From Phycisphaerae bacterium (GTDB lineage Bacteria; Planctomycetota; Phycisphaerae; UBA1845; Fen-1342): a stretch of 64,000 nucleotides of DNA. The notes beneath the pieces were generated by a model that was given only the letters and a program-made list of their open reading frames with translations, searched no databases and was not told where the DNA came from. Below, one piece after another: positions 1 to 64,000 of the stretch; the stretch's first letter is position 1, and each line of letters opens with the position of its first letter. The DNA is taken from positions 1 to 64,000 of the forward strand of contig JANQNU010000064.1 of assembly GCA_028279405.1 (NCBI GenBank). The letters are read 5' to 3'. Both the position numbers and the translations under genes were made by a program.

Positions 1-1
1 C

Positions 2-1831
2 TCGTCGTCACGTGGGCGGGGGGGCGGTATTCGCTGGGACAATTCCAACAGCCAGTACGGCGTGCTCGGGGCATGGATGGCAACGGATGCGGGGCTCAAA
101 CCGTCCACGGGATCGTTGTACTGGGAGTTGATGCGTGATCATTGGCTGCGGACTCAGCGACCTGACGGCGGCTGGGGCTACACAGATTTCCAGGAGAGCA
201 ACGGCAGCATGACGGCTGCCGGGGTTGCGACCCTATTCGTCGTGCTCGATCGGTTGCACGCCGGGAATATGCGCGAGGCCCGCGGGTTGCAGGCGGCGAT
301 CGACAACGGTCTCGACTGGCTGGGGCGCGAGTTCACGACCGACAATCCGCGCGGCAACAGTCAGTGGCGTTATTACTACCTCTACGGCGTCGAACGCGTC
401 GGGCGCGCAAGTGGGTTCAAGTACTTTCGGCGGGTCAACTGGTTTCGGGAGGGGGCGCGCTACCTTCTCAAGCACCAGCACGACGATGGCCATTGGGCGG
501 GGACCAGCGGGGGAATGAGCGACACGGTCAACACGGCCTATGCGCTGATGTTCCTGTGTCACGGCCGGGCACCGTTGTTGTTCAACAAGCTGGAGTTCGG
601 GAGCGACTGGAACGGAAAACTGCGCGACGTGGCCGGCCTGACGTGGATGGCGCAACAGTCGCTCGAGCGGCTCCTGAACTGGCAGATCGTTCACCTCGAC
701 GGGCCGTTGGACGACCTCTTCGATGCGCCCGTCCTCTATCTGTACGGTACGTCCGAGGTCATGTTCTCGAATGCGCAGGTCCAGAAGCTGCGTGAATACT
801 GCCTGCGGGGGGGCATGATCTATGCGGTGGCCGGAGAGAACAGCACCGTTTTCGTCGATGCCATCGAGCAACTGGCACGGCGCGCGTTTCCGGAGTACCG
901 CACGCGTCCCATCCATGACGACCACCCACTGGTTTCCGGTCGGGTTCAGTACCCGATCAAGGATCCGCCGTTCATGATCGAGGTACACAACGGCGTGCGG
1001 ACGCTGATGATCCTCAGCACGCGCGATGTGGCCGACGCCTGGAACCGCCACCACCGCAAGGGCAAGGGCCAGCGCGACTTTCGGCTCGGGCTTAACGTGT
1101 ATTTGTACGCCACGGACAAGGCGTACAAGCGAAGTCGGCTCGAGACGATCGAGTTGCCGCGGGAGAGCGCCGAGATCAAGCGGACCGTGCAGATCGGGCG
1201 GATTCGGTACGATGGAACCTGGGACGTCGAGCCTTACGGCTGGACCCGATTGCGAACATACCTTCACAACGAGACCGGTACGCGGCTGTTGGTCACCTCG
1301 GGCGTGCGGCTCGACCGTGACGATTTGATCGAGCAGTTCCGGGTACTGCATATGACTGGGACGGAGGCGTTCGACTTGAGCGCTGCGGAGCGTGAGGGTC
1401 TGCGGAAGTTCCTCAGCAGCGGCGGTACTCTGCTGGCGGACGCTGCGGGCGGATCGCGTTCGTTTCTGCAGGCCTTCGAGCGTGAGATGCAGGTCGCGCT
1501 TGGCGGCAAGCCTCGGGTGTTGCCGGAGTCGTCACCGATCCTGACGGGGCAGGGGATCGACAACAGTTGGGACCTGAGCTTGTCGGGTTTGAAACGCGCT
1601 GCGCTGGGCTGGACCGGGAACCGCGAGTATCCGCCGATCAAGGCGTTTGCGCTGGGTCGGCGGTGGGCGGTCGTCTATTCGCCGATCGACGTGAGCGTGG
1701 GCTTGTTGGGCACGGAAGTGTTCGGCTGTCGCGGGTTCGACGACTACGGGGCGTTGCAGGTGCTTCGTAACCTGATTCTGTATGCGAACTTACCGGCGGT
1801 GGAGAAAGCGCGGCTATACGACGCTCGTTAG
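2..1831 (+). CDS. DUF4159 domain protein with alpha/alpha-toroid (prenyltransferase-like) N-terminus, 5' partial
   Basis: The reading frame is open to the window edge. A GTG at 62 could be a start, but the codons before it read RWDNSNSQYG, which belongs to the same repeat, so the true start lies outside. The N-terminal third contains repeats such as DGGWGY and DDGHWAG, typical of the alpha/alpha toroid seen in squalene cyclases and protein prenyltransferases. From about residue 225 after the GTG a DUF4159-type fold begins (DDLFDAPVLYLYG, LREYCLRGGMIY, HPLVSG), and a second related segment follows near residue 390 (GRIRYDGTWDVEPYGW, LRKFLSSGGTLLAD). Such proteins are common in planctomycetes; their biochemical role is unknown. 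A glutamine amidotransferase-like or sugar-binding role is only speculation. The visible part is about 610 residues. Confidence 0.8.
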   Translation, partial: SSSRGRGGGIRWDNSNSQYGVLGAWMATDAGLKPSTGSLYWELMRDHWLRTQRPDGGWGYTDFQESNGSMTAAGVATLFVVLDRLHAGNMREARGLQAAIDNGLDWLGREFTTDNPRGNSQWRYYYLYGVERVGRASGFKYFRRVNWFREGARYLLKHQHDDGHWAGTSGGMSDTVNTAYALMFLCHGRAPLLFNKLEFGSDWNGKLRDVAGLTWMAQQSLERLLNWQIVHLDGPLDDLFDAPVLYLYGTSEVMFSNAQVQKLREYCLRGGMIYAVAGENSTVFVDAIEQLARRAFPEYRTRPIHDDHPLVSGRVQYPIKDPPFMIEVHNGVRTLMILSTRDVADAWNRHHRKGKGQRDFRLGLNVYLYATDKAYKRSRLETIELPRESAEIKRTVQIGRIRYDGTWDVEPYGWTRLRTYLHNETGTRLLVTSGVRLDRDDLIEQFRVLHMTGTEAFDLSAAEREGLRKFLSSGGTLLADAAGGSRSFLQAFEREMQVALGGKPRVLPESSPILTGQGIDNSWDLSLSGLKRAALGWTGNREYPPIKAFALGRRWAVVYSPIDVSVGLLGTEVFGCRGFDDYGALQVLRNLILYANLPAVEKARLYDAR

Positions 1832-2043
1832 GGTGGCGCCGCAGGTGGGAAAATAGCACGCTTCCGGGCGGTTTTTGGTAGATCTTGGCGAGCAGGCGGG
1901 CCGCGGGCGGTAATAACCAGTGTCATCACGGGCGGCCAGAGGCCGATCGGGGTGGCCTCAAATGAGACATAAGTTCTTTGTTTTCAAGAGCTTTGCTTGA
2001 TTCCGGAGGTTGTCCGGCCGGGCGAGGTGTGGAGGATCGGCAG

Positions 2044-3111
2044 ATGCGTTTGCGGAAGCTCGTAGCGGTATTGGCAGGTGTATTGGGGCTGACGGGCCTT
2101 GGTTCGGAGGCCGTGGCGGGTACGCCTGACATTGAGTTGTCGGCGATGGAGTGGAACTTCGGCGAGATCTGGTATGGGGCGGTCGAGGAGTTTCCGCTGG
2201 TGATCAGCAACGTCGGCGATGACGTGCTGAAGCTCCAGACGGTACGTGCGAGTTGTGGTTGCACGACCAGCAAGCCGGCCAAGAACGTGTTGCAACCTGG
2301 CGAGTCGACGACGGCCACGGTGAAGTTCGACTCGCGGAAGAAGTCGGGCGGTGACATCCACACGACCGTGACAATCGTCTCGAACGATCCGGATGAGCGG
2401 AAGTTGACGTTCCACCTACGGGGCAAGGTTCGTCGGGTGTTGAGTGTCGACCCGATGGGGGGGGTGGTGCTTCGGAGCGGGGATGGATCGAAGCCGCTCG
2501 AGGGTGTGGCGCGGATTACGAACCTCGAATCGGAGCCGATGGACTTGCGGATCAAGAGCGTGAACGCGGCGCGCTTCGAGATCGAGCTGAAGACGATCGA
2601 AGAGGGGCGGATTTACGAGATGGTCGGGCGTTCCAAGGGGCCGTTGGATGTCGGTCGCACGACTGGCTACGCGGTGTTGACGACGGGGCTGGAGCGTGAG
2701 CCGGAAGTGAACGTGCACGTGACGGCGGTGATCGTGGACCGGGTGAATCTCGTGCCGGCGGCGATCTACCTCAATCCGCAGATCATGTTGGAGAAGAGCA
2801 ATCGTACGGTCATGCTTCATTATTACGGTGACAACCCGGATTTCGAGATCCGCGAGGTGAAGGCCAATCACGAGTCGGTGAAGGTGCAGTTTTCGCCGGC
2901 GCGACCGCCGTCGGCCGGTCTGCAGCGTTTGCAGCCGGCGCCGCGCGCTGTCGCGCAGGTGCGGGTCGACTGTCCGCCGGGCCGTGAGTTGCCGCCTGAG
3001 GGTGTGAAGGTGACGATCGTGACGAACGAGCCGGGCTACGAGGAGCAGGTTGTGTTGGTCACGCCGGACCCGGCGGCGTTCCGGGCGATCATGTACAAGA
3101 CGAATCGATAG
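2044..3111 (+). CDS. DUF1573 domain secreted protein (first of a tandem pair)
   Basis: A 355-residue exported protein. The start is ATG 2044, preceded by GGAGG at 2031-2035 with 8 bases between; the frame is open upstream but that part has no signal. Residues 1-25 form a signal peptide (MRLRKLVAVLAG, ending near AVAG). DUF1573 follows with the family hallmark: a WNFGEIWYG strand and the ASCGCTTSKP motif whose paired cysteines may bind metal or form a disulfide. The rest is immunoglobulin-like beta sandwich. It lies 48 bases upstream of a second DUF1573 gene on the same strand, so the two are probably co-transcribed. DUF1573 proteins are abundant in Planctomycetota and Bacteroidota; their role is unproven, probably structural or redox-related at the cell surface. 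Confidence 0.85.
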   Translation: MRLRKLVAVLAGVLGLTGLGSEAVAGTPDIELSAMEWNFGEIWYGAVEEFPLVISNVGDDVLKLQTVRASCGCTTSKPAKNVLQPGESTTATVKFDSRKKSGGDIHTTVTIVSNDPDERKLTFHLRGKVRRVLSVDPMGGVVLRSGDGSKPLEGVARITNLESEPMDLRIKSVNAARFEIELKTIEEGRIYEMVGRSKGPLDVGRTTGYAVLTTGLEREPEVNVHVTAVIVDRVNLVPAAIYLNPQIMLEKSNRTVMLHYYGDNPDFEIREVKANHESVKVQFSPARPPSAGLQRLQPAPRAVAQVRVDCPPGRELPPEGVKVTIVTNEPGYEEQVVLVTPDPAAFRAIMYKTNR

Positions 3112-3159
3112 GGGCATAAGAAGCTGTCCATGAGGAAGCATGCAAAGGAGTTTCGCGTA

Positions 3160-4356
3160 ATGAGTGGCATCATGAAATCACTGACTGGGTTGGCGCTGAT
3201 GGCGGTTGTGTCGCCGGCGGTCTGGGCGCAGCAGGAGGGGCCGGTGGCTCCGGGCGCGGCGCCGAAGGTCGAGGTAAGCGAGACCGAGTGGGACTTCGGC
3301 ACGGTCTGGCAAGGCGAGAAGGTCAGCAAGAAGATCACGATCAAGAACGTTGGCGAGGCGCCGCTGACGCTGAATGTTCGCAGTTCCTGCGGCTGCACCG
3401 TGCCGACGAAGCCGAAGTCGCCGTTGGGTCCGGGCGAGTCGGACACGTTCGAGATTTCGTACAACACGCTGAAGCGCAAGGGCAAGGCGCGGCAGTCGGT
3501 AACGGTGACGACCAACGATCCGGCGAAGCCGACGGTTCAGATTCGGGTGATGGGCGACGTCAAGGAGATGGTCGAGTTGCTCGCGGTGAACCCGGATACG
3601 GGCAAGACGACGGCACAGGATGCGGTCTATCTCGGTCAGCTCTATGAGGATACCAAGAAGACGATGGTCATGCGGTTGCGACCGGTCTTCACGGAGGCGT
3701 TGGAGTTGCGGCTCAAGCCGGATCAGGACTTCTCGCCGTTCGTGGTGGAGTTCAAGGAGGTCGAGAAGGGCAAGGAGTACGAGCTGTCCGTTTCGACGAA
3801 CCCGCCGATCAGCCTTGATCAGCAGCGTCAGTTCAGCAACAAGAATATCGCGATCGAGACGGGCCGGGAAGGGATGGAGCCGATCAAGGTGCGCGTCCAT
3901 GCGATCGTGTTGCCATCGGTTCATGTTCGTCCGACGCAACTGTACGTGCCGCGGGCCATTCGCAGCCAGTTGAAGCGGATCGTGCGCGTTTCCTACCGGC
4001 CGGACAAGCCGATCAAGATCCTGAGCGCGACGTCGGATCTGCCGGGCGTCGAGGTGCGGGTTGACGATTCGCCGCCGAAGGTCCCGAACGCGCAGATCGC
4101 GTATCACACGATTCACGTCACGTTGCCGGCGAGCAATGACGTCCCGAAGGACGGCGGCAAGATCACGATCCAGACCGACTCGAACGACGAGCGGTACAAG
4201 GAGTTCAGTGTTCCGGTGCGGGTGGTTGCAAGTGGTCGCGATCGCTTCGGCAATCGCACCAAGACGCCGTCGGTCCAGGGCTCGAACCGGAAGTCCACGC
4301 CGAACAAGGAAGCTGAGATCGACATTCGGACCAACAGCGACGACGGTAACGAGTAG
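3160..4356 (+). CDS. DUF1573 domain secreted protein (second of a tandem pair)
   Basis: A 398-residue exported protein, paralogous in design to the gene just upstream. ATG 3160 is chosen because AAGGAG at 3145-3150 sits 9 bases before it; an ATG at 3130 would add ten residues and place the ribosome site inside the gene. A signal peptide ends near VWAQQ. The DUF1573 core is seen in VSETEWDFGTVWQGE and SSCGCTVPTKPKSP. Further beta-rich repeats follow, and the C-terminus is basic and hydrophilic (FGNRTKTPSVQGSNRKS). A strong stem-loop with a pyrimidine-rich tail lies 16 bases after the stop and probably ends the two-gene operon. Confidence 0.85.
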   Translation: MSGIMKSLTGLALMAVVSPAVWAQQEGPVAPGAAPKVEVSETEWDFGTVWQGEKVSKKITIKNVGEAPLTLNVRSSCGCTVPTKPKSPLGPGESDTFEISYNTLKRKGKARQSVTVTTNDPAKPTVQIRVMGDVKEMVELLAVNPDTGKTTAQDAVYLGQLYEDTKKTMVMRLRPVFTEALELRLKPDQDFSPFVVEFKEVEKGKEYELSVSTNPPISLDQQRQFSNKNIAIETGREGMEPIKVRVHAIVLPSVHVRPTQLYVPRAIRSQLKRIVRVSYRPDKPIKILSATSDLPGVEVRVDDSPPKVPNAQIAYHTIHVTLPASNDVPKDGGKITIQTDSNDERYKEFSVPVRVVASGRDRFGNRTKTPSVQGSNRKSTPNKEAEIDIRTNSDDGNE

Positions 4357-4371
4357 CGTTCCTCTCCGGAT

Positions 4372-4411
4372 GTAGGCCGGGGTCGTGCGGCCCCGGCTAC
4401 TTTCTTCTTCC
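4372..4411 (+). terminator. Rho-independent terminator after the DUF1573 pair
   Basis: GTAG and CCGGGG (4372-4382, one bulged G) pair with CCCCGG and CTAC (4391-4400), giving about ten base pairs closed by an 8-base loop, followed by TTTCTTCTTCC. The structure covers the possible GTG start at 4385 of the next gene, which argues for the downstream ATG at 4433 instead. Confidence 0.65.
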
Positions 4412-4432
4412 CGTTGTGCGAGGATGCTGACG

Positions 4433-5041
4433 ATGGTCGTGCTTCGGATGGGGATCATGCTGGCGGTGGTTCTCGTTGTCGCCTATGCGTCGGCGATGGT
4501 CCGCGGGCTGTCGATGACGCCTGACTACGACAAGATCGCGAAGATCGAAGGGCTGGGACGCGACGGCGGCAAGCTTGCCAGACAGCCGAAGCCCCGAGAT
4601 GACTCGGCCGTCGATGGGGGTGATTCCGACGATCCAGCTGGGACGTCCGGCGATCACGGAGCGGAACCGTCCGACCAAGCGGTTGAAGCGGAGCGGTATG
4701 GGACGCCGATCGAACTCGACGCGTTTCGCGAGCACTACGAAACGGGGAATCTGGTCATCGATGCCCGGCCCGCAAGCGAGTTCGTGAAGGGTCATCTGGA
4801 TGCACCGTTGATCATGAACGTGCCGGCGGACGAGTTTCACGCGCACCTGCAGACGCTGGAGGGCTTTCGCGGCATGCCGATCGCAATCTACTGCACTTCG
4901 CTGGAGTGCGATCTTGCGGAAGAGCTATATTACGAACTGGAGAAGCTAGGTTACACCGATATGTCGATCTATCGGCCCGGCTGGCAGGATGGCATCCTCG
5001 AGCACGGGCTGCCGACGACGACCGCCCCGGGGTTGAACTGA
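4433..5041 (+). CDS. Membrane-anchored rhodanese-like protein
   Basis: About 202 residues. ATG 4433 is preceded by GAGG (4420-4423); an earlier GTG at 4385 lies within a terminator stem. An N-terminal hydrophobic segment (VLRMGIMLAVVLVVAYASA) anchors it, then comes an acidic, low-complexity linker, and then a C-terminal rhodanese domain of about 100 residues: VIDARPASEFVKGHL is the conserved DARP/G-H-I strand and YCTSLECDLA the active-site loop with the expected catalytic cysteine. Rhodaneses move sulfane sulfur or act as redox relays. Its stop overlaps the start of the MauE/DoxX-like gene (TGATG), so the pair is translationally coupled and likely acts together in envelope thiol or sulfur chemistry. 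Confidence 0.85.
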   Translation: MVVLRMGIMLAVVLVVAYASAMVRGLSMTPDYDKIAKIEGLGRDGGKLARQPKPRDDSAVDGGDSDDPAGTSGDHGAEPSDQAVEAERYGTPIELDAFREHYETGNLVIDARPASEFVKGHLDAPLIMNVPADEFHAHLQTLEGFRGMPIAIYCTSLECDLAEELYYELEKLGYTDMSIYRPGWQDGILEHGLPTTTAPGLN

Positions 5042-5598
5042 TGGCGCCCGAAGCAGCAACGACGGAAGGGACGGGGCCTCAGCAATCCTCCGCACCGATC
5101 TCTGCGTCCGTCGCTCCGACGGTCACCACGCGGTCTTCGGGTACGGTCTATTGGATCGCGACGCAGTTGGTGCCCCGGCTGCTGGTCGCGTTTGTTTTCA
5201 TCAACGCGGCGTGGGGGAAGATCGCTGGGCCGCAACAGTTTGCGAAGGAGATCCGCGCCTATCAGATGGTGCCGCTGGTCGTTTCTCATCACATGGCCAT
5301 TGTTCTGCCCTGGCTGGAAATGATCGTTGGGGTGTCGCTGGTGATCGGGCTGCTGCGTCGGGAGTCGCGGGCTCTGCTGCTGGCGATGCTGGTGGTGTTC
5401 ACGATCGCCAAGAGCGTCGTACTCGTGCAGGGTCTGAATATCAATTGCGGCTGCGTTTCGGAAGATAGTCCGATTCGGTTTCTGTTCGAAGGCTGGTCGG
5501 GGGTTGCGACCAATCTCGTTTTGATCGCGTTGCTGGTCATGGAAGGGCTGGCATCGCGGTCCGCGGCACGTGCCAAACCCAAACCGACGGATTCGTAA
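5041..5598 (+). CDS. MauE/DoxX-family integral membrane protein
   Basis: A 185-residue protein whose ATG overlaps the rhodanese stop by one base. After about 35 hydrophilic residues there are four predicted membrane segments: QLVPRLLVAFVFINAAWGK, the VLPWLEMIVGVSLVIGLL stretch, a third around ALLLAMLVVFTIAKSVV, and a fourth around VATNLVLIALLVMEG. Between the third and fourth lies NINCGCVSED, a Cys-Gly-Cys motif typical of MauE/DoxX-like proteins that pair with thiol redox partners. In methylamine dehydrogenase clusters MauE supports disulfide formation; here the coupling to a rhodanese suggests a quinone- or thiol-linked periplasmic redox role. That role is inference. Confidence 0.75.
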   Translation: MAPEAATTEGTGPQQSSAPISASVAPTVTTRSSGTVYWIATQLVPRLLVAFVFINAAWGKIAGPQQFAKEIRAYQMVPLVVSHHMAIVLPWLEMIVGVSLVIGLLRRESRALLLAMLVVFTIAKSVVLVQGLNINCGCVSEDSPIRFLFEGWSGVATNLVLIALLVMEGLASRSAARAKPKPTDS

Positions 5599-5750
5599 TC
5601 GGACACTTGGGGCGCCGCGGCTTACCGGACGCGAAAAAGAGAGATCCTTTGGCTCGCGGAGTCGCGATGTAAGCTCTTTGTTTTTAGTGTCTTACGTATC
5701 AGTCCTGCCGTCGATGCGGTTGTTTCCGATATTAATCAGCGGAAATTTCT

Positions 5751-5778
5751 TTGCGGCCGCTTGATCTTTCGTTATACT
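5751..5778 (+). promoter_or_regulatory. Candidate sigma-70 promoter for the sigma factor gene
   Basis: TTGCGG at 5751-5756 and TATACT at 5773-5778 are separated by 16 bases. Transcription would start near 5785, leaving a leader of about 190 bases before the ATG at 5974. Confidence 0.35.
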
Positions 5779-5823
5779 TCCCGAGCAAGGCTCCCCTTTT
5801 GGCCGGACCCCCGTTGGCACGGC

Positions 5824-5839
5824 CGGCGGTTAACCGCCG
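5824..5839. repeat. Perfect 16-bp palindrome in the sigma factor leader
   Basis: CGGCGGTTAACCGCCG reads the same on both strands. It lies about 45 bases after the candidate -10 box, where it could be an operator or an RNA hairpin. Confidence 0.5.
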
Positions 5840-5973
5840 TCGGAACTGGGTTTGGCTCCTCAGTAGGATATCGACATGCGTCTGCGCTGATTTTTCAGCG
5901 TGACCTGGGATGGATGAGGACGGCCGGTGACCAATGTTTTTTTGGTTACATCGGTGTGTCTGTGAGGTGCGAC

Positions 5974-6954
5974 ATGCTTCCGAACCGGGATGAAAAGAGC
6001 CCCTCTTCATTGGCGAAGCTGATACCGCAGTGTCGGATGCCGACGCTGGCTGGGCTGCGTAGCCTGAGCGAGGAAGAGGTGCGTTTGTTGGCGCGCTGCA
6101 TCGAAGAACCGATCGAGTACATCGACGATGCCGACTTCGATCAGGAGGGATTCGAGGCGCGAATCTTGCAACCGATGCCGCGCGGTCCGCAGCGCCGTCG
6201 TCGGCCGACCAACGATGACAGCGGAATCGACCTGCTCGCGGTGCCGGCGACGGAAGCGCTGACCGGCGAGCAGGAGCTGCATCTCTTCAAGCGACTCAAC
6301 TATACGCGTCGCGCGATCTACCGGATCTTGTCGGACATCGGAGACGGGCGCATCCCGGCGGCGCGGATCGCGAGCCTGCTGAAGTGGGCCCGGATCGTAC
6401 ACAAGACGCGGGCGCAGATCGTGCGGTCGAATCTGCCGCTGGTGCTGGCAATGGCCAAGCGGACGCGGATTACCGGCGTCGACTTCTCGGATCTGATCAG
6501 CGAGGGTAATCTGGCCCTGCTGCGCAGCGTCGACAAGTTCGATTGCAGTCGCGGCTTCAAGTTCAGTACGTACGCCTGCCGGGCGATTCTGAAGAGCTTC
6601 TCGCGGGTTGCGGCGCGCGCCTCGCGCTATCGGGGCCATTTCCCGACCGAGTTCGATCCCTCGCTGGAGAAGAGTGACTTTCTCGAGCAGAAGCGGGTCA
6701 ACACGGAGAACGACTGTGTTGATGAGCTGCGGTTCATTCTCGGCCGCAATCTGGCACAGCTGAATGATGTCGAGCAGAAGGTGATCCGTGCGCGGTTTGC
6801 GTTGGATCAGGCCGGCGATGTCGAAGCTCGCGGTAAGACGCTTGAACAGGTCGGCGAACTGATCGGTGTCACCAAGGAGCGCGTCCGTCAAATTCAGAAC
6901 AAGGCGCTCGTCAAGTTGAAGGTTGCGCTAGAGGACAACCTGTTGACGTCGTAG
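5974..6954 (+). CDS. RNA polymerase sigma-70 factor (RpoD/SigA-like)
   Basis: About 326 residues. ATG 5974 has GAGG at 5964-5967, six bases upstream; the frame continues further up without family signal. Region 2 is clear: RSNLPLVLAMAKR, DLISEGNLALLRSVDKFD and GFKFSTYACRAILKSF, the core-binding, -10-melting helix set. Region 4 is near the C-terminus: LEQVGELIGVTKERVRQIQ followed by KALVKLK, the -35-binding helix-turn-helix. Region 3 is short and region 1.1 is absent, so this is an alternative group 2/3-like factor of the type expanded in planctomycetes rather than the housekeeping factor. It is monocistronic, with a good terminator following. Target genes cannot be told from the sequence. Confidence 0.85.
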   Translation: MLPNRDEKSPSSLAKLIPQCRMPTLAGLRSLSEEEVRLLARCIEEPIEYIDDADFDQEGFEARILQPMPRGPQRRRRPTNDDSGIDLLAVPATEALTGEQELHLFKRLNYTRRAIYRILSDIGDGRIPAARIASLLKWARIVHKTRAQIVRSNLPLVLAMAKRTRITGVDFSDLISEGNLALLRSVDKFDCSRGFKFSTYACRAILKSFSRVAARASRYRGHFPTEFDPSLEKSDFLEQKRVNTENDCVDELRFILGRNLAQLNDVEQKVIRARFALDQAGDVEARGKTLEQVGELIGVTKERVRQIQNKALVKLKVALEDNLLTS

Positions 6955-6999
6955 TTCGTCCGGGCTGCATTTGATCGACTACCCACGACGTGGGACCAT

Positions 7000-7038
7000 G
7001 ACCGCGATGCGTCGGCCAACGGCGCGTCGCGGTCTTTT
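7000..7038 (+). terminator. Rho-independent terminator after the sigma factor gene
   Basis: GACCGCGA (7000-7007) pairs with TCGCGGTC (7027-7034); the intervening bases can extend the stem. TTTT follows at 7035-7038. Confidence 0.65.
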
Positions 7039-7100
7039 CGTTGCGCTCTTGTCGGAATCTGTGGTGTTGGCGACCTGTCGGAATCCGTGCTGAATAAACG

Positions 7101-7129
7101 TTGACCCGCGCGGCGGCAATGCGTACTAT
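7101..7129 (+). promoter_or_regulatory. Sigma-70 promoter of the TPR-nadD operon
   Basis: TTGACC (7101-7106) and TACTAT (7124-7129) have an ideal 17-base spacer. Transcription would begin near 7136, about 100 bases before the GTG start at 7234. Confidence 0.6.
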
Positions 7130-7233
7130 GTTCTGGACGCGGCCGGTACCGCCGGGCTTCAGTCCCTCTGAACGCACTTCGCTTGGCTTACCGGTTGTCG
7201 TCAGGTGGAGAAGGAGAGAGGCGGAGAAGAACC

Positions 7234-7875
7234 GTGGAATCCAGCGCCGGCGTACTACGCATATATTCGCAAGTTATTGATTCCGAGTGGGTTAGGGAGC
7301 AGTCGGCTTCCGGAGCGGATGATCTTTGGGATTCCGTTGCGCCGCAGTTGCAGCGCGGTGGAGCGCCCACGGAAGCAACCATTCGGTCCATTGGCCGCGT
7401 CGGCGCGATGCAGCATTGCGCGCTGTTGCAGCGGCTCCTCGGACGTTGTGACTCCCATCTAGTGCCCGTGGTGGAGGACGCGTTGTGGATGATCTGGCTG
7501 CGCGCCGGCTCCACAGGCGGGTCCAGACGGTTACGGGCTGCCATTCGGATGATGCGCGACGGGCAGTTCGAGCGGGCCGAGTTGGCGCTCGCGGACGTCG
7601 TCCGAGATGAGCCGTCATTCGTGGAACCTCACAATCAGCGCGGGCTTGCGCTGTATTTCGTGAATCGTTTCGACGACGCGGCGGATTGTTTCCGAATGGC
7701 GTTACGTTGCAACCCGTATCATTACGCGGCGGCATGTGCCCTGGGGCACGTTTGTGTCGCGGAACAGGCGTATGGGGCGGCGTTGCATGCGTATCGGATG
7801 GCGTTGCGAATCCACCCACGGCTCACGGAGATCGAGCGCATGATCGATGATCTCACGCGGCTCGCGCCTTCCTGA
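7234..7875 (+). CDS. TPR-repeat protein
   Basis: About 213 residues. GTG 7234 is preceded by GGAG (7223-7226) at seven bases; a TTG at 7183 would be longer but lacks a ribosome site. The N-terminal half is alpha-helical and reads like a HEAT-type repeat (TIRSIGRVGAMQHCALLQRL, VPVVEDALWMIWL). The C-terminal half holds about three tetratricopeptide repeats: MRDGQFERAELALADVVRDE, FVNRFDDAADCFRMALRCNP and AYGAALHAYRMALRIHP. No signal peptide, so probably cytoplasmic. It is three bases upstream of nadD and shares its promoter. The function is likely protein-protein scaffolding; no specific partner is indicated. Confidence 0.75.
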   Translation: MESSAGVLRIYSQVIDSEWVREQSASGADDLWDSVAPQLQRGGAPTEATIRSIGRVGAMQHCALLQRLLGRCDSHLVPVVEDALWMIWLRAGSTGGSRRLRAAIRMMRDGQFERAELALADVVRDEPSFVEPHNQRGLALYFVNRFDDAADCFRMALRCNPYHYAAACALGHVCVAEQAYGAALHAYRMALRIHPRLTEIERMIDDLTRLAPS

Positions 7876-7878
7876 CGA

Positions 7879-8502
7879 ATGCCGACGGCGCGCGCTCCGG
7901 GTTGCCTTCTCTTTGGCGGTTCATTCGATCCGATTCATCTCGGGCATATTTCGGTCTGTCGAGACGTGGCAGATCAATTGTCGATCTCCCATGTCGTATT
8001 AATTCCGTGTGCGGTACCGCCGCATAAGCCGGCGCAGCGGCTCGCGGATGGCCATCATCGATTCGAGATGTGTCGACTGGCGGCGGAGGCGGATGAGCGC
8101 CTGACGGTCAGTGACTGGGAGTTGGGCCAGCCGGGGCCGAGTTACACACTCCGTACCCTAGAGCATTTCGCTGATATCCGACCGCGCGAGTCGCTTTTCT
8201 GGATGATCGGCATGGATGCGTTGCGTGATCTGCACAAGTGGTACCGGATCGCCGACGCGCTTGCACTATGCACTTTCGTGACGGCTGCCCGGCCTGGTTT
8301 CGCACCGCCGAACCTGGATGCGTTGGAGGAGGTCGTGGGGGCCGTCCAGGCTGAGCGCGTGCGGACGCACATTGTTTCGACGATCGAGGTTGATGTTTCC
8401 TCCACGGTGATTCGCGAAGCGGTGCGTGCGGGGCGCTCCGTGAGAGGACGGGTGAGCGACGCGGTAGCGGACTACATTGCAGCCCACGGGTTGTACCGAT
8501 AA
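7879..8502 (+). CDS. nadD: Nicotinate-nucleotide adenylyltransferase
   Basis: A 207-residue cytoplasmic enzyme that transfers AMP from ATP to nicotinate mononucleotide, forming deamido-NAD in the NAD biosynthesis pathway. The nucleotidyltransferase fold is shown by GGSFDPIHLGH (the H-x-G-H class motif), the substrate loop IPCAVPPHKP, the WMIGMDAL strand, and the C-terminal VSSTVIREAVRAG motif, the ISSTxIR signature of the superfamily. Length matches the family (about 200). It follows the TPR gene with a 3-base gap, so it is the second gene of that operon. Confidence 0.93.
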   Translation: MPTARAPGCLLFGGSFDPIHLGHISVCRDVADQLSISHVVLIPCAVPPHKPAQRLADGHHRFEMCRLAAEADERLTVSDWELGQPGPSYTLRTLEHFADIRPRESLFWMIGMDALRDLHKWYRIADALALCTFVTAARPGFAPPNLDALEEVVGAVQAERVRTHIVSTIEVDVSSTVIREAVRAGRSVRGRVSDAVADYIAAHGLYR

Positions 8503-8554
8503 GTCTCATTCGATTTCAGGGGGCTGGACGGGCTTCCGGTTTCATTTCGGGATT

Positions 8555-8578
8555 ATGACAGCTTCTGCCGACTGTCAT
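8555..8578. repeat. Inverted repeat between nadD and the fibre-like gene
   Basis: ATGACAG (8555-8561) and CTGTCAT (8572-8578) are a perfect 7-bp inverted repeat with a 10-base loop, 39 bases before the next start codon. There is no T run, so an operator or RNA hairpin is as likely as a terminator. Confidence 0.35.
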
Positions 8579-8616
8579 CGAATTGCTGGGGAGGCAGCAG
8601 GTCGAGGAGGCGCCAA

Positions 8617-10023
8617 ATGCAATCGAAGCTGTGGATTGTCAGGGCAATTTGTTTGACAGCGGTTGTCGCTTCTCCGGCGGCGCACGCTGGCACATCGTTC
8701 ACCTATCAGGGCGCGTTGCAGGAGAGTGGGACGTCGGCGAACGGGATCTACTCGCTACGTTTCCAGTTATGGGACTCGGCGTTTGGCGGGTCGCAAGTTG
8801 GCGCGACGAATGTGCGTAACAGCGTGCCGGTGGCAGACGGGCGTTTTACGGTTGAGCTGGACTTCGGCGCCCAGGCGTTCGACAACGCAGGTCGCTGGCT
8901 CGAGATCGTGGTCAACGGTTTTACGCTGTCGCCGCGCCATCCGATCACGCGATCGCCGTACGCGATCCAGACACGCGGGATCTACGTGGATCAGGACGAG
9001 AATGTCGGCATCGGTACGACGGCTCCGGCGGTCGCGATGCACGTCTTCGGTCGGATCCGTAGCGATGGGCCGACCGGCGGAGAGCTGACCGCGACGAACC
9101 CAAACAATCCATTGGCGAGCGCGTCGCTATCCTGGCTCAGTGACATCGCGCGGATTCGGATCGGTGGCACCGGCGTCGGTGCCGCCGGCGGCCTGGACAT
9201 CCAGCGCACCGGAAACGCCTCGCTGATGCGCATCCTTCACAATGGCAACGTGGGCATCGGGACGACGACGCCCGACGCCAATCTGCAAATCGTCGGCGAC
9301 AGCAGCCAGACCGCGATGCGGATAACGAACGGGGGCGGTTCCGGCCAAACCAACACCGGCCTGCTGATCGGCGATGTCGCCGGCTCGGGTCGCGCCGCCT
9401 CGCTCTACGGCGTCACCTCGCAGGACTTGCTTCGGGTGCGGAATGACGGCTCCGGCGAGGCACTCTTCGTCATCGGCGACACGGTGCTCATCGGCGACAC
9501 GGTGCTCACCGGCGACACGGCACTCACCGGCGACACGGTACTCACCAACGGGGCGGACACCCCGCTCTCGGTGGAAGGCACGAGCGACGCGAGTCCGAGC
9601 GGCGGGGGGCTGATCGTCGCCGGCCAGACCGGGGGAACAAATATTGCGATTGACAGCAACGAGATCATGGCGCGTAACAATGGCGCTACTGCGCCGTTGC
9701 ACCTCAATATCAATGGTGGCGAAATCCGAATGGGCGTGCACCACATCCACCCAGCGCTGGCCTACGGGCAGTTGCGCGGGGACGGTACGCTCGTCAGTGG
9801 CTCATCGAACATCACCTCCGCCGGACGTATCGGGGAAGGATTGTACGAAATCACATTGGCCGGCGGCACCAATCAATCGGACATCGTGGTCGCTTCGACA
9901 AAGGGCGGAAACGCCTTCGCGGGCGGGTATATCAGCATCGAGACGAACCGCATCCGCATCGAAGCGTGGTGGGACGGTGACCGTTCCGATTGGCCGGTTT
10001 CGTTCGTGGTCTATCGACCGTAA
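8617..10023 (+). CDS. Secreted fibre-like repeat protein
   Basis: A 468-residue exported protein; GGAGG at 8606-8610 precedes ATG 8617 by six bases. A signal peptide ends near AAHAG. The first 110 residues form a beta domain (FTYQGALQESG, SLRFQLWDSAFGG, HPITRSPYAIQ) that recurs at the start of the gene at 41281. Two copies of VGIGTT motifs (ENVGIGTTAPAVAMHVFG and NVGIGTTTPDANLQIVG) are typical of phage tail-fibre-like and planctomycete surface proteins. Residues about 285-312 are a tandem hexapeptide repeat of the TVLTGD type. No membrane anchor or sorting signal is visible at the C-terminus. A role in adhesion or as a surface fibre is inference. Confidence 0.7.
   Translation: MQSKLWIVRAICLTAVVASPAAHAGTSFTYQGALQESGTSANGIYSLRFQLWDSAFGGSQVGATNVRNSVPVADGRFTVELDFGAQAFDNAGRWLEIVVNGFTLSPRHPITRSPYAIQTRGIYVDQDENVGIGTTAPAVAMHVFGRIRSDGPTGGELTATNPNNPLASASLSWLSDIARIRIGGTGVGAAGGLDIQRTGNASLMRILHNGNVGIGTTTPDANLQIVGDSSQTAMRITNGGGSGQTNTGLLIGDVAGSGRAASLYGVTSQDLLRVRNDGSGEALFVIGDTVLIGDTVLTGDTALTGDTVLTNGADTPLSVEGTSDASPSGGGLIVAGQTGGTNIAIDSNEIMARNNGATAPLHLNINGGEIRMGVHHIHPALAYGQLRGDGTLVSGSSNITSAGRIGEGLYEITLAGGTNQSDIVVASTKGGNAFAGGYISIETNRIRIEAWWDGDRSDWPVSFVVYRP
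9481..9552 (+). repeat. 18-bp tandem repeat within the fibre-like gene
   Basis: Four near-identical 18-bp units (ACGGTGCTCACCGGCGAC) at 9481, 9499, 9517 and 9535 encode TVLIGD, TVLTGD, TALTGD and TVLTNG. A partial unit precedes them. The period preserves the frame, so copy number can vary without breaking the protein. Confidence 0.8.
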
Positions 10024-10058
10024 CACCAACGACCTGCCACTGGTCCTTTTCGCGCATC

Positions 10059-10186
10059 TTGATCCCCTCGCTTGCGCTCGGGGCTCGTTGTGTTAAGTGT
10101 TTGGTTCGCGCCGGGGCCCGTGGCGTAGACACGGGCCTCACAAAGGGAGCTTGCTCCCCGCTCGCTCGCGCTCGCGGCTCGTTGTG
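10059..10186. repeat. Two copies of interspersed repeat family A
   Basis: A short form lies at 10059-10092 (CTCGCTTGCGCTCGGGGCTC then GTTGTG). A longer form at 10115-10186 has a hairpin, CCCGTG then GCGTAGA then CACGGG, followed by GGGAGCTTGCTCCCC and the same CTCG-rich core ending in GTTGTG. Related copies occur at 11335-11407, 18672-18698, 29871-29980 and 30001-30031. Confidence 0.6.
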
Positions 10187-10256
10187 TGCGATGTCTGGAA
10201 GCCTCCGGGGTCCGGGGCAAGGAGCGCCATAGCGAGCCCGGCTTGCTCCCCGATCG

Positions 10257-11144
10257 TCAGTTCGTGACCGAGACCATCACGGGGCCGGTGCCGTCGATGG
10301 TTACGTCGACCATGCCGCTGGTCGGTGACTCAGCGTCATACGAAATCACGAGTGTGCTACCGTCCGAGGTCACGGTGGTCGTTCCGCTTTGCGGCACGAA
10401 GTTCCCGTTGCTCGCCGGGTTGATTACGAGGTCGTCGATTGCGACCGTGAGCGCGCCCGTACCGTCGTCGAGCGCGATCGCGTCGGCGGCGACGGTCAGC
10501 GACCCGTCTGCGTTGACGCTGAGTGACAGCACGCCGGAAGCGGTCGACGTGCCGTTAATGGTGATGTTGAACGTTCCATCGATGGAAACGCCGACCGTGG
10601 CGTTGCCGGCAATGGTGACGGTGGCGCCGCCGGTTACGCTTTGCCCGTCGACGCTGAACGAGCTCAGCTCGATGGTCCCCATGCGGGTCGCTCGGATCAA
10701 CTCGATTTCGATGTCGCCGGCGACTTCGACATTGCCCGTTGCGCCGGCAGTGCAGGCCGGGTTGAAGACGACGCCGATCACAACCTGGGGCACCTCGGGG
10801 GAGTTGATGAACGAAATGTTCGGACACGTTCCGTTGGCGCCGATGAGTCCGAGTCCGCCGAGATTGGTAAAGTCGATGTCGTCGGTCGCGAGTCCGGTCA
10901 GCTGTTGTGCGAACTTCATGAACTCATCGATCACAGTGCTGAGCCGGGCAATGTCCGACCGCTGTGTCGCGCTGAGGTCGGTGTTGCCGTTGTCGTTCGT
11001 GTTCGCGTTCACATTGGTGTTGTTGTTGGTGGTGTTGGCGTTACCGTTGTCGTTGCCGTTGCCGGTCGGCGTCATCGTCGGACAGCCGGCGATCAAGAGC
11101 AACGTCAGAGCACAGGCAAGGAGAGTGCAGCGTAAGCCAATCAT
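10257..11144 (-). CDS. Asn-rich linker lipoprotein of unknown function
   Basis: A 295-residue lipoprotein. The N-terminus MIGLRCTLLACALTLLLIAGC ends in a lipobox (LIAGC), so the mature protein should be lipid-anchored at Cys21. Immediately after comes a low-complexity linker of about 35 residues made of Asn, Gly, Asp and Thr, a spacer style common in planctomycete lipoproteins. The rest is beta-rich with several short repeating strands (GGATVTIAGNATVGVSIDG, SGVLSLSVNADGSLTV, TVTSDGSTLVISYD). No catalytic motif was recognised. It is transcribed opposite to the fibre-like gene, and repeat-rich DNA lies on both sides. Confidence 0.75.
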   Translation of the reverse strand: MIGLRCTLLACALTLLLIAGCPTMTPTGNGNDNGNANTTNNNTNVNANTNDNGNTDLSATQRSDIARLSTVIDEFMKFAQQLTGLATDDIDFTNLGGLGLIGANGTCPNISFINSPEVPQVVIGVVFNPACTAGATGNVEVAGDIEIELIRATRMGTIELSSFSVDGQSVTGGATVTIAGNATVGVSIDGTFNITINGTSTASGVLSLSVNADGSLTVAADAIALDDGTGALTVAIDDLVINPASNGNFVPQSGTTTVTSDGSTLVISYDAESPTSGMVDVTIDGTGPVMVSVTN

Positions 11145-11334
11145 CAGATGACCTCTCGTATGGACAGCGGTCGGTGCGGCGCTGTTGGCCTCATGTCGTT
11201 CGTCGCTAGTGTATACATTGCGCTCAATGATAGGTCGCGGGGTGTTCGGTCGCCACCTATGGGGGCGATCCGGTTGAAGAGGTCCGCGGTGCTGTCAGTT
11301 CCCCACCCCAAGGGGGGGACCAGGCTACCTCATC

Positions 11335-11407
11335 GAGGGAGCTTGCTCCCCTCGCTCGCGCTCGGGGCTCGTTGTTCGACCGCTCGCTCGCGCTCGCGGC
11401 TCGTAGT
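11335..11407 (+). repeat. Interspersed repeat family A, double copy
   Basis: GGGAGCTTGCTCCC, CTCGCTCGCGCTCGGGGCTC and GTTGTT are followed at once by a second core, CGCTCGCTCGCGCTCGCGGC. Same family as 10115-10186. Confidence 0.6.
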
Positions 11408-11452
11408 CGGCTGCCATGGGACGTCAGTGCGAGCCCGGATCGCAAGCGACGG

Positions 11453-11590
11453 GTCAGTCCCCCCCTGGAAGCGGTGGGGCACCAAAGTCCGTCGCCACCT
11501 GCCGGGCGGTGGTCCCAGCCACGGGGTCGACAGTTGTTGTCAGTCCTCCACCCTTGGAAGGGGTGGGGTACCAAGGTTCGGTCGCCACCC
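11453..11590 (+). repeat. Interspersed repeat family B, two direct copies
   Basis: Copies at 11453-11500 and 11539-11590 align by eye through GTCAGTCC, CC(C/A)CCCTTGGAAG, GGTGGGG, ACCAA, GTTCGGTCGCCACC with scattered differences. A third, shorter copy is at 11295-11323. Confidence 0.55.
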
Positions 11591-11627
11591 GGGGCGATTC
11601 CGGACATCGACGGTATGGATCGGCGGT

Positions 11628-12158
11628 CTAGTTCATCGGTTGGTCGGGGCGGACGAGTCGCGCGGGGTCGTAGCCTTGGGCTGGCAGGTCAGCCAGGATC
11701 TGGTCGTAGATGGCATCGTCGAGCTGCGGCGTTCGGCTCAGGATCCACAGGAACGATCGGCTTGGCTCCCCGACGACTGCCCATTGGTAGTCTTCGTCGA
11801 GTGCGATGATCCAATAGTCGGCTTCGAAGGGCCAGAAGAACTGCACCTTGAGCTTTGCGTTCGTTTGCGTGTCGGCGACGCGGGCGGTGCCTTCGATCGT
11901 GTTCGCCGGCCCGTTGAGGCTGCCTTCGAAACAGCGGTTGAACACGCGAACGCGCCCATCGTCCATCAGGGTGTACTCGGCCGTGGAGCCCACGCAACCC
12001 TGCTCAAACGAGTTCGGGTAACGCGCGATCTCGTACCAGAGGCCCATGTACCGCTCCACCTCGACCTCCGGCACTACATCCAGCGGGGCCCCCGGCGTCA
12101 TACAGCCGGGTACCGCAATCAACAATAACACGGCGACCATCACGATCCTGCAACGCAT
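11628..12158 (-). CDS. blc: Outer-membrane-type lipocalin (Blc family)
   Basis: A 176-residue lipoprotein with lipobox AVPGC at residues 15-19. The lipocalin fold is shown by the first conserved block, YMGLWYEIARYPNSFE (the GxW motif), followed by beta strands AEYTLMDDGRVRVFNRC, KLKVQFFWPFEADYWII, and the third block WILSRTPQLDD. Bacterial Blc proteins bind lysophospholipids and fatty acids at the envelope and are often induced under stress. Length matches the family. It is monocistronic and on the minus strand. Confidence 0.9.
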   Translation of the reverse strand: MRCRIVMVAVLLLIAVPGCMTPGAPLDVVPEVEVERYMGLWYEIARYPNSFEQGCVGSTAEYTLMDDGRVRVFNRCFEGSLNGPANTIEGTARVADTQTNAKLKVQFFWPFEADYWIIALDEDYQWAVVGEPSRSFLWILSRTPQLDDAIYDQILADLPAQGYDPARLVRPDQPMN

Positions 12159-12315
12159 CGAGCTCTCTCCTCTAAGGCTGGGGTTCGCAGGCCGACGACA
12201 GTCGTCTGCGTCGAGTTCGAAAGCGATTATAGCGCGCGGGCTACAGTTGTCGCGGAGTGTGTTCGACGTGCGCGAGCGGGCGGTCTTTCATCACGGTGGC
12301 GGATGCGGTGCGTCC

Positions 12316-13038
12316 TCACTTGGCGAGGACGACGTGGTATCGGCTGTAACGGAAGCGGTCGACCACTGACTGTTCGGTCATCAATCGGCAGGTTTGGATA
12401 TTGAAGGCGGTATCGGCGATCAACGCTTCGACTTTGGCGAAGTTGAAGTAGCTTTGGACGGTGCCGGCTTCGTGCGGCGTTGCGACGGTCACCTCATTCG
12501 CGAACTCCGGGTGACGTAGGCTGTCGTCGCCGGAGATCAGGTCGATGAACCCGAGCCGGCGCGTGACGCGGTCGAGTTCGCGCATACAGCGGCGCGCCAT
12601 TTCGAACGGCATGCTGTCGAGTACGCCACTGGAGATCGTAACGTCGAAGAAGTCGTCCGCGAATGGGAGCTCGAGCTCGCTGACAACCGTCAGACGCGCC
12701 TTCAGCTCCGGATAGCGAAAGTGGTCGGCGAGCGTGTGGGCCGTCGCGATCGACGCCGGCGAGATGTCAACGCCGAAGGCTTCGATGCCGAACTCCTGAA
12801 GCAGGATTGCCTGGCGGCCGATGCCGCAGCCGAAGTCGAGCCCGCGCAGGGCCGCGCCGGGTTCGGTCGGTGTCAGCACGTCGCGAAAGGTCGTGACGCC
12901 CGTGCGTTTGCGCACATGGCGGTTGAGGAACTTCACGGTCTCCTCCTTCGGGTAGAACATGAAGTTCTCGCCGCGGGTGTAGCTGGCGTCCCATTCGCTA
13001 CGACGGAAATCATGTGCGGCAGGCAAGGCGGCAGTCAT
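12316..13038 (-). CDS. Class I SAM-dependent methyltransferase
   Basis: A 240-residue cytoplasmic protein. Motif I, GLDFGCGIGRQAILLQEFG, binds S-adenosylmethionine; the acidic end of strand 2 is FGVDISPASI; motif IV/post-I strands are FFDVTISSGVLDSMP. A Rossmann-like methyltransferase core covers residues about 65-180. The C-terminal part is shorter and ends in RYHVVLAK, a typical last strand. Substrate unknown. It sits alone between the lipocalin and a convergent stretch, and no neighbouring pathway points to a target. Confidence 0.82.
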   Translation of the reverse strand: MTAALPAAHDFRRSEWDASYTRGENFMFYPKEETVKFLNRHVRKRTGVTTFRDVLTPTEPGAALRGLDFGCGIGRQAILLQEFGIEAFGVDISPASIATAHTLADHFRYPELKARLTVVSELELPFADDFFDVTISSGVLDSMPFEMARRCMRELDRVTRRLGFIDLISGDDSLRHPEFANEVTVATPHEAGTVQSYFNFAKVEALIADTAFNIQTCRLMTEQSVVDRFRYSRYHVVLAK

Positions 13039-13204
13039 CAGGGCTGCTCCCGAGTCACGAGTTGTGTGGACCAGGACATGTTTCTTCTATCGGCATCGCG
13101 CTTCGCACATGGATCGACGAGGTGAGGCAATTGGGCGGCGCGTGACCGTCAAACGCGCAGGAAATGCGCGGACGAAGAGAGTGCGCGTTTTGGTGTGTTG
13201 AGGA

Positions 13205-13242
13205 AAAGAAGAAGCGCCCGGCGGGAGCCGTCCGGGCGCTTC
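13205..13242 (-). terminator. Terminator of the Cys-rich dockerin gene
   Basis: GAAGCGCCCGG (13211-13221) pairs perfectly with CCGGGCGCTTC (13232-13242). Read on the minus strand, the stem is followed by TTCTTTTCC, as expected for the end of the gene that stops at 13281. Confidence 0.65.
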
Positions 13243-13280
13243 GGTGCAACAGTTGTTGCAGTTGTTGTTGCTATGGAGCG

Positions 13281-14861
13281 TCAGTCACAACCGGCCGGGC
13301 CGGTGACGGCTGCGACGAACGCGTTGATGTCACCGACGCTGACACTCTCGTCGTTGTTGGCGTCGTTGGCGCACAGGTAGTCGCACGGTGGGTTGCCGCC
13401 ATGCGCAGCGTCCCACGCGGGTTGGCCGCCGGTGACGGCTGCCACGAAGAAGTTGATGTCGCCGACGGACACGCTGCCGTCGCAGTTGGAGTCGGCGCAG
13501 GGGCCGCACGGCGGTGCTGCGCAGATGCTGGCGTCGCAGACCGTTCCTGCGCCGCGCCAAACAGCGCCGGCCTTCCCGCAATCCACCTCGGTCAGGTCAA
13601 GGCAGAACTCGTTGGGGAAGCAGCAGGCGCCCTGCGGCAGCGGGCACTCGACCGTGCCACATTCGGTGCTGTCGCCTTGGAAGCTGCCGCCCATCGTGCC
13701 GCATTCTTCCGGCGATATCGGGCCCGAGCAGGTGCCGTCAGGCAGGCAGCAGGCTCCCATCGGGAAGCAGACGATCTGGCCGCAGTCGCTACCGCCGCCT
13801 TGGAAGAGGCCTGCGGCGCCGGAGCAGTTGGATTCCGAGAGGGTGTCTACGCAGCCGCCGGTTGCGGGGAAGCAACAGGCGCCGACCGGCTCGGGGCAGG
13901 TCACATCCTGGCAGGCCGAGCCGTCTCCCTGGAACGTACCGCCGTCCGCCGCGCAGCCGCTGGACAGGCCGACCTGGCACTCGCCGCTGGGCAAGCAGCA
14001 GGCACCCAAGCCCGGCTGGCAACTGACGCTGGACCAGGTAGCGCGGATCACCCAGTCGCCGGTGGGGCGGCAGAGGATCGGCAGCAGGCCCTGAAATGTG
14101 CTCCAGCCACCATTGGGGGGACAGCCGAGCGGACCGCAGTTCAAGCCGAACAGCCAGTTCTGGGTGGGTTCGGAGAGGCCCGACAAGTCGGTGGTGGGGA
14201 ACGCATTGAATTGCGACGGCGGGGCGGTGGTGCACGGATTGCCCGATTGCGCGTTGTGCCTGTCGATGCGGTAGCCCACGCTGAACGTGTTCGTGCCGCT
14301 GATGTTGTTGACGAAGATCTGCTCGGGATCACCCGGGTCGACCGAGACCATTACGTTCGAACCGGCGTCTCCCGGTCCGATGATAACGTGGGGGATGATG
14401 CTGCCGTCCGAGGAGAAGCTCGCGACCAAGGTTCCGGTGTTGGGCGGGCCGTCCCAAACCAGGACGCTCCACTCGGTGGTCGTCTGCACGGCGGCGTTCT
14501 GGGTGGCGAAGATCGCTTCGATCAGCTCGATCTTGATAGGAAAGTCGTTCGGCGAGAGCGCGTAGGAGACGGCCGCGATTTCGCCTTCGCCGAAGCCGCC
14601 TTGGGCGTTGAAGCTATCGCCGGTGAAGTCGGCGTCGGTGTAGCTCTCCGTCTGGATACAGGCGCCGCCGTTGACCACGGCCCCGTTGTCGATGCCGGCG
14701 GCGGTGTTGCGGATGATGCGACCGCCGGTGGTAACGTGCAGTTCGCCGAGTTGTTTGCCGCTGACGGGTAGGGGCCGCGCGCGGCCGTCGGCACCCGTTT
14801 CAGCGAACGCGCACGTGACCAACAAAGTCGAGGTCAGCGCATAGCAGATCTTGCGGTTCAT
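13281..14861 (-). CDS. Secreted Cys-rich repeat protein with C-terminal dockerin-like module
   Basis: A 526-residue exported protein. A signal peptide (ICYALTSTLLVTCAFA) precedes a region of about 270 residues, beta-rich, with no named domain. Residues about 290-455 carry four Cys-rich repeats of about 40 residues that open with GACCLPSGEC, GACCFPATGGC, GACCLPDGTC and GACCFPNEFC and each contain a G-x-F-Q-G-D or similar turn and two further Cys pairs. The C-terminus is a dockerin type I-like pair of calcium-binding loops: DSNCDGSVSVGDINFFVAAV and DANNDESVSVGDINAFVAAV. These dockerin modules in planctomycetes occur without known cohesins, so the partner is unknown. Its own terminator follows. 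Confidence 0.82.
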   Translation of the reverse strand: MNRKICYALTSTLLVTCAFAETGADGRARPLPVSGKQLGELHVTTGGRIIRNTAAGIDNGAVVNGGACIQTESYTDADFTGDSFNAQGGFGEGEIAAVSYALSPNDFPIKIELIEAIFATQNAAVQTTTEWSVLVWDGPPNTGTLVASFSSDGSIIPHVIIGPGDAGSNVMVSVDPGDPEQIFVNNISGTNTFSVGYRIDRHNAQSGNPCTTAPPSQFNAFPTTDLSGLSEPTQNWLFGLNCGPLGCPPNGGWSTFQGLLPILCRPTGDWVIRATWSSVSCQPGLGACCLPSGECQVGLSSGCAADGGTFQGDGSACQDVTCPEPVGACCFPATGGCVDTLSESNCSGAAGLFQGGGSDCGQIVCFPMGACCLPDGTCSGPISPEECGTMGGSFQGDSTECGTVECPLPQGACCFPNEFCLDLTEVDCGKAGAVWRGAGTVCDASICAAPPCGPCADSNCDGSVSVGDINFFVAAVTGGQPAWDAAHGGNPPCDYLCANDANNDESVSVGDINAFVAAVTGPAGCD

Positions 14862-15039
14862 TCGCTTCCTTCCTCACAACATTATGGATGATGGCGCAGC
14901 CCGCCTCTCGGCGAGCAACCTGCAGCCCGGAGCAGCGATCGGCTCCCCTTCATTATTCGTCGCAGGGTGGACGAATGCAACGCATTTATTCGGCCGTATC
15001 CCGATAACTCGAGCGCTGGCGCCGGATGTCAGGAGGGGT

Positions 15040-15492
15040 TTACGTTGGTGATGAGGTGCGCGTGGCGTCGAGGAAATCGTCGAGTTCGCCCACGATGAAG
15101 TGGTTGGCGTGCGGCATGTCGAGCGCGTGGAGCTCGTCGTCGGTGACCCAGCGGCATTCCTGGTTGTCGATCGGCTGCGGTTCGCCGGCGCGCCACCGAC
15201 AGACCACGGGGGTCAGCTGAACGAGTCGATCGCCGTAGTCTGCGAGGTAGGGATCAAGCACCTGTTCGGCTTCGGCCGTCACGGCGCATTCTTCCAGAAG
15301 TTCGCGCACCGCTGCCTCGGCGTGGGTCTCCGCATGCTCGCGCTTGCCGCCGGGAAACTCCCAAAGACCACCCAGATGGACGTGGTCATGACGACGTGCG
15401 ACCAGCCAGCGACCGGCGCGACGAACCAGTGCAATCGCTACGTCATACACCGGTTTTGACACTTCCGGGGGCTGCGCGATGTGGTTGCTCAT
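15040..15492 (-). CDS. MutT/Nudix hydrolase, probably 8-oxo-dGTP diphosphatase type
   Basis: A 150-residue cytoplasmic enzyme. The Nudix box is complete: GGKREHAETHAEAAVRELLE followed by E-C, matching G-x5-E-x7-R-E-U-x-E-E. It is preceded by GGLWEFPGGKR, the usual MutT lead-in, and followed by a short antiparallel sheet (CRWRAGEPQPIDNQECRWV). MutT proteins clean oxidised nucleotides from the pool; other Nudix substrates are possible. A good promoter lies upstream on the minus strand (15568-15596), and a divergent promoter drives the candidate RNA on the other strand. Confidence 0.85.
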   Translation of the reverse strand: MSNHIAQPPEVSKPVYDVAIALVRRAGRWLVARRHDHVHLGGLWEFPGGKREHAETHAEAAVRELLEECAVTAEAEQVLDPYLADYGDRLVQLTPVVCRWRAGEPQPIDNQECRWVTDDELHALDMPHANHFIVGELDDFLDATRTSSPT

Positions 15493-15567
15493 AACCTTTG
15501 TTCTTACAACGGTTTACGCGACATTGGGTGGTTTGGCTGCAGATCCGCCGACAACCAACCGATCCCT

Positions 15568-15596
15568 CTTATAACCCATTGGGGCGGTGGATACAA
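15568..15596 (-). promoter_or_regulatory. Promoter of the Nudix gene
   Basis: On the minus strand TTGTAT (15596-15591) and TATAAG (15573-15568) are separated by 17 bases. Transcription would start near 15561, about 70 bases before the ATG. Confidence 0.5.
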
Positions 15597-15658
15597 GTCT
15601 ATTGTAACAATAGGGTTACGAAAATAATTGGCAATTCATCCAATTCGCGAAGCTTCTC

Positions 15659-15688
15659 TTGGACACCCCCAGAGGCATCTGTTATGAT
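15659..15688 (+). promoter_or_regulatory. Extended -10 promoter of the candidate RNA/pyrK leader
   Basis: TTGGAC (15659-15664), 18-base spacer, TATGAT (15683-15688), with TGT directly before the -10 box giving an extended -10 element. The start would be near 15695. Confidence 0.6.
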
Positions 15689-15694
15689 CCGATC

Positions 15695-15804
15695 CGGTGG
15701 CTGAAGAGTGCTGGGATTTGATGCTGGGAAATGATGGATTAAGCGGCTGTTCTAGCCGTGGCGCGCTTCCGGGACGGGCAGATGTCCGTCCCGGAAGTTT
15801 TTTT
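15695..15804 (+). ncRNA. Candidate ~110-nt RNA or transcription-attenuation leader of pyrK
   Basis: The segment between an extended -10 promoter and a strong intrinsic terminator encodes no convincing peptide. It has a small hairpin, CGGCT-GTTCT-AGCCG (15744-15758), then the terminator. It resembles no riboswitch, 6S, SRP or PyrR-site pattern known to me. Because the terminator ends 41 bases before pyrK, the segment may control pyrK by attenuation; alternatively it is an independent small RNA. I could not identify an antiterminator pairing by eye. Confidence 0.45.
15766..15804 (+). terminator. Strong Rho-independent terminator upstream of pyrK
   Basis: CTTCCGGGACGG (15766-15777) pairs perfectly over 12 bp with CCGTCCCGGAAG (15786-15797), with an 8-base loop, and TTTTTTT follows at 15798-15804. 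Confidence 0.85.
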
Positions 15805-15845
15805 GTCATGTTCGGCACCATTGATCAGACGTATCATAACGCGCG

Positions 15846-16814
15846 ATGAGTTCAGTACCGTCCGCAGCACGAGTCTTCGGCGTCGATGCGACGGTAGTGA
15901 GCGCAACCGTTCCGGCGCGTGACCATGTGGCGCTCGAGCTAGCGGTTGGCGCGTTTCCGCCCAGCGAAGCCGGGCATTTTCTTCAACTGCAATGTGCTGA
16001 TCCGGACGCTCCCGGTGCGATTCTGCACGATTGGGACGCGTTTGCCCCTACCGATGCCTTTGGCACGCGCAGTGCCTACCTGCGGCGACCATTCAGCATT
16101 GCGGATCGATTCGAGGATGAGGACGGCCGGACGCACCTGGTCGTCATCTCGCGCAATATCGGCGCAGGCACGGGCTGGCTCGACAGCCGCAAATTCAGCG
16201 ACACGATCAATATCACCGGCCCGCTTGGCAGGCCGTTCGCGCGTCCGGCGCCGGGCGTGCCGATCGCGCTCGTGGGTGGCGGTGTCGGGATTCCGCCGTT
16301 GCTCTATCTTGCGCGACAGTTGCGCGAGGCGGGGCATGAGGACGTAACGGCGATCTTCGGTGCCACGGGGCGTGCATACTTCTGCGTTCCGCTGATCCGT
16401 GAGGCGTCGGCTGACGGGAGTCCGTCGGTGTGCCTGGCGCTACCGGGGGCGGCTCCGTTCCCGTCGATCGTGACGACAGATGACGGGACGCTCGGTCTAC
16501 GGGGGCGCGTGACCGATGGGCTGCGAATCTGGGCAGAGAAAAGGGCGCGTGAGATCGGAAGCGCGGCGGTTTTCGCCTGCGGGCCGGAGCCGATGCTGCA
16601 CGCGGTTGCTCGTCAGACGCGGCAGTTGGGAATCGCGGAGTGTCAGCTGTGTATCGAGCGTCTGATGGGTTGTGGCATGGGGACTTGCTTGTCTTGCATC
16701 GTCCCGGTGCCGGACGAGTCGGCGGCGGGTGGGCGTCGGTGGGCGCTGTCCTGCTCGGAGGGCCCGGTTTTTCCGCGGGACCGGCTGCTCGATTTCGCCG
16801 ATCGAAATGACTGA
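15846..16814 (+). CDS. pyrK: Dihydroorotate dehydrogenase electron transfer subunit-like iron-sulfur flavoprotein
   Basis: A 322-residue protein of the ferredoxin reductase family. The FAD-binding beta barrel includes RRPFSIAD (R-x-P-x-S/T motif); the NAD-binding domain begins with VGGGVGIPPLLYLARQL and has FACGPEPMLHAV near its end; the C-terminal [2Fe-2S] site is CGMGTCLSC with partner cysteines at C-x-L-C-I before it and ALSCSEGPVF after it. This arrangement is that of PyrK, which passes electrons from PyrD to NAD in pyrimidine synthesis. No pyrD lies beside it, so the partner must be elsewhere. It is somewhat longer than the usual 250-280 residues, mainly through loops in the first domain. 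A terminator lies just upstream. Confidence 0.82.
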   Translation: MSSVPSAARVFGVDATVVSATVPARDHVALELAVGAFPPSEAGHFLQLQCADPDAPGAILHDWDAFAPTDAFGTRSAYLRRPFSIADRFEDEDGRTHLVVISRNIGAGTGWLDSRKFSDTINITGPLGRPFARPAPGVPIALVGGGVGIPPLLYLARQLREAGHEDVTAIFGATGRAYFCVPLIREASADGSPSVCLALPGAAPFPSIVTTDDGTLGLRGRVTDGLRIWAEKRAREIGSAAVFACGPEPMLHAVARQTRQLGIAECQLCIERLMGCGMGTCLSCIVPVPDESAAGGRRWALSCSEGPVFPRDRLLDFADRND

Positions 16815-16951
16815 TGGCCGACGGTTCTGCGTTGCATCCGTTCTTGACGGAGTGCGGGACGGGGCGCACGCTACGCAATAGCGTGACAGGGCTTCAGGAG
16901 GTTGTGATGATCCGCGACACACGTCTGAAAACGGGTGAAAAGGAGTTCACC

Positions 16952-17902
16952 ATGCGTTTGCGATCCGTGTCAATGCTAGTCGTGGCGCTGGGAATGCTCG
17001 GTGGCTGTCGCAGCGGCGGGCTTCCGCTGCTGAACTATCTCGGGCTCGACGAACCGATGGACGTGCTGATCGTTACGGACAATCCGGCGACGTCTGCGCT
17101 GGCGTTGTTTGAGTACGAAAAGTTGCGTAGCGAGATGCAAAAGGGCATCGGCAAGAGTGTCGTTTTCGAACTCGGCTTCCCGATCATGGTCGAAGGCGGG
17201 CTGCGAAACGGGTGGCGCGACATTGCGATCATGAAGCCGATCCATTACGCGATGTTTGACGACACGGCGGATATGGAAGTGCTTGCGGTGCCGACCGACT
17301 TGCAGGGTCGCGACGGTCAACGGGCGTTGCTCGTGGTGGCTGAGGATTCCGAGATTCGGGACGTCGATCAGTTGGCGGGCAAGAAGGTCGCGTTCGGGCC
17401 GGCGGATGACGCGCGGACATTTGCCGCTGCGCTGTTGTTGTTGCGCAAAAGCGGCGTGCAAAAGTCAGACCTGAGTCGAGAGTTGCTGCCGATTCCTGGC
17501 AGTTTATTGCACATTGCGGACGGAACGCAGACGGCGCGACACGTGTTGAAGAAGCAGTGTGCGGCCGGTTTCATCGACGAGGCGACGTGGAACCAGTTGC
17601 CGGATGTGCCGGGGAAGGGCAACGACCCTGCACGTAGCGAGTTGCGCGTTCTGGCGCGGACGGAACCGCTCCCGGATCGGCTTCTGGTTTGCTCGCCGAA
17701 GTTGCAACCGCCAATGCGGGACAAGGCGCGGGCGTTCCTGATGTCGGTCGGTCACGAGCATCCCGAGGCGTTGCGAAGCCTGCGGATCACCGGGTACCAA
17801 CCGCCGTCGACATCGATGATCGAGGCCGTACGGTCGCTGAAGGATACGGCGCCGGTCGCGGAGTCCGACGCGGAAGGGATGGACGCGGCAGCGGCACTGT
17901 GA
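16952..17902 (+). CDS. PhnD/SsuA-like substrate-binding lipoprotein
   Basis: About 316 residues. ATG 16952 follows AAAAGGAG (16938-16945) by six bases; earlier in-frame codons lack any signal. The N-terminus MRLRSVSMLVVALGMLGGC ends in a lipobox, so the protein is lipid-anchored. The body has the two-lobe periplasmic binding fold of the PhnD/transferrin-like family: DVLIVTDNPATSALALFEYE, WRDIAIMKPIHYAMFD, then VDQLAGKKVAFGPADDARTF and LPDRLLVCSPKLQP. Family members bind phosphonates, phosphite, sulfonates or related oxyanions for ABC uptake, but no permease or ATPase genes are adjacent, so a sensor or orphan role is possible. Its stop overlaps the next start (GTGA). Confidence 0.78.
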   Translation: MRLRSVSMLVVALGMLGGCRSGGLPLLNYLGLDEPMDVLIVTDNPATSALALFEYEKLRSEMQKGIGKSVVFELGFPIMVEGGLRNGWRDIAIMKPIHYAMFDDTADMEVLAVPTDLQGRDGQRALLVVAEDSEIRDVDQLAGKKVAFGPADDARTFAAALLLLRKSGVQKSDLSRELLPIPGSLLHIADGTQTARHVLKKQCAAGFIDEATWNQLPDVPGKGNDPARSELRVLARTEPLPDRLLVCSPKLQPPMRDKARAFLMSVGHEHPEALRSLRITGYQPPSTSMIEAVRSLKDTAPVAESDAEGMDAAAAL

Positions 17903-18519
17903 ATGCTGAGCGCGGCGCTGGCGGCACGCGTGCCCGGCAGTCCAGACGAGGCGCATTGGGGTTGGGCGGGCTGATTGTGGTTGCCGCCGCGTTGGGATGT
18001 GCGGCGACGGTGCATCCGCCACGCAACGTGAGCGATTCGGTCGAGGTGTTCATATCTGATTATGGCCGTCATGCCGGCCTCGTCCTGCCGACCGAGGACG
18101 GCTCTTACGTCGAGTATGCCTACGGGGAGTGGGCTTGGTACGCCCAGGGCCAGATGCAGTGGTATCGCGTATTCCCGGTGCTTTTCATGAATACGCCGGG
18201 GACACTCGGACGGCAGCACTATTCAGAAGCGTACGACAAGCGTCAACTGCTCGGTGTCGTTCTGACTCACGATCTGCGGAGCCTGCATGTCGAGCGTGAA
18301 CGCTGTCGGCAGTTGCGCGATAGGCTCGACGAGGCGTTTGATCGGCATGCCGACCGGGCCGTTTACCGCAGCGATGTAAATCTGACGTTCGTTCCACATG
18401 ATACGCCTTACTGCCTGTCGCACGAGTGTACGGCGGCCGTCGCCGACTGGCTCCGGGCGCTGGATTGTGGTGTCAGTGGGGTATCGCTCGTTGGGGAGTT
18501 GGTTCCCTATCGAGATTGA
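17899..18519 (+). CDS. Putative lipoprotein, DUF2459-like
   Basis: About 206 residues. GTG 17899 overlaps the previous stop in a GTGA junction, indicating coupling; the frame is open further upstream inside the previous gene but that part is out-of-frame shadow. A hydrophobic stretch (LGLGGLIVVAAALGC) ends in a plausible lipobox. The main domain reads SDYGRHAGLVLPTEDGSYVE, EWAWYAQGQMQWYRVFP, and has a conserved-looking YCLSHECTAAVADWL block. This resembles the DUF2459 family, whose function is unknown; the call is weak. Pairing with a binding-protein-like lipoprotein suggests an envelope role. Confidence 0.5.
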   Translation: MNAERGAGGTRARQSRRGALGLGGLIVVAAALGCAATVHPPRNVSDSVEVFISDYGRHAGLVLPTEDGSYVEYAYGEWAWYAQGQMQWYRVFPVLFMNTPGTLGRQHYSEAYDKRQLLGVVLTHDLRSLHVERERCRQLRDRLDEAFDRHADRAVYRSDVNLTFVPHDTPYCLSHECTAAVADWLRALDCGVSGVSLVGELVPYRD

Positions 18520-18591
18520 GCAGGGGTAAGGGTGCGTTTCTTGAACGGACGCCCCCTACGGTCCTACGAGAGAACGAGGCGGCTGGGCGGC

Positions 18592-18772
18592 ACTGGGTGG
18601 CACTGGCGGCTTGTCCGCCAGTGTTAGGAACGTACGATTACTTGGGTGAGGCAGGCGTTTCGCCGGCCATTGACCGCTCGCTTGCGCTCGCGGCTCGCTT
18701 CGGCGCCCCACGGCTTTGGGCGAGTGGCACTGACGCGCGGCGGGTGGCACTGGCGGCTTGTCCGCCAGTGTT
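18592..18772 (+). repeat. Two copies of interspersed repeat family C, one family A core between them
   Basis: Each family C copy contains the perfect stem CACTGGCGG (18601-18609; 18748-18756), loop CTTGT, and CCGCCAGTG (18615-18623; 18762-18770), flanked on the left by GGTGG and on the right by TT. Between them lies a family A core (18672-18698, CGCTCGCTTGCGCTCGCGGC). The reverse complement of family C occurs in the gspK coding region at 25188-25218. Confidence 0.7.
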
Positions 18773-18788
18773 CGAAACGGGCGGGGAG

Positions 18789-20294
18789 TTACTTGCGTTT
18801 GCGCGCGGAGGAGAACCGGCTGCCCAGCGTGCGCGGCTGGGGTTGGATGCCCCAGGATTCCAGCACGTCGCAGCGTTTCATCGGCTCCTGGTAGCGTTTT
18901 GGCGCGTTGGCTGCCGCGTCGGCCTCTTCTTCTTCGGCCTGGACACCTTCGCCATTGGTTTCTTCGGCGAGCACGTCATGTGGATCGGGTGCCGGCGGCG
19001 CCCAGGGCTCGTCGAATCGCGGCAGTTGTCGATTGATCAGCAACTCGATCTCGGTCAGCGGGCGGCCCTCGTCCGGCTGTACGAACGTCACCGCGTATCC
19101 GCTCTTGCCCATCCGCGCAGTTCGGCCGATACGGTGCACGTAGACGGCCGGGTCTTCCGGCACGTCATAGTTGACGATGTGCGAGACCTCCATCACGTCG
19201 AGACCGCGCGACGCGAGGTCGGTCGCAACCAGAACGTGCACGTGCGCCTTGCGAAAGTTCTCGAGCACCTTTTCGCGACGGCGCTGCATCAGGTCGCCGT
19301 GGATCTCCGCGCAGTTGATGCCTGCTTTTTTGAGCTTCTCCGTGACCTTCCGCGCCGTCACCTTCATGTTGGTGAAGATGATCGCGAGTGTCGGGTTGGC
19401 GCTCTTGAGCATGCCCAGCAGCGTCTGCACCTTCTGGTCCTTCGGTACGGTAACGTAGCCGTGGTGCACCGAGTCGACCGTCAGCACATCCGCCGAGACG
19501 TTGATCTCGACGGGCTCGTGCATGTACGTCTTGGCGAGCTTGCGAATCTCATCCGTAAACGTCGCGGACACGAAGATCGTTTGGTGTTTGGTCTTGATCG
19601 CCTTGAGGATGCGGCGAATATCATCCCGGAAGCCGATGTCCAGCATTCGGTCGACTTCGTCGAGTACGACGAAACGCAGCGCGCCGAGCTTGATGTCGCC
19701 GCGTCCCATGAGGTCCAACACGCGGCCTGGCGTGCCGATCAGAATTTCGGCTCCGGCGCGGATCGCCTTGACCTGCGTCACGATGCGCCGACCGCCGTAC
19801 GCGACCGCGGTCTTCAGGTCGCGGCCCTCGCCAACGAGCTTGAAGTGGTCCTCGACCTGGGCGGCGAGCTCGCGCGTCGGGACCAGCACCAGCGCCTGCA
19901 GGCCGTCGCCGGGTTGCGTATTCTGCAGCAGCGGCAGCGCGAACGCGGCGGTCTTGCCGGTACCGGTCTTGGCCTGCCCGAGGCAGTCCTTTCCGGAAAG
20001 CGCGACCGGGATCAACTCACGTTGAATCTCGGTCGGCTCGATGAAGCCGATCGCGTCCAGCGTCGAGACCAGTTCCGGGGAAAGCCCAAGTTGGGCGAAG
20101 GGCCGATCCGTCTTCGCGGGCTTGGCGGCGGACTTCGCGGGCTTTGTCGCGGACTTGGTAGCGGTCTTTGTCGGCTTTGTCGCGGTTTTGCCGGCGCGCG
20201 TCGGCTTCGTTGCGGCATTGTCAGACGTGCGTCGTCGGCTCGTCTTCTTGCGGGCCGGGGTCTTTCGTTCGGTCGTTTTCTTCTTGGTTGCCAA
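18789..20294 (-). CDS. DEAD-box RNA helicase (DEVD variant) with basic Ala/Lys-rich N-terminus
   Basis: A 501-residue ATP-dependent RNA helicase. Start is a TTG (MATKKKTTERK). Residues 1-60 are a lysine/alanine/threonine-rich tail with TKPAK-type repeats, likely an unstructured nucleic acid-binding tail. Motifs follow in order: Q-motif GFIEPTEIQ, Walker A AKTGTGKT, motif Ia PTRELAAQ, motif Ib GTPGR, motif II DEVD, motif III SAT, then VLVATDLASRGLD and motif VI HRIGRTAR. Motif II is DEVD rather than DEAD, a conservative variation. The C-terminus has an acidic segment then a basic end. Probably involved in RNA remodelling, ribosome assembly or cold adaptation. Confidence 0.9.
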   Translation of the reverse strand: MATKKKTTERKTPARKKTSRRRTSDNAATKPTRAGKTATKPTKTATKSATKPAKSAAKPAKTDRPFAQLGLSPELVSTLDAIGFIEPTEIQRELIPVALSGKDCLGQAKTGTGKTAAFALPLLQNTQPGDGLQALVLVPTRELAAQVEDHFKLVGEGRDLKTAVAYGGRRIVTQVKAIRAGAEILIGTPGRVLDLMGRGDIKLGALRFVVLDEVDRMLDIGFRDDIRRILKAIKTKHQTIFVSATFTDEIRKLAKTYMHEPVEINVSADVLTVDSVHHGYVTVPKDQKVQTLLGMLKSANPTLAIIFTNMKVTARKVTEKLKKAGINCAEIHGDLMQRRREKVLENFRKAHVHVLVATDLASRGLDVMEVSHIVNYDVPEDPAVYVHRIGRTARMGKSGYAVTFVQPDEGRPLTEIELLINRQLPRFDEPWAPPAPDPHDVLAEETNGEGVQAEEEEADAAANAPKRYQEPMKRCDVLESWGIQPQPRTLGSRFSSARKRK

Positions 20295-20608
20295 CTCGTG
20301 GAATCCGTTTTGCTGATTAACATCGACAGAAATCGACGGAATATGGGCTAACCCGAGGCTTAACAGACGGTTAGACGTACATCATAATGTAGGTTCGATC
20401 GCGGTTCGCTGCAAGTCGTCGTCGGCAACGGCCCAGGAATCTTCCGTTCGCGACGCTCCTCAGGCGTTTTCTCGAGGGGTCGGGCGGCGTACTTTGGCCC
20501 CGATAACCGGATGGCGCCGCAGCACGGGTTGCGATCGTCGGACTGCATCCCGCCGGGCGTCCAGGCTGTATAAACGGTGGATTGGACGATCATACAGGAG
20601 CGTTTCGG
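20295..20608. other. Intergenic region between the helicase and the secretion operon
   Basis: No gene was found in these 314 bases. There is a short inverted repeat (TACAT-CATA-ATGTA, 20378-20391) that includes a minus-strand TATGAT, and a TATAAA at 20569-20574 about 35 bases before gspF, but neither has a convincing -35 partner. Confidence 0.35.
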
Positions 20609-21814
20609 TTGCCGACGTTTGCGTATAAAGCGAGGAGTATGAGCGGGGAGGCCGTGTCGGGCACCGTTGTGGCCGAGACGGCGACGGCCGCCTCGCGGCT
20701 GCTCGACGAGCGGTCGCTGATGCCGGTGGAGCTCAACGAGGTCGCGACGGGGAACCGGTCCGTACTGACCGGCAAGTCGCGACGCGTCCCGATTGCGAAA
20801 GTCGGCATGACGTACGAGCAGCTCGCGGACCTGCTGCGCAGCGGCGTCCCGATTCTGCGAGCGCTGAACGTGCTGTCGAAGCAATCAGGAGCACCGGCAC
20901 TGGCGCAGATCCTGCGTGAGGTGCACGACGACGTCGCGGGCGGCGACGCGCTCGCCGATGCGATGGAAAAGCACCCCAACGCGTTTCCCGACCTGCACGT
21001 CGCGATGGTGCGTGCCGGTGAGAAGGGCGGGTTCATCGAGGACGTGCTGACCCGCATGTCGGAGTTCGTGACGCGCGCGGACGCGCTGAAGAACAAGCTG
21101 ATCGGCTCGCTGATTTATCCGTGTATCCTGCTGCTCGGCGGGTTTGCGGCGATCATGTTCATCATTCTCTACATCGTGCCGAAGATCCGGACGTTGATCG
21201 AGGATGTGGAGCTTCCGTGGACGACGAAGCTGATCTTTGCGCTGAACGACCTGCTGACGAACTACTACATGCCGGTGATCGGCGTGATCGTGGTCGTGAT
21301 CGTGTCGATCGTCGCGTTCTTCCGGAGCGCGTATGGCCAGCAGTTGCTCTCGCGCGTGCAGTTGGGCCTGCCGTTCTTCGGCCCGATTTACACGATGGTG
21401 GCGCTGTGTCGGTTTTGTCGGATCTTCGGAACGTTGCTGGCGAACGGGATTCCGATCCTGCAGGCGCTGCGGATTTCGAAGGACTCCGCAGGCAACCATC
21501 TGATCGCGGAATGTATCGATGACGCTGCTGAGCATGTCAGCGAAGGCGAGTCGCTGGCCGTGCCGCTCGGGCAGCGGGACTTTTTCCCGCTGGCGATTCT
21601 GGACATGATCGCGGTCGCGGAAGAAAGTAACACGTTGGAGAAGGTGTTGGTGGAGATTGCGGATACGCAGGAGGAACGGACGGCGCGAAAGATCGATCTC
21701 TTCGTGCGCATGCTCGAGCCGGCGCTGCTGGCGCTGATGGGCATGATGGTCATGTTCATCGCGATCTCGCTCTTGCTGCCGATTCTGAAACTCTCGACAT
21801 CCGGACTGAAGTAA
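20609..21814 (+). CDS. gspF: Type II secretion inner-membrane protein GspF
   Basis: A 401-residue polytopic membrane protein, the platform of type II secretion/type IV pilus machines. TTG 20609 is preceded by AGGAG (20596-20600) at eight bases and gives the standard opening MPTFAYKARS. Two T2SSF domains are visible, the first around residues 60-185 (LADLLRSGVPILRALNVLS, then SLIYPCILLLGGFAAIMF), the second around 260-385 (FCRIFGTLLANGIPILQALR, EPALLALMGMMVMFIAISLL). Three or four membrane segments. It opens an operon that continues with five pseudopilin genes and two assembly genes; the ATPase (gspE) and secretin (gspD) are not in the window. Confidence 0.93.
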   Translation: MPTFAYKARSMSGEAVSGTVVAETATAASRLLDERSLMPVELNEVATGNRSVLTGKSRRVPIAKVGMTYEQLADLLRSGVPILRALNVLSKQSGAPALAQILREVHDDVAGGDALADAMEKHPNAFPDLHVAMVRAGEKGGFIEDVLTRMSEFVTRADALKNKLIGSLIYPCILLLGGFAAIMFIILYIVPKIRTLIEDVELPWTTKLIFALNDLLTNYYMPVIGVIVVVIVSIVAFFRSAYGQQLLSRVQLGLPFFGPIYTMVALCRFCRIFGTLLANGIPILQALRISKDSAGNHLIAECIDDAAEHVSEGESLAVPLGQRDFFPLAILDMIAVAEESNTLEKVLVEIADTQEERTARKIDLFVRMLEPALLALMGMMVMFIAISLLLPILKLSTSGLK

Positions 21815-21848
21815 GGAGCATCCCCAGGTGACCAAGGAGCCGAAAGCA

Positions 21849-22283
21849 ATGAAACGGAACAGTCGCAAACGTGCATTCACGCTGCTCGAAGTATTGATGG
21901 TCGTCGTGATCATCGGCGTGCTGGCGGTCGTCGTCATCAGCCAGCTTGGCGGTGTCGGCGATCGTGCGCGGCAGGATCTGGCGCAGACCGCTGTGTCGAG
22001 CACGCTGCCGCAGAAGATCGAGCTGTTCAAGATGCATACGGGCCGCTATCCCACCGGCGAAGAGGGACTCGCGGTGCTGATCGAAGCCCCTTCGGACGAA
22101 GAGGTGGCCGAGAAGTGGTCCGGGCCGTATCTGGACAAGAAGCAGATCAAGGATCCGTGGGGCCGGGAGTACCAGTACAACTATCCCGGCGAATACAACG
22201 AGCGGACGTTTGATCTTTCGAGTTCGGGCCCCGATGGCGTCGAAGGCAACGAAGACGACATCACCAACTGGGAAAAGGCATAG
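21849..22283 (+). CDS. gspG: Major pseudopilin GspG
   Basis: About 144 residues. ATG 21849 follows AAGGAG (21834-21839) by nine bases; a GTG at 21828 with its own AAGGAG would add seven residues. The class III leader is MKRNSRKRA followed by FTLLEVLMVVVIIGVLAVVV, with Glu at +5. The residue before the cleavage point is Ala, not the usual Gly. The C-terminal half has the GspG signature: MHTGRYPTGEEGLAVLIEAP, DPWGREYQYNYPGEYN, and SSGPDGVEGNEDDITNW, the calcium-binding loop. GspG polymerises into the pseudopilus that pushes substrates through the secretin. Confidence 0.93.
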   Translation: MKRNSRKRAFTLLEVLMVVVIIGVLAVVVISQLGGVGDRARQDLAQTAVSSTLPQKIELFKMHTGRYPTGEEGLAVLIEAPSDEEVAEKWSGPYLDKKQIKDPWGREYQYNYPGEYNERTFDLSSSGPDGVEGNEDDITNWEKA

Positions 22284-22301
22284 CGCCACCCGCGCGCGGC
22301 C

Positions 22302-23027
22302 ATGAACACGGACCGTCCATTGGGGATTCGATTCGCGCGCCCGGCCCGCTTTGCGGCGGCGGGCGTGACGCTCTTCGAAATCCTGCTGGTGCTGGTGATT
22401 CTGGCCGTGCTGGCCGTGCTGTTTCTCGGTAACCTCGACGTGCTTGCGCGCAGTCGTGACCTGACGGAATCGGTCACACGGATAAAGGCGGTGCTGGCGA
22501 TGTGTCGCGCTCAGGCGATGGCGACGTCACAGCAGTTCCGTATCCGAATCCATGCGGACGGTTCGATGACGCTCGTGCAGCAGGGGGACCCGGTTCGGGC
22601 GCCGCATATGTTCACGCTGGTCAACGACGACTGGGCGCGGATGCGGTTTCTCGTGGAGGACGTGTGGGTCGATTCGATCCTGCCGTTGCCGAGTGGCCCG
22701 CCGCCGATCAGGGTCGAGAACGACGAACTGGATCTCGATGCCTTCGACGACCACCAGTCGATTCCGGTGACCGAGCTCGAACAGCCGTTCGAGTTGTTGT
22801 TCGAGCCGGATGGTTCGAGCACATCGGTGCGGCTGTTCCTGCGGGACTCCAGTGGGCGCGGCGTGCAATTGACGCTCGACGGTCGGGTCGGTCGTGTCGA
22901 GTTGGAAGAGCTCGAGATCGAACTCGAAGATCTGGAACGGCCTGAGCCCTTGCCCGACGAGGATAAGATTGCTGATCTCTATACCTCGGAGCAGGTGAAG
23001 GAATTCCTGGAGACGCCAAGACAATGA
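22302..23027 (+). CDS. gspH: Minor pseudopilin GspH-like
   Basis: A 241-residue type IV pilin-like protein. A leader of 21 residues ends in AAAG and is followed by VTLFEILLVLVILAVLAVLF with Glu at +5. After the membrane helix the sequence fits GspH: VTRIKAVLAMCRAQAMATSQ and QFRIRIHADGSMTLVQQGD. A long acidic tail (ELEELEIELEDLERPEP) precedes the end and makes it longer than the usual 170-200 residues. Its stop overlaps the gspI start (ATGA). Confidence 0.8.
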   Translation: MNTDRPLGIRFARPARFAAAGVTLFEILLVLVILAVLAVLFLGNLDVLARSRDLTESVTRIKAVLAMCRAQAMATSQQFRIRIHADGSMTLVQQGDPVRAPHMFTLVNDDWARMRFLVEDVWVDSILPLPSGPPPIRVENDELDLDAFDDHQSIPVTELEQPFELLFEPDGSSTSVRLFLRDSSGRGVQLTLDGRVGRVELEELEIELEDLERPEPLPDEDKIADLYTSEQVKEFLETPRQ

Positions 23028-24220
23028 ACGGTTCAGACAAGCGATTGCCGGGCGTCCACAGTGGCGGAAAGGCGGCTATGCCTCTTCCGGCGCGGTGTGA
23101 CGCGCGTTTTGGTCGGGCGGCGCTGCGACGCGGCGGACTGTTGCTCGAGGTGCTCCTGGCGCTGGTCATCATGGTTGCCTCGCTTGCGATGCTCGGGTCG
23201 CAGTTGGTTTCGGGCCTCAAGTTGGTCCAGTTCGGAGATCAGCAGACCCGCGCGAACGAACTCGCCGAGCGGATGCTGGCGCTGCTCGAACTCGATCGGA
23301 ACGTGATGGCGCGGGTGTTCGTGGATGAGTCGCGCGACGGCGACTTTGGCGACGAGTTTCCTGGTTACTTCTGGCGGATCGATCTGGAGCCCGTGCTGGA
23401 TATGGACGGCCTGGGGCGGCTAACGCTGGAGATTCTCTACGACGAGAACCTTGACAGTCCGAGTATCGACGACGCGAAGGTCGTTCGCACGCTGGCGATG
23501 CTGAAGGCCGATCCCGGGCGGATCAATTTCGAGGAAGATTTCGGGCTCGATGCCGAGCAGGTGGAGCAACTGGGGGCGGTGATGCCGCTTGCCGGGCTCG
23601 ATCCGAACAACTTCGACCCTGGAGCGCTCGCCGCGCTACCGACCGAGCAGTTGCTCGAACTGCTTCCCGCAATCATGCCGTTGCTCCAGCAGTTTCTCGG
23701 CAACGCATTGCCGGCGGGGGCGGAGAATATGTCGCCGGAACAGTTGGTGGAGTTTCTGCAGCAGCAGGCGCCGGGCGCCCCGGGTGGGCCTGGCAATCCA
23801 GGCGTACCGGGTCCTGGCGGTGTGCCGGGAGGTGGCGGTACCGGCGACAACGGAGATTACACGATTGATGATCTCTTGCGCTTGCGCGACGAACTCGGTG
23901 GCAGTGACCCCGGAGCCGGGCCGGCGCCCGGAGGTGGGCGCGGCGGCCGAGGTGGCGGTGGCGGTGGTCCAGGGATTGGTCCCGGTCGAGGCGGCAACGG
24001 CGGAGGCGGCGGTCCCGGTCGAGGCGGTAACGGCGGAGGGGGCGGTCCCGGTCGTGGCGGCAACGGCGGAGGCGGATTTGGAGGGGGGCCACGTGGCGGT
24101 GGTGGCGGCGATGGTCCGGTTCAGCCGTCAGGGGTCGACGACAACGGCGAGCCGCAGTACACGATCGAAGACCTGATTCGGCTGCGGGACGAGCTCAATC
24201 GCCGAGCGGACGGCGGCTGA
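23024..24220 (+). CDS. gspI: Minor pseudopilin GspI-like with giant glycine-rich C-terminal extension
   Basis: A 398-residue protein, about three times the usual GspI length of 120. Start is ATG 23024 inside the gspH stop; ATG 23078 is an alternative. The leader ends in ALRRG (residue 37), then GLLLEVLLALVIMVASLAML with Glu at +5, then the pilin helix QTRANELAERMLALLE and a beta region to about residue 150. The extension has a helical, Leu/Gln-rich part (LEQLLELLPAIMPLLQQFL-type), a collagen-like GxP stretch, a 33-bp-period Gly-rich repeat and two copies of a 13-residue motif, YTIDDLLRLRDEL (279-291) and YTIEDLIRLRDEL (379-391), that bracket the glycine region. What the extension does is unknown; it may be flexible and surface-exposed. 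Confidence 0.75.
   Translation: MNGSDKRLPGVHSGGKAAMPLPARCDARFGRAALRRGGLLLEVLLALVIMVASLAMLGSQLVSGLKLVQFGDQQTRANELAERMLALLELDRNVMARVFVDESRDGDFGDEFPGYFWRIDLEPVLDMDGLGRLTLEILYDENLDSPSIDDAKVVRTLAMLKADPGRINFEEDFGLDAEQVEQLGAVMPLAGLDPNNFDPGALAALPTEQLLELLPAIMPLLQQFLGNALPAGAENMSPEQLVEFLQQQAPGAPGGPGNPGVPGPGGVPGGGGTGDNGDYTIDDLLRLRDELGGSDPGAGPAPGGGRGGRGGGGGGPGIGPGRGGNGGGGGPGRGGNGGGGGPGRGGNGGGGFGGGPRGGGGGDGPVQPSGVDDNGEPQYTIEDLIRLRDELNRRADGG
23978..24076 (+). repeat. 33-bp tandem repeat within gspI
   Basis: Three in-frame units start at 23978, 24011 and 24044. Each encodes a glycine-rich 11-mer of the type GPGRGGNGGGG. The period is a multiple of three, so variation in copy number keeps the frame. Confidence 0.8.
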
Positions 24221-24321
24221 TCAGCGACTCGACGAAGAGGCGCGTGTACGCCGCGGGTCGGTCTGCCCTCGGATCGTAGAACGGTGGGGTGGCGGAAGCA
24301 GCCTGACGGTCATCAACAGGT

Positions 24322-25158
24322 ATGGGCATGAACGCAACCAGCCGAGCACGACGCGGATTGACGCTGATGGAGGTGATCATCTCGGTCGCCCTGATCGCGT
24401 TACTGATGACCGCGCTGATGACTTTCTACTGGGAGAGTGCGAAGGTTCGCGACCAGGCCGCGGCGCAGGCGGACCGTACGCAGATCGCACGGCAGGTGCT
24501 CAACCATATTGCCGCCGAGCTGCGGGGGTGCGTCGGTTTTGATCAGGTGGGGTTTCCGGTGGAGCAGCGGCTACGGGGCACGCGACGTGAGATCTCGTTT
24601 CTCACGACGGCGCTTCCGTCGCCTGAACAGTATCAGGTCTTTCGAGAGACCGATGACCTTCCGCCGGGGCATCATGATCTGCGGCAGGTTGATTACAAGC
24701 TATGGATCGATGAGGACGAACAAACCGAAGATGGCGAACCGGTCGTGGGCGGGATTCTGCGGAAGATCAAACGCACGCTCAACCAGTTCATCGTCGAAGA
24801 GGACGAGCCGGAGCAACTGCGGACAGACTTGTGGTCGCACGAGCTGGCATACCTCGAATTTCGCTACTTCGACGGCGCCGAGTGGGATATCCAGTGGGAC
24901 ATTACCGAAGGAAACTCGTTGCCGCAGCTGGTGCAGGTGATCGTCGGCTTCGAGTCGGTGACGGCCGAAGAGTTGGAGGACGCCGACCTGCAGGAGAACC
25001 CGCTCAACGCGACGGATCGGATCGAAGAATGGCACCCCGATCGTTATAGCGTCATCGTCCGGATCCCGGCAGCCGACCGGTTCTTCTCCAGTCGGTTCCA
25101 GCGTGTGCAGCAGCAACTGCTCGGCGACACGCTCGGCGTGGAGGGGCTCCAGCCATGA
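24322..25158 (+). CDS. gspJ: Minor pseudopilin GspJ-like
   Basis: A 278-residue type IV pilin-like protein. ATG 24322 gives MGMNATSRARRG then LTLMEVIISVALIALLMTAL with Glu at +5; ATG 24328 is an equally good start. GspJ-type features follow: DRTQIARQVLNHIAAELRGC, REISFLTTALPS, HELAYLEFRYFDGAEWDIQW. It is 102 bases after gspI, and its stop codon overlaps the gspK start in ATGA. Length is a little above the usual 200-220. GspJ forms the pseudopilus tip with GspI and GspK. Confidence 0.82.
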   Translation: MGMNATSRARRGLTLMEVIISVALIALLMTALMTFYWESAKVRDQAAAQADRTQIARQVLNHIAAELRGCVGFDQVGFPVEQRLRGTRREISFLTTALPSPEQYQVFRETDDLPPGHHDLRQVDYKLWIDEDEQTEDGEPVVGGILRKIKRTLNQFIVEEDEPEQLRTDLWSHELAYLEFRYFDGAEWDIQWDITEGNSLPQLVQVIVGFESVTAEELEDADLQENPLNATDRIEEWHPDRYSVIVRIPAADRFFSSRFQRVQQQLLGDTLGVEGLQP

Positions 25159-27011
25159 TGCGGAATCGCCTTCGAGTAGAACGTCCAAACACTGGCGGAC
25201 AAGCCGCCAGTGCCACCCGTCTGCGTCGGTCCCCCACCCCAAGATGGGGTGGGGCACCCGTTCTCCGAAAAGAGGAGTTAGCGAGGCAACGTCCCAGCAT
25301 CGGCGGACAAGTTGCCAGTGCCACCCGGCCGCGTCCGTTCGCCAGTCCAAGATGGGGTGGGGCACTTCGGCGCGCGGTGATCTTGCCGGTCGTGTTGGTC
25401 GTGATCGGGCTTTTGGCGCTGACGATGGCCGGGTTCGTGTTCTTTATCCGTGCCGAGACCGCGGGTATGGCGGCCCATGGTGATCAGCAGCAGGCGCGGC
25501 TGGCGGCGGAGTCGGGGTTGGAGGAGCTGGTCGCGGTGATCCGGGCGAATCGGCACGACGTCACGGCTTGGTTCGACGTTCCGACTCGTTTTCGGCATGC
25601 GCTGGTCTGGTCTGATGCGTATCTGCGTGAGGGCGATCCGGTGCGCGAGGCGGGGACGCGTGAACGGTTGTTCGAAGCGGGCGCGGCGCAGCCGGCGCCG
25701 GCATGGCGGTACAGTATCGTCGCACCCCTGGACACGGGGACGTTGGACGTTTTTCGCTACGGGGCAACGCCGGAGACCGCGCGGCTCAACCTGAACACGT
25801 CGACGCCGCAACAGATCGAGCGGTTGTTGACGCCTTTGCTGCTTGCTTTGCAGATCGAGAACCCGCAGGACCTGATCAGCGCGCTATTGGATTGGCGCGA
25901 TGGTGATGACGAAACGCTGCCGGGTGGTGCGGAGAACGACTGGTATAACACGCTTACGCCGCCGTATATGTGCAAGAATGCGCCCTTCGACACCGTTGAG
26001 GAGTTGTTGCTGGTGAGGGGGTTTTCGGCGGTGGCGCTGTATGGGGAGGACACGAATCGCAACGGTCTGCTCGATCCGAACGAAGACGACGGTGATGAGT
26101 CGTTCCCGTTCTTCGACAACGGTGACGGTGTGCTGAACCGCGGTATCGCGCCTTACTTGACCGTCCACGGTCGCGAGCCGGACACCGCGCTGGACAACAA
26201 GCAGCGCATCAACCTGCTGGCGCAAGCGGGGGTAATAACGGCGCAGATTCAGGATCAGATCGAGGAAGAGGAGCTGAGCGCCGCGACGATCCAGTGGATC
26301 CTCTCGCTGAAGCAGCAGAACTTCAACTTCGCGCAACTCGGCAGTCCGGCGGAGCTGTATCAACAGTTCGGGGATACGAGTGCGTTCGTTGACGCGGAGG
26401 GGAATCCGATACCGCCGCCGACGCAACGGCAGGAGTTGGCGAACAGTCCGGTGACGCTGGAAGAGATGGCCGTGATCATGGACCGCTTCACGACGCGCAC
26501 CGAGCAGCAGGGCGCGGGCGGTCAGCCGACATCCCAGCCGACGTCTCAACCCACGTCGCAGCCGACCTCACAGCCGACGCCGACCGTGCCAGTCGGGCAG
26601 GGCGTGGCGTATCAGCAGGGGATGATTATCGGACTGGTGAATATCAACGTGGCGCCGCCTGAGGTTTTGGGGTTGGTTCCGGGGATGACGCCGGAGGCGC
26701 TGGGTTCGATTATTGCGACGCGTGGGACGTTGGAGGCGGCGGCGCTGCGGACGACGGCGTGGCCGTTGGCGTCGGGAGCGGTGGACACTGCAACCTATCA
26801 TGCGATTGCCCCGTATATCACTACGAAGGCGTATCAGTACCGCGTGGAGGTGCTGGGGTACGCGGATCACGTAAAGACGGCTCGGCGGTTCGAGTGGGTG
26901 ATCGAGATGATCGGCCAGATTCACCAGGTCAAGTACTTTCGCGAGCTGACCGGCTTGGGGATCGCGTGGCCGATTGATGACGATACGCGTGTGACGGCGG
27001 TTGCTCAATAG
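25155..27011 (+). CDS. gspK: Pseudopilin GspK with an interspersed-repeat insertion in its leader
   Basis: A 618-residue minor pseudopilin. The start ATG 25155 overlaps the gspJ stop. Residues 10-72 are encoded by two copies of a family B+C intergenic repeat with a 108-bp period (IGGQ/TGGQ, ASATR, PRWGGA in both). The membrane segment begins only at about residue 73: LRRAVILPVVLVVIGLLALT, normally near residue 10. The rest is a normal GspK: TARLNLNTSTPQQIERLL and the ISALLDWRDGDDE block, the INLLAQAG and VNINVAPPEVLGLVPGM helix-hairpin-helix-like region. A PTSQ tandem repeat lies at about 456-475. No in-frame ATG, GTG or TTG with a ribosome site removes the insertion. The extended leader may be processed off, or may block prepilin peptidase. 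Confidence 0.85.
   Translation: MMRNRLRVERPNTGGQAASATRLRRSPTPRWGGAPVLRKEELARQRPSIGGQVASATRPRPFASPRWGGALRRAVILPVVLVVIGLLALTMAGFVFFIRAETAGMAAHGDQQQARLAAESGLEELVAVIRANRHDVTAWFDVPTRFRHALVWSDAYLREGDPVREAGTRERLFEAGAAQPAPAWRYSIVAPLDTGTLDVFRYGATPETARLNLNTSTPQQIERLLTPLLLALQIENPQDLISALLDWRDGDDETLPGGAENDWYNTLTPPYMCKNAPFDTVEELLLVRGFSAVALYGEDTNRNGLLDPNEDDGDESFPFFDNGDGVLNRGIAPYLTVHGREPDTALDNKQRINLLAQAGVITAQIQDQIEEEELSAATIQWILSLKQQNFNFAQLGSPAELYQQFGDTSAFVDAEGNPIPPPTQRQELANSPVTLEEMAVIMDRFTTRTEQQGAGGQPTSQPTSQPTSQPTSQPTPTVPVGQGVAYQQGMIIGLVNINVAPPEVLGLVPGMTPEALGSIIATRGTLEAAALRTTAWPLASGAVDTATYHAIAPYITTKAYQYRVEVLGYADHVKTARRFEWVIEMIGQIHQVKYFRELTGLGIAWPIDDDTRVTAVAQ
25182..25365 (+). repeat. 108-bp-period duplication of repeat families B and C inside gspK
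   Basis: Copy 1 spans 25182-25257 and copy 2 spans 25290-25365, in the same frame. About 64 of 76 positions match by eye. Copy 1 keeps the perfect family C stem: CACTGGCGG (25190-25198) and CCGCCAGTG (25204-25212). Each copy ends with the family B half AAGATGGGGTGGGGCAC. Copy 2 has lost the stem symmetry. Confidence 0.85.
26522..26583 (+). repeat. PTSQ tandem repeat within gspK
   Basis: About five short in-frame units encode PTSQ in tandem (GGQ then PTSQPTSQPTSQPTSQ, ending PTPTVP). It likely forms a flexible linker between two halves of GspK. Confidence 0.8.
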
Positions 27012-27086
27012 CGGGTGACGGATCCGCGAGCGCCCGCTAGCATGTGCCGATAACAGAATTGACGTTTGTCGCGAGGTTGCTGAATC

Positions 27087-28685
27087 GTGGTTTCGCTTGC
27101 TCGAAAAGTACTGTGTCTGGACTGGGATCGTCGCTCGCTGCGGTTCGTGGTGGCGCGTGTCGGCCGTGGTCGGGTGCAGTTGGAGCATGCTCATTCGGTG
27201 CGTCTGGGGGGCGTGAATCCGGACGAGCCCGAGGCGATGGGGTCGTTCATCAAACAGACGCTGAAGCGGCATCGCGTTTCGTTTCACAAGGCGATTGTGG
27301 ACGTTCCGCGGGACCGGGTTTTCATTCATTTGCTGGGGATTCCGCCGACGCCGGAGAATGAGGTGGCGGACATCGTCCGGTTCCAGGCGATGAAGGAACT
27401 GACGTTTCATATCGACGACGCCGAGCTGGATCACGTGGTGGTCGCGCGGGACGAGCAGGGGCAGGCGACCGAGGTGTTGGTCGCGGCCGTGCTGAAGAAG
27501 ACGCTGGACGGGCTGCGCGAGGTCGTGCAGGCGGCGGGTTTGAAGCTGGCGCGGGTCGGGCTGCGGCCGTATGCCAATCTGGTGAGTGTGCGGCATTTGC
27601 CGGAGATTGCGGACAAGCGGACGTTGTTTGTCGATGTAGGTCCGACGACGACGGAGATTGACGTTTTTTGCGGGCAGGCGCTGCGGTTTTCGCGGGCGGC
27701 GAGTGTGACGGTGAATCCGCCGGACCCGAGCGGGTCGCTGTCGGCGAGTGCCGATTCGCGGATCCTGACGACGGCGGACCTGGAGCGTTCGGATCAGGCG
27801 CTTGATACGTCGGTGAACACGTTGCTGGTGGAGATGACCCGTACGATCCAGGCGTTTCGCGCGACGGATCCGGTTGCTCACCTGGACCAGATCGTGATCG
27901 CCGGCGGGACGGGTGTGGAATCGGAGTTGGCGCGTCGAGCGGAGCAGCGCTTCGGGTACGCGTGTGAGCTGTTCGACCCGACGCAGCCGTTGGGAGTTGC
28001 CAAGAAGGAAAGCGCAAAGTTGCGCGAGTTCTCTGCGGCGCTGGGGCTCGCATGGGGCCTGAGCCGTGAGGGGTTGCTCGAGCTGGATTTCCTCAATCCG
28101 AAGCGGCCGATTCCGAAGAAGAAGATTCGCATTCAGCGCGCTCGGCTGGCAGGTTTGACGGCGGCGGCGTTGGCGGTGTCGGCGGCCGGCTACGGGTTCC
28201 TGCAGTATCAGGCTGGAGCGCGGCAGTTGCAGAACATCAAGGAAAGTGTGGCGAGCGCCAGAGCGGACTTGAAGAAGCAGGTCGAGATTCAAACGCGGAT
28301 CGAGGAACTGGGCGATTGGGCGTTGCGTGCGTCCTGGCCGGACGAGCTGTTGCGGCTGACCGATAGCGCCGTCGAGCCGGGCAAGAAGATGCTGGTGCAG
28401 CAGATGACGCTCGATAACCGCACGGCGGCGATCGCGATCCGGCAGTTGCGGGCCAACCACTTCGATGTGCCGACGGAGTATGAGCGCCGGTTGAACGATT
28501 TGAACGAAGACGGCGTGCGCCGGTACCAGGCGGCACAAGGAACATGGCGCGAGACGGCCAAGGTCAAGGCTGACGACTGGCAGGGGTCGGTCGATCTGCG
28601 GGTGATCCTGCGGCCGTTGCTCGATGGGCTGGAGAAGCGTGACGCGAACGAGCGCGCGCGTCGACAACGATTGCGGAAGCTGTAG
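27087..28685 (+). CDS. gspL: PilM-PilN (GspL-type) fusion assembly protein
   Basis: A 532-residue protein. Residues about 5-345 have the actin-like ATPase fold of PilM: VLCLDWDRRSLRFVVARV at the start, TLFVDVGPTTTEID (phosphate 2-type motif), LDQIVIAGGTGVESELARR near the end. Then a single membrane helix (RLAGLTAAALAVSAAGYGFL, about 353-373), a coiled-coil region (KESVASARADLKKQVEIQTR) and a C-terminal PilN-like domain. GspL joins the same two parts in type II systems, while PilM and PilN are separate in type IV pili. It sits 75 bases after gspK and feeds directly into the next gene. It links the secretion ATPase to the inner membrane platform. Confidence 0.82.
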   Translation: MVSLARKVLCLDWDRRSLRFVVARVGRGRVQLEHAHSVRLGGVNPDEPEAMGSFIKQTLKRHRVSFHKAIVDVPRDRVFIHLLGIPPTPENEVADIVRFQAMKELTFHIDDAELDHVVVARDEQGQATEVLVAAVLKKTLDGLREVVQAAGLKLARVGLRPYANLVSVRHLPEIADKRTLFVDVGPTTTEIDVFCGQALRFSRAASVTVNPPDPSGSLSASADSRILTTADLERSDQALDTSVNTLLVEMTRTIQAFRATDPVAHLDQIVIAGGTGVESELARRAEQRFGYACELFDPTQPLGVAKKESAKLREFSAALGLAWGLSREGLLELDFLNPKRPIPKKKIRIQRARLAGLTAAALAVSAAGYGFLQYQAGARQLQNIKESVASARADLKKQVEIQTRIEELGDWALRASWPDELLRLTDSAVEPGKKMLVQQMTLDNRTAAIAIRQLRANHFDVPTEYERRLNDLNEDGVRRYQAAQGTWRETAKVKADDWQGSVDLRVILRPLLDGLEKRDANERARRQRLRKL

Positions 28686-28703
28686 AAAGGACTTGCTGAA
28701 CGC

Positions 28704-29816
28704 ATGAATCCGCGCGAACGAATCCTGGCCATCTCCATCGTCGGTCTGCTGGCGGTCTGGGGCGGCATGGCCGTCGTGCGCAATCTGATCATCAAGCCGT
28801 TCGCGCAGCAGCGGGAAGATATCAAAAACCAGCGAGCGCAACTCGGCGACTACGAGCTTCAGTCGTTGCAGCTTGCGAACGTTCGCAAGGACTGGAAGGA
28901 CAGCGTCGGGCGGACGTTGGGGCGGACCGCGGAGACGGCGCAGCGCGCGTTTCGCGAAGATTTGAGCAAGTTGCTGGAGAAGCACGGCTTTGCGTCGCGC
29001 GAGCTGAGCATCAAGAACTATCAGGCTCGAGCGATCGGCAAGCGCGGGCTGGTCGAGGTGCCGGTGCAGATTACCACGCGCGGCAAGCTCAAGGACCTGG
29101 TCGGGTTCCTGCTCGACTTCGAACGCCGATCCTATTTTGGCAAGGTCGACCGCGTGAGCGTGAGTGCCGATCCCAGTGCCGCCCGGACGACGGGCAGTGG
29201 TCGGCGTAACCGCAATCGCAACAAGCCGGACCGCGACGGTCCGGACCTGAAGCTGACGATCCAGGCGTCGACGATCGTGCTGCCCAAGCTCGACAAGGAC
29301 GAGAAATTCGCGTCGATGAGCGAAGTCGGCGAAGACGACGGCGATCTCGACTTCCCGCTGGAGGAGTACGCGCGGATCGCGAAAGCCAACCTGTTCGCGA
29401 AGTACGTGCCGGTCGTGAAAACGCCGCCGCGGGGGCCTGAGACGAAGGTTGTTAGGGTGCCGGGGAAACAACCAGAAGAGAAGCGGCCGCCGCCGCCACC
29501 GCCGAATCCGCGGAAGGATGCGGACAAGTTCACACTGGTGGCGACGACGTCGTTGGGTGGCGAGATCGTGGCGCACGTGCGGGATGAACGGAAGCGTGGC
29601 GACGGTCCGGATTACTTCAAGATCAACCAGAAGCTGGACGACGGCGTGATCCTGCTGATTCATCCGCGCGGGCTGGTGTTGCGCTCGACTGGCGGGGAAG
29701 AGCAAGGGCAGGATTTCTTCTACAAGCTCGGTCGCAACTTCAAGGAGCGCGAGCTGCTCGACGAATCGAAGTATCCCGACGTGGCGCGCGACCTGCGTGT
29801 CGCGATCAGTAGTTGA
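28704..29816 (+). CDS. PilO/GspM-like assembly protein with a PilP/GspC-like C-terminal domain
   Basis: A 370-residue protein. The N-terminal membrane segment (ERILAISIVGLLAVWGGMAV) and coiled coil (AQQREDIKNQRAQLGDYELQ) are followed by a ferredoxin-like region (VEVPVQITTRGKLKDLVGFL) typical of PilO/GspM. A basic Asn/Arg stretch, then a run of six prolines near residue 263, leads to a C-terminal beta domain of about 80 residues, FTLVATTSLGGEIVAHVRDE and GVILLIHPRGLVLRSTGG, that looks like the PilP or GspC homology-region domain that contacts the secretin. If correct this is a PilO-PilP-type fusion; that part is inference. It ends the operon. Confidence 0.7.
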   Translation: MNPRERILAISIVGLLAVWGGMAVVRNLIIKPFAQQREDIKNQRAQLGDYELQSLQLANVRKDWKDSVGRTLGRTAETAQRAFREDLSKLLEKHGFASRELSIKNYQARAIGKRGLVEVPVQITTRGKLKDLVGFLLDFERRSYFGKVDRVSVSADPSAARTTGSGRRNRNRNKPDRDGPDLKLTIQASTIVLPKLDKDEKFASMSEVGEDDGDLDFPLEEYARIAKANLFAKYVPVVKTPPRGPETKVVRVPGKQPEEKRPPPPPPNPRKDADKFTLVATTSLGGEIVAHVRDERKRGDGPDYFKINQKLDDGVILLIHPRGLVLRSTGGEEQGQDFFYKLGRNFKERELLDESKYPDVARDLRVAISS

Positions 29817-30160
29817 GCGAGACGCGTCCCCCACCCTAATGGGTGGGCACCTTGCTCGACTCGCGCCCCCTTGATCCCCTCGCTGGCGTTCGGGGCTCGT
29901 TGTGTGGCCGGGAGCGCCAGTGCGAGCCGCGAGCGGGGAGCAAGCTCTCTCTGCGAAGCCTGTGTCTACGCCACAGGCCACGACGAGAACCCTACACTGA
30001 CCACAACGAGCCGCGAGCGCGAGCGAGCGGTTAAGGTCGATAACGGGCGAGACGCGCGCCTCACCCTGGGTTTTGATCGTGCCCCAGAGCGATTTGGTGC
30101 AGGTGTCCCAGGACGGTTTGGTGCCCCAGGGTTCTACCCGGGTTCGCTGGCGTTTTCGCG
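29817..30160. other. Intergenic repeat stretch between convergent genes
   Basis: No gene was found in these 344 bases. They hold a family B copy (29826-29853, CCCCCACCCTAATGGGTGGG), a family A copy (29871-29904), an inverted family A copy with its hairpin (29921-29980, CTGTGTCTACGCCACAGG), and another inverted family A core (30001-30031). The genes on either side converge. Confidence 0.6.
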
Positions 30161-31405
30161 TCAGCTTGGCTGTGAGCGAACCAGCGCTTGGAGGACGCGG
30201 CGGACCTCCTCGATCCCGATCTTGCGCGAGCGGTTCGCGACGTCGATCGCGCTTTTTCCCTTGGCATTTCGGTGTTCGATCGAGGCGCCGAGGTCGCGGA
30301 GCTTCTGGACGCAATCGGCGCGTCCGCCACGGACGGCGGCGAACATCGGCGTTTCACCCTTGTCGTTCTCGGCGTCGAGTTCTGCGCCGTGTTCGGCAAG
30401 TAACTCGATCTGCACCGGTCGGCCGTAGAATGCGGCGTCGAACAGAGGCGTGTCGCCATCAGCGGACCGGGCCTCGAGATCGGCATCGTGTTCGAGCAAC
30501 AAGCGCGTGATATTGGCGAAGCCTGCTTGCGATGCGCGGTGTAGCGCGGTCTTGCCCTTGTAGTCGCGGACATTGACGTCGTACCCCTGAGCCAGCAACG
30601 GCGTTACGCGGGTCGGATCGTCGGGGGCGTTGTGGTTGCCGCGACAGGCATCGACGAGTTCCGGCCATTTCTCCGGCACGACGTCGTCTTCACCTACCTC
30701 ATAGCCGTGACGCTGCGCGATCGTGCGGAACACTGGATCGAGCCAGCTCCGGTGGCGCGTCGCACGCGGGTCCGCACCCGCTGCAACGAGCAACTCGGCA
30801 ACGTTCGGCTGTTCCGTGGCGACGGCGTCAAACAGGATTCGCGGGTTCGCAGCAGGGTCGGCACCCGCCGCCAGAAGCCGCTCGACAGTCGCCGACTGGC
30901 GCCCGGCGATGGCATACTGCAACGGCCAAGCGATGTAGCTGTTCCAGCGATGCTTACGTTTCGCTGGACGGTCGGCGGCGCCCGGGTCGCGTTGGAGCGT
31001 CGCGTCGACAAAGGGCCGGTCGGCCAGAAAACATGCTGACAGGAAGTCGAGCCCCGCGCCTTTTGACGCGAGGTACTCGGACGTTGCGTCTTTTCCATTG
31101 AGCGACGCGGCGAGCCACGGCGATACCTCAACGCGCGTCTCGCGGTGGTAGCATCCGAGGGCCCGCATGTCGGCAGCGTGCTCTTCGACCAGTAGCCGAA
31201 CGATTCCGAGCTGGCCGCGACGGGCTGCTTCCCAGAGCATCGTGCGTCCGTGCGGTCCGATCCAACGAACGAACTGCCGCGGGTCGTCGAGATAGGCCGT
31301 GACCGCGCGCAGATTCCCCGACGCGCAGGCTGGCAGCACGACCTTCAGGAAGTCGTTAGTCTGGCCGGTCAACGGCAGCATCGGCATCGTCTTCAACTCC
31401 GACAC
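30161..31405 (-). CDS. Ankyrin-repeat protein
   Basis: A 414-residue protein with no signal peptide, so probably cytoplasmic. Ankyrin repeats are clear in the C-terminal half: GKTALHRASQAGFANITRLL, GDTPLFDAAFYGRPVQIELL, GETPMFAAVRGGRADCVQKL, and GKSAIDVANRSRKIGI. Several degenerate units lie in the N-terminal part (GRTMLWEAARRGQLGIVRLL, QPNVAELLVAAGADPR). Start may instead be ATG at residue 7 (31387). Ankyrin repeats mediate protein binding; no enzymatic domain is present and the partner is unknown. A 386-base gap precedes the divergent PEP-CTERM gene. Confidence 0.85.
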   Translation of the reverse strand: MSELKTMPMLPLTGQTNDFLKVVLPACASGNLRAVTAYLDDPRQFVRWIGPHGRTMLWEAARRGQLGIVRLLVEEHAADMRALGCYHRETRVEVSPWLAASLNGKDATSEYLASKGAGLDFLSACFLADRPFVDATLQRDPGAADRPAKRKHRWNSYIAWPLQYAIAGRQSATVERLLAAGADPAANPRILFDAVATEQPNVAELLVAAGADPRATRHRSWLDPVFRTIAQRHGYEVGEDDVVPEKWPELVDACRGNHNAPDDPTRVTPLLAQGYDVNVRDYKGKTALHRASQAGFANITRLLLEHDADLEARSADGDTPLFDAAFYGRPVQIELLAEHGAELDAENDKGETPMFAAVRGGRADCVQKLRDLGASIEHRNAKGKSAIDVANRSRKIGIEEVRRVLQALVRSQPS

Positions 31406-31791
31406 AACTCAGCGAACGAGCAGCCCGCATCATACCGAGTGTTGGCCTGGTGCCGACGAGTTCCGACATCGGTCGTTGATCGACGAAGTCATCGCAAGCA
31501 TGCCGGTTCGCGCAGCTGCAGTCCAATAACGACACATCGACGTGTTTGTGGCCTGGCAGATATGTCTTTGTCAACGAAAGAGTGGATAGATGGCGACCGG
31601 GTACTCGTATAAATCGATTGAGGAGCGAGACGCCGCGGATGGTATCGTAATCAGGTGATCTCATACCTGCGCGCTGTCTCGCAGATATGTGCGCTGTCGG
31701 GGCGCACGCTTTCGTTCGTATGCGACGTAGGCCCTGCCTTTGTACGAGAGCGGGCGAGCCAACGGCGCAGCCAGCTTGAGGAGGCTCGGAG
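31406..31791. other. Divergent intergenic region upstream of the PEP-CTERM pair
   Basis: No gene was found in these 386 bases. A short perfect inverted repeat, GTGCGC (31688-31693) and GCGCAC (31701-31706), is present, as is a TATAAA at 31608-31613 without a matching -35 box. Confidence 0.35.
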
Positions 31792-32484
31792 ATGAAGCGG
31801 AATGTACGAATTCGACGCGCGCGTTTCTCGCGCGGAAGTACCGCGCGAAATCTGGCATGTGCACTTGGGGTCGCGTTGTTCGTCGGCGGCGTGCAGGCTG
31901 CCTCGGAAACGCAAGTGTTGAGCTTCGACTACAGTGGCGGGCCACCGCCGCAGTTTACGATCGAGAAGTTCGACTCGCAGGGCGGTACGCGCACGCTGAC
32001 CGGTGTGACGATCAGTTTCGATGCGACTTCCAGCCTCGACGTCTTTGCCGAGAATCAGTCGGATGCGCCGGTCGACGACTGGTTCGTCGACCTCGCCGTC
32101 CTGCCGCGGTTCGAGCTGCTCGATGCCAAGAAGTCCAGCTTCGGGCTGGGGGGCTCCGGCTTTCCCCAGCTCATGGCCGACCTCGGCCCCAGCGACGGCG
32201 TTCCGGGCAGCGGCGAGGACTTCATTCAGTTCCCGACCGTCAGTGTCAAGCTTCACAGCCACTTTGATCTTTTCCCGCAAGACGTCGCGCTCTTCGATGG
32301 TGGCGGCACGGTTGACGGTCTGCTGGCGCTGCCGTTGAGCATCGCAATTCCACCCTTGCCGGTTGCCTTCGATCTGACGCGGAACGATGTTGGCGCGCTG
32401 ACCATCACGTATCAGTACGTGCCGGAGCCGTCGGTCCTCTCACTTCTTACGTTCGGCGGCTTGCTGTTCGTTCGGCGGCGGTAG
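31792..32484 (+). CDS. PEP-CTERM secreted protein (first paralogue)
   Basis: A 230-residue exported protein; GAGGAGG at 31778-31784 is seven bases before ATG 31792. A signal peptide ends near GGVQAA. The body is a beta-sandwich (TQVLSFDYSGGPPPQFTIEK, GTRTLTGVTISFDATSSLDV) resembling choice-of-anchor domains. The C-terminus is a PEP-CTERM tail: VPEPSVLSLLTFGGLLFVRRR, that is V-PEP, a hydrophobic helix and a basic end. Such tails are recognised by exosortase and anchored at the surface. No exosortase gene is in the window. Confidence 0.82.
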   Translation: MKRNVRIRRARFSRGSTARNLACALGVALFVGGVQAASETQVLSFDYSGGPPPQFTIEKFDSQGGTRTLTGVTISFDATSSLDVFAENQSDAPVDDWFVDLAVLPRFELLDAKKSSFGLGGSGFPQLMADLGPSDGVPGSGEDFIQFPTVSVKLHSHFDLFPQDVALFDGGGTVDGLLALPLSIAIPPLPVAFDLTRNDVGALTITYQYVPEPSVLSLLTFGGLLFVRRR

Positions 32485-32533
32485 GCATTCGATCGTGGTT
32501 TCGAGACTTATGTTCGTATTCCTGGAGAGGACG

Positions 32534-33226
32534 ATGATTAGCACGACGAATGCGCGGAGACTCAGCATTCTTTCTTGGGCGGCCAGCGCGGTGATCGCGC
32601 TGAGCAACGCCGCAACGCATGCGGCGACCGAGACACAGGTTATTCCGTTTAGCCATACCGAAGGCAACGGTTTCCCCACCTTCTCGATCGACTATTTCGA
32701 TACACTCGGCGGAAGCCGGACGTTGACCGGCGTTACGATCGAGCTCGCCGGAACGTCGACGCTCGAAGCGTTCACGGAGAACCTCGGTGACCAGCCGATC
32801 AACGATTGGAACTTCGATTTTGCGGTCTTGCCAGTTCTCGAGATTCTCGACTTCAAGAAGTTCGCGGTTCCGTTCGATCAGGCCGACTATCCAACCGTCG
32901 TTCTCGATCTGGCGGCGAGTGACGGTGTTGAAGGCAGCGGTCCGGACTTTGCGCACATACCTGAGCGGATGATCGATTTGGCGGATGTCGTCGACATCGG
33001 GCCGGGCGACCTTGCACTGTTCACCGGCACGGGGTCTGTGGACGCGTTTCTCGGTCTGCCGTTCCTGTTCCCGTTTCCCCCGGGGCCGACGGATACGAGT
33101 TGGGAGCGAAGCGAGGCCGGTACGCTCACCGTCACCTACACATACGTTCCCGAGCCGACCACGATGAGTCTGCTCAGCCTGGGCGGTATATCGCTCGTGG
33201 CGCGCCGTCGACAGCGGGCGCGGTAG
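32534..33226 (+). CDS. PEP-CTERM secreted protein (second paralogue)
   Basis: About 230 residues. ATG 32534 follows GGAG (32524-32527); the GTG upstream in frame at 32495 has no ribosome site. It is a close paralogue of the gene just before it: ETQVIPFSHTEGNG, GSRTLTGVTIELAGTSTLEA, NDWNFDFAVLPVLEILD match the same blocks in order. The C-terminal tail is VPEPTTMSLLSLGGISLVAR and a basic end. The two genes are 49 bases apart and likely arose by tandem duplication. Confidence 0.82.
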   Translation: MISTTNARRLSILSWAASAVIALSNAATHAATETQVIPFSHTEGNGFPTFSIDYFDTLGGSRTLTGVTIELAGTSTLEAFTENLGDQPINDWNFDFAVLPVLEILDFKKFAVPFDQADYPTVVLDLAASDGVEGSGPDFAHIPERMIDLADVVDIGPGDLALFTGTGSVDAFLGLPFLFPFPPGPTDTSWERSEAGTLTVTYTYVPEPTTMSLLSLGGISLVARRRQRAR

Positions 33227-33301
33227 TGCAGAAGAGCGGCGCCGAGAGAGATGAGTCGGCCGGGATCGCCGTCACGATTCGGGCGCGCTGCGACTGGCGA
33301 T

Positions 33302-35881
33302 TCAGTGCGGCAGGGTGCGCAGGCGGCCGACTCTCTCGGCGTCCGCAGCACGGCCGGCGCGCGTATAGTACGTGACCAACTCGCGGCCAAGCGTCTGTGC
33401 CAGCAGTTCCAACGGTGAATCTTGTGTCGGCAGCGACGAGGCTGGTACGAGAATGCAGAATCGGTCATACAACGCGTCAGCACGCTGCACATCACCAGTT
33501 GCGAGCAGGGCCCGCGCACAATGGAGCCACGTTCCCGGAAGCTCGGTGCCGATGCTCGCGGGCAGTGTATCCGCACTGGGGAAGAGCGCATCAGCGATCG
33601 CGATCAACGCCGTCTGGTGGTCCCGGCGCGCATAAGATTCAATCAGGATACCTGCGCAACGTCGCGTGACGTCATGCCGCTCGCCGAGGTACTGTCGGGC
33701 GTCAGCCCAGCCTTCCTTGAGCAACGTGAGCGCTCCGACGCTGTCCCCACAGCGTGCCATCGTTATGGCCTGGGCGATAACGGCGCGGTAATAAACGTGG
33801 TGTTCCCGACCGAGCGTAGCGACGCGGATCTGACGGGCGGCCTCGATAGTCTCGACCGCCTCGGCGCACCGGCCAGTGAGCTGTAACACAGGCCCGAGTC
33901 GCAGCATGGTCGATGCTGTGTGCGGGTGCGCAGCGCCGAATCGTTGCTTGCGGTAAGCGAGCGCGGTTCGCAGCAGTTCCTCGGCTTCCGCGTGCGCCCC
34001 GCGGAGCATGAGCACTTCGCCGAGAATCGACTGCGCTTCGGAGAGCATCGGATCGGTCTGGTCCGTGTACGAACGAATCACGTCTCGCAGCACGGCCTCA
34101 GCTTCGACGAGGTTACGTAGTTCGAGGTCGGTGTACGCGAGTCCGATCGCGACATTTCGCGTGACCGGACTCTCGGCACCGAGCGAATCGAGTAGCACCT
34201 CGTATGCCCCCAGCGTGATGGTTCGGGCTTCGGCGAGCCGACCCTGTTCTTTCATGGTCGAGGCGCGTGCATTCTTCACGCGGGCCGTGAGTGGGTGTCG
34301 AGCGCCGAGTGATTCCAGTGCCTGGTGCTCGGCGTCTTCGAGGACTTTGAGTGCTTCTTCGAGCCGGCCGCTTTCCGTGAGCGCCCGCCCGACCTCTTTC
34401 ATCAGTTCGATGATCTCGACGCGCGGCGGATCGTCAGCGGAGCGGGTGAGCGTCAGCGCCTGCTGGAGGTGATGGATTGCGGTGTCGAAGTTGCCAACTC
34501 CCTGGTAGGCGTTGCCCAGCGCCAGGTGCATTCCGGCCCGCACCTGCAGCGACTGTGGCGGATTGTCGGTCAGTCGACTGGCTGCCTCGTCGAGGACGTC
34601 GACGATCTTGGCTTCGGGACCACGCCGATCGTTGCCGGGGGCTGCGAGGACTTCCATGATGAAGCGGGTCACTTCGCGCGCCATGGCTTCGTTGGCCTGA
34701 GCGCGGTCGGCGGCGACGATCGCTCGGGCGCGTTCTCGGTCGGCTTCGACGGTCTTGAGCGCCATGCCGGTGATTCCGAGGATGACGGCGAGTAGTGCGA
34801 GCAGCGCGCCGCTGGCAAGCCCCTTGTTTCGTCGGACCAGCTTGCTGAGTCGATAGGACCAGGTTGGCCGCTTGGCCCGGACGGGGGCGCCGTCCATGTA
34901 GCGGCGCAGGTCGTCGGCAAAGTCGGCAACGCTTGCATAGCGGCGTGAACGCTCTTTGGCCATTGCTTTGGCGGTGATGACCTCGATGTCGCCGTGCAAG
35001 CGCGGGTTTCGGCTACGGAGCGGGATCGGTTCGGTTTCGAGGATTCGGCGTGCGGCCTGAGGGAACGAGAGGTCGGCAACGTCGAAGGGCATCGCTTCGC
35101 CGAGTAATCGATAGAGAATGACGCCGAGCGCGTAGACATCGGCCTGAGTGCTGACGATGTAGGGATCCCCGCTGAGTTGCTCAGGGCTCATGAACGGGAG
35201 CGTGCCGATGACTTCGCCGACGCCGGTGAGGAGCGAGGTATGCTGGGCGTCGTGGCGCAGGGCGCGTGCCAGTCCGAAGTCGAGGACTTTGGCTAGGCCC
35301 GCGTCGGTTGTCACGATGTTGTTGGGCTTGAGGTCGCGGTGGATGACGCCCATGCGGTGCGCGTGCTCGACCGCGGCGCAGATGGGAAGGAAGAGTTCGA
35401 TCCGTTTGGCGACGGTGAGGTTCTGTGTGCGGGCGTACTCCGTCACCGGTAGGCCGCAGACGTACTCCATAGCGATATACGCCTGGTCGCCGTATGGGGT
35501 CGGGCTGATGCCGGCTTCGTAGATTTGCGCGATGCCGGGGTGTTGTACCCGGGCGAGGAACTCGGCTTCTTGCAGCAGTCGACCGTGAGTGCGCGGCGCC
35601 AGGAGCTCGGGGCGGACGATTTTGATTGCGACGTCCCGTTGCGGGACTTCCTGTCGGGCAAGGAAGACCGTCCCCCAACCGCCGATGCCCAGGCGGCGGA
35701 TCAGCCGATACTGGCCGATCTGCTCGATTGGCAGACCGATGTCGTCGGAGCCTGTCGAGGGAGCGCTCGGCGCTTCGTCGGTCGGCCGATGATCTTCCGG
35801 AGCGCGCGCCACCGCGTCATCAGTGGGTGTTGCCAGCGTCCCCTCCAGGATTTGCCGGGCGCTTTCGGTGTTGAGCTTCAT
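33302..35881 (-). CDS. Ser/Thr protein kinase with TPR sensor domain
   Basis: An 859-residue membrane kinase. AAGGA lies eight bases before the ATG. A Gly-rich loop IGGWGTV (about 66-72), catalytic Lys in VAIKIV (residue 87), HRDLKPNN (181-188) and DFG (201-203) show an active kinase. One membrane helix (about 355-375) is followed by an alpha-helical linker and then TPR repeats from about 430 to 850: typical units include GNAYQGVGNFDTAIHHLQQA, EVLMLRGAHAEAEELLRTAL and GRCAEAVETIEAARQ. The TPR part is probably outside the membrane and senses a ligand or protein. An ECF sigma gene lies divergently, a pairing also seen twice more in the window. Confidence 0.9.
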   Translation of the reverse strand: MKLNTESARQILEGTLATPTDDAVARAPEDHRPTDEAPSAPSTGSDDIGLPIEQIGQYRLIRRLGIGGWGTVFLARQEVPQRDVAIKIVRPELLAPRTHGRLLQEAEFLARVQHPGIAQIYEAGISPTPYGDQAYIAMEYVCGLPVTEYARTQNLTVAKRIELFLPICAAVEHAHRMGVIHRDLKPNNIVTTDAGLAKVLDFGLARALRHDAQHTSLLTGVGEVIGTLPFMSPEQLSGDPYIVSTQADVYALGVILYRLLGEAMPFDVADLSFPQAARRILETEPIPLRSRNPRLHGDIEVITAKAMAKERSRRYASVADFADDLRRYMDGAPVRAKRPTWSYRLSKLVRRNKGLASGALLALLAVILGITGMALKTVEADRERARAIVAADRAQANEAMAREVTRFIMEVLAAPGNDRRGPEAKIVDVLDEAASRLTDNPPQSLQVRAGMHLALGNAYQGVGNFDTAIHHLQQALTLTRSADDPPRVEIIELMKEVGRALTESGRLEEALKVLEDAEHQALESLGARHPLTARVKNARASTMKEQGRLAEARTITLGAYEVLLDSLGAESPVTRNVAIGLAYTDLELRNLVEAEAVLRDVIRSYTDQTDPMLSEAQSILGEVLMLRGAHAEAEELLRTALAYRKQRFGAAHPHTASTMLRLGPVLQLTGRCAEAVETIEAARQIRVATLGREHHVYYRAVIAQAITMARCGDSVGALTLLKEGWADARQYLGERHDVTRRCAGILIESYARRDHQTALIAIADALFPSADTLPASIGTELPGTWLHCARALLATGDVQRADALYDRFCILVPASSLPTQDSPLELLAQTLGRELVTYYTRAGRAADAERVGRLRTLPH

Positions 35882-36033
35882 TCGCGGGTCCTTGTCCGGT
35901 ATGCAGTCTCCATCCTACCATACGGACAAACCGGCACGACCCATCCGCCGACCGATGATTTGTGCGTGCCGCGACGACCGCCGACGACGACGTGGTCTTG
36001 GTCAGTGGTGACAGCGGCCCCAATGGTGAGGCT

Positions 36034-36816
36034 ATGTCCGAGAACATTCCGGAGTCCGCAGGCGCTTCACCCAGCCATGGGGCGCCCGATATACCTGATA
36101 CACCTGATTCGGCGGCCCGGTTCGCGACGACCAACTGGCAGCTCGTGGTCCAGGCAGGTGGCGGCGGGGATGGGCTAGCGGCGTTGCTACGGATGTACTG
36201 GTCGCCGATTTACGCGTTCTTGCGCCGTCGCGGGCACTCGCGAGATGTTGCCGGGGACCTGACCCAGGACTTCATCGCGGAGGTGGTTCTGCGACGCGAT
36301 CTGATCAGTCGCGCTCGGCAGGAACGCGGCCGGTTTCGGACATTCATTCAGACGGCATTGCGGAACTTTGTCATTGACACGTCGCGTACGCGTCAGGCAA
36401 AGGCGCAGCGTGAGACGCAGCATCTACCGCCAGAAGAGCTGGACCGCTTCGTGGATGATCCAGCCGGGGCCCGCGATCCGGCCGAAGCGTTCGATCGCGC
36501 TTGGGCGACGAGCGTCATTGAGAACACGTTGCGACAACTGGAGGCGGATTGTCGAGCGGCGGGTCTCGAACGGCACTGGCAGGCGTACGCGTTGTGGGTG
36601 GTTGGCCCGTCCCTGGGGCGGACGCGACCCGCCTCTCTGGCCGAGGTGGCAGCGGTGGTCGGTGCGGCGTCTGGCCACGAGGTGTCGATCCTGCTGCACG
36701 CCGTCAAGCGTCGCTTCGTCCGTACCTTCCGACAGATTGTCGGCCAAACCCTGGATGATCCGCACGACATCGATGCCGAGATCATGACCATCAAGCGCAT
36801 CCTTCAGGGGGACTAG
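36034..36816 (+). CDS. ECF-type RNA polymerase sigma factor (paired with TPR kinase)
   Basis: About 260 residues; the start is uncertain. ATG 36034 has a weak GTGAG upstream, while a GTG at 35962 would add 24 residues. Region 2 is seen as LAALLRMYWSPIYAFLRRRG, DVAGDLTQDFIAEVV and RGRFRTFIQTALRNFVIDTS. Region 4 is less typical but present near 195-245 (RPASLAEVAAVVGAASGHEV then LLHAVKRRFVRTFRQIV). The protein is longer than usual, and there is a long C-terminal part. It is transcribed divergently from the Ser/Thr kinase at 33302-35881, as in planctomycete groups where kinase and ECF factor form a signalling pair. Direct phosphorylation of the factor is plausible but unproven. Confidence 0.75.
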   Translation: MSENIPESAGASPSHGAPDIPDTPDSAARFATTNWQLVVQAGGGGDGLAALLRMYWSPIYAFLRRRGHSRDVAGDLTQDFIAEVVLRRDLISRARQERGRFRTFIQTALRNFVIDTSRTRQAKAQRETQHLPPEELDRFVDDPAGARDPAEAFDRAWATSVIENTLRQLEADCRAAGLERHWQAYALWVVGPSLGRTRPASLAEVAAVVGAASGHEVSILLHAVKRRFVRTFRQIVGQTLDDPHDIDAEIMTIKRILQGD

Positions 36817-36830
36817 TGCCGCGGCGCATG

Positions 36831-39800
36831 CTAGTCGGTGGGCGCTGCGAGCGGTTGCGCCTCGCGTAGCTCGCGGAGGTGAGACAGGTGATCGGCGATC
36901 CGATCGCGAATCTCGTGCGTTTCGGGGAGGGATAGAGCGCCGGATGCGGCGTCGCGCAGCCAGCGCTCGGCCTCGTCATGCTTGCCGAGGGCCATCAGCA
37001 ATGTACCCATTTCGTCCATGGCCGCGATGCGGCCCGGGTGTTCGGCCGGGAGCGTGCGCTGGCTGCCGGACAGCGCGGCGCGTGCGTGTGGCAAGGCCTT
37101 TTCGGGACGCCCCATTTCGCGCAGCAAACGGCTCATCGCGCGCGTCACGACGAGTGTGTGTGGATGATCCGCTCCCATGACGCGCCGATAGCCTTCCAGT
37201 GATTCGCTACGAAGGGTCAATGCAGCGTCCCACTGCTGCAACTCCTGGTGTGCGCGCGCAGCGCTGTTCAGCAGAGCGAGCGTTAGGTTATGGTCGTCGC
37301 CCACGACCCGGCGGCTGGCCGCGAGCGCTTCCTTATACAGTGCCAGAGCCGCTTCATGCTCGCCGGCGGCGCGCAGCGCGGCGCCGAGCATTTGCATGAT
37401 CCGCAGAGTTGCCGGGTGCTCAGCGCCGACCAACCGGCGTTGGCGGGTCAGCGCTTCGCGTAACAGCGGGACCGCCTCGTCGACACGGCCCATCTCCTTG
37501 TACAACGAACCGACAGATCCCATCAGTCTCACCGAGTCGGGGTGGTTATCGCCGAGCACGCGCCGCGCGGTTTCGAGTCCTTCCGTGTAGGTGGCGAGCG
37601 CTTGGTCGAGGCGCCCTTCCATTCGCAGGAGCAGGCCCCAATTGTGGAGCGCGCCCAGCGTTCGCGTGTGGCCGTTCCCGAACATCTTCCGATGTCCATG
37701 CATCGCGCCGCGCACGTGCGAGCGGGCTTCGTCCAACCGGCCGAGTCGGACCAGCACCTGGCCCAAGGTGGTCATCGCACGCAGTGTGTGCGGATGCTCG
37801 TCGCCGTGCAGGTCCTGGTAGGCAAGCAGGGCCTGATGGGCGAGCGGTAACGCCTCGTTATAGCGCCCCATGTTGATCAACAGGCTTGCGAGGTTTGTAA
37901 CCGAGTTTAGCGTTCCGGGATTGCGATCACCGAGCAGTCTGCGCCGAATTGCCACGACCTCGGAAAACTGGTCGAGGGCCTCGTCGAAGCGCCCGAGCGA
38001 TTTCAGCAGGTATGCCCGATTGTTGATCAGAAGGAGCGTATCCGGGTGTTCGTCGCCGCGGGTCTGGCGCGACAGGCCGAGCGCGCGGTCGTACAGCGCC
38101 AGGGCCTCGACGGGCCGGCCCGTTTGATAAAGGGTCCCTGCGAGGTTGTTGATCGCTTCCAGCGTGTGCGGGTGGGGCTCGCCGAGTACCCGCTGGCGAA
38201 CCTCGAGCGCCTCACGCTGCATTGCCACGGCTTCGTCCATCCGCTCGAGATCCTGAAGCAGTACGCCGAGCGTACTGAGCGTGAGGATCGTGTCCGGATG
38301 ATCCGTGCCGAGTAATCGGCGGCGCGCCGCGAGCGCGTCGCGCAGGACCGCCTCCGCTTCGGTGTGGTGTCCACGCCCGACCAGCAACGAGCCGTAGTTG
38401 TGAAGCGCGGTCAGCGTGATCGCGTATTGTTCCTGGTTGGTTTGATCGAGCTCACGCCGAGCGCTCGTCAGTGCCTCTTCGATCAGAGGCTCCGCCGCGT
38501 CCAGTTGCCCGGCCTTGCTCAGCAGCACCGCGAGTTGATTAATGGACCGGAGTGTCTCGGAATGAGCGTTACCGAGTAGCGCTCGTTGGGTGGCGAGTGC
38601 TTCTTCGATCGTCACGATCCCATCTTCCAATAGTCCGTGCTCGGCCATCGTGCTCGCGAGAGTGCGCAACAATTGCGCTCGAACCAGCGGCTGTTCCGCG
38701 AACTGCTGATCGATCGCTGCGTGCGTGGGCGCGAAAAAGTCGACCTTTAGCGTTTCGAGTGCCAGGTTGGTGAAGTTGATGCTGCGCAAGATCTGATCGA
38801 GGCCCGCAACCCGTTCGGCGACGATTGACTCGTCCAGTCCGGCCGACACCGCCGCCATGCGAGCGCGCCGAACCAGGTCGCGTCGCAGCCGGAGTCCGAT
38901 GGTCGAGGCATCCATTCGGCCGAGCTGCGCGCCCTGGAACGCTGCGATACGGCTCTTCTCACGCGCACGCTGCAATGCGAGCTGCTCATTGCGCTCGGCG
39001 ACCGCACGGAGCCGTACCTGTTGGGAGTACATATACGCGAGCGAGATGCTCGATAGCCCCATGACGCAGACGAACGCGAGCGCCGCGAACACAGCGACGC
39101 GATGGCGTCGAACGAAGACGCGCGTCAGATACAGCGCGCTATCGCGCCGGGCTTCGATCGGCGTCCCGTCGAGGTAGCTTCGCAGGTCGCGCGCGAGGGC
39201 CCCGGCCGTTTCGTATCGTCGGGCGCGCGATTTGTTCAGGCAACGGAGCACGATGGTTTCAAGATCGTCGCTCAGGAAGGACACTATCCGTCCGGGGCGC
39301 GCCGGCTCCGTTTCGGCGATTCGCTTAGCGATGTCGAGCGGTCGTCCGGTGACGTCGTATGGGAACCCTCCGGTCAGGGCCTTGTAGAGCATCACACCGA
39401 GCGCGTACACGTCTGTTCTGAGGTCGACATCGCGGGCATCGCCGGTGACCTGCTCCGGGCTGGCGTACGAGAGGGTACCGACGAACTGTCCGGTTTCGGT
39501 AAGTATCGTAGCGGGCTCCGAACTGGGCCCGCGCTCGGTATCGAGTTTTGCTAGGCCGAAATCCAGGACGCGCGGAACGCCGACTTCGGTGACGAGCACG
39601 TTGCTCGGCTTGAGGTCGCGGTGGATCACGCCGCGCAGATGGGCCGCGTTGACCGCCTCACAGACCTGGGCGAACAGTGCGACCGTCTCGCGGATGTGCC
39701 GTTTGACGCTTGCGCGACGCTCGCGGTCTATCGATTCGCGGCGGCCTTCGACGAAGCGGTCCAGCGGCGTGCCGGCGACGTAGTCCATCACGTAATACGC

Positions 39801-40304
39801 GTGGTTGCCGGCGCGGCCGCTGTCGTGAATCGCGACGATGTGCGGATGCTCCATCTGGGCTAGGATTCGGACCTCGCGCTCGAAACGGGCGTGCTCGAGA
39901 TCTGAGCCGAAGGCCCCGGATCTCGGGATCTTGATTGCGACCTCCCGCTGTGTGGAGAGCTGTAGTGCGCGGTAGACCACGCCTTGCCCGCCGCGATGAA
40001 TCTCGGCACCGATTTTGTAGCCCGCGATCGCGTCCGCTGACAAGCCGGGGTGCGCGACGGTATCGGACGTCATGGGGCCCGTCGCGTGTGAGCCGCGGGT
40101 CGCTGCCTGCAAGCCGCGTTCGACTCGCCGCAATACTTGGAGGCGCTGTTCGATCTCCGGCATTAGCTGGGGATGGTCCGCAATGATCCGGGCTTCGTCG
40201 ACATGTTCACCGCGGAGCCGACGTGCAGTGACCTCGGTCAACACCTGCGCGATCCTGTCCGTGCGATCGTGCCGAGCGGATGAAGCGGAATGGTCCTGAT
40301 TCAT
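36831..40304 (-). CDS. Ser/Thr protein kinase with long TPR array
   Basis: A 1157-residue membrane kinase. Kinase motifs: GGQGVVY (about 105-111), EVAIKIPRSG (Lys 125), VIHRDLKPSNVLV (about 227-239), LDFGLAK (about 247-253) and SPEQVTGDARDVDLRTDVYA. One membrane helix around 400-425 (VFAALAFVCVMGLSSISLAY). After it are about a dozen tetratricopeptide repeats of the kinesin light chain style, each with patterns such as GRPVEALALYDRALGLSRQT and GDEHPDTL. It is downstream of an ECF sigma gene on the same strand with 101 bases between, so the two form an operon. Function: transmembrane sensing through the TPR domain. Confidence 0.9.
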   Translation of the reverse strand: MNQDHSASSARHDRTDRIAQVLTEVTARRLRGEHVDEARIIADHPQLMPEIEQRLQVLRRVERGLQAATRGSHATGPMTSDTVAHPGLSADAIAGYKIGAEIHRGGQGVVYRALQLSTQREVAIKIPRSGAFGSDLEHARFEREVRILAQMEHPHIVAIHDSGRAGNHAYYVMDYVAGTPLDRFVEGRRESIDRERRASVKRHIRETVALFAQVCEAVNAAHLRGVIHRDLKPSNVLVTEVGVPRVLDFGLAKLDTERGPSSEPATILTETGQFVGTLSYASPEQVTGDARDVDLRTDVYALGVMLYKALTGGFPYDVTGRPLDIAKRIAETEPARPGRIVSFLSDDLETIVLRCLNKSRARRYETAGALARDLRSYLDGTPIEARRDSALYLTRVFVRRHRVAVFAALAFVCVMGLSSISLAYMYSQQVRLRAVAERNEQLALQRAREKSRIAAFQGAQLGRMDASTIGLRLRRDLVRRARMAAVSAGLDESIVAERVAGLDQILRSINFTNLALETLKVDFFAPTHAAIDQQFAEQPLVRAQLLRTLASTMAEHGLLEDGIVTIEEALATQRALLGNAHSETLRSINQLAVLLSKAGQLDAAEPLIEEALTSARRELDQTNQEQYAITLTALHNYGSLLVGRGHHTEAEAVLRDALAARRRLLGTDHPDTILTLSTLGVLLQDLERMDEAVAMQREALEVRQRVLGEPHPHTLEAINNLAGTLYQTGRPVEALALYDRALGLSRQTRGDEHPDTLLLINNRAYLLKSLGRFDEALDQFSEVVAIRRRLLGDRNPGTLNSVTNLASLLINMGRYNEALPLAHQALLAYQDLHGDEHPHTLRAMTTLGQVLVRLGRLDEARSHVRGAMHGHRKMFGNGHTRTLGALHNWGLLLRMEGRLDQALATYTEGLETARRVLGDNHPDSVRLMGSVGSLYKEMGRVDEAVPLLREALTRQRRLVGAEHPATLRIMQMLGAALRAAGEHEAALALYKEALAASRRVVGDDHNLTLALLNSAARAHQELQQWDAALTLRSESLEGYRRVMGADHPHTLVVTRAMSRLLREMGRPEKALPHARAALSGSQRTLPAEHPGRIAAMDEMGTLLMALGKHDEAERWLRDAASGALSLPETHEIRDRIADHLSHLRELREAQPLAAPTD

Positions 40305-40405
40305 GCCGACGTGCCTCGGTGCGGCGGAGTATCGGGGCGCCGCTCAATTATGATGGCGGTCTGCGCCCGGCGCGCTCGCGCGGCCCGGCCCTCTTGCTGT
40401 TTTTT

Positions 40406-41068
40406 CTAGGTGTCGCCGTCCCTTGCGTTGCGCTCCAGCGAATCGCGCAGCAGCTGCTTGGCCCGGTAGCACAGGCTGTGCACGGCGCGTTCGGTCCGAC
40501 CCAGACGCCGGGCGCACTCGGCCACAGAGAGTCCCTCGAGATAAACCAGCCGCACGGCTTCACGGGTTGGCTCGGGCAGGGTCTGCAACGCATCGCGGAG
40601 CGCGTCGAGTGTTTCACCTCGGGCCACCTGCCGGCTGGGGGTCGAGTCCTCCGACTCCAGGAGGCGCAGCAGTGTTACCGACGACGCGTCCGGCGACGCG
40701 GCCCGTTGGACGTGCAACGCGCCGCCGCCACGTTTTTGGGTTCGCTTGCTCCGGATCTCGTGTCGCAGCCGGCGGAGGGCGATGGTACCCAGCCAGCGGC
40801 CGAACGACTCCGGGCCACGCAAGACGAAGCCACTGATGGACCGGAAAGCCTCGACGTAGACGTCCTGCATGAGGTCATCACTATCGATGATGCCGCGAAG
40901 GTCAGACGGAATCCGGCGACCAATCCGTCCATGGAGTTCGCTCGAAGCCTCCGTCAACAGAGCGGCGAGGGCCGGTTGATCGCCGGCGAGTGCTCGTTGA
41001 AGCAGCGCTGACTTGCCCTCGGTCCATTCCACCCGATTCTCCGCTGCAGCAAACCTCAAGACGGTCAT
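40406..41068 (-). CDS. ECF-type RNA polymerase sigma factor (upstream of TPR kinase)
   Basis: A 220-residue factor. Region 2: DLRGIIDSDDLMQDVYVEAF and ESFGRWLGTIALRRLRHEIR. Region 4: LPEPTREAVRLVYLEGLSVA and ECARRLGRTERAVHSLCYRA, a complete helix-turn-helix. It is the first gene of a two-gene operon with the kinase at 36831-40304. ECF/kinase pairs such as this are frequent in planctomycetes, where the kinase may regulate the factor. Confidence 0.85.
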   Translation of the reverse strand: MTVLRFAAAENRVEWTEGKSALLQRALAGDQPALAALLTEASSELHGRIGRRIPSDLRGIIDSDDLMQDVYVEAFRSISGFVLRGPESFGRWLGTIALRRLRHEIRSKRTQKRGGGALHVQRAASPDASSVTLLRLLESEDSTPSRQVARGETLDALRDALQTLPEPTREAVRLVYLEGLSVAECARRLGRTERAVHSLCYRAKQLLRDSLERNARDGDT

Positions 41069-41280
41069 TGTAGCAAGCCGTCAAGCGTCCGTTTCCACTG
41101 GCCACGAATTCTGTCGGTCGACACGCTCGTTTTTTTTGAGCGCGCCGCGCGCGGCCGGCCATTAACCCCCTCGTCTGGTCGTCGCGTCATGTGTATCGGG
41201 ACGAAACCGCGGGTTCCCGCATGCGCCCTCGGTTCGACGCCGGACGATGAGTAGCGGGTTTTCGACAAAGGAGAGCGATA

Positions 41281-43074
41281 ATGCTTAATGGACGGAATGT
41301 TTATTTTGGACGAATCGCGATGGTCGCGGTCTTTCTCGGGACGCTGGCCTTCGACGCTCGTGCGGAGATGTTCGATGCGGACACGCGACGCATCAGTTTT
41401 CAGGGCGTTTTGCGCGACGATCAGGGCGCCCTTGTTCAAGGGTCAGTCAACCTGGCCTGTACGCTATACGACGCTGATGACGGCGTCGTGGAGGGCCCGA
41501 TTGCGCTCGCGGGCACACCCGTAAACGACGGTCTGATCAACGTACTCGTTCCCTTCGCGGCCGCCAGTTTCGACGGTACCGCGCGAACGCTCGGCATCGC
41601 GATCAACGGTGGCGCGGAGCTGACCCCCCGCTTTGAGCTTGGTGCGTCTGCGCATGCGTATCGTGTAAACCGCGTGAGCAGCGCGGAGCTCGATGACGTC
41701 ATTCAACTCGGAGATCCGGGTAGCTCCGGCGCGCTCTCTATCTTTGGTGGGTTCGATTGGCCCACTTTCGCCTTCGAGCCCGGCTTCCAACGGTTGCGCA
41801 TGTTCGACGACGCCGGTATCAACACGGTCGTCCTCAACGCGACCGGAAACATGGGTGGTGGCGCGCTCAACCTGCGGAACGAACTGGGCAACACGACGTT
41901 CATTGTCGATGGCGACCAAGCAGTCAACGAGCCGCGTATGGTCTTGCGCCGCGATAACGGCAACGACATCTTCGCGGTCAACGGTGAGGAGGGTTGGGTG
42001 TCGATGCGCGACGCGCTCGGTAACCTGCGGTTGCGGATGGATTCTTTCCCCGCTGAACTCGGCTTGTTTGCGGCTACCGGCGAGCAGGTGGCACGACTCT
42101 GGGGCGATACGAGCGGCGAGCGCGGGACGCTCGATCTCTCGAGCGCGGAGGACGGCCTCGCCGTGCGTTTGAACGCCAGCCCGTTCGAAGGTGGCCGGAT
42201 CGAGACGTTCGCGCCGGATGGCGATCGGTCATTCCTGCTCCGGCACGGCGCCGGCGGAGGCGCATTGGCCTGGATGTATGACCGCAGCGGAAACGTCAGC
42301 CTCGTCATCGGTGCCGATGTCGGCAACGGCGGAAGTCGAATCGGGATGGACAACCGTAACGGCGAGCAGACCGTGAACATCGACGCCGACAACGAGAATG
42401 AAGCCGGGCTTATCCAGCTCTTCGATCGTAACGTGCGAACCGTCAACATCACCGCTAACGGCAGCGGCGGTGGTGGAGCGATCGGCGTGTTCAACCAGTT
42501 TGGTACGCAGACGATCGAGCTCGACGGCGACGAAGGCAACGGAGCCCAGATGCGACTGTTCAACGTCCTCGGTGATCGCACCATCGGGCTCGACGGTGAC
42601 TGGGGGGCGTTTCGTCAGGGACGGATTTGCGCCGACGTGGTCGTGACGACCGGCTGCGATCTGGCCGAGTCATTCGACGTTCGGCACGACAGCCCCGCGC
42701 GCCCCGGTATGGTGCTGTCGATTGACCCGACCACGACGGGGCGGTTGATGCTGAGCGCGAAGCCCAACGACCGCCTGGTGGCCGGGATCGTGAGTGGGGC
42801 CGGCGATGTCCGACCCGGGTTCTATCTCGGGTGCCAGCCGGAAGCGTCGGACCCGAGTAAGGCTGCGATCGCGCTCTCCGGACGGGCCTGGTGCTGGGTC
42901 GACGCACGGACGGATGCGGTCGCTCCCGGTGATTTGCTGACGACGTCCCGCACTCCAGGCCACGCGATGAAAGCGACCGACCTCGATGCTGCGCGCGGGG
43001 CGATCATCGGCAAAGCGATGAGCAGCCTCGCGGAGGGGACTGGCCTGGTTCTGGTCCTGGTGCAACCGCAATGA
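41281..43074 (+). CDS. Secreted fibre-like protein with C-terminal GCDLAE domain
   Basis: A 597-residue exported protein; AAAGGAGAG lies about seven bases before ATG 41281. Signal peptide ends near FDARAE. The first 110 residues (RISFQGVLRDDQGALV, TLGIAINGGAELTPRFELG) match in design the start of the protein at 8617. The centre is a set of degenerate strand-turn repeats (MDNRNGEQTVNIDADNENEA-type). The last 150 residues begin with GCDLAESFDVRHDS and include PGMVLSIDPTTTGRLM, NDRLVAGIVSGAGDVRPGFY, and a final IIGKAMSSLAEGTGLVLVLV, a block that I recall at the end of many secreted or tail-like bacterial proteins. Likely a surface fibre; function unknown. Confidence 0.7.
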   Translation: MLNGRNVYFGRIAMVAVFLGTLAFDARAEMFDADTRRISFQGVLRDDQGALVQGSVNLACTLYDADDGVVEGPIALAGTPVNDGLINVLVPFAAASFDGTARTLGIAINGGAELTPRFELGASAHAYRVNRVSSAELDDVIQLGDPGSSGALSIFGGFDWPTFAFEPGFQRLRMFDDAGINTVVLNATGNMGGGALNLRNELGNTTFIVDGDQAVNEPRMVLRRDNGNDIFAVNGEEGWVSMRDALGNLRLRMDSFPAELGLFAATGEQVARLWGDTSGERGTLDLSSAEDGLAVRLNASPFEGGRIETFAPDGDRSFLLRHGAGGGALAWMYDRSGNVSLVIGADVGNGGSRIGMDNRNGEQTVNIDADNENEAGLIQLFDRNVRTVNITANGSGGGGAIGVFNQFGTQTIELDGDEGNGAQMRLFNVLGDRTIGLDGDWGAFRQGRICADVVVTTGCDLAESFDVRHDSPARPGMVLSIDPTTTGRLMLSAKPNDRLVAGIVSGAGDVRPGFYLGCQPEASDPSKAAIALSGRAWCWVDARTDAVAPGDLLTTSRTPGHAMKATDLDAARGAIIGKAMSSLAEGTGLVLVLVQPQ

Positions 43075-43134
43075 CGGGCGATTGGCCGACGGCGGATCAC
43101 AGATGCTCGAGAGAACTGCATCGAAAGGAATGAC

Positions 43135-43569
43135 ATGAATAGGACGGTATGTTGTATCGCGATCGTGCTCACACTCCTGTGTGCCACCAGCAGCGCTTCG
43201 GCGCAGTTCGTGCTCGACTGGCACACGATCGATAGCGGCGGCGGAACGGCTGTCGGCGGCGGCTTCCAACTCTCCGGGACGGTCGGACAGCCGGACGCGC
43301 GTGGACCGCTGGTCGGCGCTGAATGGACACTGGCAGGTGGCTTCTGGCCCGGCGTGCCGGTGAACGGCCCCGATTTGCTCGGCGACATGAACTGCGACGG
43401 AAGCGTCACCGTGGGTGACATCAACCCCTTCGTGCTCGCGCTGACGGATCCAGCGGGCTATGCGGACATGTTCCCCGACTGCAATATCCTCAACGGCGAT
43501 TGCAGCGATGACGGGAGCATCAGCGTCGGTGACATCAACTGCTTCGTCGCGCTTGTCACCGGCGGCTGA
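43135..43569 (+). CDS. Small secreted dockerin-like protein
   Basis: A 144-residue exported protein. AAAGGA lies about seven bases before ATG 43135. A signal peptide ends near SASAQ. A beta hairpin repeat of the type common in planctomycetes follows: VLDWHTIDSGGGTAVGGG, FQLSGTVGQPDARGPL, EWTLAGGFWPG. The C-terminal half is a dockerin-like pair: GDMNCDGSVTVGDINPFV and GDCSDDGSISVGDINCFV. The calcium-loop Asp and Asn residues are intact. The role of these modules in this phylum is unknown. A terminator follows. Confidence 0.82.
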   Translation: MNRTVCCIAIVLTLLCATSSASAQFVLDWHTIDSGGGTAVGGGFQLSGTVGQPDARGPLVGAEWTLAGGFWPGVPVNGPDLLGDMNCDGSVTVGDINPFVLALTDPAGYADMFPDCNILNGDCSDDGSISVGDINCFVALVTGG

Positions 43570-43610
43570 CGATCTGATCGCCAGTCGCTACCAACGTTCG
43601 AAGATCGAAG

Positions 43611-43648
43611 GCCCACCGGCGCCGAGCGCGTCGGTGGGCTTTCATTTA
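43611..43648 (+). terminator. Terminator after the small dockerin gene
   Basis: GCCCACCG (43611-43618) pairs with CGGTGGGC (43632-43639), loop 13 bases, then TTTCATTT. Confidence 0.55.
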
Positions 43649-43756
43649 CGGGCGATCGCCGGCAGCCCGGCCGAGACAATCGGGACGCGGTTGGGGTATC
43701 CTGGCGCACTCGTCGGGCCGTCGGATTCAGGCGGCTCTCGGAAGCAAAATGACGCT

Positions 43757-44839
43757 ATGGATGCCGCCGTGACTCGGTTCGTGATTTCTTTTTTGACACT
43801 CATTAGCGTGGCCGTTGCTGCCAAGCTGCTGTTCGGCGACGTTGTGCCGCTCGTGTTTCGGCGACTACGGCGACAACCGGCGGCCGACGGCGCGCCTGCC
43901 GGTCCGGGCGTGGCAGGCGACGCGTTGGCGGATTCGACGCCCGTGGCGCGCACGAAGTGGGCGGGGTTCGTCTGGGAGACGTTCGTTCTCGTACCGACGA
44001 TCACGGTGTTGATCACGCTTGCGATCGTTCTGGTCATGCGCTGGACTGGGGTATTCGAGAGCTTCTACTTCCGTCCGTCGGTTCGCGACTACGGTCAGCA
44101 GACCAAGCTCGCGATCGACTACGAGGACGTTACGTTTCACAGTGCCGACGGGACGCGCTTGCACGGGTGGTGGATTCCCGCCAAAGGGGATCGGGTCGCG
44201 ACGGTCGTTCATTTTCACGGCAGCGATCGCAACATCACCTACACTGTCCGCAACGTCCATTGGCTGACGGCGAGCGGTTTTGACGTGTTCGTGTTCGATT
44301 ATCGCGGCTATGGGCGTTCCGCAGGACGACCGTCACACGCCGACCTGGTCGCCGACGGCGTGGCGGCGATTCAGTACGCACGGGAGCGGATCGGAGAGGC
44401 CGGCAGGCTTTGCCTGTGGGGCCAGAGCATGGGGGGGCAGTTGGCGATCGTCGCGACGGACCAGGCGGGTCGGCAGGGGGTGCGAGCAATCGTCGCTGAA
44501 GCCACCTATGCCCGCCATACGCTGCACATTGCCGACAAACTGAGCGCGATGGGGCCGCTGTGGATGCTGCAATGGGCAGCGTTCCTGGCCGCGAGCGACA
44601 CGCATTCGGCGGAGCCGGTCGTGGGTCGGCTCGAGGATATCGCCTTGCTGTTCGTGCACGGAACGCAGGATCGGGGCGTGTTTCCCTATCATAGCGATCG
44701 GCTTTTCGGTGCCGCCGACGGAGCCAGGGAAATCTGGCGGATCGACGGCGGAAGACATTTGGACGCCTTCCGAGATGAGACGCAGCGCACGCGGCTCGTC
44801 GACTACCTGCGCCGTACACTCGACGTGGATGGGCACTGA
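43757..44839 (+). CDS. Membrane-anchored alpha/beta hydrolase
   Basis: About 360 residues. ATG 43757 is taken because the first membrane segment (FVISFLTLISVAVAAKLLF) begins soon after; the frame extends upstream through the previous gene as a shadow. A second membrane segment is VPTITVLITLAIVLVMRW. The soluble domain has the alpha/beta hydrolase fold: FHGSDRNITYTVRNVH (oxyanion region), nucleophile elbow GQSMGGQ with its Ser, HGTQDRGVFPYHSDRLF with the likely Asp, and GGRHLDAF with the catalytic His. The family includes esterases and peptidases such as BEM46-type proteins; substrate unknown. It stands between the dockerin gene and the heme kinase. Confidence 0.8.
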   Translation: MDAAVTRFVISFLTLISVAVAAKLLFGDVVPLVFRRLRRQPAADGAPAGPGVAGDALADSTPVARTKWAGFVWETFVLVPTITVLITLAIVLVMRWTGVFESFYFRPSVRDYGQQTKLAIDYEDVTFHSADGTRLHGWWIPAKGDRVATVVHFHGSDRNITYTVRNVHWLTASGFDVFVFDYRGYGRSAGRPSHADLVADGVAAIQYARERIGEAGRLCLWGQSMGGQLAIVATDQAGRQGVRAIVAEATYARHTLHIADKLSAMGPLWMLQWAAFLAASDTHSAEPVVGRLEDIALLFVHGTQDRGVFPYHSDRLFGAADGAREIWRIDGGRHLDAFRDETQRTRLVDYLRRTLDVDGH

Positions 44840-44881
44840 GCGGCCCGTTTTGGCGCCGAATTGGTCTCGGGGCCCCTTTGG

Positions 44882-44901
44882 TGTAACGCGCTCACGTTAC
44901 A
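44882..44901. repeat. Inverted repeat abutting the heme-sensor kinase start
   Basis: TGTAACG (44882-44888) and CGTTACA (44895-44901) are perfect 7-bp arms around a 6-base centre, ending one base before the ATG at 44902. If the true start is 44965, it lies in the promoter region and could be an operator. Confidence 0.5.
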
Positions 44902-46878
44902 ATGAGTAGGGGCCGCCGTCCGGCGGTCGAATCGATACAACTCGAGGTTCGGACCGCGCGGAGTATGGTTGATCAGGCCTGTCCCACGTCCTCGGCGTTG
45001 CGCTGCTTTGCGGTCGGTGACCTGACCGAGGATGAATACGATCAGATCTCCCGGCATCTTTCGGACTGCGACCGGTGCCGAGACGCGCTGAGCGCGCAGG
45101 ATGATCACGCTGACGTCCTGGTTAGGGATCTCGGTGGTTTGCCAGCCGAATGCGACGGTTCTGCGGATATTCCTCCAGCTTTGCTGCATGCCGCCCAGCG
45201 GGCGGTTCTCGATGATACGACCGTGGGCGACGGAGCGGCGCTGGTGGTCGATGCCGGCCGGAAGATCGCGCAATCGCTGGCGAGCGGTCCGGTGCGGCTC
45301 GACCGCTTCGAGCTGCTCGACGAGATCGGTGTCGGCTCTTTCGGGTACGTCTTTCGGGCGCGGGACACGAAGCTGGATCGGATCGTTGCGATCAAGGTGC
45401 AACGTGTGGGCGATCTCGACCCTGGGGAGGGGACGGACCGTTTCCTGCGCGAGGCGCGTAGCACGGCGCAATTCGCGCACCCGAACATCGTGTCGCTGTA
45501 CGACACGGGGCGTACGGAAGACGGCGCGCTCTATCTGGTCAGCGAATTCGTAGAGGGCCGAACGTTGGAGCGTGAGATGCGCGACCGGCGTTTTGGCCCG
45601 CATACGGCGGCGGATCTGGTGGCGGAGATCGCGACGACGCTCCATTACGCTCACACGCACGGTGTGATCCACCGCGACATCAAGCCTTCGAACATCATGA
45701 TTGACGCGGCGGGACGACCACATATCACCGATTTCGGGTTGGCCAAGCGTGACGCGAGCGAGGTTACGGTGACGGCGGATGGCGAGATCATGGGGACGCC
45801 GGCCTACATGTCGCCGGAACAAGCGAGCGGCAAGTCGCACCACGTCGATGCGCGGAGTGAGGTCTTCAGTCTCGGGATCATTCTCTACGAGTTGTTGACG
45901 CACGAACGCCCGTTTCAGGGTAATCGGCGGATGCTCGTGATGCAGGTGCTGGAGGAGGATCCGCGTCCGCCGCGCAAGCTGGACGACAAGATTCCGCGCG
46001 ATCTGGAGACCATCTGCCTCAAGGCGATGGCCAAGACGCCGCAGCGACGGTACGACTCGGCCCAGGCGCTGGCGGACGATCTTCGGCGCTGGCAGCGTGG
46101 TGTGCCGATTCACGCGCGACCGGTCGGGCCGGTCGGGCGCCTCTGGCGCTGGTGCCGTCGGAATCCGGTTGCTGCGAGCTTGCTCGTCGCAGTGGTGCTC
46201 GGTGCGGTGGTGGGGTTGCGGCACCTCTCCGCGCTTTCGCACGAACTGGTGCGCATGGCGGCCGCGGACAGTTCGACGGAGATCGCGCGGATTCTCGAGA
46301 TCGTGACCGCTCAGTACAGCGACAAAATCGTGCAGCGTGTCGGTCATCACGGAATCGCTGCGACGTTCGACTACGCGCATCGCGACGGTGCCATTCCGTT
46401 GCCGGCGACACTCCTGACCGAGCTGGCGTGCGAAGTGAGCGTCGGCAAGGAGGGTATGCAAGTCCGGCACTATAGCGACCATCCGTTCCGCATCGCGGGG
46501 CGCAGCGGTCCTCCGGATGCCTTTGCGGCGGCCGCGCTGGCCAAGTTGCGCGAACGGCCCGAGAAGCCCATCGTACACCTCGACGAAGATTCGGACGGCC
46601 ACTCGGTCATGCGTTTCGTAAGCGCACGCATCATGCAGCAGAGTTGCGTCGAGTGTCACAACGCACATCCGGCGAGCACCAAACGCGATTGGAAGGTGGG
46701 TGACGTGCGGGGCGCACTGGAAATCACTCGGCCGCTCAAGCATTATCGTGCCCGGATCGATCACGGTTTGCGCGGGACGTTCTTGTTGGTGGGTGGCGTG
46801 CTGGCGGTAATGCTGGGTGTCACGGGTGTGATGTTGTTTCTTGGAAATCGGCGGCGCGGTGAGCGATTCGCGAGATAG
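44902..46878 (+). CDS. Ser/Thr kinase with anti-sigma-like zinc finger and periplasmic Tll0287-like heme domain
   Basis: A 658-residue protein; ATG 44902 is followed by an alternative ATG 44965 (MVDQACPTSS), neither with a good ribosome site. Using 44965 numbering: residues 14-38 contain a HLSDCDRC zinc finger (H31, C35, C38) like anti-sigma factors; the kinase spans 115-378, with GVGSFGYV, VAIKVQ (Lys 144), HRDIKPSN (236-243) and DFGLAK (256-261); a membrane helix is at about 402-418; a soluble domain of about 180 residues carries TELACEVS, MRFVSARIMQQSC and the CxxCH heme-c motif CVECH (561-565) then VRGALEI, matching the Tll0287-like/DUF3365 sensor; a second membrane helix is at about 604-626. 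It overlaps the next ECF sigma gene by 20 bases. This would be a redox- or ligand-sensing kinase that controls that factor. Confidence 0.85.
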   Translation: MSRGRRPAVESIQLEVRTARSMVDQACPTSSALRCFAVGDLTEDEYDQISRHLSDCDRCRDALSAQDDHADVLVRDLGGLPAECDGSADIPPALLHAAQRAVLDDTTVGDGAALVVDAGRKIAQSLASGPVRLDRFELLDEIGVGSFGYVFRARDTKLDRIVAIKVQRVGDLDPGEGTDRFLREARSTAQFAHPNIVSLYDTGRTEDGALYLVSEFVEGRTLEREMRDRRFGPHTAADLVAEIATTLHYAHTHGVIHRDIKPSNIMIDAAGRPHITDFGLAKRDASEVTVTADGEIMGTPAYMSPEQASGKSHHVDARSEVFSLGIILYELLTHERPFQGNRRMLVMQVLEEDPRPPRKLDDKIPRDLETICLKAMAKTPQRRYDSAQALADDLRRWQRGVPIHARPVGPVGRLWRWCRRNPVAASLLVAVVLGAVVGLRHLSALSHELVRMAAADSSTEIARILEIVTAQYSDKIVQRVGHHGIAATFDYAHRDGAIPLPATLLTELACEVSVGKEGMQVRHYSDHPFRIAGRSGPPDAFAAAALAKLRERPEKPIVHLDEDSDGHSVMRFVSARIMQQSCVECHNAHPASTKRDWKVGDVRGALEITRPLKHYRARIDHGLRGTFLLVGGVLAVMLGVTGVMLFLGNRRRGERFAR

Positions 46879-47479
46879 ACGGAACGACCGGCAAACCGCC
46901 TCGCTGGGAACGTCGCGCACGCTGCTGGCGCGCGCCCGGGCGCGCGACGGCGACGCGTGGCGGCAGCTGATCGACCTGTATGCGCCTCTGGTGCTGCACT
47001 GGTGTCGGCGGGCGCGCGTGCCGTCGGAAGAAATGCCCGATCTATTTCAGGAGGTGTTCGCGGCCGCGGCACGTGGGCTACCGTCGTTTCGGAAGACGAA
47101 GGCCCGGGACACGTTTCGGGGCTGGCTGCGGACGATTGCGCGGAACAAGATCAGCGATCATTTTCGTCGTCGCGTCCCGCGCGGCGTCGGTGGCAGCGAA
47201 GCGCTGCTCCGCATCTCACAACTCGCCGAACCGCCGGCGCTCGAGGTGGATTCTGCCGCCGACCGGCCCATCGAGATCGAGTTGCTACAGCGCGCCCTGG
47301 CGCGGACCCGTCCGCATTTCCAGGCGCAAACGTGGCAGGCGTTCTGGCGCACCGTCGTCGACGGGCAGTCCGCCGTGGATGTCGCCGTCGAGCTATCGCT
47401 TTCGCCGGGGGCGGTGCGGGTCGCGAAGTCACGCGTGTTGCATCGCTTGCGATCCGAACTGGCGGACCTGCCGGAATAA
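46859..47479 (+). CDS. ECF-type RNA polymerase sigma factor (coupled to heme-sensor kinase)
   Basis: About 206 residues. GTG 46859 lies within the end of the kinase gene (20-base overlap), so translation is coupled; a TTG at 46841 is an alternative. Region 2: WRQLIDLYAPLVLHWCRRAR, EMPDLFQEVFAAAARG, DTFRGWLRTIARNKISDHFR. Region 4 near the C-terminus: FQAQTWQAFWRTVVDGQSAV and LSLSPGAVRVAKSRVLHRLR. It is the downstream partner of the kinase that carries an anti-sigma-like zinc finger, which suggests the kinase binds this factor directly. That is inference. Confidence 0.85.
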   Translation: MSDSRDRRNDRQTASLGTSRTLLARARARDGDAWRQLIDLYAPLVLHWCRRARVPSEEMPDLFQEVFAAAARGLPSFRKTKARDTFRGWLRTIARNKISDHFRRRVPRGVGGSEALLRISQLAEPPALEVDSAADRPIEIELLQRALARTRPHFQAQTWQAFWRTVVDGQSAVDVAVELSLSPGAVRVAKSRVLHRLRSELADLPE

Positions 47480-47634
47480 GCGGTGGCTCCGATAAACACC
47501 TGTAGCAACATGTGAGCGCTGATCGGGGCGCTCATCCTCCCGCCTTGTAACGCGCGCGCGATATATCCAGTGAACCCAGTTGGGCTGACGTCCGTTCCTC
47601 GTTGATCGCCCGGGAATCCCGGGTGGGAGGTCTC

Positions 47635-49155
47635 ATGGTGCGCCGTGCGAGAGTCAGTGATCCTTCGGTGGGGGCATCCGTGGCTGCGCCGCAACCGGAT
47701 GGCGGCCTATTCCATACGCGCTACGCGTCCTTGGCGCGCAACACCATCGACTACTGGATGCTGCCGGACGATCCGGAAATGACCGAACGGCGAGTGTGGT
47801 CCGCGATCGAACGTGCGCCGCGACTGGCAGACGCGTCGTTGCAGGTGTACGTGCATGTGCCGTTTTGCGCGCAACGCTGCCGGTTCTGCGCGTTCTCGGG
47901 CGGCAACACGCTGGATTTCAAGCAGGCCGAGCGGTACACGCGCCTGGTCGCGCTGCAGGTGCGCGACCTGCTCGAGCGGACGCAGATGAAAGGGCATCCG
48001 ATTCGTTCGATCAACATCGGCGGCGGGAGTCCCGATCTGGTCGGCTCCCACATCGACTACCTGCTTCGCGCGCTCCGCGATCTGCCCGGATGTACGGACG
48101 ATACGGAGGTTGCGGTCGAGTTCACGTTGAGCACCGTCTCGCGTGCGTTCATCGACGCTTTGGCGCGCTACCATGTCACCAAAGCCTCTTTCGGCGTTCA
48201 GACCCTCGACACGAAGGTTCGCGGCTACATGCGGCAGCCGCGGAGCTTGCGACACCTCGAGCGGGTACTCGATTGGATCGACGGACGAGTTCCGGTGGTG
48301 AATGCCGACCTGATCACGGGTTTGCCGGGACAGAACCTTCGCACGGCACAGCGCGATCTGCAAGAACTGATGGACGACCCGCGCATCAATTGCATTAGTT
48401 CCTATCTGCTGACACCGGCGGCGGCGCCGTCACTGCTCGCCGGTCTCGCCACTGGCGACTTACCGCCGACGGCGAGTGCACCCGAGCAGGCGCTCATGCG
48501 ACTGCACACCTACGGCACGTTGCAGCGCAGTGGCTGGATCCGTCGTGGGACAAACACGTATGTTCGCACCGATGGTCTCGATCCGCGCATCCTGGCGCGG
48601 CTCGCCGGCAACGAGTGTATCGGGGCCAGTCATTACGAGGCGTTCCTGATCGCCGCCGGTCCGCAGGCGATCTCCTATCTGCCCGGGGCGCGCGTCGAGA
48701 ATGCCGTCAACATCGATCGTTGGCTGACGGCAATGGAAGCGGGCGAACATCCCTTTCATCTGCCGAAATGCAGTGATCTCGCGCAGCGCGACACGGCACT
48801 TTGGGCATTTCCATTGCGATGGGAAGGGTTGTCGCAGGCGCGTTTCGATCGCATGCGGACCAGCAACGCCATCACCGGCACGCAGTTGGAGACGCTCGCG
48901 GGGCTGGAACGCGAGGGCCTCGTAGTACACAGCAGCAAGGGGTACGAATTGTCGCTCCTGGGTGAGGTGTTCATGGGACATCTCGTGCACGATCTCAAAC
49001 AGGATGCCGGTCGGCAGGCTGTGGACGACTACGTGGAAGAGGGGCACGTGCTCGGCAAGGCGATCTCGGCCGGTAGCGTCGTTGATTCGAACCGGGCCAA
49101 CGATCGTCAGGTGACCCTCTCGCTGCTGAATGCGGGGCGGCCGACCGATGGTTGA
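47635..49155 (+). CDS. HemN-like radical SAM protein of unknown substrate
   Basis: About 506 residues. ATG 47635 has GGGAGG at 47625-47630; a GTG codon at 47638 has better spacing. The radical SAM cluster is FCAQRCRFC (C-x3-C-x2-C) inside YVHVPFCAQRCRFCAFSGG, very close to the HemN/HemW YxHxPFC motif. Other family blocks: INIGGGSPDLV, VEFTLSTVSR, SFGVQTLD, VNADLITGLPGQ. The C-terminal region has a winged-helix-like part, GTQLETLAGLEREGLVVHSS, as in HemN. Coproporphyrinogen oxidase, HemW-type heme chaperone or HutW/ChuW-type heme-degrading activity are all possible. Its stop overlaps the start of the MFS gene. Confidence 0.82.
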   Translation: MVRRARVSDPSVGASVAAPQPDGGLFHTRYASLARNTIDYWMLPDDPEMTERRVWSAIERAPRLADASLQVYVHVPFCAQRCRFCAFSGGNTLDFKQAERYTRLVALQVRDLLERTQMKGHPIRSINIGGGSPDLVGSHIDYLLRALRDLPGCTDDTEVAVEFTLSTVSRAFIDALARYHVTKASFGVQTLDTKVRGYMRQPRSLRHLERVLDWIDGRVPVVNADLITGLPGQNLRTAQRDLQELMDDPRINCISSYLLTPAAAPSLLAGLATGDLPPTASAPEQALMRLHTYGTLQRSGWIRRGTNTYVRTDGLDPRILARLAGNECIGASHYEAFLIAAGPQAISYLPGARVENAVNIDRWLTAMEAGEHPFHLPKCSDLAQRDTALWAFPLRWEGLSQARFDRMRTSNAITGTQLETLAGLEREGLVVHSSKGYELSLLGEVFMGHLVHDLKQDAGRQAVDDYVEEGHVLGKAISAGSVVDSNRANDRQVTLSLLNAGRPTDG

Positions 49156-50374
49156 GAAGTTTCGGCGGTTGCCCAAAGCACTCTACTTTCTGTTTGCGGG
49201 GACAGCGATCACGCGCCTTGGCGCGTTCGTCTTCCCCTACCTGACCATATACCTCACGCAGGCGCGCGGCTACGGCGTCGACCAGGTCGGTCTGATTCTC
49301 TCTGTCGGAAGCGTCGGTCTGTTGCTCGGGAATCTGGCCGGCGGTTGGTTGACCGACCACTGGCGCCGCAAGACTACCCTCGTACTGGCGCTGCTGCTGA
49401 ACGCGTGCGGATTCGCGGCCCTGGCCGGCCACTACGAGTCCGGCTGGGCGTACGCCGGCTTTCTGCTGCTGGGGTACTTTGGTTCCGGGATGTTCGCGCC
49501 CGCCGCCAACACCGTCGTTGCCGACCTGGCGCCGGTGGAGGTTCGGCCGTTCGCCTATACCGTAAACTATGTTTGCATCAATCTCGGTATGGGTCTGGGA
49601 CCGCTGATCGGCGGTTTTCTGGCGACGTATTCATATCACTGGATTTTTGTCGGCGACGTCACAACATCGCTCGTCTGCGCCGGTTTGATCGCTGTCGGCG
49701 TGTCAACGTCCGTTCCACAGACGCGGAGCACGACGGCGCGCGAGTCGAGTCGGAGTCGCACGCTGATGGTGTGGCACCGCCACCCGCTCGTCTTTGCCTT
49801 CTGCCTTGCGTTCTTCTTCATGATCGCGCCGCTCATGGGGTTGGAGTACGCCGTTCCGCTCCTGGTGAAGACCGTCTTCCTGGAAAGTCTGACCTACGTG
49901 GGGGTCGTCTATACGATCAACGCGGCCTGTATCCTCTCGCTCAGCTTTCTCGTAGAGCGGCTGATTCGTGGCCGAAACGAGTTTCTGATGATGGCGACGG
50001 CGGGGCTTCTCTGGGCGACCGGACTGGTCATCCTGCTGACGGGTTTTTCGTTGATCGCGTTGTTGTGCTGCACGGTTGTCTGGACGATCGGCGAGATCAT
50101 CGCTTCGATCACTGTGCCCTCGTTCATCGCGCGCCACGTGGCGCCGGAGGTCAAAGGGCGCTTCATGGCGTTGAATGATGTCGTACGAAGCCTGGCCGGA
50201 ATTGTGGCACCGATCGGGCTCGGATTCCTGTGGGCGCGGCACGGTGCCGTTGTCGTGACCGCCGTGCTCGCTGCGCTGCCGGCGGCGGGCGTTGTTTGCT
50301 ACCTCGTCATGCTGCTCGTCACCGCGCAACCGAGGCGTGCGTTCGTGGTCCGGTCGATCGGGGTCGAGTCGTGA
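49148..50374 (+). CDS. MFS transporter
   Basis: A 408-residue membrane protein with about twelve hydrophobic segments. ATG 49148 overlaps the radical SAM stop by 8 bases. MFS signatures: TRLGAFVFPYLTIYLT in helix 1, GNLAGGWLTDHWRRK in the loop after helix 2 (the conserved D-x-x-x-R/K-R/K motif), GMFAPAANTVVADL in helix 4. It resembles drug/metabolite exporters of the YajR/MDR type. The GTGA junction with the next gene indicates coupling, so the transporter is the middle of a three-gene operon with the radical SAM protein and a DUF418 protein. It may export the product of the radical SAM enzyme. Confidence 0.85.
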   Translation: MVEKFRRLPKALYFLFAGTAITRLGAFVFPYLTIYLTQARGYGVDQVGLILSVGSVGLLLGNLAGGWLTDHWRRKTTLVLALLLNACGFAALAGHYESGWAYAGFLLLGYFGSGMFAPAANTVVADLAPVEVRPFAYTVNYVCINLGMGLGPLIGGFLATYSYHWIFVGDVTTSLVCAGLIAVGVSTSVPQTRSTTARESSRSRTLMVWHRHPLVFAFCLAFFFMIAPLMGLEYAVPLLVKTVFLESLTYVGVVYTINAACILSLSFLVERLIRGRNEFLMMATAGLLWATGLVILLTGFSLIALLCCTVVWTIGEIIASITVPSFIARHVAPEVKGRFMALNDVVRSLAGIVAPIGLGFLWARHGAVVVTAVLAALPAAGVVCYLVMLLVTAQPRRAFVVRSIGVES

Positions 50375-51648
50375 GACGTGAGTCGAACCTCCAGCCGGTG
50401 GCGCCGGTCGAGCGAGTCGTCGCGCTCGACGCCATGCGTGGCGTAGCGTTGCTGGGAATCTTGCTGGTCAACACGAGTTGGTTCACCGGGTACGCGGTCC
50501 TGACCCCCGAGCAGCAAGCGGCGCTCGGAACACCCGGTATCGATGCCACCGTGAGTCGTTGGATACACGTGCTGGTAGACGGCAAGTTCTGGTCGCTCTT
50601 TGCACTGCTGTTCGGGGCGAGCGCGGCGCTGCAATTCGATCGTGCGCGGGCGCAAGGCGTCGAGCCGGAGGGTCTCTTCCTCCGGCGGGCTGCCGGGTTG
50701 GCACTGATCGGGGGCGTCCACGCCGTGTTTGTCTGGTTCGGGGACATCCTCAGCCTATATGCGTTGGTAGCCGTGGCGGTCCCGTTGTTCTGGCGCGCTT
50801 CCGGCCGGGTGCTGCTGGGCTGGTCGGTGATTTTTCTGGTGGCGCCGATCGTTCAAGGAGCACTCTGGCTGACGATCGATCGGCTCGTCCACGATCCGAG
50901 TGTGCCGCGCGTCGACCCGGGGTACGGTCCGTCGGAGTTGTTGGCGCACTTTGCAGAGGGCACCTACGCGCGAGCGTTCGCGGCGAATCAGGCGTTCCTG
51001 ATTGAACGCTGGTATCTCGCGGTCTACGAAGGACGTTTGTTCAAGCTACTGGGTATGTTTCTATTGGGGCTCTGGGCCATCCGTTGCGGCCTCGTTCGAG
51101 GCGTCGGCGGGAATCTGCTCCGGCGGGTTTTCAGCTGGGGTCTGTTGGTCGGGCTCCCCTTGAACATGCTGGTCGTCCAGCAGGCGGTCGCGCTCCGCCC
51201 GCCGTCGGTGGCCGGCTGGGTGGTGAGCGTTCTCGGTGCGGTAGGCGTGCCGGCGTTGTGTCTCGCGTACGCTGCCGGATTGACGCTTTGGATCGACACG
51301 CCGTTCGGTCGGCGGTGCCTGACGGTGCTTGTGCCGGCCGGTCGCATGTCGTTGACGAACTATGTCGTCCACTCGGTTGTCGGCGTATCCGTCTGCTACG
51401 GGTGTGGCCTCGGGTGCTGGGGGCGGATCGGGTCCGCATGGTCCGTGGTGTTCGTCGGCTTGCTGTTCGGTCTGCAGGTCTGGGGGAGTATCTGGTGGCT
51501 GGGCACTTTTCGCCACGGACCGCTGGAGTGGGTCTGGCGCTGCTTGGCCTACGGTGGCCCCGTGCCGTTGAGGCGTGGTTCGTCGCGGGCCCCGGAGCGT
51601 GTGCTGCAACCCGTACGTTCGAGTGCCATGGACAAGTCCGAGCCTTGA
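50371..51648 (+). CDS. DUF418 integral membrane protein
   Basis: About 425 residues; GTG 50371 overlaps the MFS stop. Features of DUF418 (YeiB-type): RVVALDAMRGVALLGILLVN at the start, FWSLFALLFGASAALQFDRA, LRRAAGLALIGGVHAVF, and C-terminal GRMSLTNYVVHSVVGVSVCY then WWLGTFRHGPLEWVWRCLAY. Eight to ten membrane segments. Family function is unknown but members are often linked to surface or acyl transfer. Third gene of the operon. Confidence 0.85.
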   Translation: MRRESNLQPVAPVERVVALDAMRGVALLGILLVNTSWFTGYAVLTPEQQAALGTPGIDATVSRWIHVLVDGKFWSLFALLFGASAALQFDRARAQGVEPEGLFLRRAAGLALIGGVHAVFVWFGDILSLYALVAVAVPLFWRASGRVLLGWSVIFLVAPIVQGALWLTIDRLVHDPSVPRVDPGYGPSELLAHFAEGTYARAFAANQAFLIERWYLAVYEGRLFKLLGMFLLGLWAIRCGLVRGVGGNLLRRVFSWGLLVGLPLNMLVVQQAVALRPPSVAGWVVSVLGAVGVPALCLAYAAGLTLWIDTPFGRRCLTVLVPAGRMSLTNYVVHSVVGVSVCYGCGLGCWGRIGSAWSVVFVGLLFGLQVWGSIWWLGTFRHGPLEWVWRCLAYGGPVPLRRGSSRAPERVLQPVRSSAMDKSEP

Positions 51649-52080
51649 TGTGGTGTGGATCTGCGGATACGAGCTCGCTACCGTCCAGACATCACGAGAA
51701 TCTGATATCGAGGTGAAGGCATGCGGGCCGTCGAGTGTTTCAACGGAAGGCCCATGAGACCGTCTTCGAGCGGGCCCTTTCGTCGGTCCGATAGTTGTTT
51801 CGATTTCGTGCTCTGCCATGAAATAAAGGTAACATCCCGCCACTGAATACCCGATCGTGCCTATGGCGGTCTGACTTCGGCAAGCACCCGGGGCTCTGCC
51901 ATCGAAAACGTGTCCCCGCAGGGCCCTGGGATACGCTCGTTGCGAAAAGATCGTGACCATGTCGGGCGGGGCATGCTGTAAACCGTACGCTTGCTTTGGT
52001 TCCGCGCGAACAAGACGCGCTACCGCAAGGGGGGGCAAGTCGCCCGTACTGGTTCGAGCAAACAAGTCAGGAGATCCGAA
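51649..52080. other. Intergenic region between DUF418 and H-NOX genes
   Basis: No gene was found in these 432 bases. There is a possible terminator (51747-51781) and little else; no strong promoter for the H-NOX gene was recognised. Confidence 0.35.
51747..51781 (+). terminator. Possible terminator of the radical SAM/MFS/DUF418 operon
   Basis: AAGGCCC (51747-51753) can pair with GGGCCCTT (51772-51779, one bulged C), loop of about 18 bases, then a short T run. Confidence 0.4.
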
Positions 52081-52626
52081 ATGAAGGGCGTTGTTTTCAC
52101 CGAGTTCATCGAGATGGTCGAGAGTGCGTTCTCACCGGAAGTGGCTGACCGCATCATCGAGGAAACCAGTCTAGCCTCCGGCGGCGCCTATACGGCGGTT
52201 GGCACCTACGATCACGATGAGATCATTCAGTTGGTCCAGGCACTCAGCCAGGAATCCGGAGTTTCGGTCCCGGATCTGGTGCGGACTTTCGGACAACATC
52301 TCTTCGGTCGACTGGTCACCGCTTACCCGCAGTTTCTCGAGGGCGTCGAGTCAAATCTTGATTTCCTGGAACGGGTTGAAGATGTCATTCACGTCGAGGT
52401 GCGCAAGCTCTACCCTGATGCCGAGCTGCCGACGTTTGCATTCTCGAGAGTGAATCGTGATTGCCTCGAGCTGGACTACCGTTCTCCTCGGCCCTTCGCC
52501 GATTTGGCCGAAGGGCTCATTCTGGGTTGTGCCGAGCACTTCGCGGAAGAAATCGAGCTTCAACGAGAGCCCTTGACCAACGGACCGGAAACACATGTCC
52601 GCTTCACCATCACGTGCCGACACTAA
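52081..52626 (+). CDS. H-NOX heme nitric oxide/oxygen sensor
   Basis: A 181-residue soluble protein; ATG 52081 follows AGGAG (52069-52073) by seven bases. The H-NOX family is recognised by MKGVVFTEFIEMVE at the start, the proximal heme ligand His104 in EDVIHVEVRKLYP, and the YxSxR heme-propionate motif YRSPR (133-137), followed by DLAEGLILGCAEHF. No distal Tyr is obvious in the first helices, which suggests NO rather than O2 selectivity, but this needs modelling. The gene overlaps a histidine kinase by 32 bases, the standard H-NOX/HnoK arrangement. It would report NO to the kinase. No response regulator is adjacent. Confidence 0.88.
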   Translation: MKGVVFTEFIEMVESAFSPEVADRIIEETSLASGGAYTAVGTYDHDEIIQLVQALSQESGVSVPDLVRTFGQHLFGRLVTAYPQFLEGVESNLDFLERVEDVIHVEVRKLYPDAELPTFAFSRVNRDCLELDYRSPRPFADLAEGLILGCAEHFAEEIELQREPLTNGPETHVRFTITCRH

Positions 52627-53968
52627 GCCCGTGAACGACATTGAGGTGTTGACCCGGCGCCTGGAGCGTGAAAAGAAGGCACGCAAACAGGCCGAAACGC
52701 TTCTGGAGCAGAAGAGTCGCGAGCTCTATCTGTCGAATGTCGAAATCCGGGAGAGCGAAGAGAGAACCCGCGCCATCTTGAACACGGTCGCCAGTGGAAT
52801 CATCACTGCCAACGATCAAGGGGTGATCGAATCCGTCAATCATGCAACCGAACAAGTATTCGGTTACCAGGCTGACGAAATGGTCGGCCAGCACCTCAGA
52901 ATGCTCATGCCTGCGTCGTATGACGAGCATGGAGACGACTTCATCAAAACCTACGTCGGAACGGGGCAAGCAAGAGTCATCGGGACCGGGCATGAGGTGC
53001 TCGGACAACGCAAGGACGGCTCGACCTTTCCACTGGACCTTGCGGTCACCGAGTTGTGCTTGACCGACCGTGTCATTCGTATCGGCGTTCTACGAGATCT
53101 GACGCGCTACAACGAGTTGCAGCGGCAGTTGGTCCAGGCACAAAAACTAGAATCGATCGGCCAGTTGGCAGCCGGGGTCGCTCACGAAATCAATACGCCA
53201 ATCCAGTTCGTTGGCGACAACGTGAGATTTGTTACGGACTCGATCCGAGACTTGCTTGAACTCATCGGTGGCTACCAGAGTTTCCTGAGAGAATGCGAAC
53301 CGGGCGCTCGGACAGAAGATTCGATTTCCAAGGCAAAGGAGATCGAAGAAGGAACGGATCTCCCATTTCTTGAAGAGGAGCTTCCGCGAGCGCTTCAACA
53401 GTCCCTCGAGGGCGTTGACCGCGTTACTGAGATTGTCCGGGCGATGAAGGAGTTCGCACATCCGGGTGGCGAAGACAAGCAGCCGATCAACGTCAACGAA
53501 GCGATCCAAAGCACGATCACGGTGTCCAGGAGCGAATGGAAGTACGTCGCCGAAATCGCTACCGCGTTCGATTTAACGCTGCCTCTCGTGCCATGTCTTC
53601 CTGGCGAGTTCAATCAGGTGATCTTGAACATCATTGTCAATGCTGCGCACGCGATTGGCGACGTGCTTCAATACCAGCCCGGCAGCAAGGGGACGATTAC
53701 GATTACGACACAGCGCGATGGAGGCTGGGCGGAGATTCGCGTTCGCGACACTGGAACGGGAATTCCGGAGGACGCGCGAGCGAAGATCTTCGATCCATTC
53801 TTCACCACCAAGGAGGTTGGCAAGGGTACTGGACAAGGCTTGGCGATCGCTCATTCGACGATCGCTGACAAGCATGGCGGCACGCTAACATTCGAGACGG
53901 AATCCGGAAAGGGAACAACGTTTGTCATACGCTTGCCGCTTGTCGGCGACAGCGAACGCCGACCCTAG
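52595..53968 (+). CDS. PAS-domain histidine kinase paired with H-NOX
   Basis: A 457-residue soluble kinase, no membrane segment. The start ATG 52595 lies within the H-NOX gene; a GTG just after its stop (52631) is an alternative. Domains: an N-terminal coiled coil (about 15-55), PAS (about 57-170: [50 protein letters not shown]), then the phospho-acceptor region with [16 protein letters not shown] (His about 198), and an HATPase domain with N-box [17 protein letters not shown]1 DTGTGIP, F-box FDPFFTTK and G2 [12 protein letters not shown] proteins bound to NO inhibit such kinases in other bacteria. No partner regulator is beside it. Confidence 0.9.
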
Positions 53969-54097
53969 CACTCGGCAATTCGGGTGCATTCGAGGCGCTG
54001 AGCGGCAAGTCGGACGAATCGTGCGAGCGCCGCGATCGGCGCGCAAGTGTTGCTTGTGACGAACGTAAGCAACACATGGCAAGAGGGGACATAATGA

Positions 54098-54143
54098 GAG
54101 GACGCTGGGACTCGAACCCAGGACCCACGGCTTAAAAGGCCAA
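54098..54143 (-). tRNA. tRNA-Lys(UUU) 3' half fragment, likely att scar
   Basis: On the minus strand, the sequence matches the 3' half of a tRNA: anticodon arm TTGGC-CTTTTAA-GCCGT (anticodon TTT), 5-base variable loop GGGTC, a perfect T arm CTGGGTTCGAGTCCCAG, and a 7-base acceptor 3' strand CGTCCTC. No matching D arm or 5' acceptor strand (GAGGACG) exists upstream, and no CCA is encoded. So it is not a complete gene. Fragments of this extent are left where tyrosine recombinases integrate at tRNA genes. Confidence 0.6.
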
Positions 54144-54284
54144 CTGTCGAGTTCCTTAGCTACTGCCAACAAAGCACTTACCGACGACCGGCCGAACGCT
54201 TACACCAATGCTTACACGGACTCCGGACAATCCACGGCATCGTCGGGCACGTCGCCGACTGCTGAGTCGGATCATGTCGGACAG

Positions 54285-54617
54285 ATGCGCGCGTCGCTAA
54301 TGGCGGCATCGAACCAAGCGCGCAACGTAAACGCCGAGTCGATCGTTGAAACGAATCAAGCAGCATCGACAGACGCCGAGCCGATCGCCGAGCCGGATCA
54401 AACGAGTCAGACCACGAGCCCGCCAACCGCTCCTCCTCTTTGTTCGCTTTGTTCGCGCGCGAACGAGCCTGGCAATGTCGCATTCAGTATCGCGCGCGAA
54501 CCGGATTCCAATGACATCGCGAACGCCTTGACCATGCTCGCGCGTTTACCACTCGACGACAGCGAGCGCACCGAAGCCGTCCGCGCGCTGCTGGCGGCGC
54601 GGCACGCGATTTCGTAA
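54285..54617 (+). pseudogene. Short ORF of uncertain nature, possibly remnant of an integrase C-terminus
   Basis: A 110-residue ORF; the frame is open back to 54069, across the tRNA fragment, but the only start codon is 54285 and there is no ribosome site. The first part is Ser/Thr/Ala-rich and low complexity; the last 30 residues (NALTMLARLPLDDSERTEAV and following) look like a real protein tail. Tails with this style follow tyrosine recombinases in planctomycetes as I recall, but no catalytic residue is present. It could also be noncoding. Confidence 0.3.
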
Positions 54618-55157
54618 CCGGTTTCGGAGCTGGCGCCCGGTCGCGGAACGAAGATCGCGCGCTTCTGCGATCGTGGAAGCGCTTCGTTTGGCGAACCATA
54701 TCCACCTCTCACAGGTACGCAATCATTTCATCAGAATCATCGAAACTGCGCGAAAATAGTGCTTGGCTAGCTCCGCGCTCGCGCATAAAAAGCAGATGTT
54801 GACTGAACGTCTCTCGCGACGTGGGGTGTCGGGTAGTGGTCGAGAGGACTTGGGTTTCAGCATGCCGACCGATTCGGGGGAACCTCGTCAGAGTATTTCT
54901 GTACGGAGTTCGAGCGCTAGCAGGATTGCGCTCCAGCGGCGCGATGCGACGCGCAATCCCGTCTTCGCGGTATGCCGACGCAGGTGGCCGGCTTCTTCCG
55001 ATGCCGGATGCATGGATGGCTCGCAATGAGCCACGGGGAGAAGTTCTTGCGGGGAATCAGTGACTGATTCCGTGTGATACATGGATGTTTATGGGGGTGC
55101 GCTGTGGAGCGTACAAGCAAACCGCCCGCGGTTAGTCGGGCCAGAAAGGGGATTGGA

Positions 55158-58100
55158 ATGGGAATGCAACGAAAACAAGGTCGAAGGCAGTTACTCGACC
55201 AGCAAGTCAGCGCGCTACTTGCGGCTACTGTGATCAATCTTGCGTTGACTCCCGTGCTTGCACAGAACCCGTTATACTCGTGCCCTGCTTCTGGGTGTGC
55301 AAACCCACCAGACCCAGCAATCACGCTGGCCGAGTGCGGAAACTGCGAGGCGAACGGGCAGCCGTTCGCATGCGATTCCAACTGCTTTGCATATTTGGCC
55401 GGCGACAGTCCGACGAACGTACTCACCGCCGCAGTCTGCAATCGGGTAGACCCACTAAGCAACTTGAAGGCGTACGTTGGCGATCCAATCTACATACGAA
55501 TCAACGCATCGGACAGCGACTTTTGCCAATTCACGGGCGGGATTTGTGATGACCCCACCTCTGCAGATGGCGGCCGCATCATTTGGGATATCGGGACGTT
55601 GGAGCCCACGTGCCAAGAGTGTAAGATGTTTGTCACGTCGGACGGTCACCCCGAGACTGGAACGTCCAGTGGACGGCTCTGGTTGGTCGCCGACAAGCCG
55701 GGATCCTATACGGTTAGTGCGGACGTTGACAACTTGGCGTGCATTTTCCTGGAAGGTTCCGAGTACCTGGAAGAGACCTTTACCGTAGTCCTCTACGACT
55801 TGGATCTCAAACACCGAAGCGGCGATTTGCCACTATGCGCAGGTGGTGATGACGCGGCAGAGTTTTCGGTCAAGCATCGCAGGCCTGTGGTGTTCTCGCT
55901 CGAAGACAACGAAGAGGGGTACGAACTTGAATACCTTCCACGCGAGTCGGAAGCAACGACTCAATACCCGAATTGTCCTGCCCCACTGCTAGAAACGGGG
56001 ACTTTGTCTTATACGGAGGCCACGTATCCAGTACGGATCAAGCCGGGGCCCAACACCTCAAATGCTGAGTCTAACGGTGTGGTGAGGCTAGTCGCGACCG
56101 ATTGCCAGTACGAGGTGATCACTGGATCCATGGACATTCCGGTTGGTTGCGCATGCGCCGGCGGTCAGTGCACGGCCGGGTCGGAGAACGCGGCGGCGGG
56201 GAGTGTCTCGTTCTCGATCGACCTTGGGAAGCGGGATTCAGACGGGCACCCGGCTGGCAAGCTCGCGATCATTGGCGATGTGATCAACGACCGGATGGCG
56301 ACGCCAGACGGGCTATCATTCATGAGCTATGACAGCACAGCCGTCAAGCGCATTCCGACTGACATCCTGAAACCGATCCAACAGGCCGAGGCGCCTGAAG
56401 TGATCGTCGATGTTCAGACTGTCTCTCCGACGGAATATCGAATCGATGTGTACCTCCGCAACGGCGAAGAGTCGTGGAACCCAAACATAGGAACGGTTGG
56501 ATTGTGGGAGTTCGCCAACGTTCCGCTCATCATTCGCTACAACGTCAAGCTCGTCAGCGGTGAGCTGATCATTACCAAGTCGGTCGATACCGGCAGTGGT
56601 CTCGCCGAGGATCGCAAGTACACGTACTCGCACCCGCAGGTCGACCCGCTGGAGGAGACGCTGCTGGAGCTCACGGTCGACAGTACGGTCGTTCGTGAGG
56701 AATTGGTCGAGCACACGTACGACGTGGGCGGCGATCTGCTGACGCGCACGCGTTCGATTACCCAGGACGGCGGCGTCGTCTCGATCGTCAAGGAAGAATA
56801 CACGACGTTTTCGTGGGGGCCGACCGTTACCAAGCGGATCATCGATCCGGCGGGGCTGAACCGCGCGATTGAGTACGATTACTACGACTATGCCGACTCG
56901 GGTGGCCCGGACTACGACGCCAATTTGGTTGAGTTCAGCTATCGCCCGAAGACGGTCGTCGATGCGGACGGCAACTGGACATGGTACATCTACCGGACGG
57001 TCGAGGATTCGCCGGGCGTGTTTCTCGACGTGGTCGACGAGATCCGACCCTGGCTCGACACGGCCAAGCCGGTGAGCGCGCCGGCGTTCGACGACACCGG
57101 TGTTAGGTCCACCTCGCATTTCTACGACAGCAGCGACCGCATCGAACGGATCGAAGAACATACGGATGGCGGCGCCACGGGGCGTACAGAGTATGAGTAT
57201 CTGGTCGATGGCGGCCAGTTGAAGGTCACCGAACATCGTTGCCTCGACGCCGCCTGCAACGCGTCCTCGCGGTTGACGACCGTCACGTTGTACGTGGACG
57301 CGACTGACGAGAGAATCAGCCAGATCACGCACGCGGACGGTCGGATTACCAAATACGAATACCTCGGCAGCCAGTTTCTGAGTGGTGCTGACGCAAGCGG
57401 TGAGTTTTCGGGTCCGCCAAGTGGGGACGCCTGGAATACGGAATACTATGGTCAGATCGGCGGACCGTACACGGCGAGAATCGTGACCCATCTTCCGTCC
57501 GGCGGTGCTCCGATCGCGAATGAGACGACGCGTGACGTTACGATTACGGATTCGCTCGGACGTACGCGACTTACAATCAAGGAAGTCTCGGAGGGAGGTG
57601 CAACCTGGACACGGACGGCCTACAACGCCAACAATCGGGACGATCTGGGTCGTGTCTTTGAATCGCAGGACGCCCATCGCGAGTATCGCACGGTGGACTA
57701 CTCGAACTTCGAGTGCTGCGGCAGTTACACCGAGCAAAGAAATGCATCTGTATTCGCAGTAGAGACCGACGTGTTTGGCCGGGTGACGAGCCGTCAACGC
57801 ACAGGAGCGGACTCTCTGCCACATCCTACGAACGAGACCGTCTATTCCTTTGATGACATTAACAAACTGCTCGTGGAGACGACGCGGATCGATCCTGGCG
57901 GAGCCGGCACCATCTGGACTACTGGCGTTCGCAAAACCGACCGCGCCGGCCGCCTCGTCAGCGAAATCGATGCCAACGGCCTAACCTCGACCTACGCCTA
58001 TGGCACGACCGTTGCCGGCGGTCGCAAGGTGACGGTGACGCGACCGGATGGCGGCACTGAGATCACGGAGTACTACCTTGACGGCCAGATCAAGAGCGAG

Positions 58101-61100
58101 ACGGGGACCGGCGTCGTGGCGCAGTACTACGATTACGGCGTCAACGGCACGACGACCGAGACATGGCAGCGCGTCGAGACCGGCTCGGACGGATCGCCGC
58201 GCTATGTGGAGACACAGTCTGATTGGGCTGGTCGCACGAGTCGCACGATCAGACCGGCGTTCGATGGCGGGACGATCGTAACCGAGAACAGTTACCACGC
58301 TCCCAACGCGATGACGAACGCGGGGTTGCTCGAAAAGACAGAGACAAACCACGACGACGGTTTGGGACAGCCTGGCTCGGTGACGCAGCTCATCGCCCCG
58401 ATGCTCTACGCCTACAACACTGCTGCCGAGGTCGTAAAGTCCGGACTCGACGTGAATGACAATGGTACATTGGACGCCAGTTCGAACGATCGGTTCACTG
58501 AGACCGAAGTGAGCTACATCGAAGACAACAATCGATGGTGGCGGCGAGTCGAAACCAAGCAATATCGCACGAATGGCTCCGATACCGATGTGGCGACCAC
58601 CGTTGATGAGACCAGCATAACGGCAGTGACAACCGGGACACCCTTGAGCGAAACGCGATCTACGGACGTCAACAACGACGTAACGAGGGTGACTCGTTCG
58701 CGTACCGGTGTCTCTCAGGAAGTACACAAGACGCTCTATCCCGACGGCTCAAAGACCGAGGAGCACTACGCCTACGGCTACCTTGTCTACACCAAACCAC
58801 GATCAACGATATCTTCGAGTGTGACGCAGTGGATTAGCTACGATTACGACGACTACGGCCGTCGAAGCTCGATCACGGACCCGCGTGTCGGCGTTGCGGC
58901 GACCACCAGCTACCACGACTCGCCGGCGGTGACTGGGCAAGTGAAGATCGAAACCGACGCGGACGGCAACCAAACCGAGTACGCGTACTACACCAGCGGT
59001 GCCGGTGCTGGACAGGTCAGATCGATCAAGAACGACCTTGGCAAGTACGTCTACTACGGCTATACGCAGCGCGGCGAACTCGATCGGGCCTGGGGCGATG
59101 TGCCGCAGCCAATGAAGGTGACGTTTGACACCTATGGCCAGCGCACCGAGTTGTACACCTGGCGCGATGAAGCACCGGTTTGGTCGGGTACCGCCTGGCC
59201 GAACCCAATTGGCGGCGATAAGACGACCTTGACTTACGACGCCGCGACCGGATTGCTAGCGAGCAAGAAGGACGCTGCTAACAAGTCAGTCGTTTACGAC
59301 TACGAGCCGGGCGGTCGCTTGAAGAGCCGTACGTGGGCCCGGGGCGACGTCACGACATACTCCTATGACCCCGACACGGGCGATCTCACCGGCGTCGATT
59401 ACGACGGTTCGTCTCCGGACGAAATCACATTCACATACACTCGACAGGGCCAGATCGATACGGTCGACGATAACGTAAGTGGGGTCGACTTCGACTACGA
59501 CTACAGCGACCTCGGCGAGCTAACGGACGAAGCGACTACCGGCACGCTTTATTCGCGGGACATCGTTCGCACATTCGTCACGGACGCTCCTGGTCGGTTG
59601 GAGCAGATCAAGGTTATGGACGGCCTGACTAACCAGTATCAGGCCGACTACGGCTACGAGCTGATCTCTACGATCCCTACCGGTCGCCTGCAGCGTGTCC
59701 AGGGGCCTGGGCTGCCAACCACGGCGCCTGAAAATGGGGCCTGGTATGGCTATGTCAGCAAGAGCGATCTGATCGATACGGTTACAATCAAGGACGGCAC
59801 GACTGTTCGAATGCGGACGACGAGGGCCTACGAGGCCAACCGTCCGTTGCTGACGAGCGTAACGAACGTCTGGGACCCGGATGGCACGAACGTGACCAAA
59901 TCAGCCTACGGCTATGCGAACGACGACATCGGTCGCCGACAGCACGTGACCAACAGCGGCACAGCGTTCGCGCAGGCGGAGTACAGCCGTTGGCTCTACA
60001 ACGACCGGCACGAGCTGACCGGCTCCCATCGCCACGTCGGTACAGATCCGGCCAGCTATCTGACGGACCCGATCGTAGATGCGCAGTACCACGTTTACAG
60101 CTATGATCCGATCGGCAATCGCAAGTCGGCCAGTGTGGGCAGTCTGTTGCCAGCCGTGGTGAACTACGCGCGAAACAACCTGAATCAGTACACACAGCTC
60201 GAGGCCGTCGGGGCGCTTCCCGAGTTCAACAACAGCTACGATGACGATGGGAATCTGACCGGTGTCGCGCTGGCGGGTGATTGCAACTGTGACGGCTCGG
60301 TGACGGTCGGCGACGTCTCTGCGCTGCAAATGGCGGTGGACGACCCTCCGTTGTATGAATCGACGTATCCGAACTGCGACATCGTTTCCGCCGATACCAA
60401 CGGCGACGGCGTAGTTGACCCTGATGACCTCAGTCACTTCTTGCCACACCTGGGCGGCACGGGATCGAGTCGGAACTATTCCTGGGATGCTGAGAACCGC
60501 CTGACGAAGGTCGAGCCGGCGTCACCGGCCAACGGCGACGTCAAGGTTGAGTTCACGTACGACTACCTCGGTCGGCGCGTCCGCAAGGTTGTTACCGAGT
60601 GGGACGACACGCTCAACGGCGGCGCCGGCGATTGGAAGGCGACGGCAAACGCGGACATCCGTTTCGTCTGGGGCGGCTGGCTGCTGCTTATGGAACTGGA
60701 TGGCCTGAATAGCAACGCCGTGCTACGCAAGTACACTTGGGGGCAGGACTTGTCGGGCGGCTATGATGATGCCGGTGGTATCCGTGGGCTGCTCGCGATG
60801 GAGGATCTCGATTCTTCGACCACACAGACCGGCGGTTTCGTCTACACCTATGATGCCAACGGCAACGTCGGCCAGGTTCTGGACGTCGACACCGGTTCGA
60901 TCGAAGCGCACTACGAGTACGGTCCCTACGGCCAGCGCGTCAATACGGCTGCCAGTGGCGAGATCGAGCAGCCGATCCGCTTTAGTACGAAGTACTTCGA
61001 CGGTGAAACGAGCCTCTACTATTACGGATACCGCTACTACAGCCCCGAATGGGGACGGTGGATCAAGCGGGACCCGCTTGGTGAAGACGGCGGGGCTAAT

Positions 61101-61817
61101 CTGCAGGCTATGGTCGCGAACGCACCAACTTTTGAAGTTGACAGTCTTGGACTTTGCCCTCGTACGCTGGAGGTAAGCAGCGGTAGGGTGCCCGTTTATG
61201 CTGTCTACGTCACCGACCGTATATATGTCGTAAGAGCCCACGATGGGTATCCTGCGGTGACCCGCGTATTGACTCCCTGGAGGAGGGGGAGGTATCGAAT
61301 CGCGGATCTCGCAGCCAGTCTTCGCATCAAAGGGCGTCGTACGCGGGGCCGATGCTGCGAGATTGTTGAACCCGCGGTATGGGACGATGGCTCATTTCGT
61401 CTCGATCCATTGTGGTGGTGGGGTACGGGCCTGGGCATTGCGACATCAATAGGGGAAGCCACTCAGTACGGTAACTGTAGCGAGTGCGTCACTGGCACAG
61501 CGCAGTACACTGTCCTCATTGGGGGCGATTTTCAGTACACGGCTGGCGCCTCGGCTGGTTTTGGCACCGGCGTTAGTGTTGGTCCGAACATTGGGGTTTC
61601 AGTGAGCGCTGATGATCCCTTTTTTGGTGCAATTGTCTTAATGGACTTCGAGATATGTACCAATGGGTTCAAGTCCGTGTCTGTCCAGATTAAGGACGAG
61701 TATTCCGGAGAGGTGGTGTTCACTAGCCTCACAGGTCCTACCACGACATGGAGGAGCCGTTTCGAGGCCGAGGTTGGCGAGTTCGAACGCAGTGTAGGTA
61801 GGCATCCGAGGCGGTAG
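55158..61817 (+). CDS. Large RHS/YD-repeat protein with inserted dockerin module
   Basis: About 2219 residues; ATG 55158 has AAAGGGG seven bases before it. A signal-like stretch (LLAATVINLALTPVLAQ) precedes a Cys-rich N-terminal region (to about 350), with GCACAGGQCTAGSENAAAGS, then YD repeats for about 1500 residues (YDYADSGGPDYDANLV, GRITKYEYLGSQ, YDPDTGDLTGVDYDGS). At about 1706-1768 a dockerin-like pair (DCNCDGSVTVGDVSALQM and DTNGDGVVDPDDLSHFL) is spliced between YDDDGNLTG and YSWDAENRLT. The RHS core ends at about 1919-2000 (YEYGPYGQRVN, YYYGYRYYSPEWGRW, VDSLGLCPR). A 219-residue C-terminal tip of unknown fold follows. RHS proteins deliver toxic tips or act as shells; here the tip is not a toxin I recognise. 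Confidence 0.9.
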   Translation: MGMQRKQGRRQLLDQQVSALLAATVINLALTPVLAQNPLYSCPASGCANPPDPAITLAECGNCEANGQPFACDSNCFAYLAGDSPTNVLTAAVCNRVDPLSNLKAYVGDPIYIRINASDSDFCQFTGGICDDPTSADGGRIIWDIGTLEPTCQECKMFVTSDGHPETGTSSGRLWLVADKPGSYTVSADVDNLACIFLEGSEYLEETFTVVLYDLDLKHRSGDLPLCAGGDDAAEFSVKHRRPVVFSLEDNEEGYELEYLPRESEATTQYPNCPAPLLETGTLSYTEATYPVRIKPGPNTSNAESNGVVRLVATDCQYEVITGSMDIPVGCACAGGQCTAGSENAAAGSVSFSIDLGKRDSDGHPAGKLAIIGDVINDRMATPDGLSFMSYDSTAVKRIPTDILKPIQQAEAPEVIVDVQTVSPTEYRIDVYLRNGEESWNPNIGTVGLWEFANVPLIIRYNVKLVSGELIITKSVDTGSGLAEDRKYTYSHPQVDPLEETLLELTVDSTVVREELVEHTYDVGGDLLTRTRSITQDGGVVSIVKEEYTTFSWGPTVTKRIIDPAGLNRAIEYDYYDYADSGGPDYDANLVEFSYRPKTVVDADGNWTWYIYRTVEDSPGVFLDVVDEIRPWLDTAKPVSAPAFDDTGVRSTSHFYDSSDRIERIEEHTDGGATGRTEYEYLVDGGQLKVTEHRCLDAACNASSRLTTVTLYVDATDERISQITHADGRITKYEYLGSQFLSGADASGEFSGPPSGDAWNTEYYGQIGGPYTARIVTHLPSGGAPIANETTRDVTITDSLGRTRLTIKEVSEGGATWTRTAYNANNRDDLGRVFESQDAHREYRTVDYSNFECCGSYTEQRNASVFAVETDVFGRVTSRQRTGADSLPHPTNETVYSFDDINKLLVETTRIDPGGAGTIWTTGVRKTDRAGRLVSEIDANGLTSTYAYGTTVAGGRKVTVTRPDGGTEITEYYLDGQIKSETGTGVVAQYYDYGVNGTTTETWQRVETGSDGSPRYVETQSDWAGRTSRTIRPAFDGGTIVTENSYHAPNAMTNAGLLEKTETNHDDGLGQPGSVTQLIAPMLYAYNTAAEVVKSGLDVNDNGTLDASSNDRFTETEVSYIEDNNRWWRRVETKQYRTNGSDTDVATTVDETSITAVTTGTPLSETRSTDVNNDVTRVTRSRTGVSQEVHKTLYPDGSKTEEHYAYGYLVYTKPRSTISSSVTQWISYDYDDYGRRSSITDPRVGVAATTSYHDSPAVTGQVKIETDADGNQTEYAYYTSGAGAGQVRSIKNDLGKYVYYGYTQRGELDRAWGDVPQPMKVTFDTYGQRTELYTWRDEAPVWSGTAWPNPIGGDKTTLTYDAATGLLASKKDAANKSVVYDYEPGGRLKSRTWARGDVTTYSYDPDTGDLTGVDYDGSSPDEITFTYTRQGQIDTVDDNVSGVDFDYDYSDLGELTDEATTGTLYSRDIVRTFVTDAPGRLEQIKVMDGLTNQYQADYGYELISTIPTGRLQRVQGPGLPTTAPENGAWYGYVSKSDLIDTVTIKDGTTVRMRTTRAYEANRPLLTSVTNVWDPDGTNVTKSAYGYANDDIGRRQHVTNSGTAFAQAEYSRWLYNDRHELTGSHRHVGTDPASYLTDPIVDAQYHVYSYDPIGNRKSASVGSLLPAVVNYARNNLNQYTQLEAVGALPEFNNSYDDDGNLTGVALAGDCNCDGSVTVGDVSALQMAVDDPPLYESTYPNCDIVSADTNGDGVVDPDDLSHFLPHLGGTGSSRNYSWDAENRLTKVEPASPANGDVKVEFTYDYLGRRVRKVVTEWDDTLNGGAGDWKATANADIRFVWGGWLLLMELDGLNSNAVLRKYTWGQDLSGGYDDAGGIRGLLAMEDLDSSTTQTGGFVYTYDANGNVGQVLDVDTGSIEAHYEYGPYGQRVNTAASGEIEQPIRFSTKYFDGETSLYYYGYRYYSPEWGRWIKRDPLGEDGGANLQAMVANAPTFEVDSLGLCPRTLEVSSGRVPVYAVYVTDRIYVVRAHDGYPAVTRVLTPWRRGRYRIADLAASLRIKGRRTRGRCCEIVEPAVWDDGSFRLDPLWWWGTGLGIATSIGEATQYGNCSECVTGTAQYTVLIGGDFQYTAGASAGFGTGVSVGPNIGVSVSADDPFFGAIVLMDFEICTNGFKSVSVQIKDEYSGEVVFTSLTGPTTTWRSRFEAEVGEFERSVGRHPRR
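60271..60465 (+). other. Dockerin-like module inserted in the RHS repeat region
   Basis: These bases encode two calcium-loop repeats (GDCNCDGSVTVGDVSALQM and DTNGDGVVDPDDLSHFLPHL) with the same SVTVGD sequence as the dockerin proteins at 13281 and 43135. They split a YD repeat that is otherwise continuous. Confidence 0.8.
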
Positions 61818-61860
61818 TTCGCCAGGGAGAGACTTAGGCGGGCGCGAGGACGAACAACCC

Positions 61861-62637
61861 GTGACTGGATTCTTGATCGCTTTAGTCACATCGTCATTCG
61901 CGCTCGCCCTGCTCGCGATTTTCGGTTTTCGCGGACGCAGGGCAGCGGAACCGCGATGTACGAGCTGCAGTTATCTTCTTTTTGGTATAACTTCGGGCCG
62001 ATGCCCAGAGTGCGGGACGGAAGTTCCCGTCGCCCCCCCCATGGTACGGGCGGGAAGGCCATTCCTCAGGCAGTTGCTCTGGGCGCTCGCCGTCCTCATG
62101 TTGATCCTTCCCGCGTTCACGTTGTTGACGAAACATGTAATCCCTGTGTCTGCTCAATACCGTCGCACCTTCGTGTTGATTCTCCATGAGAGCTATGAAC
62201 GTTCTTTGAGCCTGACTGTTGCGGTCGTTGGTCGTTGTGTTCGGTTGGGTACAAGTGGACGGATATTGCAAGCGGAGCCTCCATCATCGGTGAGGTTATT
62301 CTGGGGCTCCTGTCAGGAGGCTTTTGAATGGCGTCCTGCGGAGAGCAACGATCCGCAGCTAGGCGCTTGGTTGCAAACTCACGTTGATCCGGACCACCAA
62401 CGCTTGCTAGCCTATTCCGATGAGCTTCAGCGCTTCGTTTTGGAGGCTGGAGCCGGCAAGACCAAGCCTCCTTTGTCCCCGTTCGTCGTGATGCCAAACT
62501 TCTTTGTTTTCTCGGATCATCGCAGAGAATGGAATGACACAGCGTTTTTCGTAGGATTGATTGTGTGGTTCGTCGGGGCAAGGCATATCTGGCGATCATC
62601 CCGAAGACCGTTGATTCGTCGAACGAACGATTCGTAG
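61861..62637 (+). CDS. Zinc-ribbon membrane protein, possible partner of the RHS tip
   Basis: A 258-residue protein with GTG start 61861, 43 bases after the RHS stop. Segments: an N-terminal membrane helix (FLIALVTSSFALALLAIFGF), a zinc ribbon with CTSCSYLLFGITSGRCPECG, a second helix (QLLWALAVLMLILPAFTLL), a soluble part, and a C-terminal helix (NDTAFFVGLIVWFVGARHIW). Zinc ribbons of this type are common in planctomycete membrane proteins. Its position directly behind a tip-variable RHS gene is that of an immunity or accessory gene, but nothing in the sequence proves such a role. Confidence 0.65.
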   Translation: MTGFLIALVTSSFALALLAIFGFRGRRAAEPRCTSCSYLLFGITSGRCPECGTEVPVAPPMVRAGRPFLRQLLWALAVLMLILPAFTLLTKHVIPVSAQYRRTFVLILHESYERSLSLTVAVVGRCVRLGTSGRILQAEPPSSVRLFWGSCQEAFEWRPAESNDPQLGAWLQTHVDPDHQRLLAYSDELQRFVLEAGAGKTKPPLSPFVVMPNFFVFSDHRREWNDTAFFVGLIVWFVGARHIWRSSRRPLIRRTNDS

Positions 62638-62901
62638 AAAGTTGGCACTCCAGGAGCGGCTTGTGCGGCTCCTATGGTCACCGGGAGTGGCTCGCCGGCC
62701 TTCTCGAATACCCGGGCAGACGTGCCGCTCCTAATACGATCGGCGCCTCATCCGCGCTACGAACGTCTCAATCGCGTGTTATCTCCCCCGGATTTGTAAT
62801 GGACGATCGGCGCCGCTATCATTTCGTTGGTGGGGTGTAGAGCTGTTGATCGGGCGCCCGTTATGGGCCCTCTTTGTAGTCTCGGCGTTCAGGAGCGGGG
62901 A

Positions 62902-64000
62902 ATGAGAAGCAGAGTTGTTATCGGTCTCGGGATTGTCGTTGTCTTTGGCGTGTTGACACCGGTCGTTCATGCCGGCGCTAGCTTCCAGGGTGTTGGCGAT
63001 TTGCCGGGTTCGCGGTTTGACAGCACCGTCTCAGGCGTATCGGCGGATGGCCGTTTCGTTATCGGGCGAAGTCTCGGCAGCGAAGGCCACGTCGCGTTCC
63101 GCTGGTCGGAAGCCACGGGCATGGTAAGCCTCGGCGACTTTCCTGGAGGGAGCGCGACCAGCTTTGCAAACGGCATTTCTGGGGATGGGAGTGTCGTGGT
63201 CGGCATTGGGCTACGCGCATCCAGCATCAATGAGGCGTTCCGCTGGACCGAGCAAACCGGCCTAGTGGGGCTCGGCGATTTGCCCGGTGGGACCATTCGC
63301 AGTGGGGCTGAGGCAGTTTCGGCCGACGGGCGAGTTGTCGTGGGACAGAGTGATGCATCAAACGCAAACAACGGCGAGACTTTTCGTTGGACGGCCGATT
63401 CCGGGATGGTAGGCCTGGGCCAGTTACCTGGTGGCGACGAGTTCAATACCGCGCTCGGAATCTCGGCGGACGGAGCCGTTGTTGTTGGTACAGCGCGGAC
63501 AGCTCAGGGCCGGGTTGCTTATCGATGGACATCTGGTGCCGGCATGGAGAGCTTGGGGGATTTTCAGGGAGGGGCAACGGAGAGTCTCGCGTACGCCGCG
63601 TCGGCCGACGGATCGGTCATTGTGGGCGTGGGGCGCTCCGATCGTGGCCCAGAAGCTTTCCGTTGGACCGAAGACGGCGGCATGATCGGACTTGGTGACC
63701 TACCAGGTGAGCGTTTCGGCAGCCGAGCCAATGCGCTGACGCCGGACGGCTCGATCATTGTCGGTGAGGCAAACACCGGCGTGTTCCGCGAAGCGTTCAT
63801 CTGGGACGAGGTCAACGGAATGCGCTCCCTTCGCGATCTGCTCATCAACGAATACGGTCTCAACCTTGACGGCTGGACCCTCTTCGACGCCACCGGCATC
63901 TCCGCTGACGGACTCACGATCGTCGGCAACGGCTCGTTCGACAACCGACTCGAAGGCTGGGTCGTTCGCCTGCCGGAACCGAGCGCAGCGCTGCTACTAC
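62902..64000 (+). CDS. HAF-repeat PEP-CTERM secreted protein, 3' partial
   Basis: The frame is open from ATG 62902 to the window end (about 366 residues). AGGAG at 62891-62895 lies six bases before the start. A signal peptide (IGLGIVVVFGVLTPVVHAG) precedes at least six HAF-type repeats of about 45-50 residues: GDLPGSRFDSTVSGVSADGR, VVIG/VVVG and AFRWTEATGM-type segments (EAFRWTEQTGLVGLGDLPGG, YRWTSGAGMESLGDFQGG). The end, LPEPSAALLL, is the start of a PEP-CTERM anchor cut by the window. HAF-repeat proteins are surface-exposed; their ligand is unknown. Confidence 0.8.
   Translation, partial: MRSRVVIGLGIVVVFGVLTPVVHAGASFQGVGDLPGSRFDSTVSGVSADGRFVIGRSLGSEGHVAFRWSEATGMVSLGDFPGGSATSFANGISGDGSVVVGIGLRASSINEAFRWTEQTGLVGLGDLPGGTIRSGAEAVSADGRVVVGQSDASNANNGETFRWTADSGMVGLGQLPGGDEFNTALGISADGAVVVGTARTAQGRVAYRWTSGAGMESLGDFQGGATESLAYAASADGSVIVGVGRSDRGPEAFRWTEDGGMIGLGDLPGERFGSRANALTPDGSIIVGEANTGVFREAFIWDEVNGMRSLRDLLINEYGLNLDGWTLFDATGISADGLTIVGNGSFDNRLEGWVVRLPEPSAALLL

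Follow-up and report, generated by a model that had tools for sequence, protein, structure and literature searches.

Palindromic repeats probably captured in frame, and more than once, in the cleavable leader of the pseudopilin GspK in Phycisphaerae

The gspK gene of a Phycisphaerae bacterium (assembly GCA_028279405.1) opens with a 74-codon leader that contains two copies of a palindromic repeat dispersed through the same genome. We consider it very likely that these copies are captured REP elements of the genome's own RAYT which landed behind gspJ and were tolerated in a cleavable leader, and that the same happened independently elsewhere with unrelated repeats. The gene lies in the window, by which we mean the whole stretch of 64,000 nucleotides that was analysed (contig JANQNU010000064.1, positions 1 to 64,000 of the forward strand), and its features are placed as listed in Table 1.

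Table 1. Features of the gspJ-gspK junction, the repeat-bearing leader and the intergenic copies of palindrome A in the window.
Feature	Position	Strand	Basis or remark
gspJ (pseudopilin)	24322..25158	+	N_methyl match; TGA overlaps gspK start (ATGATGA)
Shine-Dalgarno-like GGAGGGG, 8 nt upstream of ATG 25155	25140..25146	+	Sequence; SD-like motif at same place in 24/26 family genomes
gspK, 618 aa	25155..27011	+	Pfam T2SSK_1st, 61 bits; NCBIfam T2SS_GspK, 54 bits, under its cut-off of 130
GspK leader, 74 codons	25155..25376	+	Net charge +14; modelled as disordered
Repeat unit 1, composite of A palindrome and B hairpin	25180..25257	+	
Palindrome A, CACTGGCGGACAAGCCGCCAGTG, perfect copy of genome-wide REP	25190..25212	+	
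Hairpin B, CCCCCACCCCAAGATGGGGTGGGG	25231..25254	+	
Spacer of 30 bp separating the units	25258..25287	+	
Repeat unit 2, diverged	25288..25365	+	A core 25298-25320, 4 mismatches
RRA↓V, predicted prepilin peptidase site ahead of hydrophobic helix	25368..25379	+	Ala or Gly at -1 in 26/26 family genomes
Palindrome A, intergenic copy	18601..18623	-	Same 23-mer as 25190-25212, opposite orientation, between predicted genes
Palindrome A, intergenic copy	18748..18770	-	Same 23-mer as 25190-25212, opposite orientation, between predicted genes

The gene follows gspJ in the gsp order, with GspF, GspG and the N_methyl protein GspJ as its neighbours, and carries the T2SSK domain. Its score with the NCBIfam equivalog model T2SS_GspK misses that model's threshold; because the lineage is divergent, the name GspK is given for the Pfam domain and the gene order, not for the equivalog score. 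A variable region of GspK contains a low-complexity (TSQP)n insert at 26520-26590. The third pseudopilin-like ORF, at 23024-24220 and probably GspI, has a leader some 37 residues long, and its C-terminal half is rich in Gly and very long.

The N-terminus follows the pattern of class III (prepilin) signal peptides, which are processed by a prepilin peptidase (PMC4471445, PMC10191384): a basic leader is followed by Ala at -1 and then by a hydrophobic helix, which starts at residue 75 by sequence (RRA↓VILPVVLVV) and at residue 76 in the AlphaFold model. Ala or Gly at -1 before such a helix is a feature of prepilin cleavage sites (PMC10191384) and, in the general prepilin model, the leader stays cytoplasmic and is then removed by the prepilin peptidase (PMC4471445), for which this genome has one detectable gene/domain. 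Hydropathy is positive in none of the 15-residue windows of the leader, and its pLDDT is 30-38 in a GspK model that is of low confidence as a whole (mean pLDDT 54). At 74 residues, however, the leader is well outside the 6-26 aa of the class III signal peptides reviewed, and also outside the range of its repeat-free relatives, since 22 of the 26 family genomes have leaders of 3-26 aa without a repeat. The first-pass annotation, made from the sequence alone, had put the addition at 63 residues, which is right in substance (with a family median of about 8, the excess is about 65). The finding that it named as its refutation, a long leader shared by all relatives, is contradicted by these short leaders.

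The two repeat units described there are confirmed. Each is 78 bp long, they are identical at 65 of 78 positions, and they recur with a period of 108 bp, exactly 36 codons; unit 2 retains a degenerate hairpin B at 25339-25362. The perfect stem of copy 1 does recur in intergenic DNA at the two places that had been named, and the reading frame, which is open from ATG 25155, runs through both copies as claimed. Between the two units, eight codons differ nonsynonymously and two synonymously, which gives no sign of peptide conservation, and the sequence of the leader peptide appears to be unconstrained.

Palindrome A belongs to a large family in this genome. With up to two mismatches it is found at 138 sites in 5.6 Mb, against 2 for a reversed-pattern control, and a 20-mer of A has 84 exact copies (control, 0). 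An exact search of the rest of the family found this 20-mer ten times in one genome (G015) and once each in G013 and G018, and it was absent from the remaining 23 genomes. We mapped 110 copies on 69 loci plus the window: 103 are intergenic and 7 lie within predicted genes (gspK not counted), 43 are in convergent and 11 in divergent gene surroundings, and 56 sit in clusters, where copies are accompanied by other palindrome modules, as in mosaic elements. The element measures about 41 bp, and both A and B are free of stop codons in six of six frames. These properties agree with the description of a REP as a palindrome of 20-40 nt with about 100 or more copies, mainly extragenic. For eight further copies in this genome, the frame ahead of an adjacent gene is also open; most of these genes have an ordinary start downstream of the copy, and we do not count the eight as captures.

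REP/RAYT systems are defined by a RAYT gene that lies between two inverted REP copies (PMC2817692). A family search of the present genome finds one Y1 transposase domain (C30:48773-48970), and its only RAYT gene (L097:3713-4282, minus strand; NCBIfam NF047646, 87.4 bits, cut-off 80) is bracketed by inverted copies of A (L097 3676 on the minus and 4316 on the plus strand, about 12 and 33 bp away), which identifies A as a REP-type element. The RAYT ortholog of G015 (55-59% identity) is bracketed by A in the same way. A is thus presumably mobilised by the genome's own RAYT. The arrangement resembles the REPtron (Nunvar et al. 2010, PMC2817692) in its small palindrome with more than 100 copies, mostly extragenic and clustered, and in the inverted pair around the RAYT, but differs in its planctomycete host (Phycisphaerae), in some of its copies being coding, and in its tag, as the other strand of A reads GGGTGG-CACTGGCGG... 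and so carries GTGG, as in some Pseudomonas REPs, and not GTAG.

Several minor observations concern these elements. The G015 RAYT ortholog (L148:3258-3903) is split by an A-type repeat at 3611, with its halves in different frames. Beside the RAYT gene (L097:4393-4414) and near several A copies there is a variant palindrome, CACTGGTAGCTTGCTACCAGTG, which shares the GGGTGG flank of A, and a second interspersed module, CCCCTCGCTTGCGCTCGGGGCTCG, is a frequent neighbour of A in clusters (10058-11414, 18672-18697 and 29870-29910 of the window).

Three further genomes, from three other genera of the family (G015, G018 and G003), have palindromic repeats in frame at the same place in gspK, and these are genome-specific and unrelated. 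The G015 leader has two copies of GGGACGGGCGTCTCGCCCGTCC plus GGAACGGGCAAGATGCCCGTTCC, one slightly diverged; that of G018 has AGCCGCAGGCTTCAGCCTGCG with GCGGACTGAAGTCCGC; and that of G003 has GTGCCACGGCTGTGTCAGCCGTGCC. The inserts match their own genomes at 56 (G015), 30 (G018) and 19 (G003) places. Repeats are present in precisely the four longest leaders of the family, which measure 38, 51, 72 and 72 aa when the -1 residue is left out of the count. On the GspK tree, which is poorly resolved, the repeat label needs four separate changes, and the tree neighbours of the present genome and of G015 have 8-aa leaders. Judged from these comparisons of sequence, repeat capture in the GspK leader is independent and recurrent across genera. 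The leader repeats of G015, G018 and G003 were not found near the 10 family RAYT genes that were sampled, so bracketing of a RAYT holds for element A only. An alignment-based contig scan returned 13 loci, 12 of which were GspK genes already in the genome set; it placed the G003 gene on JACZRH010000179.1 and the G018 gene on JAUWXH010000044.1, and the remaining matches were labelled Phycisphaerae or Phycisphaerales. A contig scan with a single GspK protein gave no match.

A fifth case is found outside the family, in one genus of family f7, where the leaders of G106 and G108 both contain palindromes of the CACCGGTTTGCAACCGGTG type; allowing up to two mismatches, these have 158 sites in the G106 genome and 120 in that of G108. 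In a third genome of that genus, G107, the repeat is absent and the leader is not long. G106 has a second partial copy with a 36-bp period that is missing in G108, and the two leaders differ by 39 bp, in frame; apparent in-frame growth within a leader is visible in this comparison only. The leader region of G067 includes a (CCATTTT)n array for which 257 sites exist in the genome, and the start of this gspK is not fixed by gspJ overlap in the stretch examined; short tandem arrays occupy the leader regions of G038, G059 and G062, and a palindrome that of G091. Across 87 genomes, the 120 bp immediately ahead of the helix show a modest excess of inverted and tandem repeats, stems of at least 8 numbering 5 versus 1 and 1 in gspJ controls.

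The first-pass annotation had proposed that a mobile repeat was captured in gspK and then duplicated. The capture stands, in that an interspersed REP-type repeat is now coding in the GspK leader. The duplication does not follow, since tandem pairs are ordinary for A and the tandem layout is therefore no evidence of duplication after capture: 24 same-orientation pairs lie 87-194 bp apart, the gspK pair among them, with a spacing divisible by three in 10, and an A-B tandem of period 100 sits between genes at C91. The two copies in gspK may have come in together, or they may be a product of the growth that REP clusters usually show. A single capture followed by a 108-bp tandem duplication within the gene would be compatible with the captured-REP reading and concerns event order only, an order that would be readable with close relatives; the period of exactly 36 codons speaks for it, as does the in-frame second partial copy in G106 with no counterpart in G108, and given how common such pairs are outside gspK we regard it as plausible while leaning somewhat against it.

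Whether the repeats are translated depends on the start codon. The in-frame starts ahead of the helix are ATG 25155, ATG 25158 and GTG 25377, and we infer translation of the leader from ATG 25155 or 25158. A gspK gene was found in 26 genomes of the family, and in every one it starts between -6 and +1 nt from the gspJ stop. Were gspK instead to start at GTG 25377, the 218 bp after gspJ would be a normal REP-containing spacer between genes and the repeats would be untranslated, as is the case for most N-terminal REPs in annotations. Intergenic location is the rule for REPs, and a published survey cautions that N-terminal REPs are in many cases the product of wrong annotation (PMC3733652). Our home-made gene finder likewise puts the start at GTG 25377, the coding statistics of the leader being weak; it chose this codon because repeat DNA has non-coding statistics, and start calling of this kind can truncate genuine leaders. 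The GTG, however, lacks the GGAGG-type motif found ahead of ATG 25155, and starting there would cost the protein its basic residues and the cleavage site with Ala at -1, although relatives conserve both the basic residues and Ala/Gly(-1). In G018 there is no alternative start at all ahead of the helix, whereas in G015 and G003 start codons are present within the repeat itself. Since the elements are stop-free, an open frame alone is weak evidence of translation, and for this genome's leader by itself its chance is 0.38. All four repeat-bearing leaders of the family are nevertheless open and in frame with a start that overlaps gspJ (chance about 9e-4 by dinucleotide shuffles). We consider the untranslated spacer unlikely.

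The captured leader can be accommodated in a simple mechanism. REPs prefer the vicinity of gene 3' ends (PMC3733652) and would settle preferentially just past stop codons; here the start of gspK and the stop of gspJ overlap, so that a REP behind gspJ would end up in the first codons of gspK. Most insertions at this point would break the gene, and those that keep the frame would survive, which should be possible for elements that are stop-free in six frames and encode a basic, unstructured peptide. The added segment precedes the RR(A/G) site, where the prepilin peptidase should cut it off, so that the mature pseudopilin would be unchanged. Insertion preference is thus the probable cause of the capture, removal by prepilin peptidase is expected by analogy with other prepilins, and the captured leader is presumably neutral. 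Tolerance, and not a new function, is suggested by the retained RRA site, by the leader's net positive charge and by the fact that captures recur. Selection might instead have kept the repeats, with hairpins acting in the gspJK mRNA or a long leader tuning the translation or processing of gspK. The RNA does fold moderately better than shuffles (z -2.5), and repeats are found at the same junction in several genera, but the majority of relatives manage without them, the repeats are unrelated in sequence, the palindrome is lost in copy 2 and the codon differences between the copies show no sign of a conserved peptide. We consider a selected function quite improbable.

Translated REPs and Rickettsia palindromic elements are already known (PMC3733652, PMC10969869). 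The intragenic GTAG/CGTC REPs (PMC3733652, 2013) include REPs and REP dimers in frame inside genes, some of them at protein ends, but their host genes are scattered, with many in DNA repair, and the N-terminal cases are doubted. Here, by contrast, it is one leader of one gene that holds unrelated repeats in several genera, behind a conserved start codon. The Rickettsia palindromic elements (Ogata et al. 2000, in review PMC10969869) are likewise fused in frame to host proteins; they are about 150 bp long with about half of them in genes, whereas element A is about 41 bp and more than 90% intergenic, and so is not of that class. A limited literature search found no report of the independent capture of unrelated repeats in one cleavable leader, and repeated capture of this kind appears to be new.

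The locus amounts to a natural replicate experiment, with several unrelated repeats at one site, one conserved start codon and one cleavable segment. Known in-frame REP insertions look scattered and the N-terminal ones are suspected misannotations, and the gspK locus makes the survival of palindromes in genes testable. It also suggests where mobile repeats may enter proteins harmlessly, namely in a part of the protein that is probably removed in any case. More tentatively, the stop/start overlap with a cleaved-leader gene could be a recurrent landing pad, where mobile and tandem repeats of unrelated sequence repeatedly become part of the proteome across Phycisphaerae; this reading is conditioned on gspK, which was noticed after the fact and was the sole gene compared across genomes. 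If it is true, selfish palindromes would have a general way into proteins through ends that are discarded, such as prepilin leaders and PEP-CTERM tails.

Repeat-derived ends were also seen in other proteins. A DUF3466/HAF-repeat protein (L094:2813-4018) has a PEP-CTERM-like end, PEPASFWLLASLLLPALARRRK, and a C-terminal tail, GGTGGLSASVRSAR, that is encoded by palindrome A, again at an end of a typically cleaved kind. An RlmL-like methyltransferase and a GT87 glycosyltransferase (L103:4018-5283 and L124:3951-5480) have repeat-derived C-terminal tails as well.
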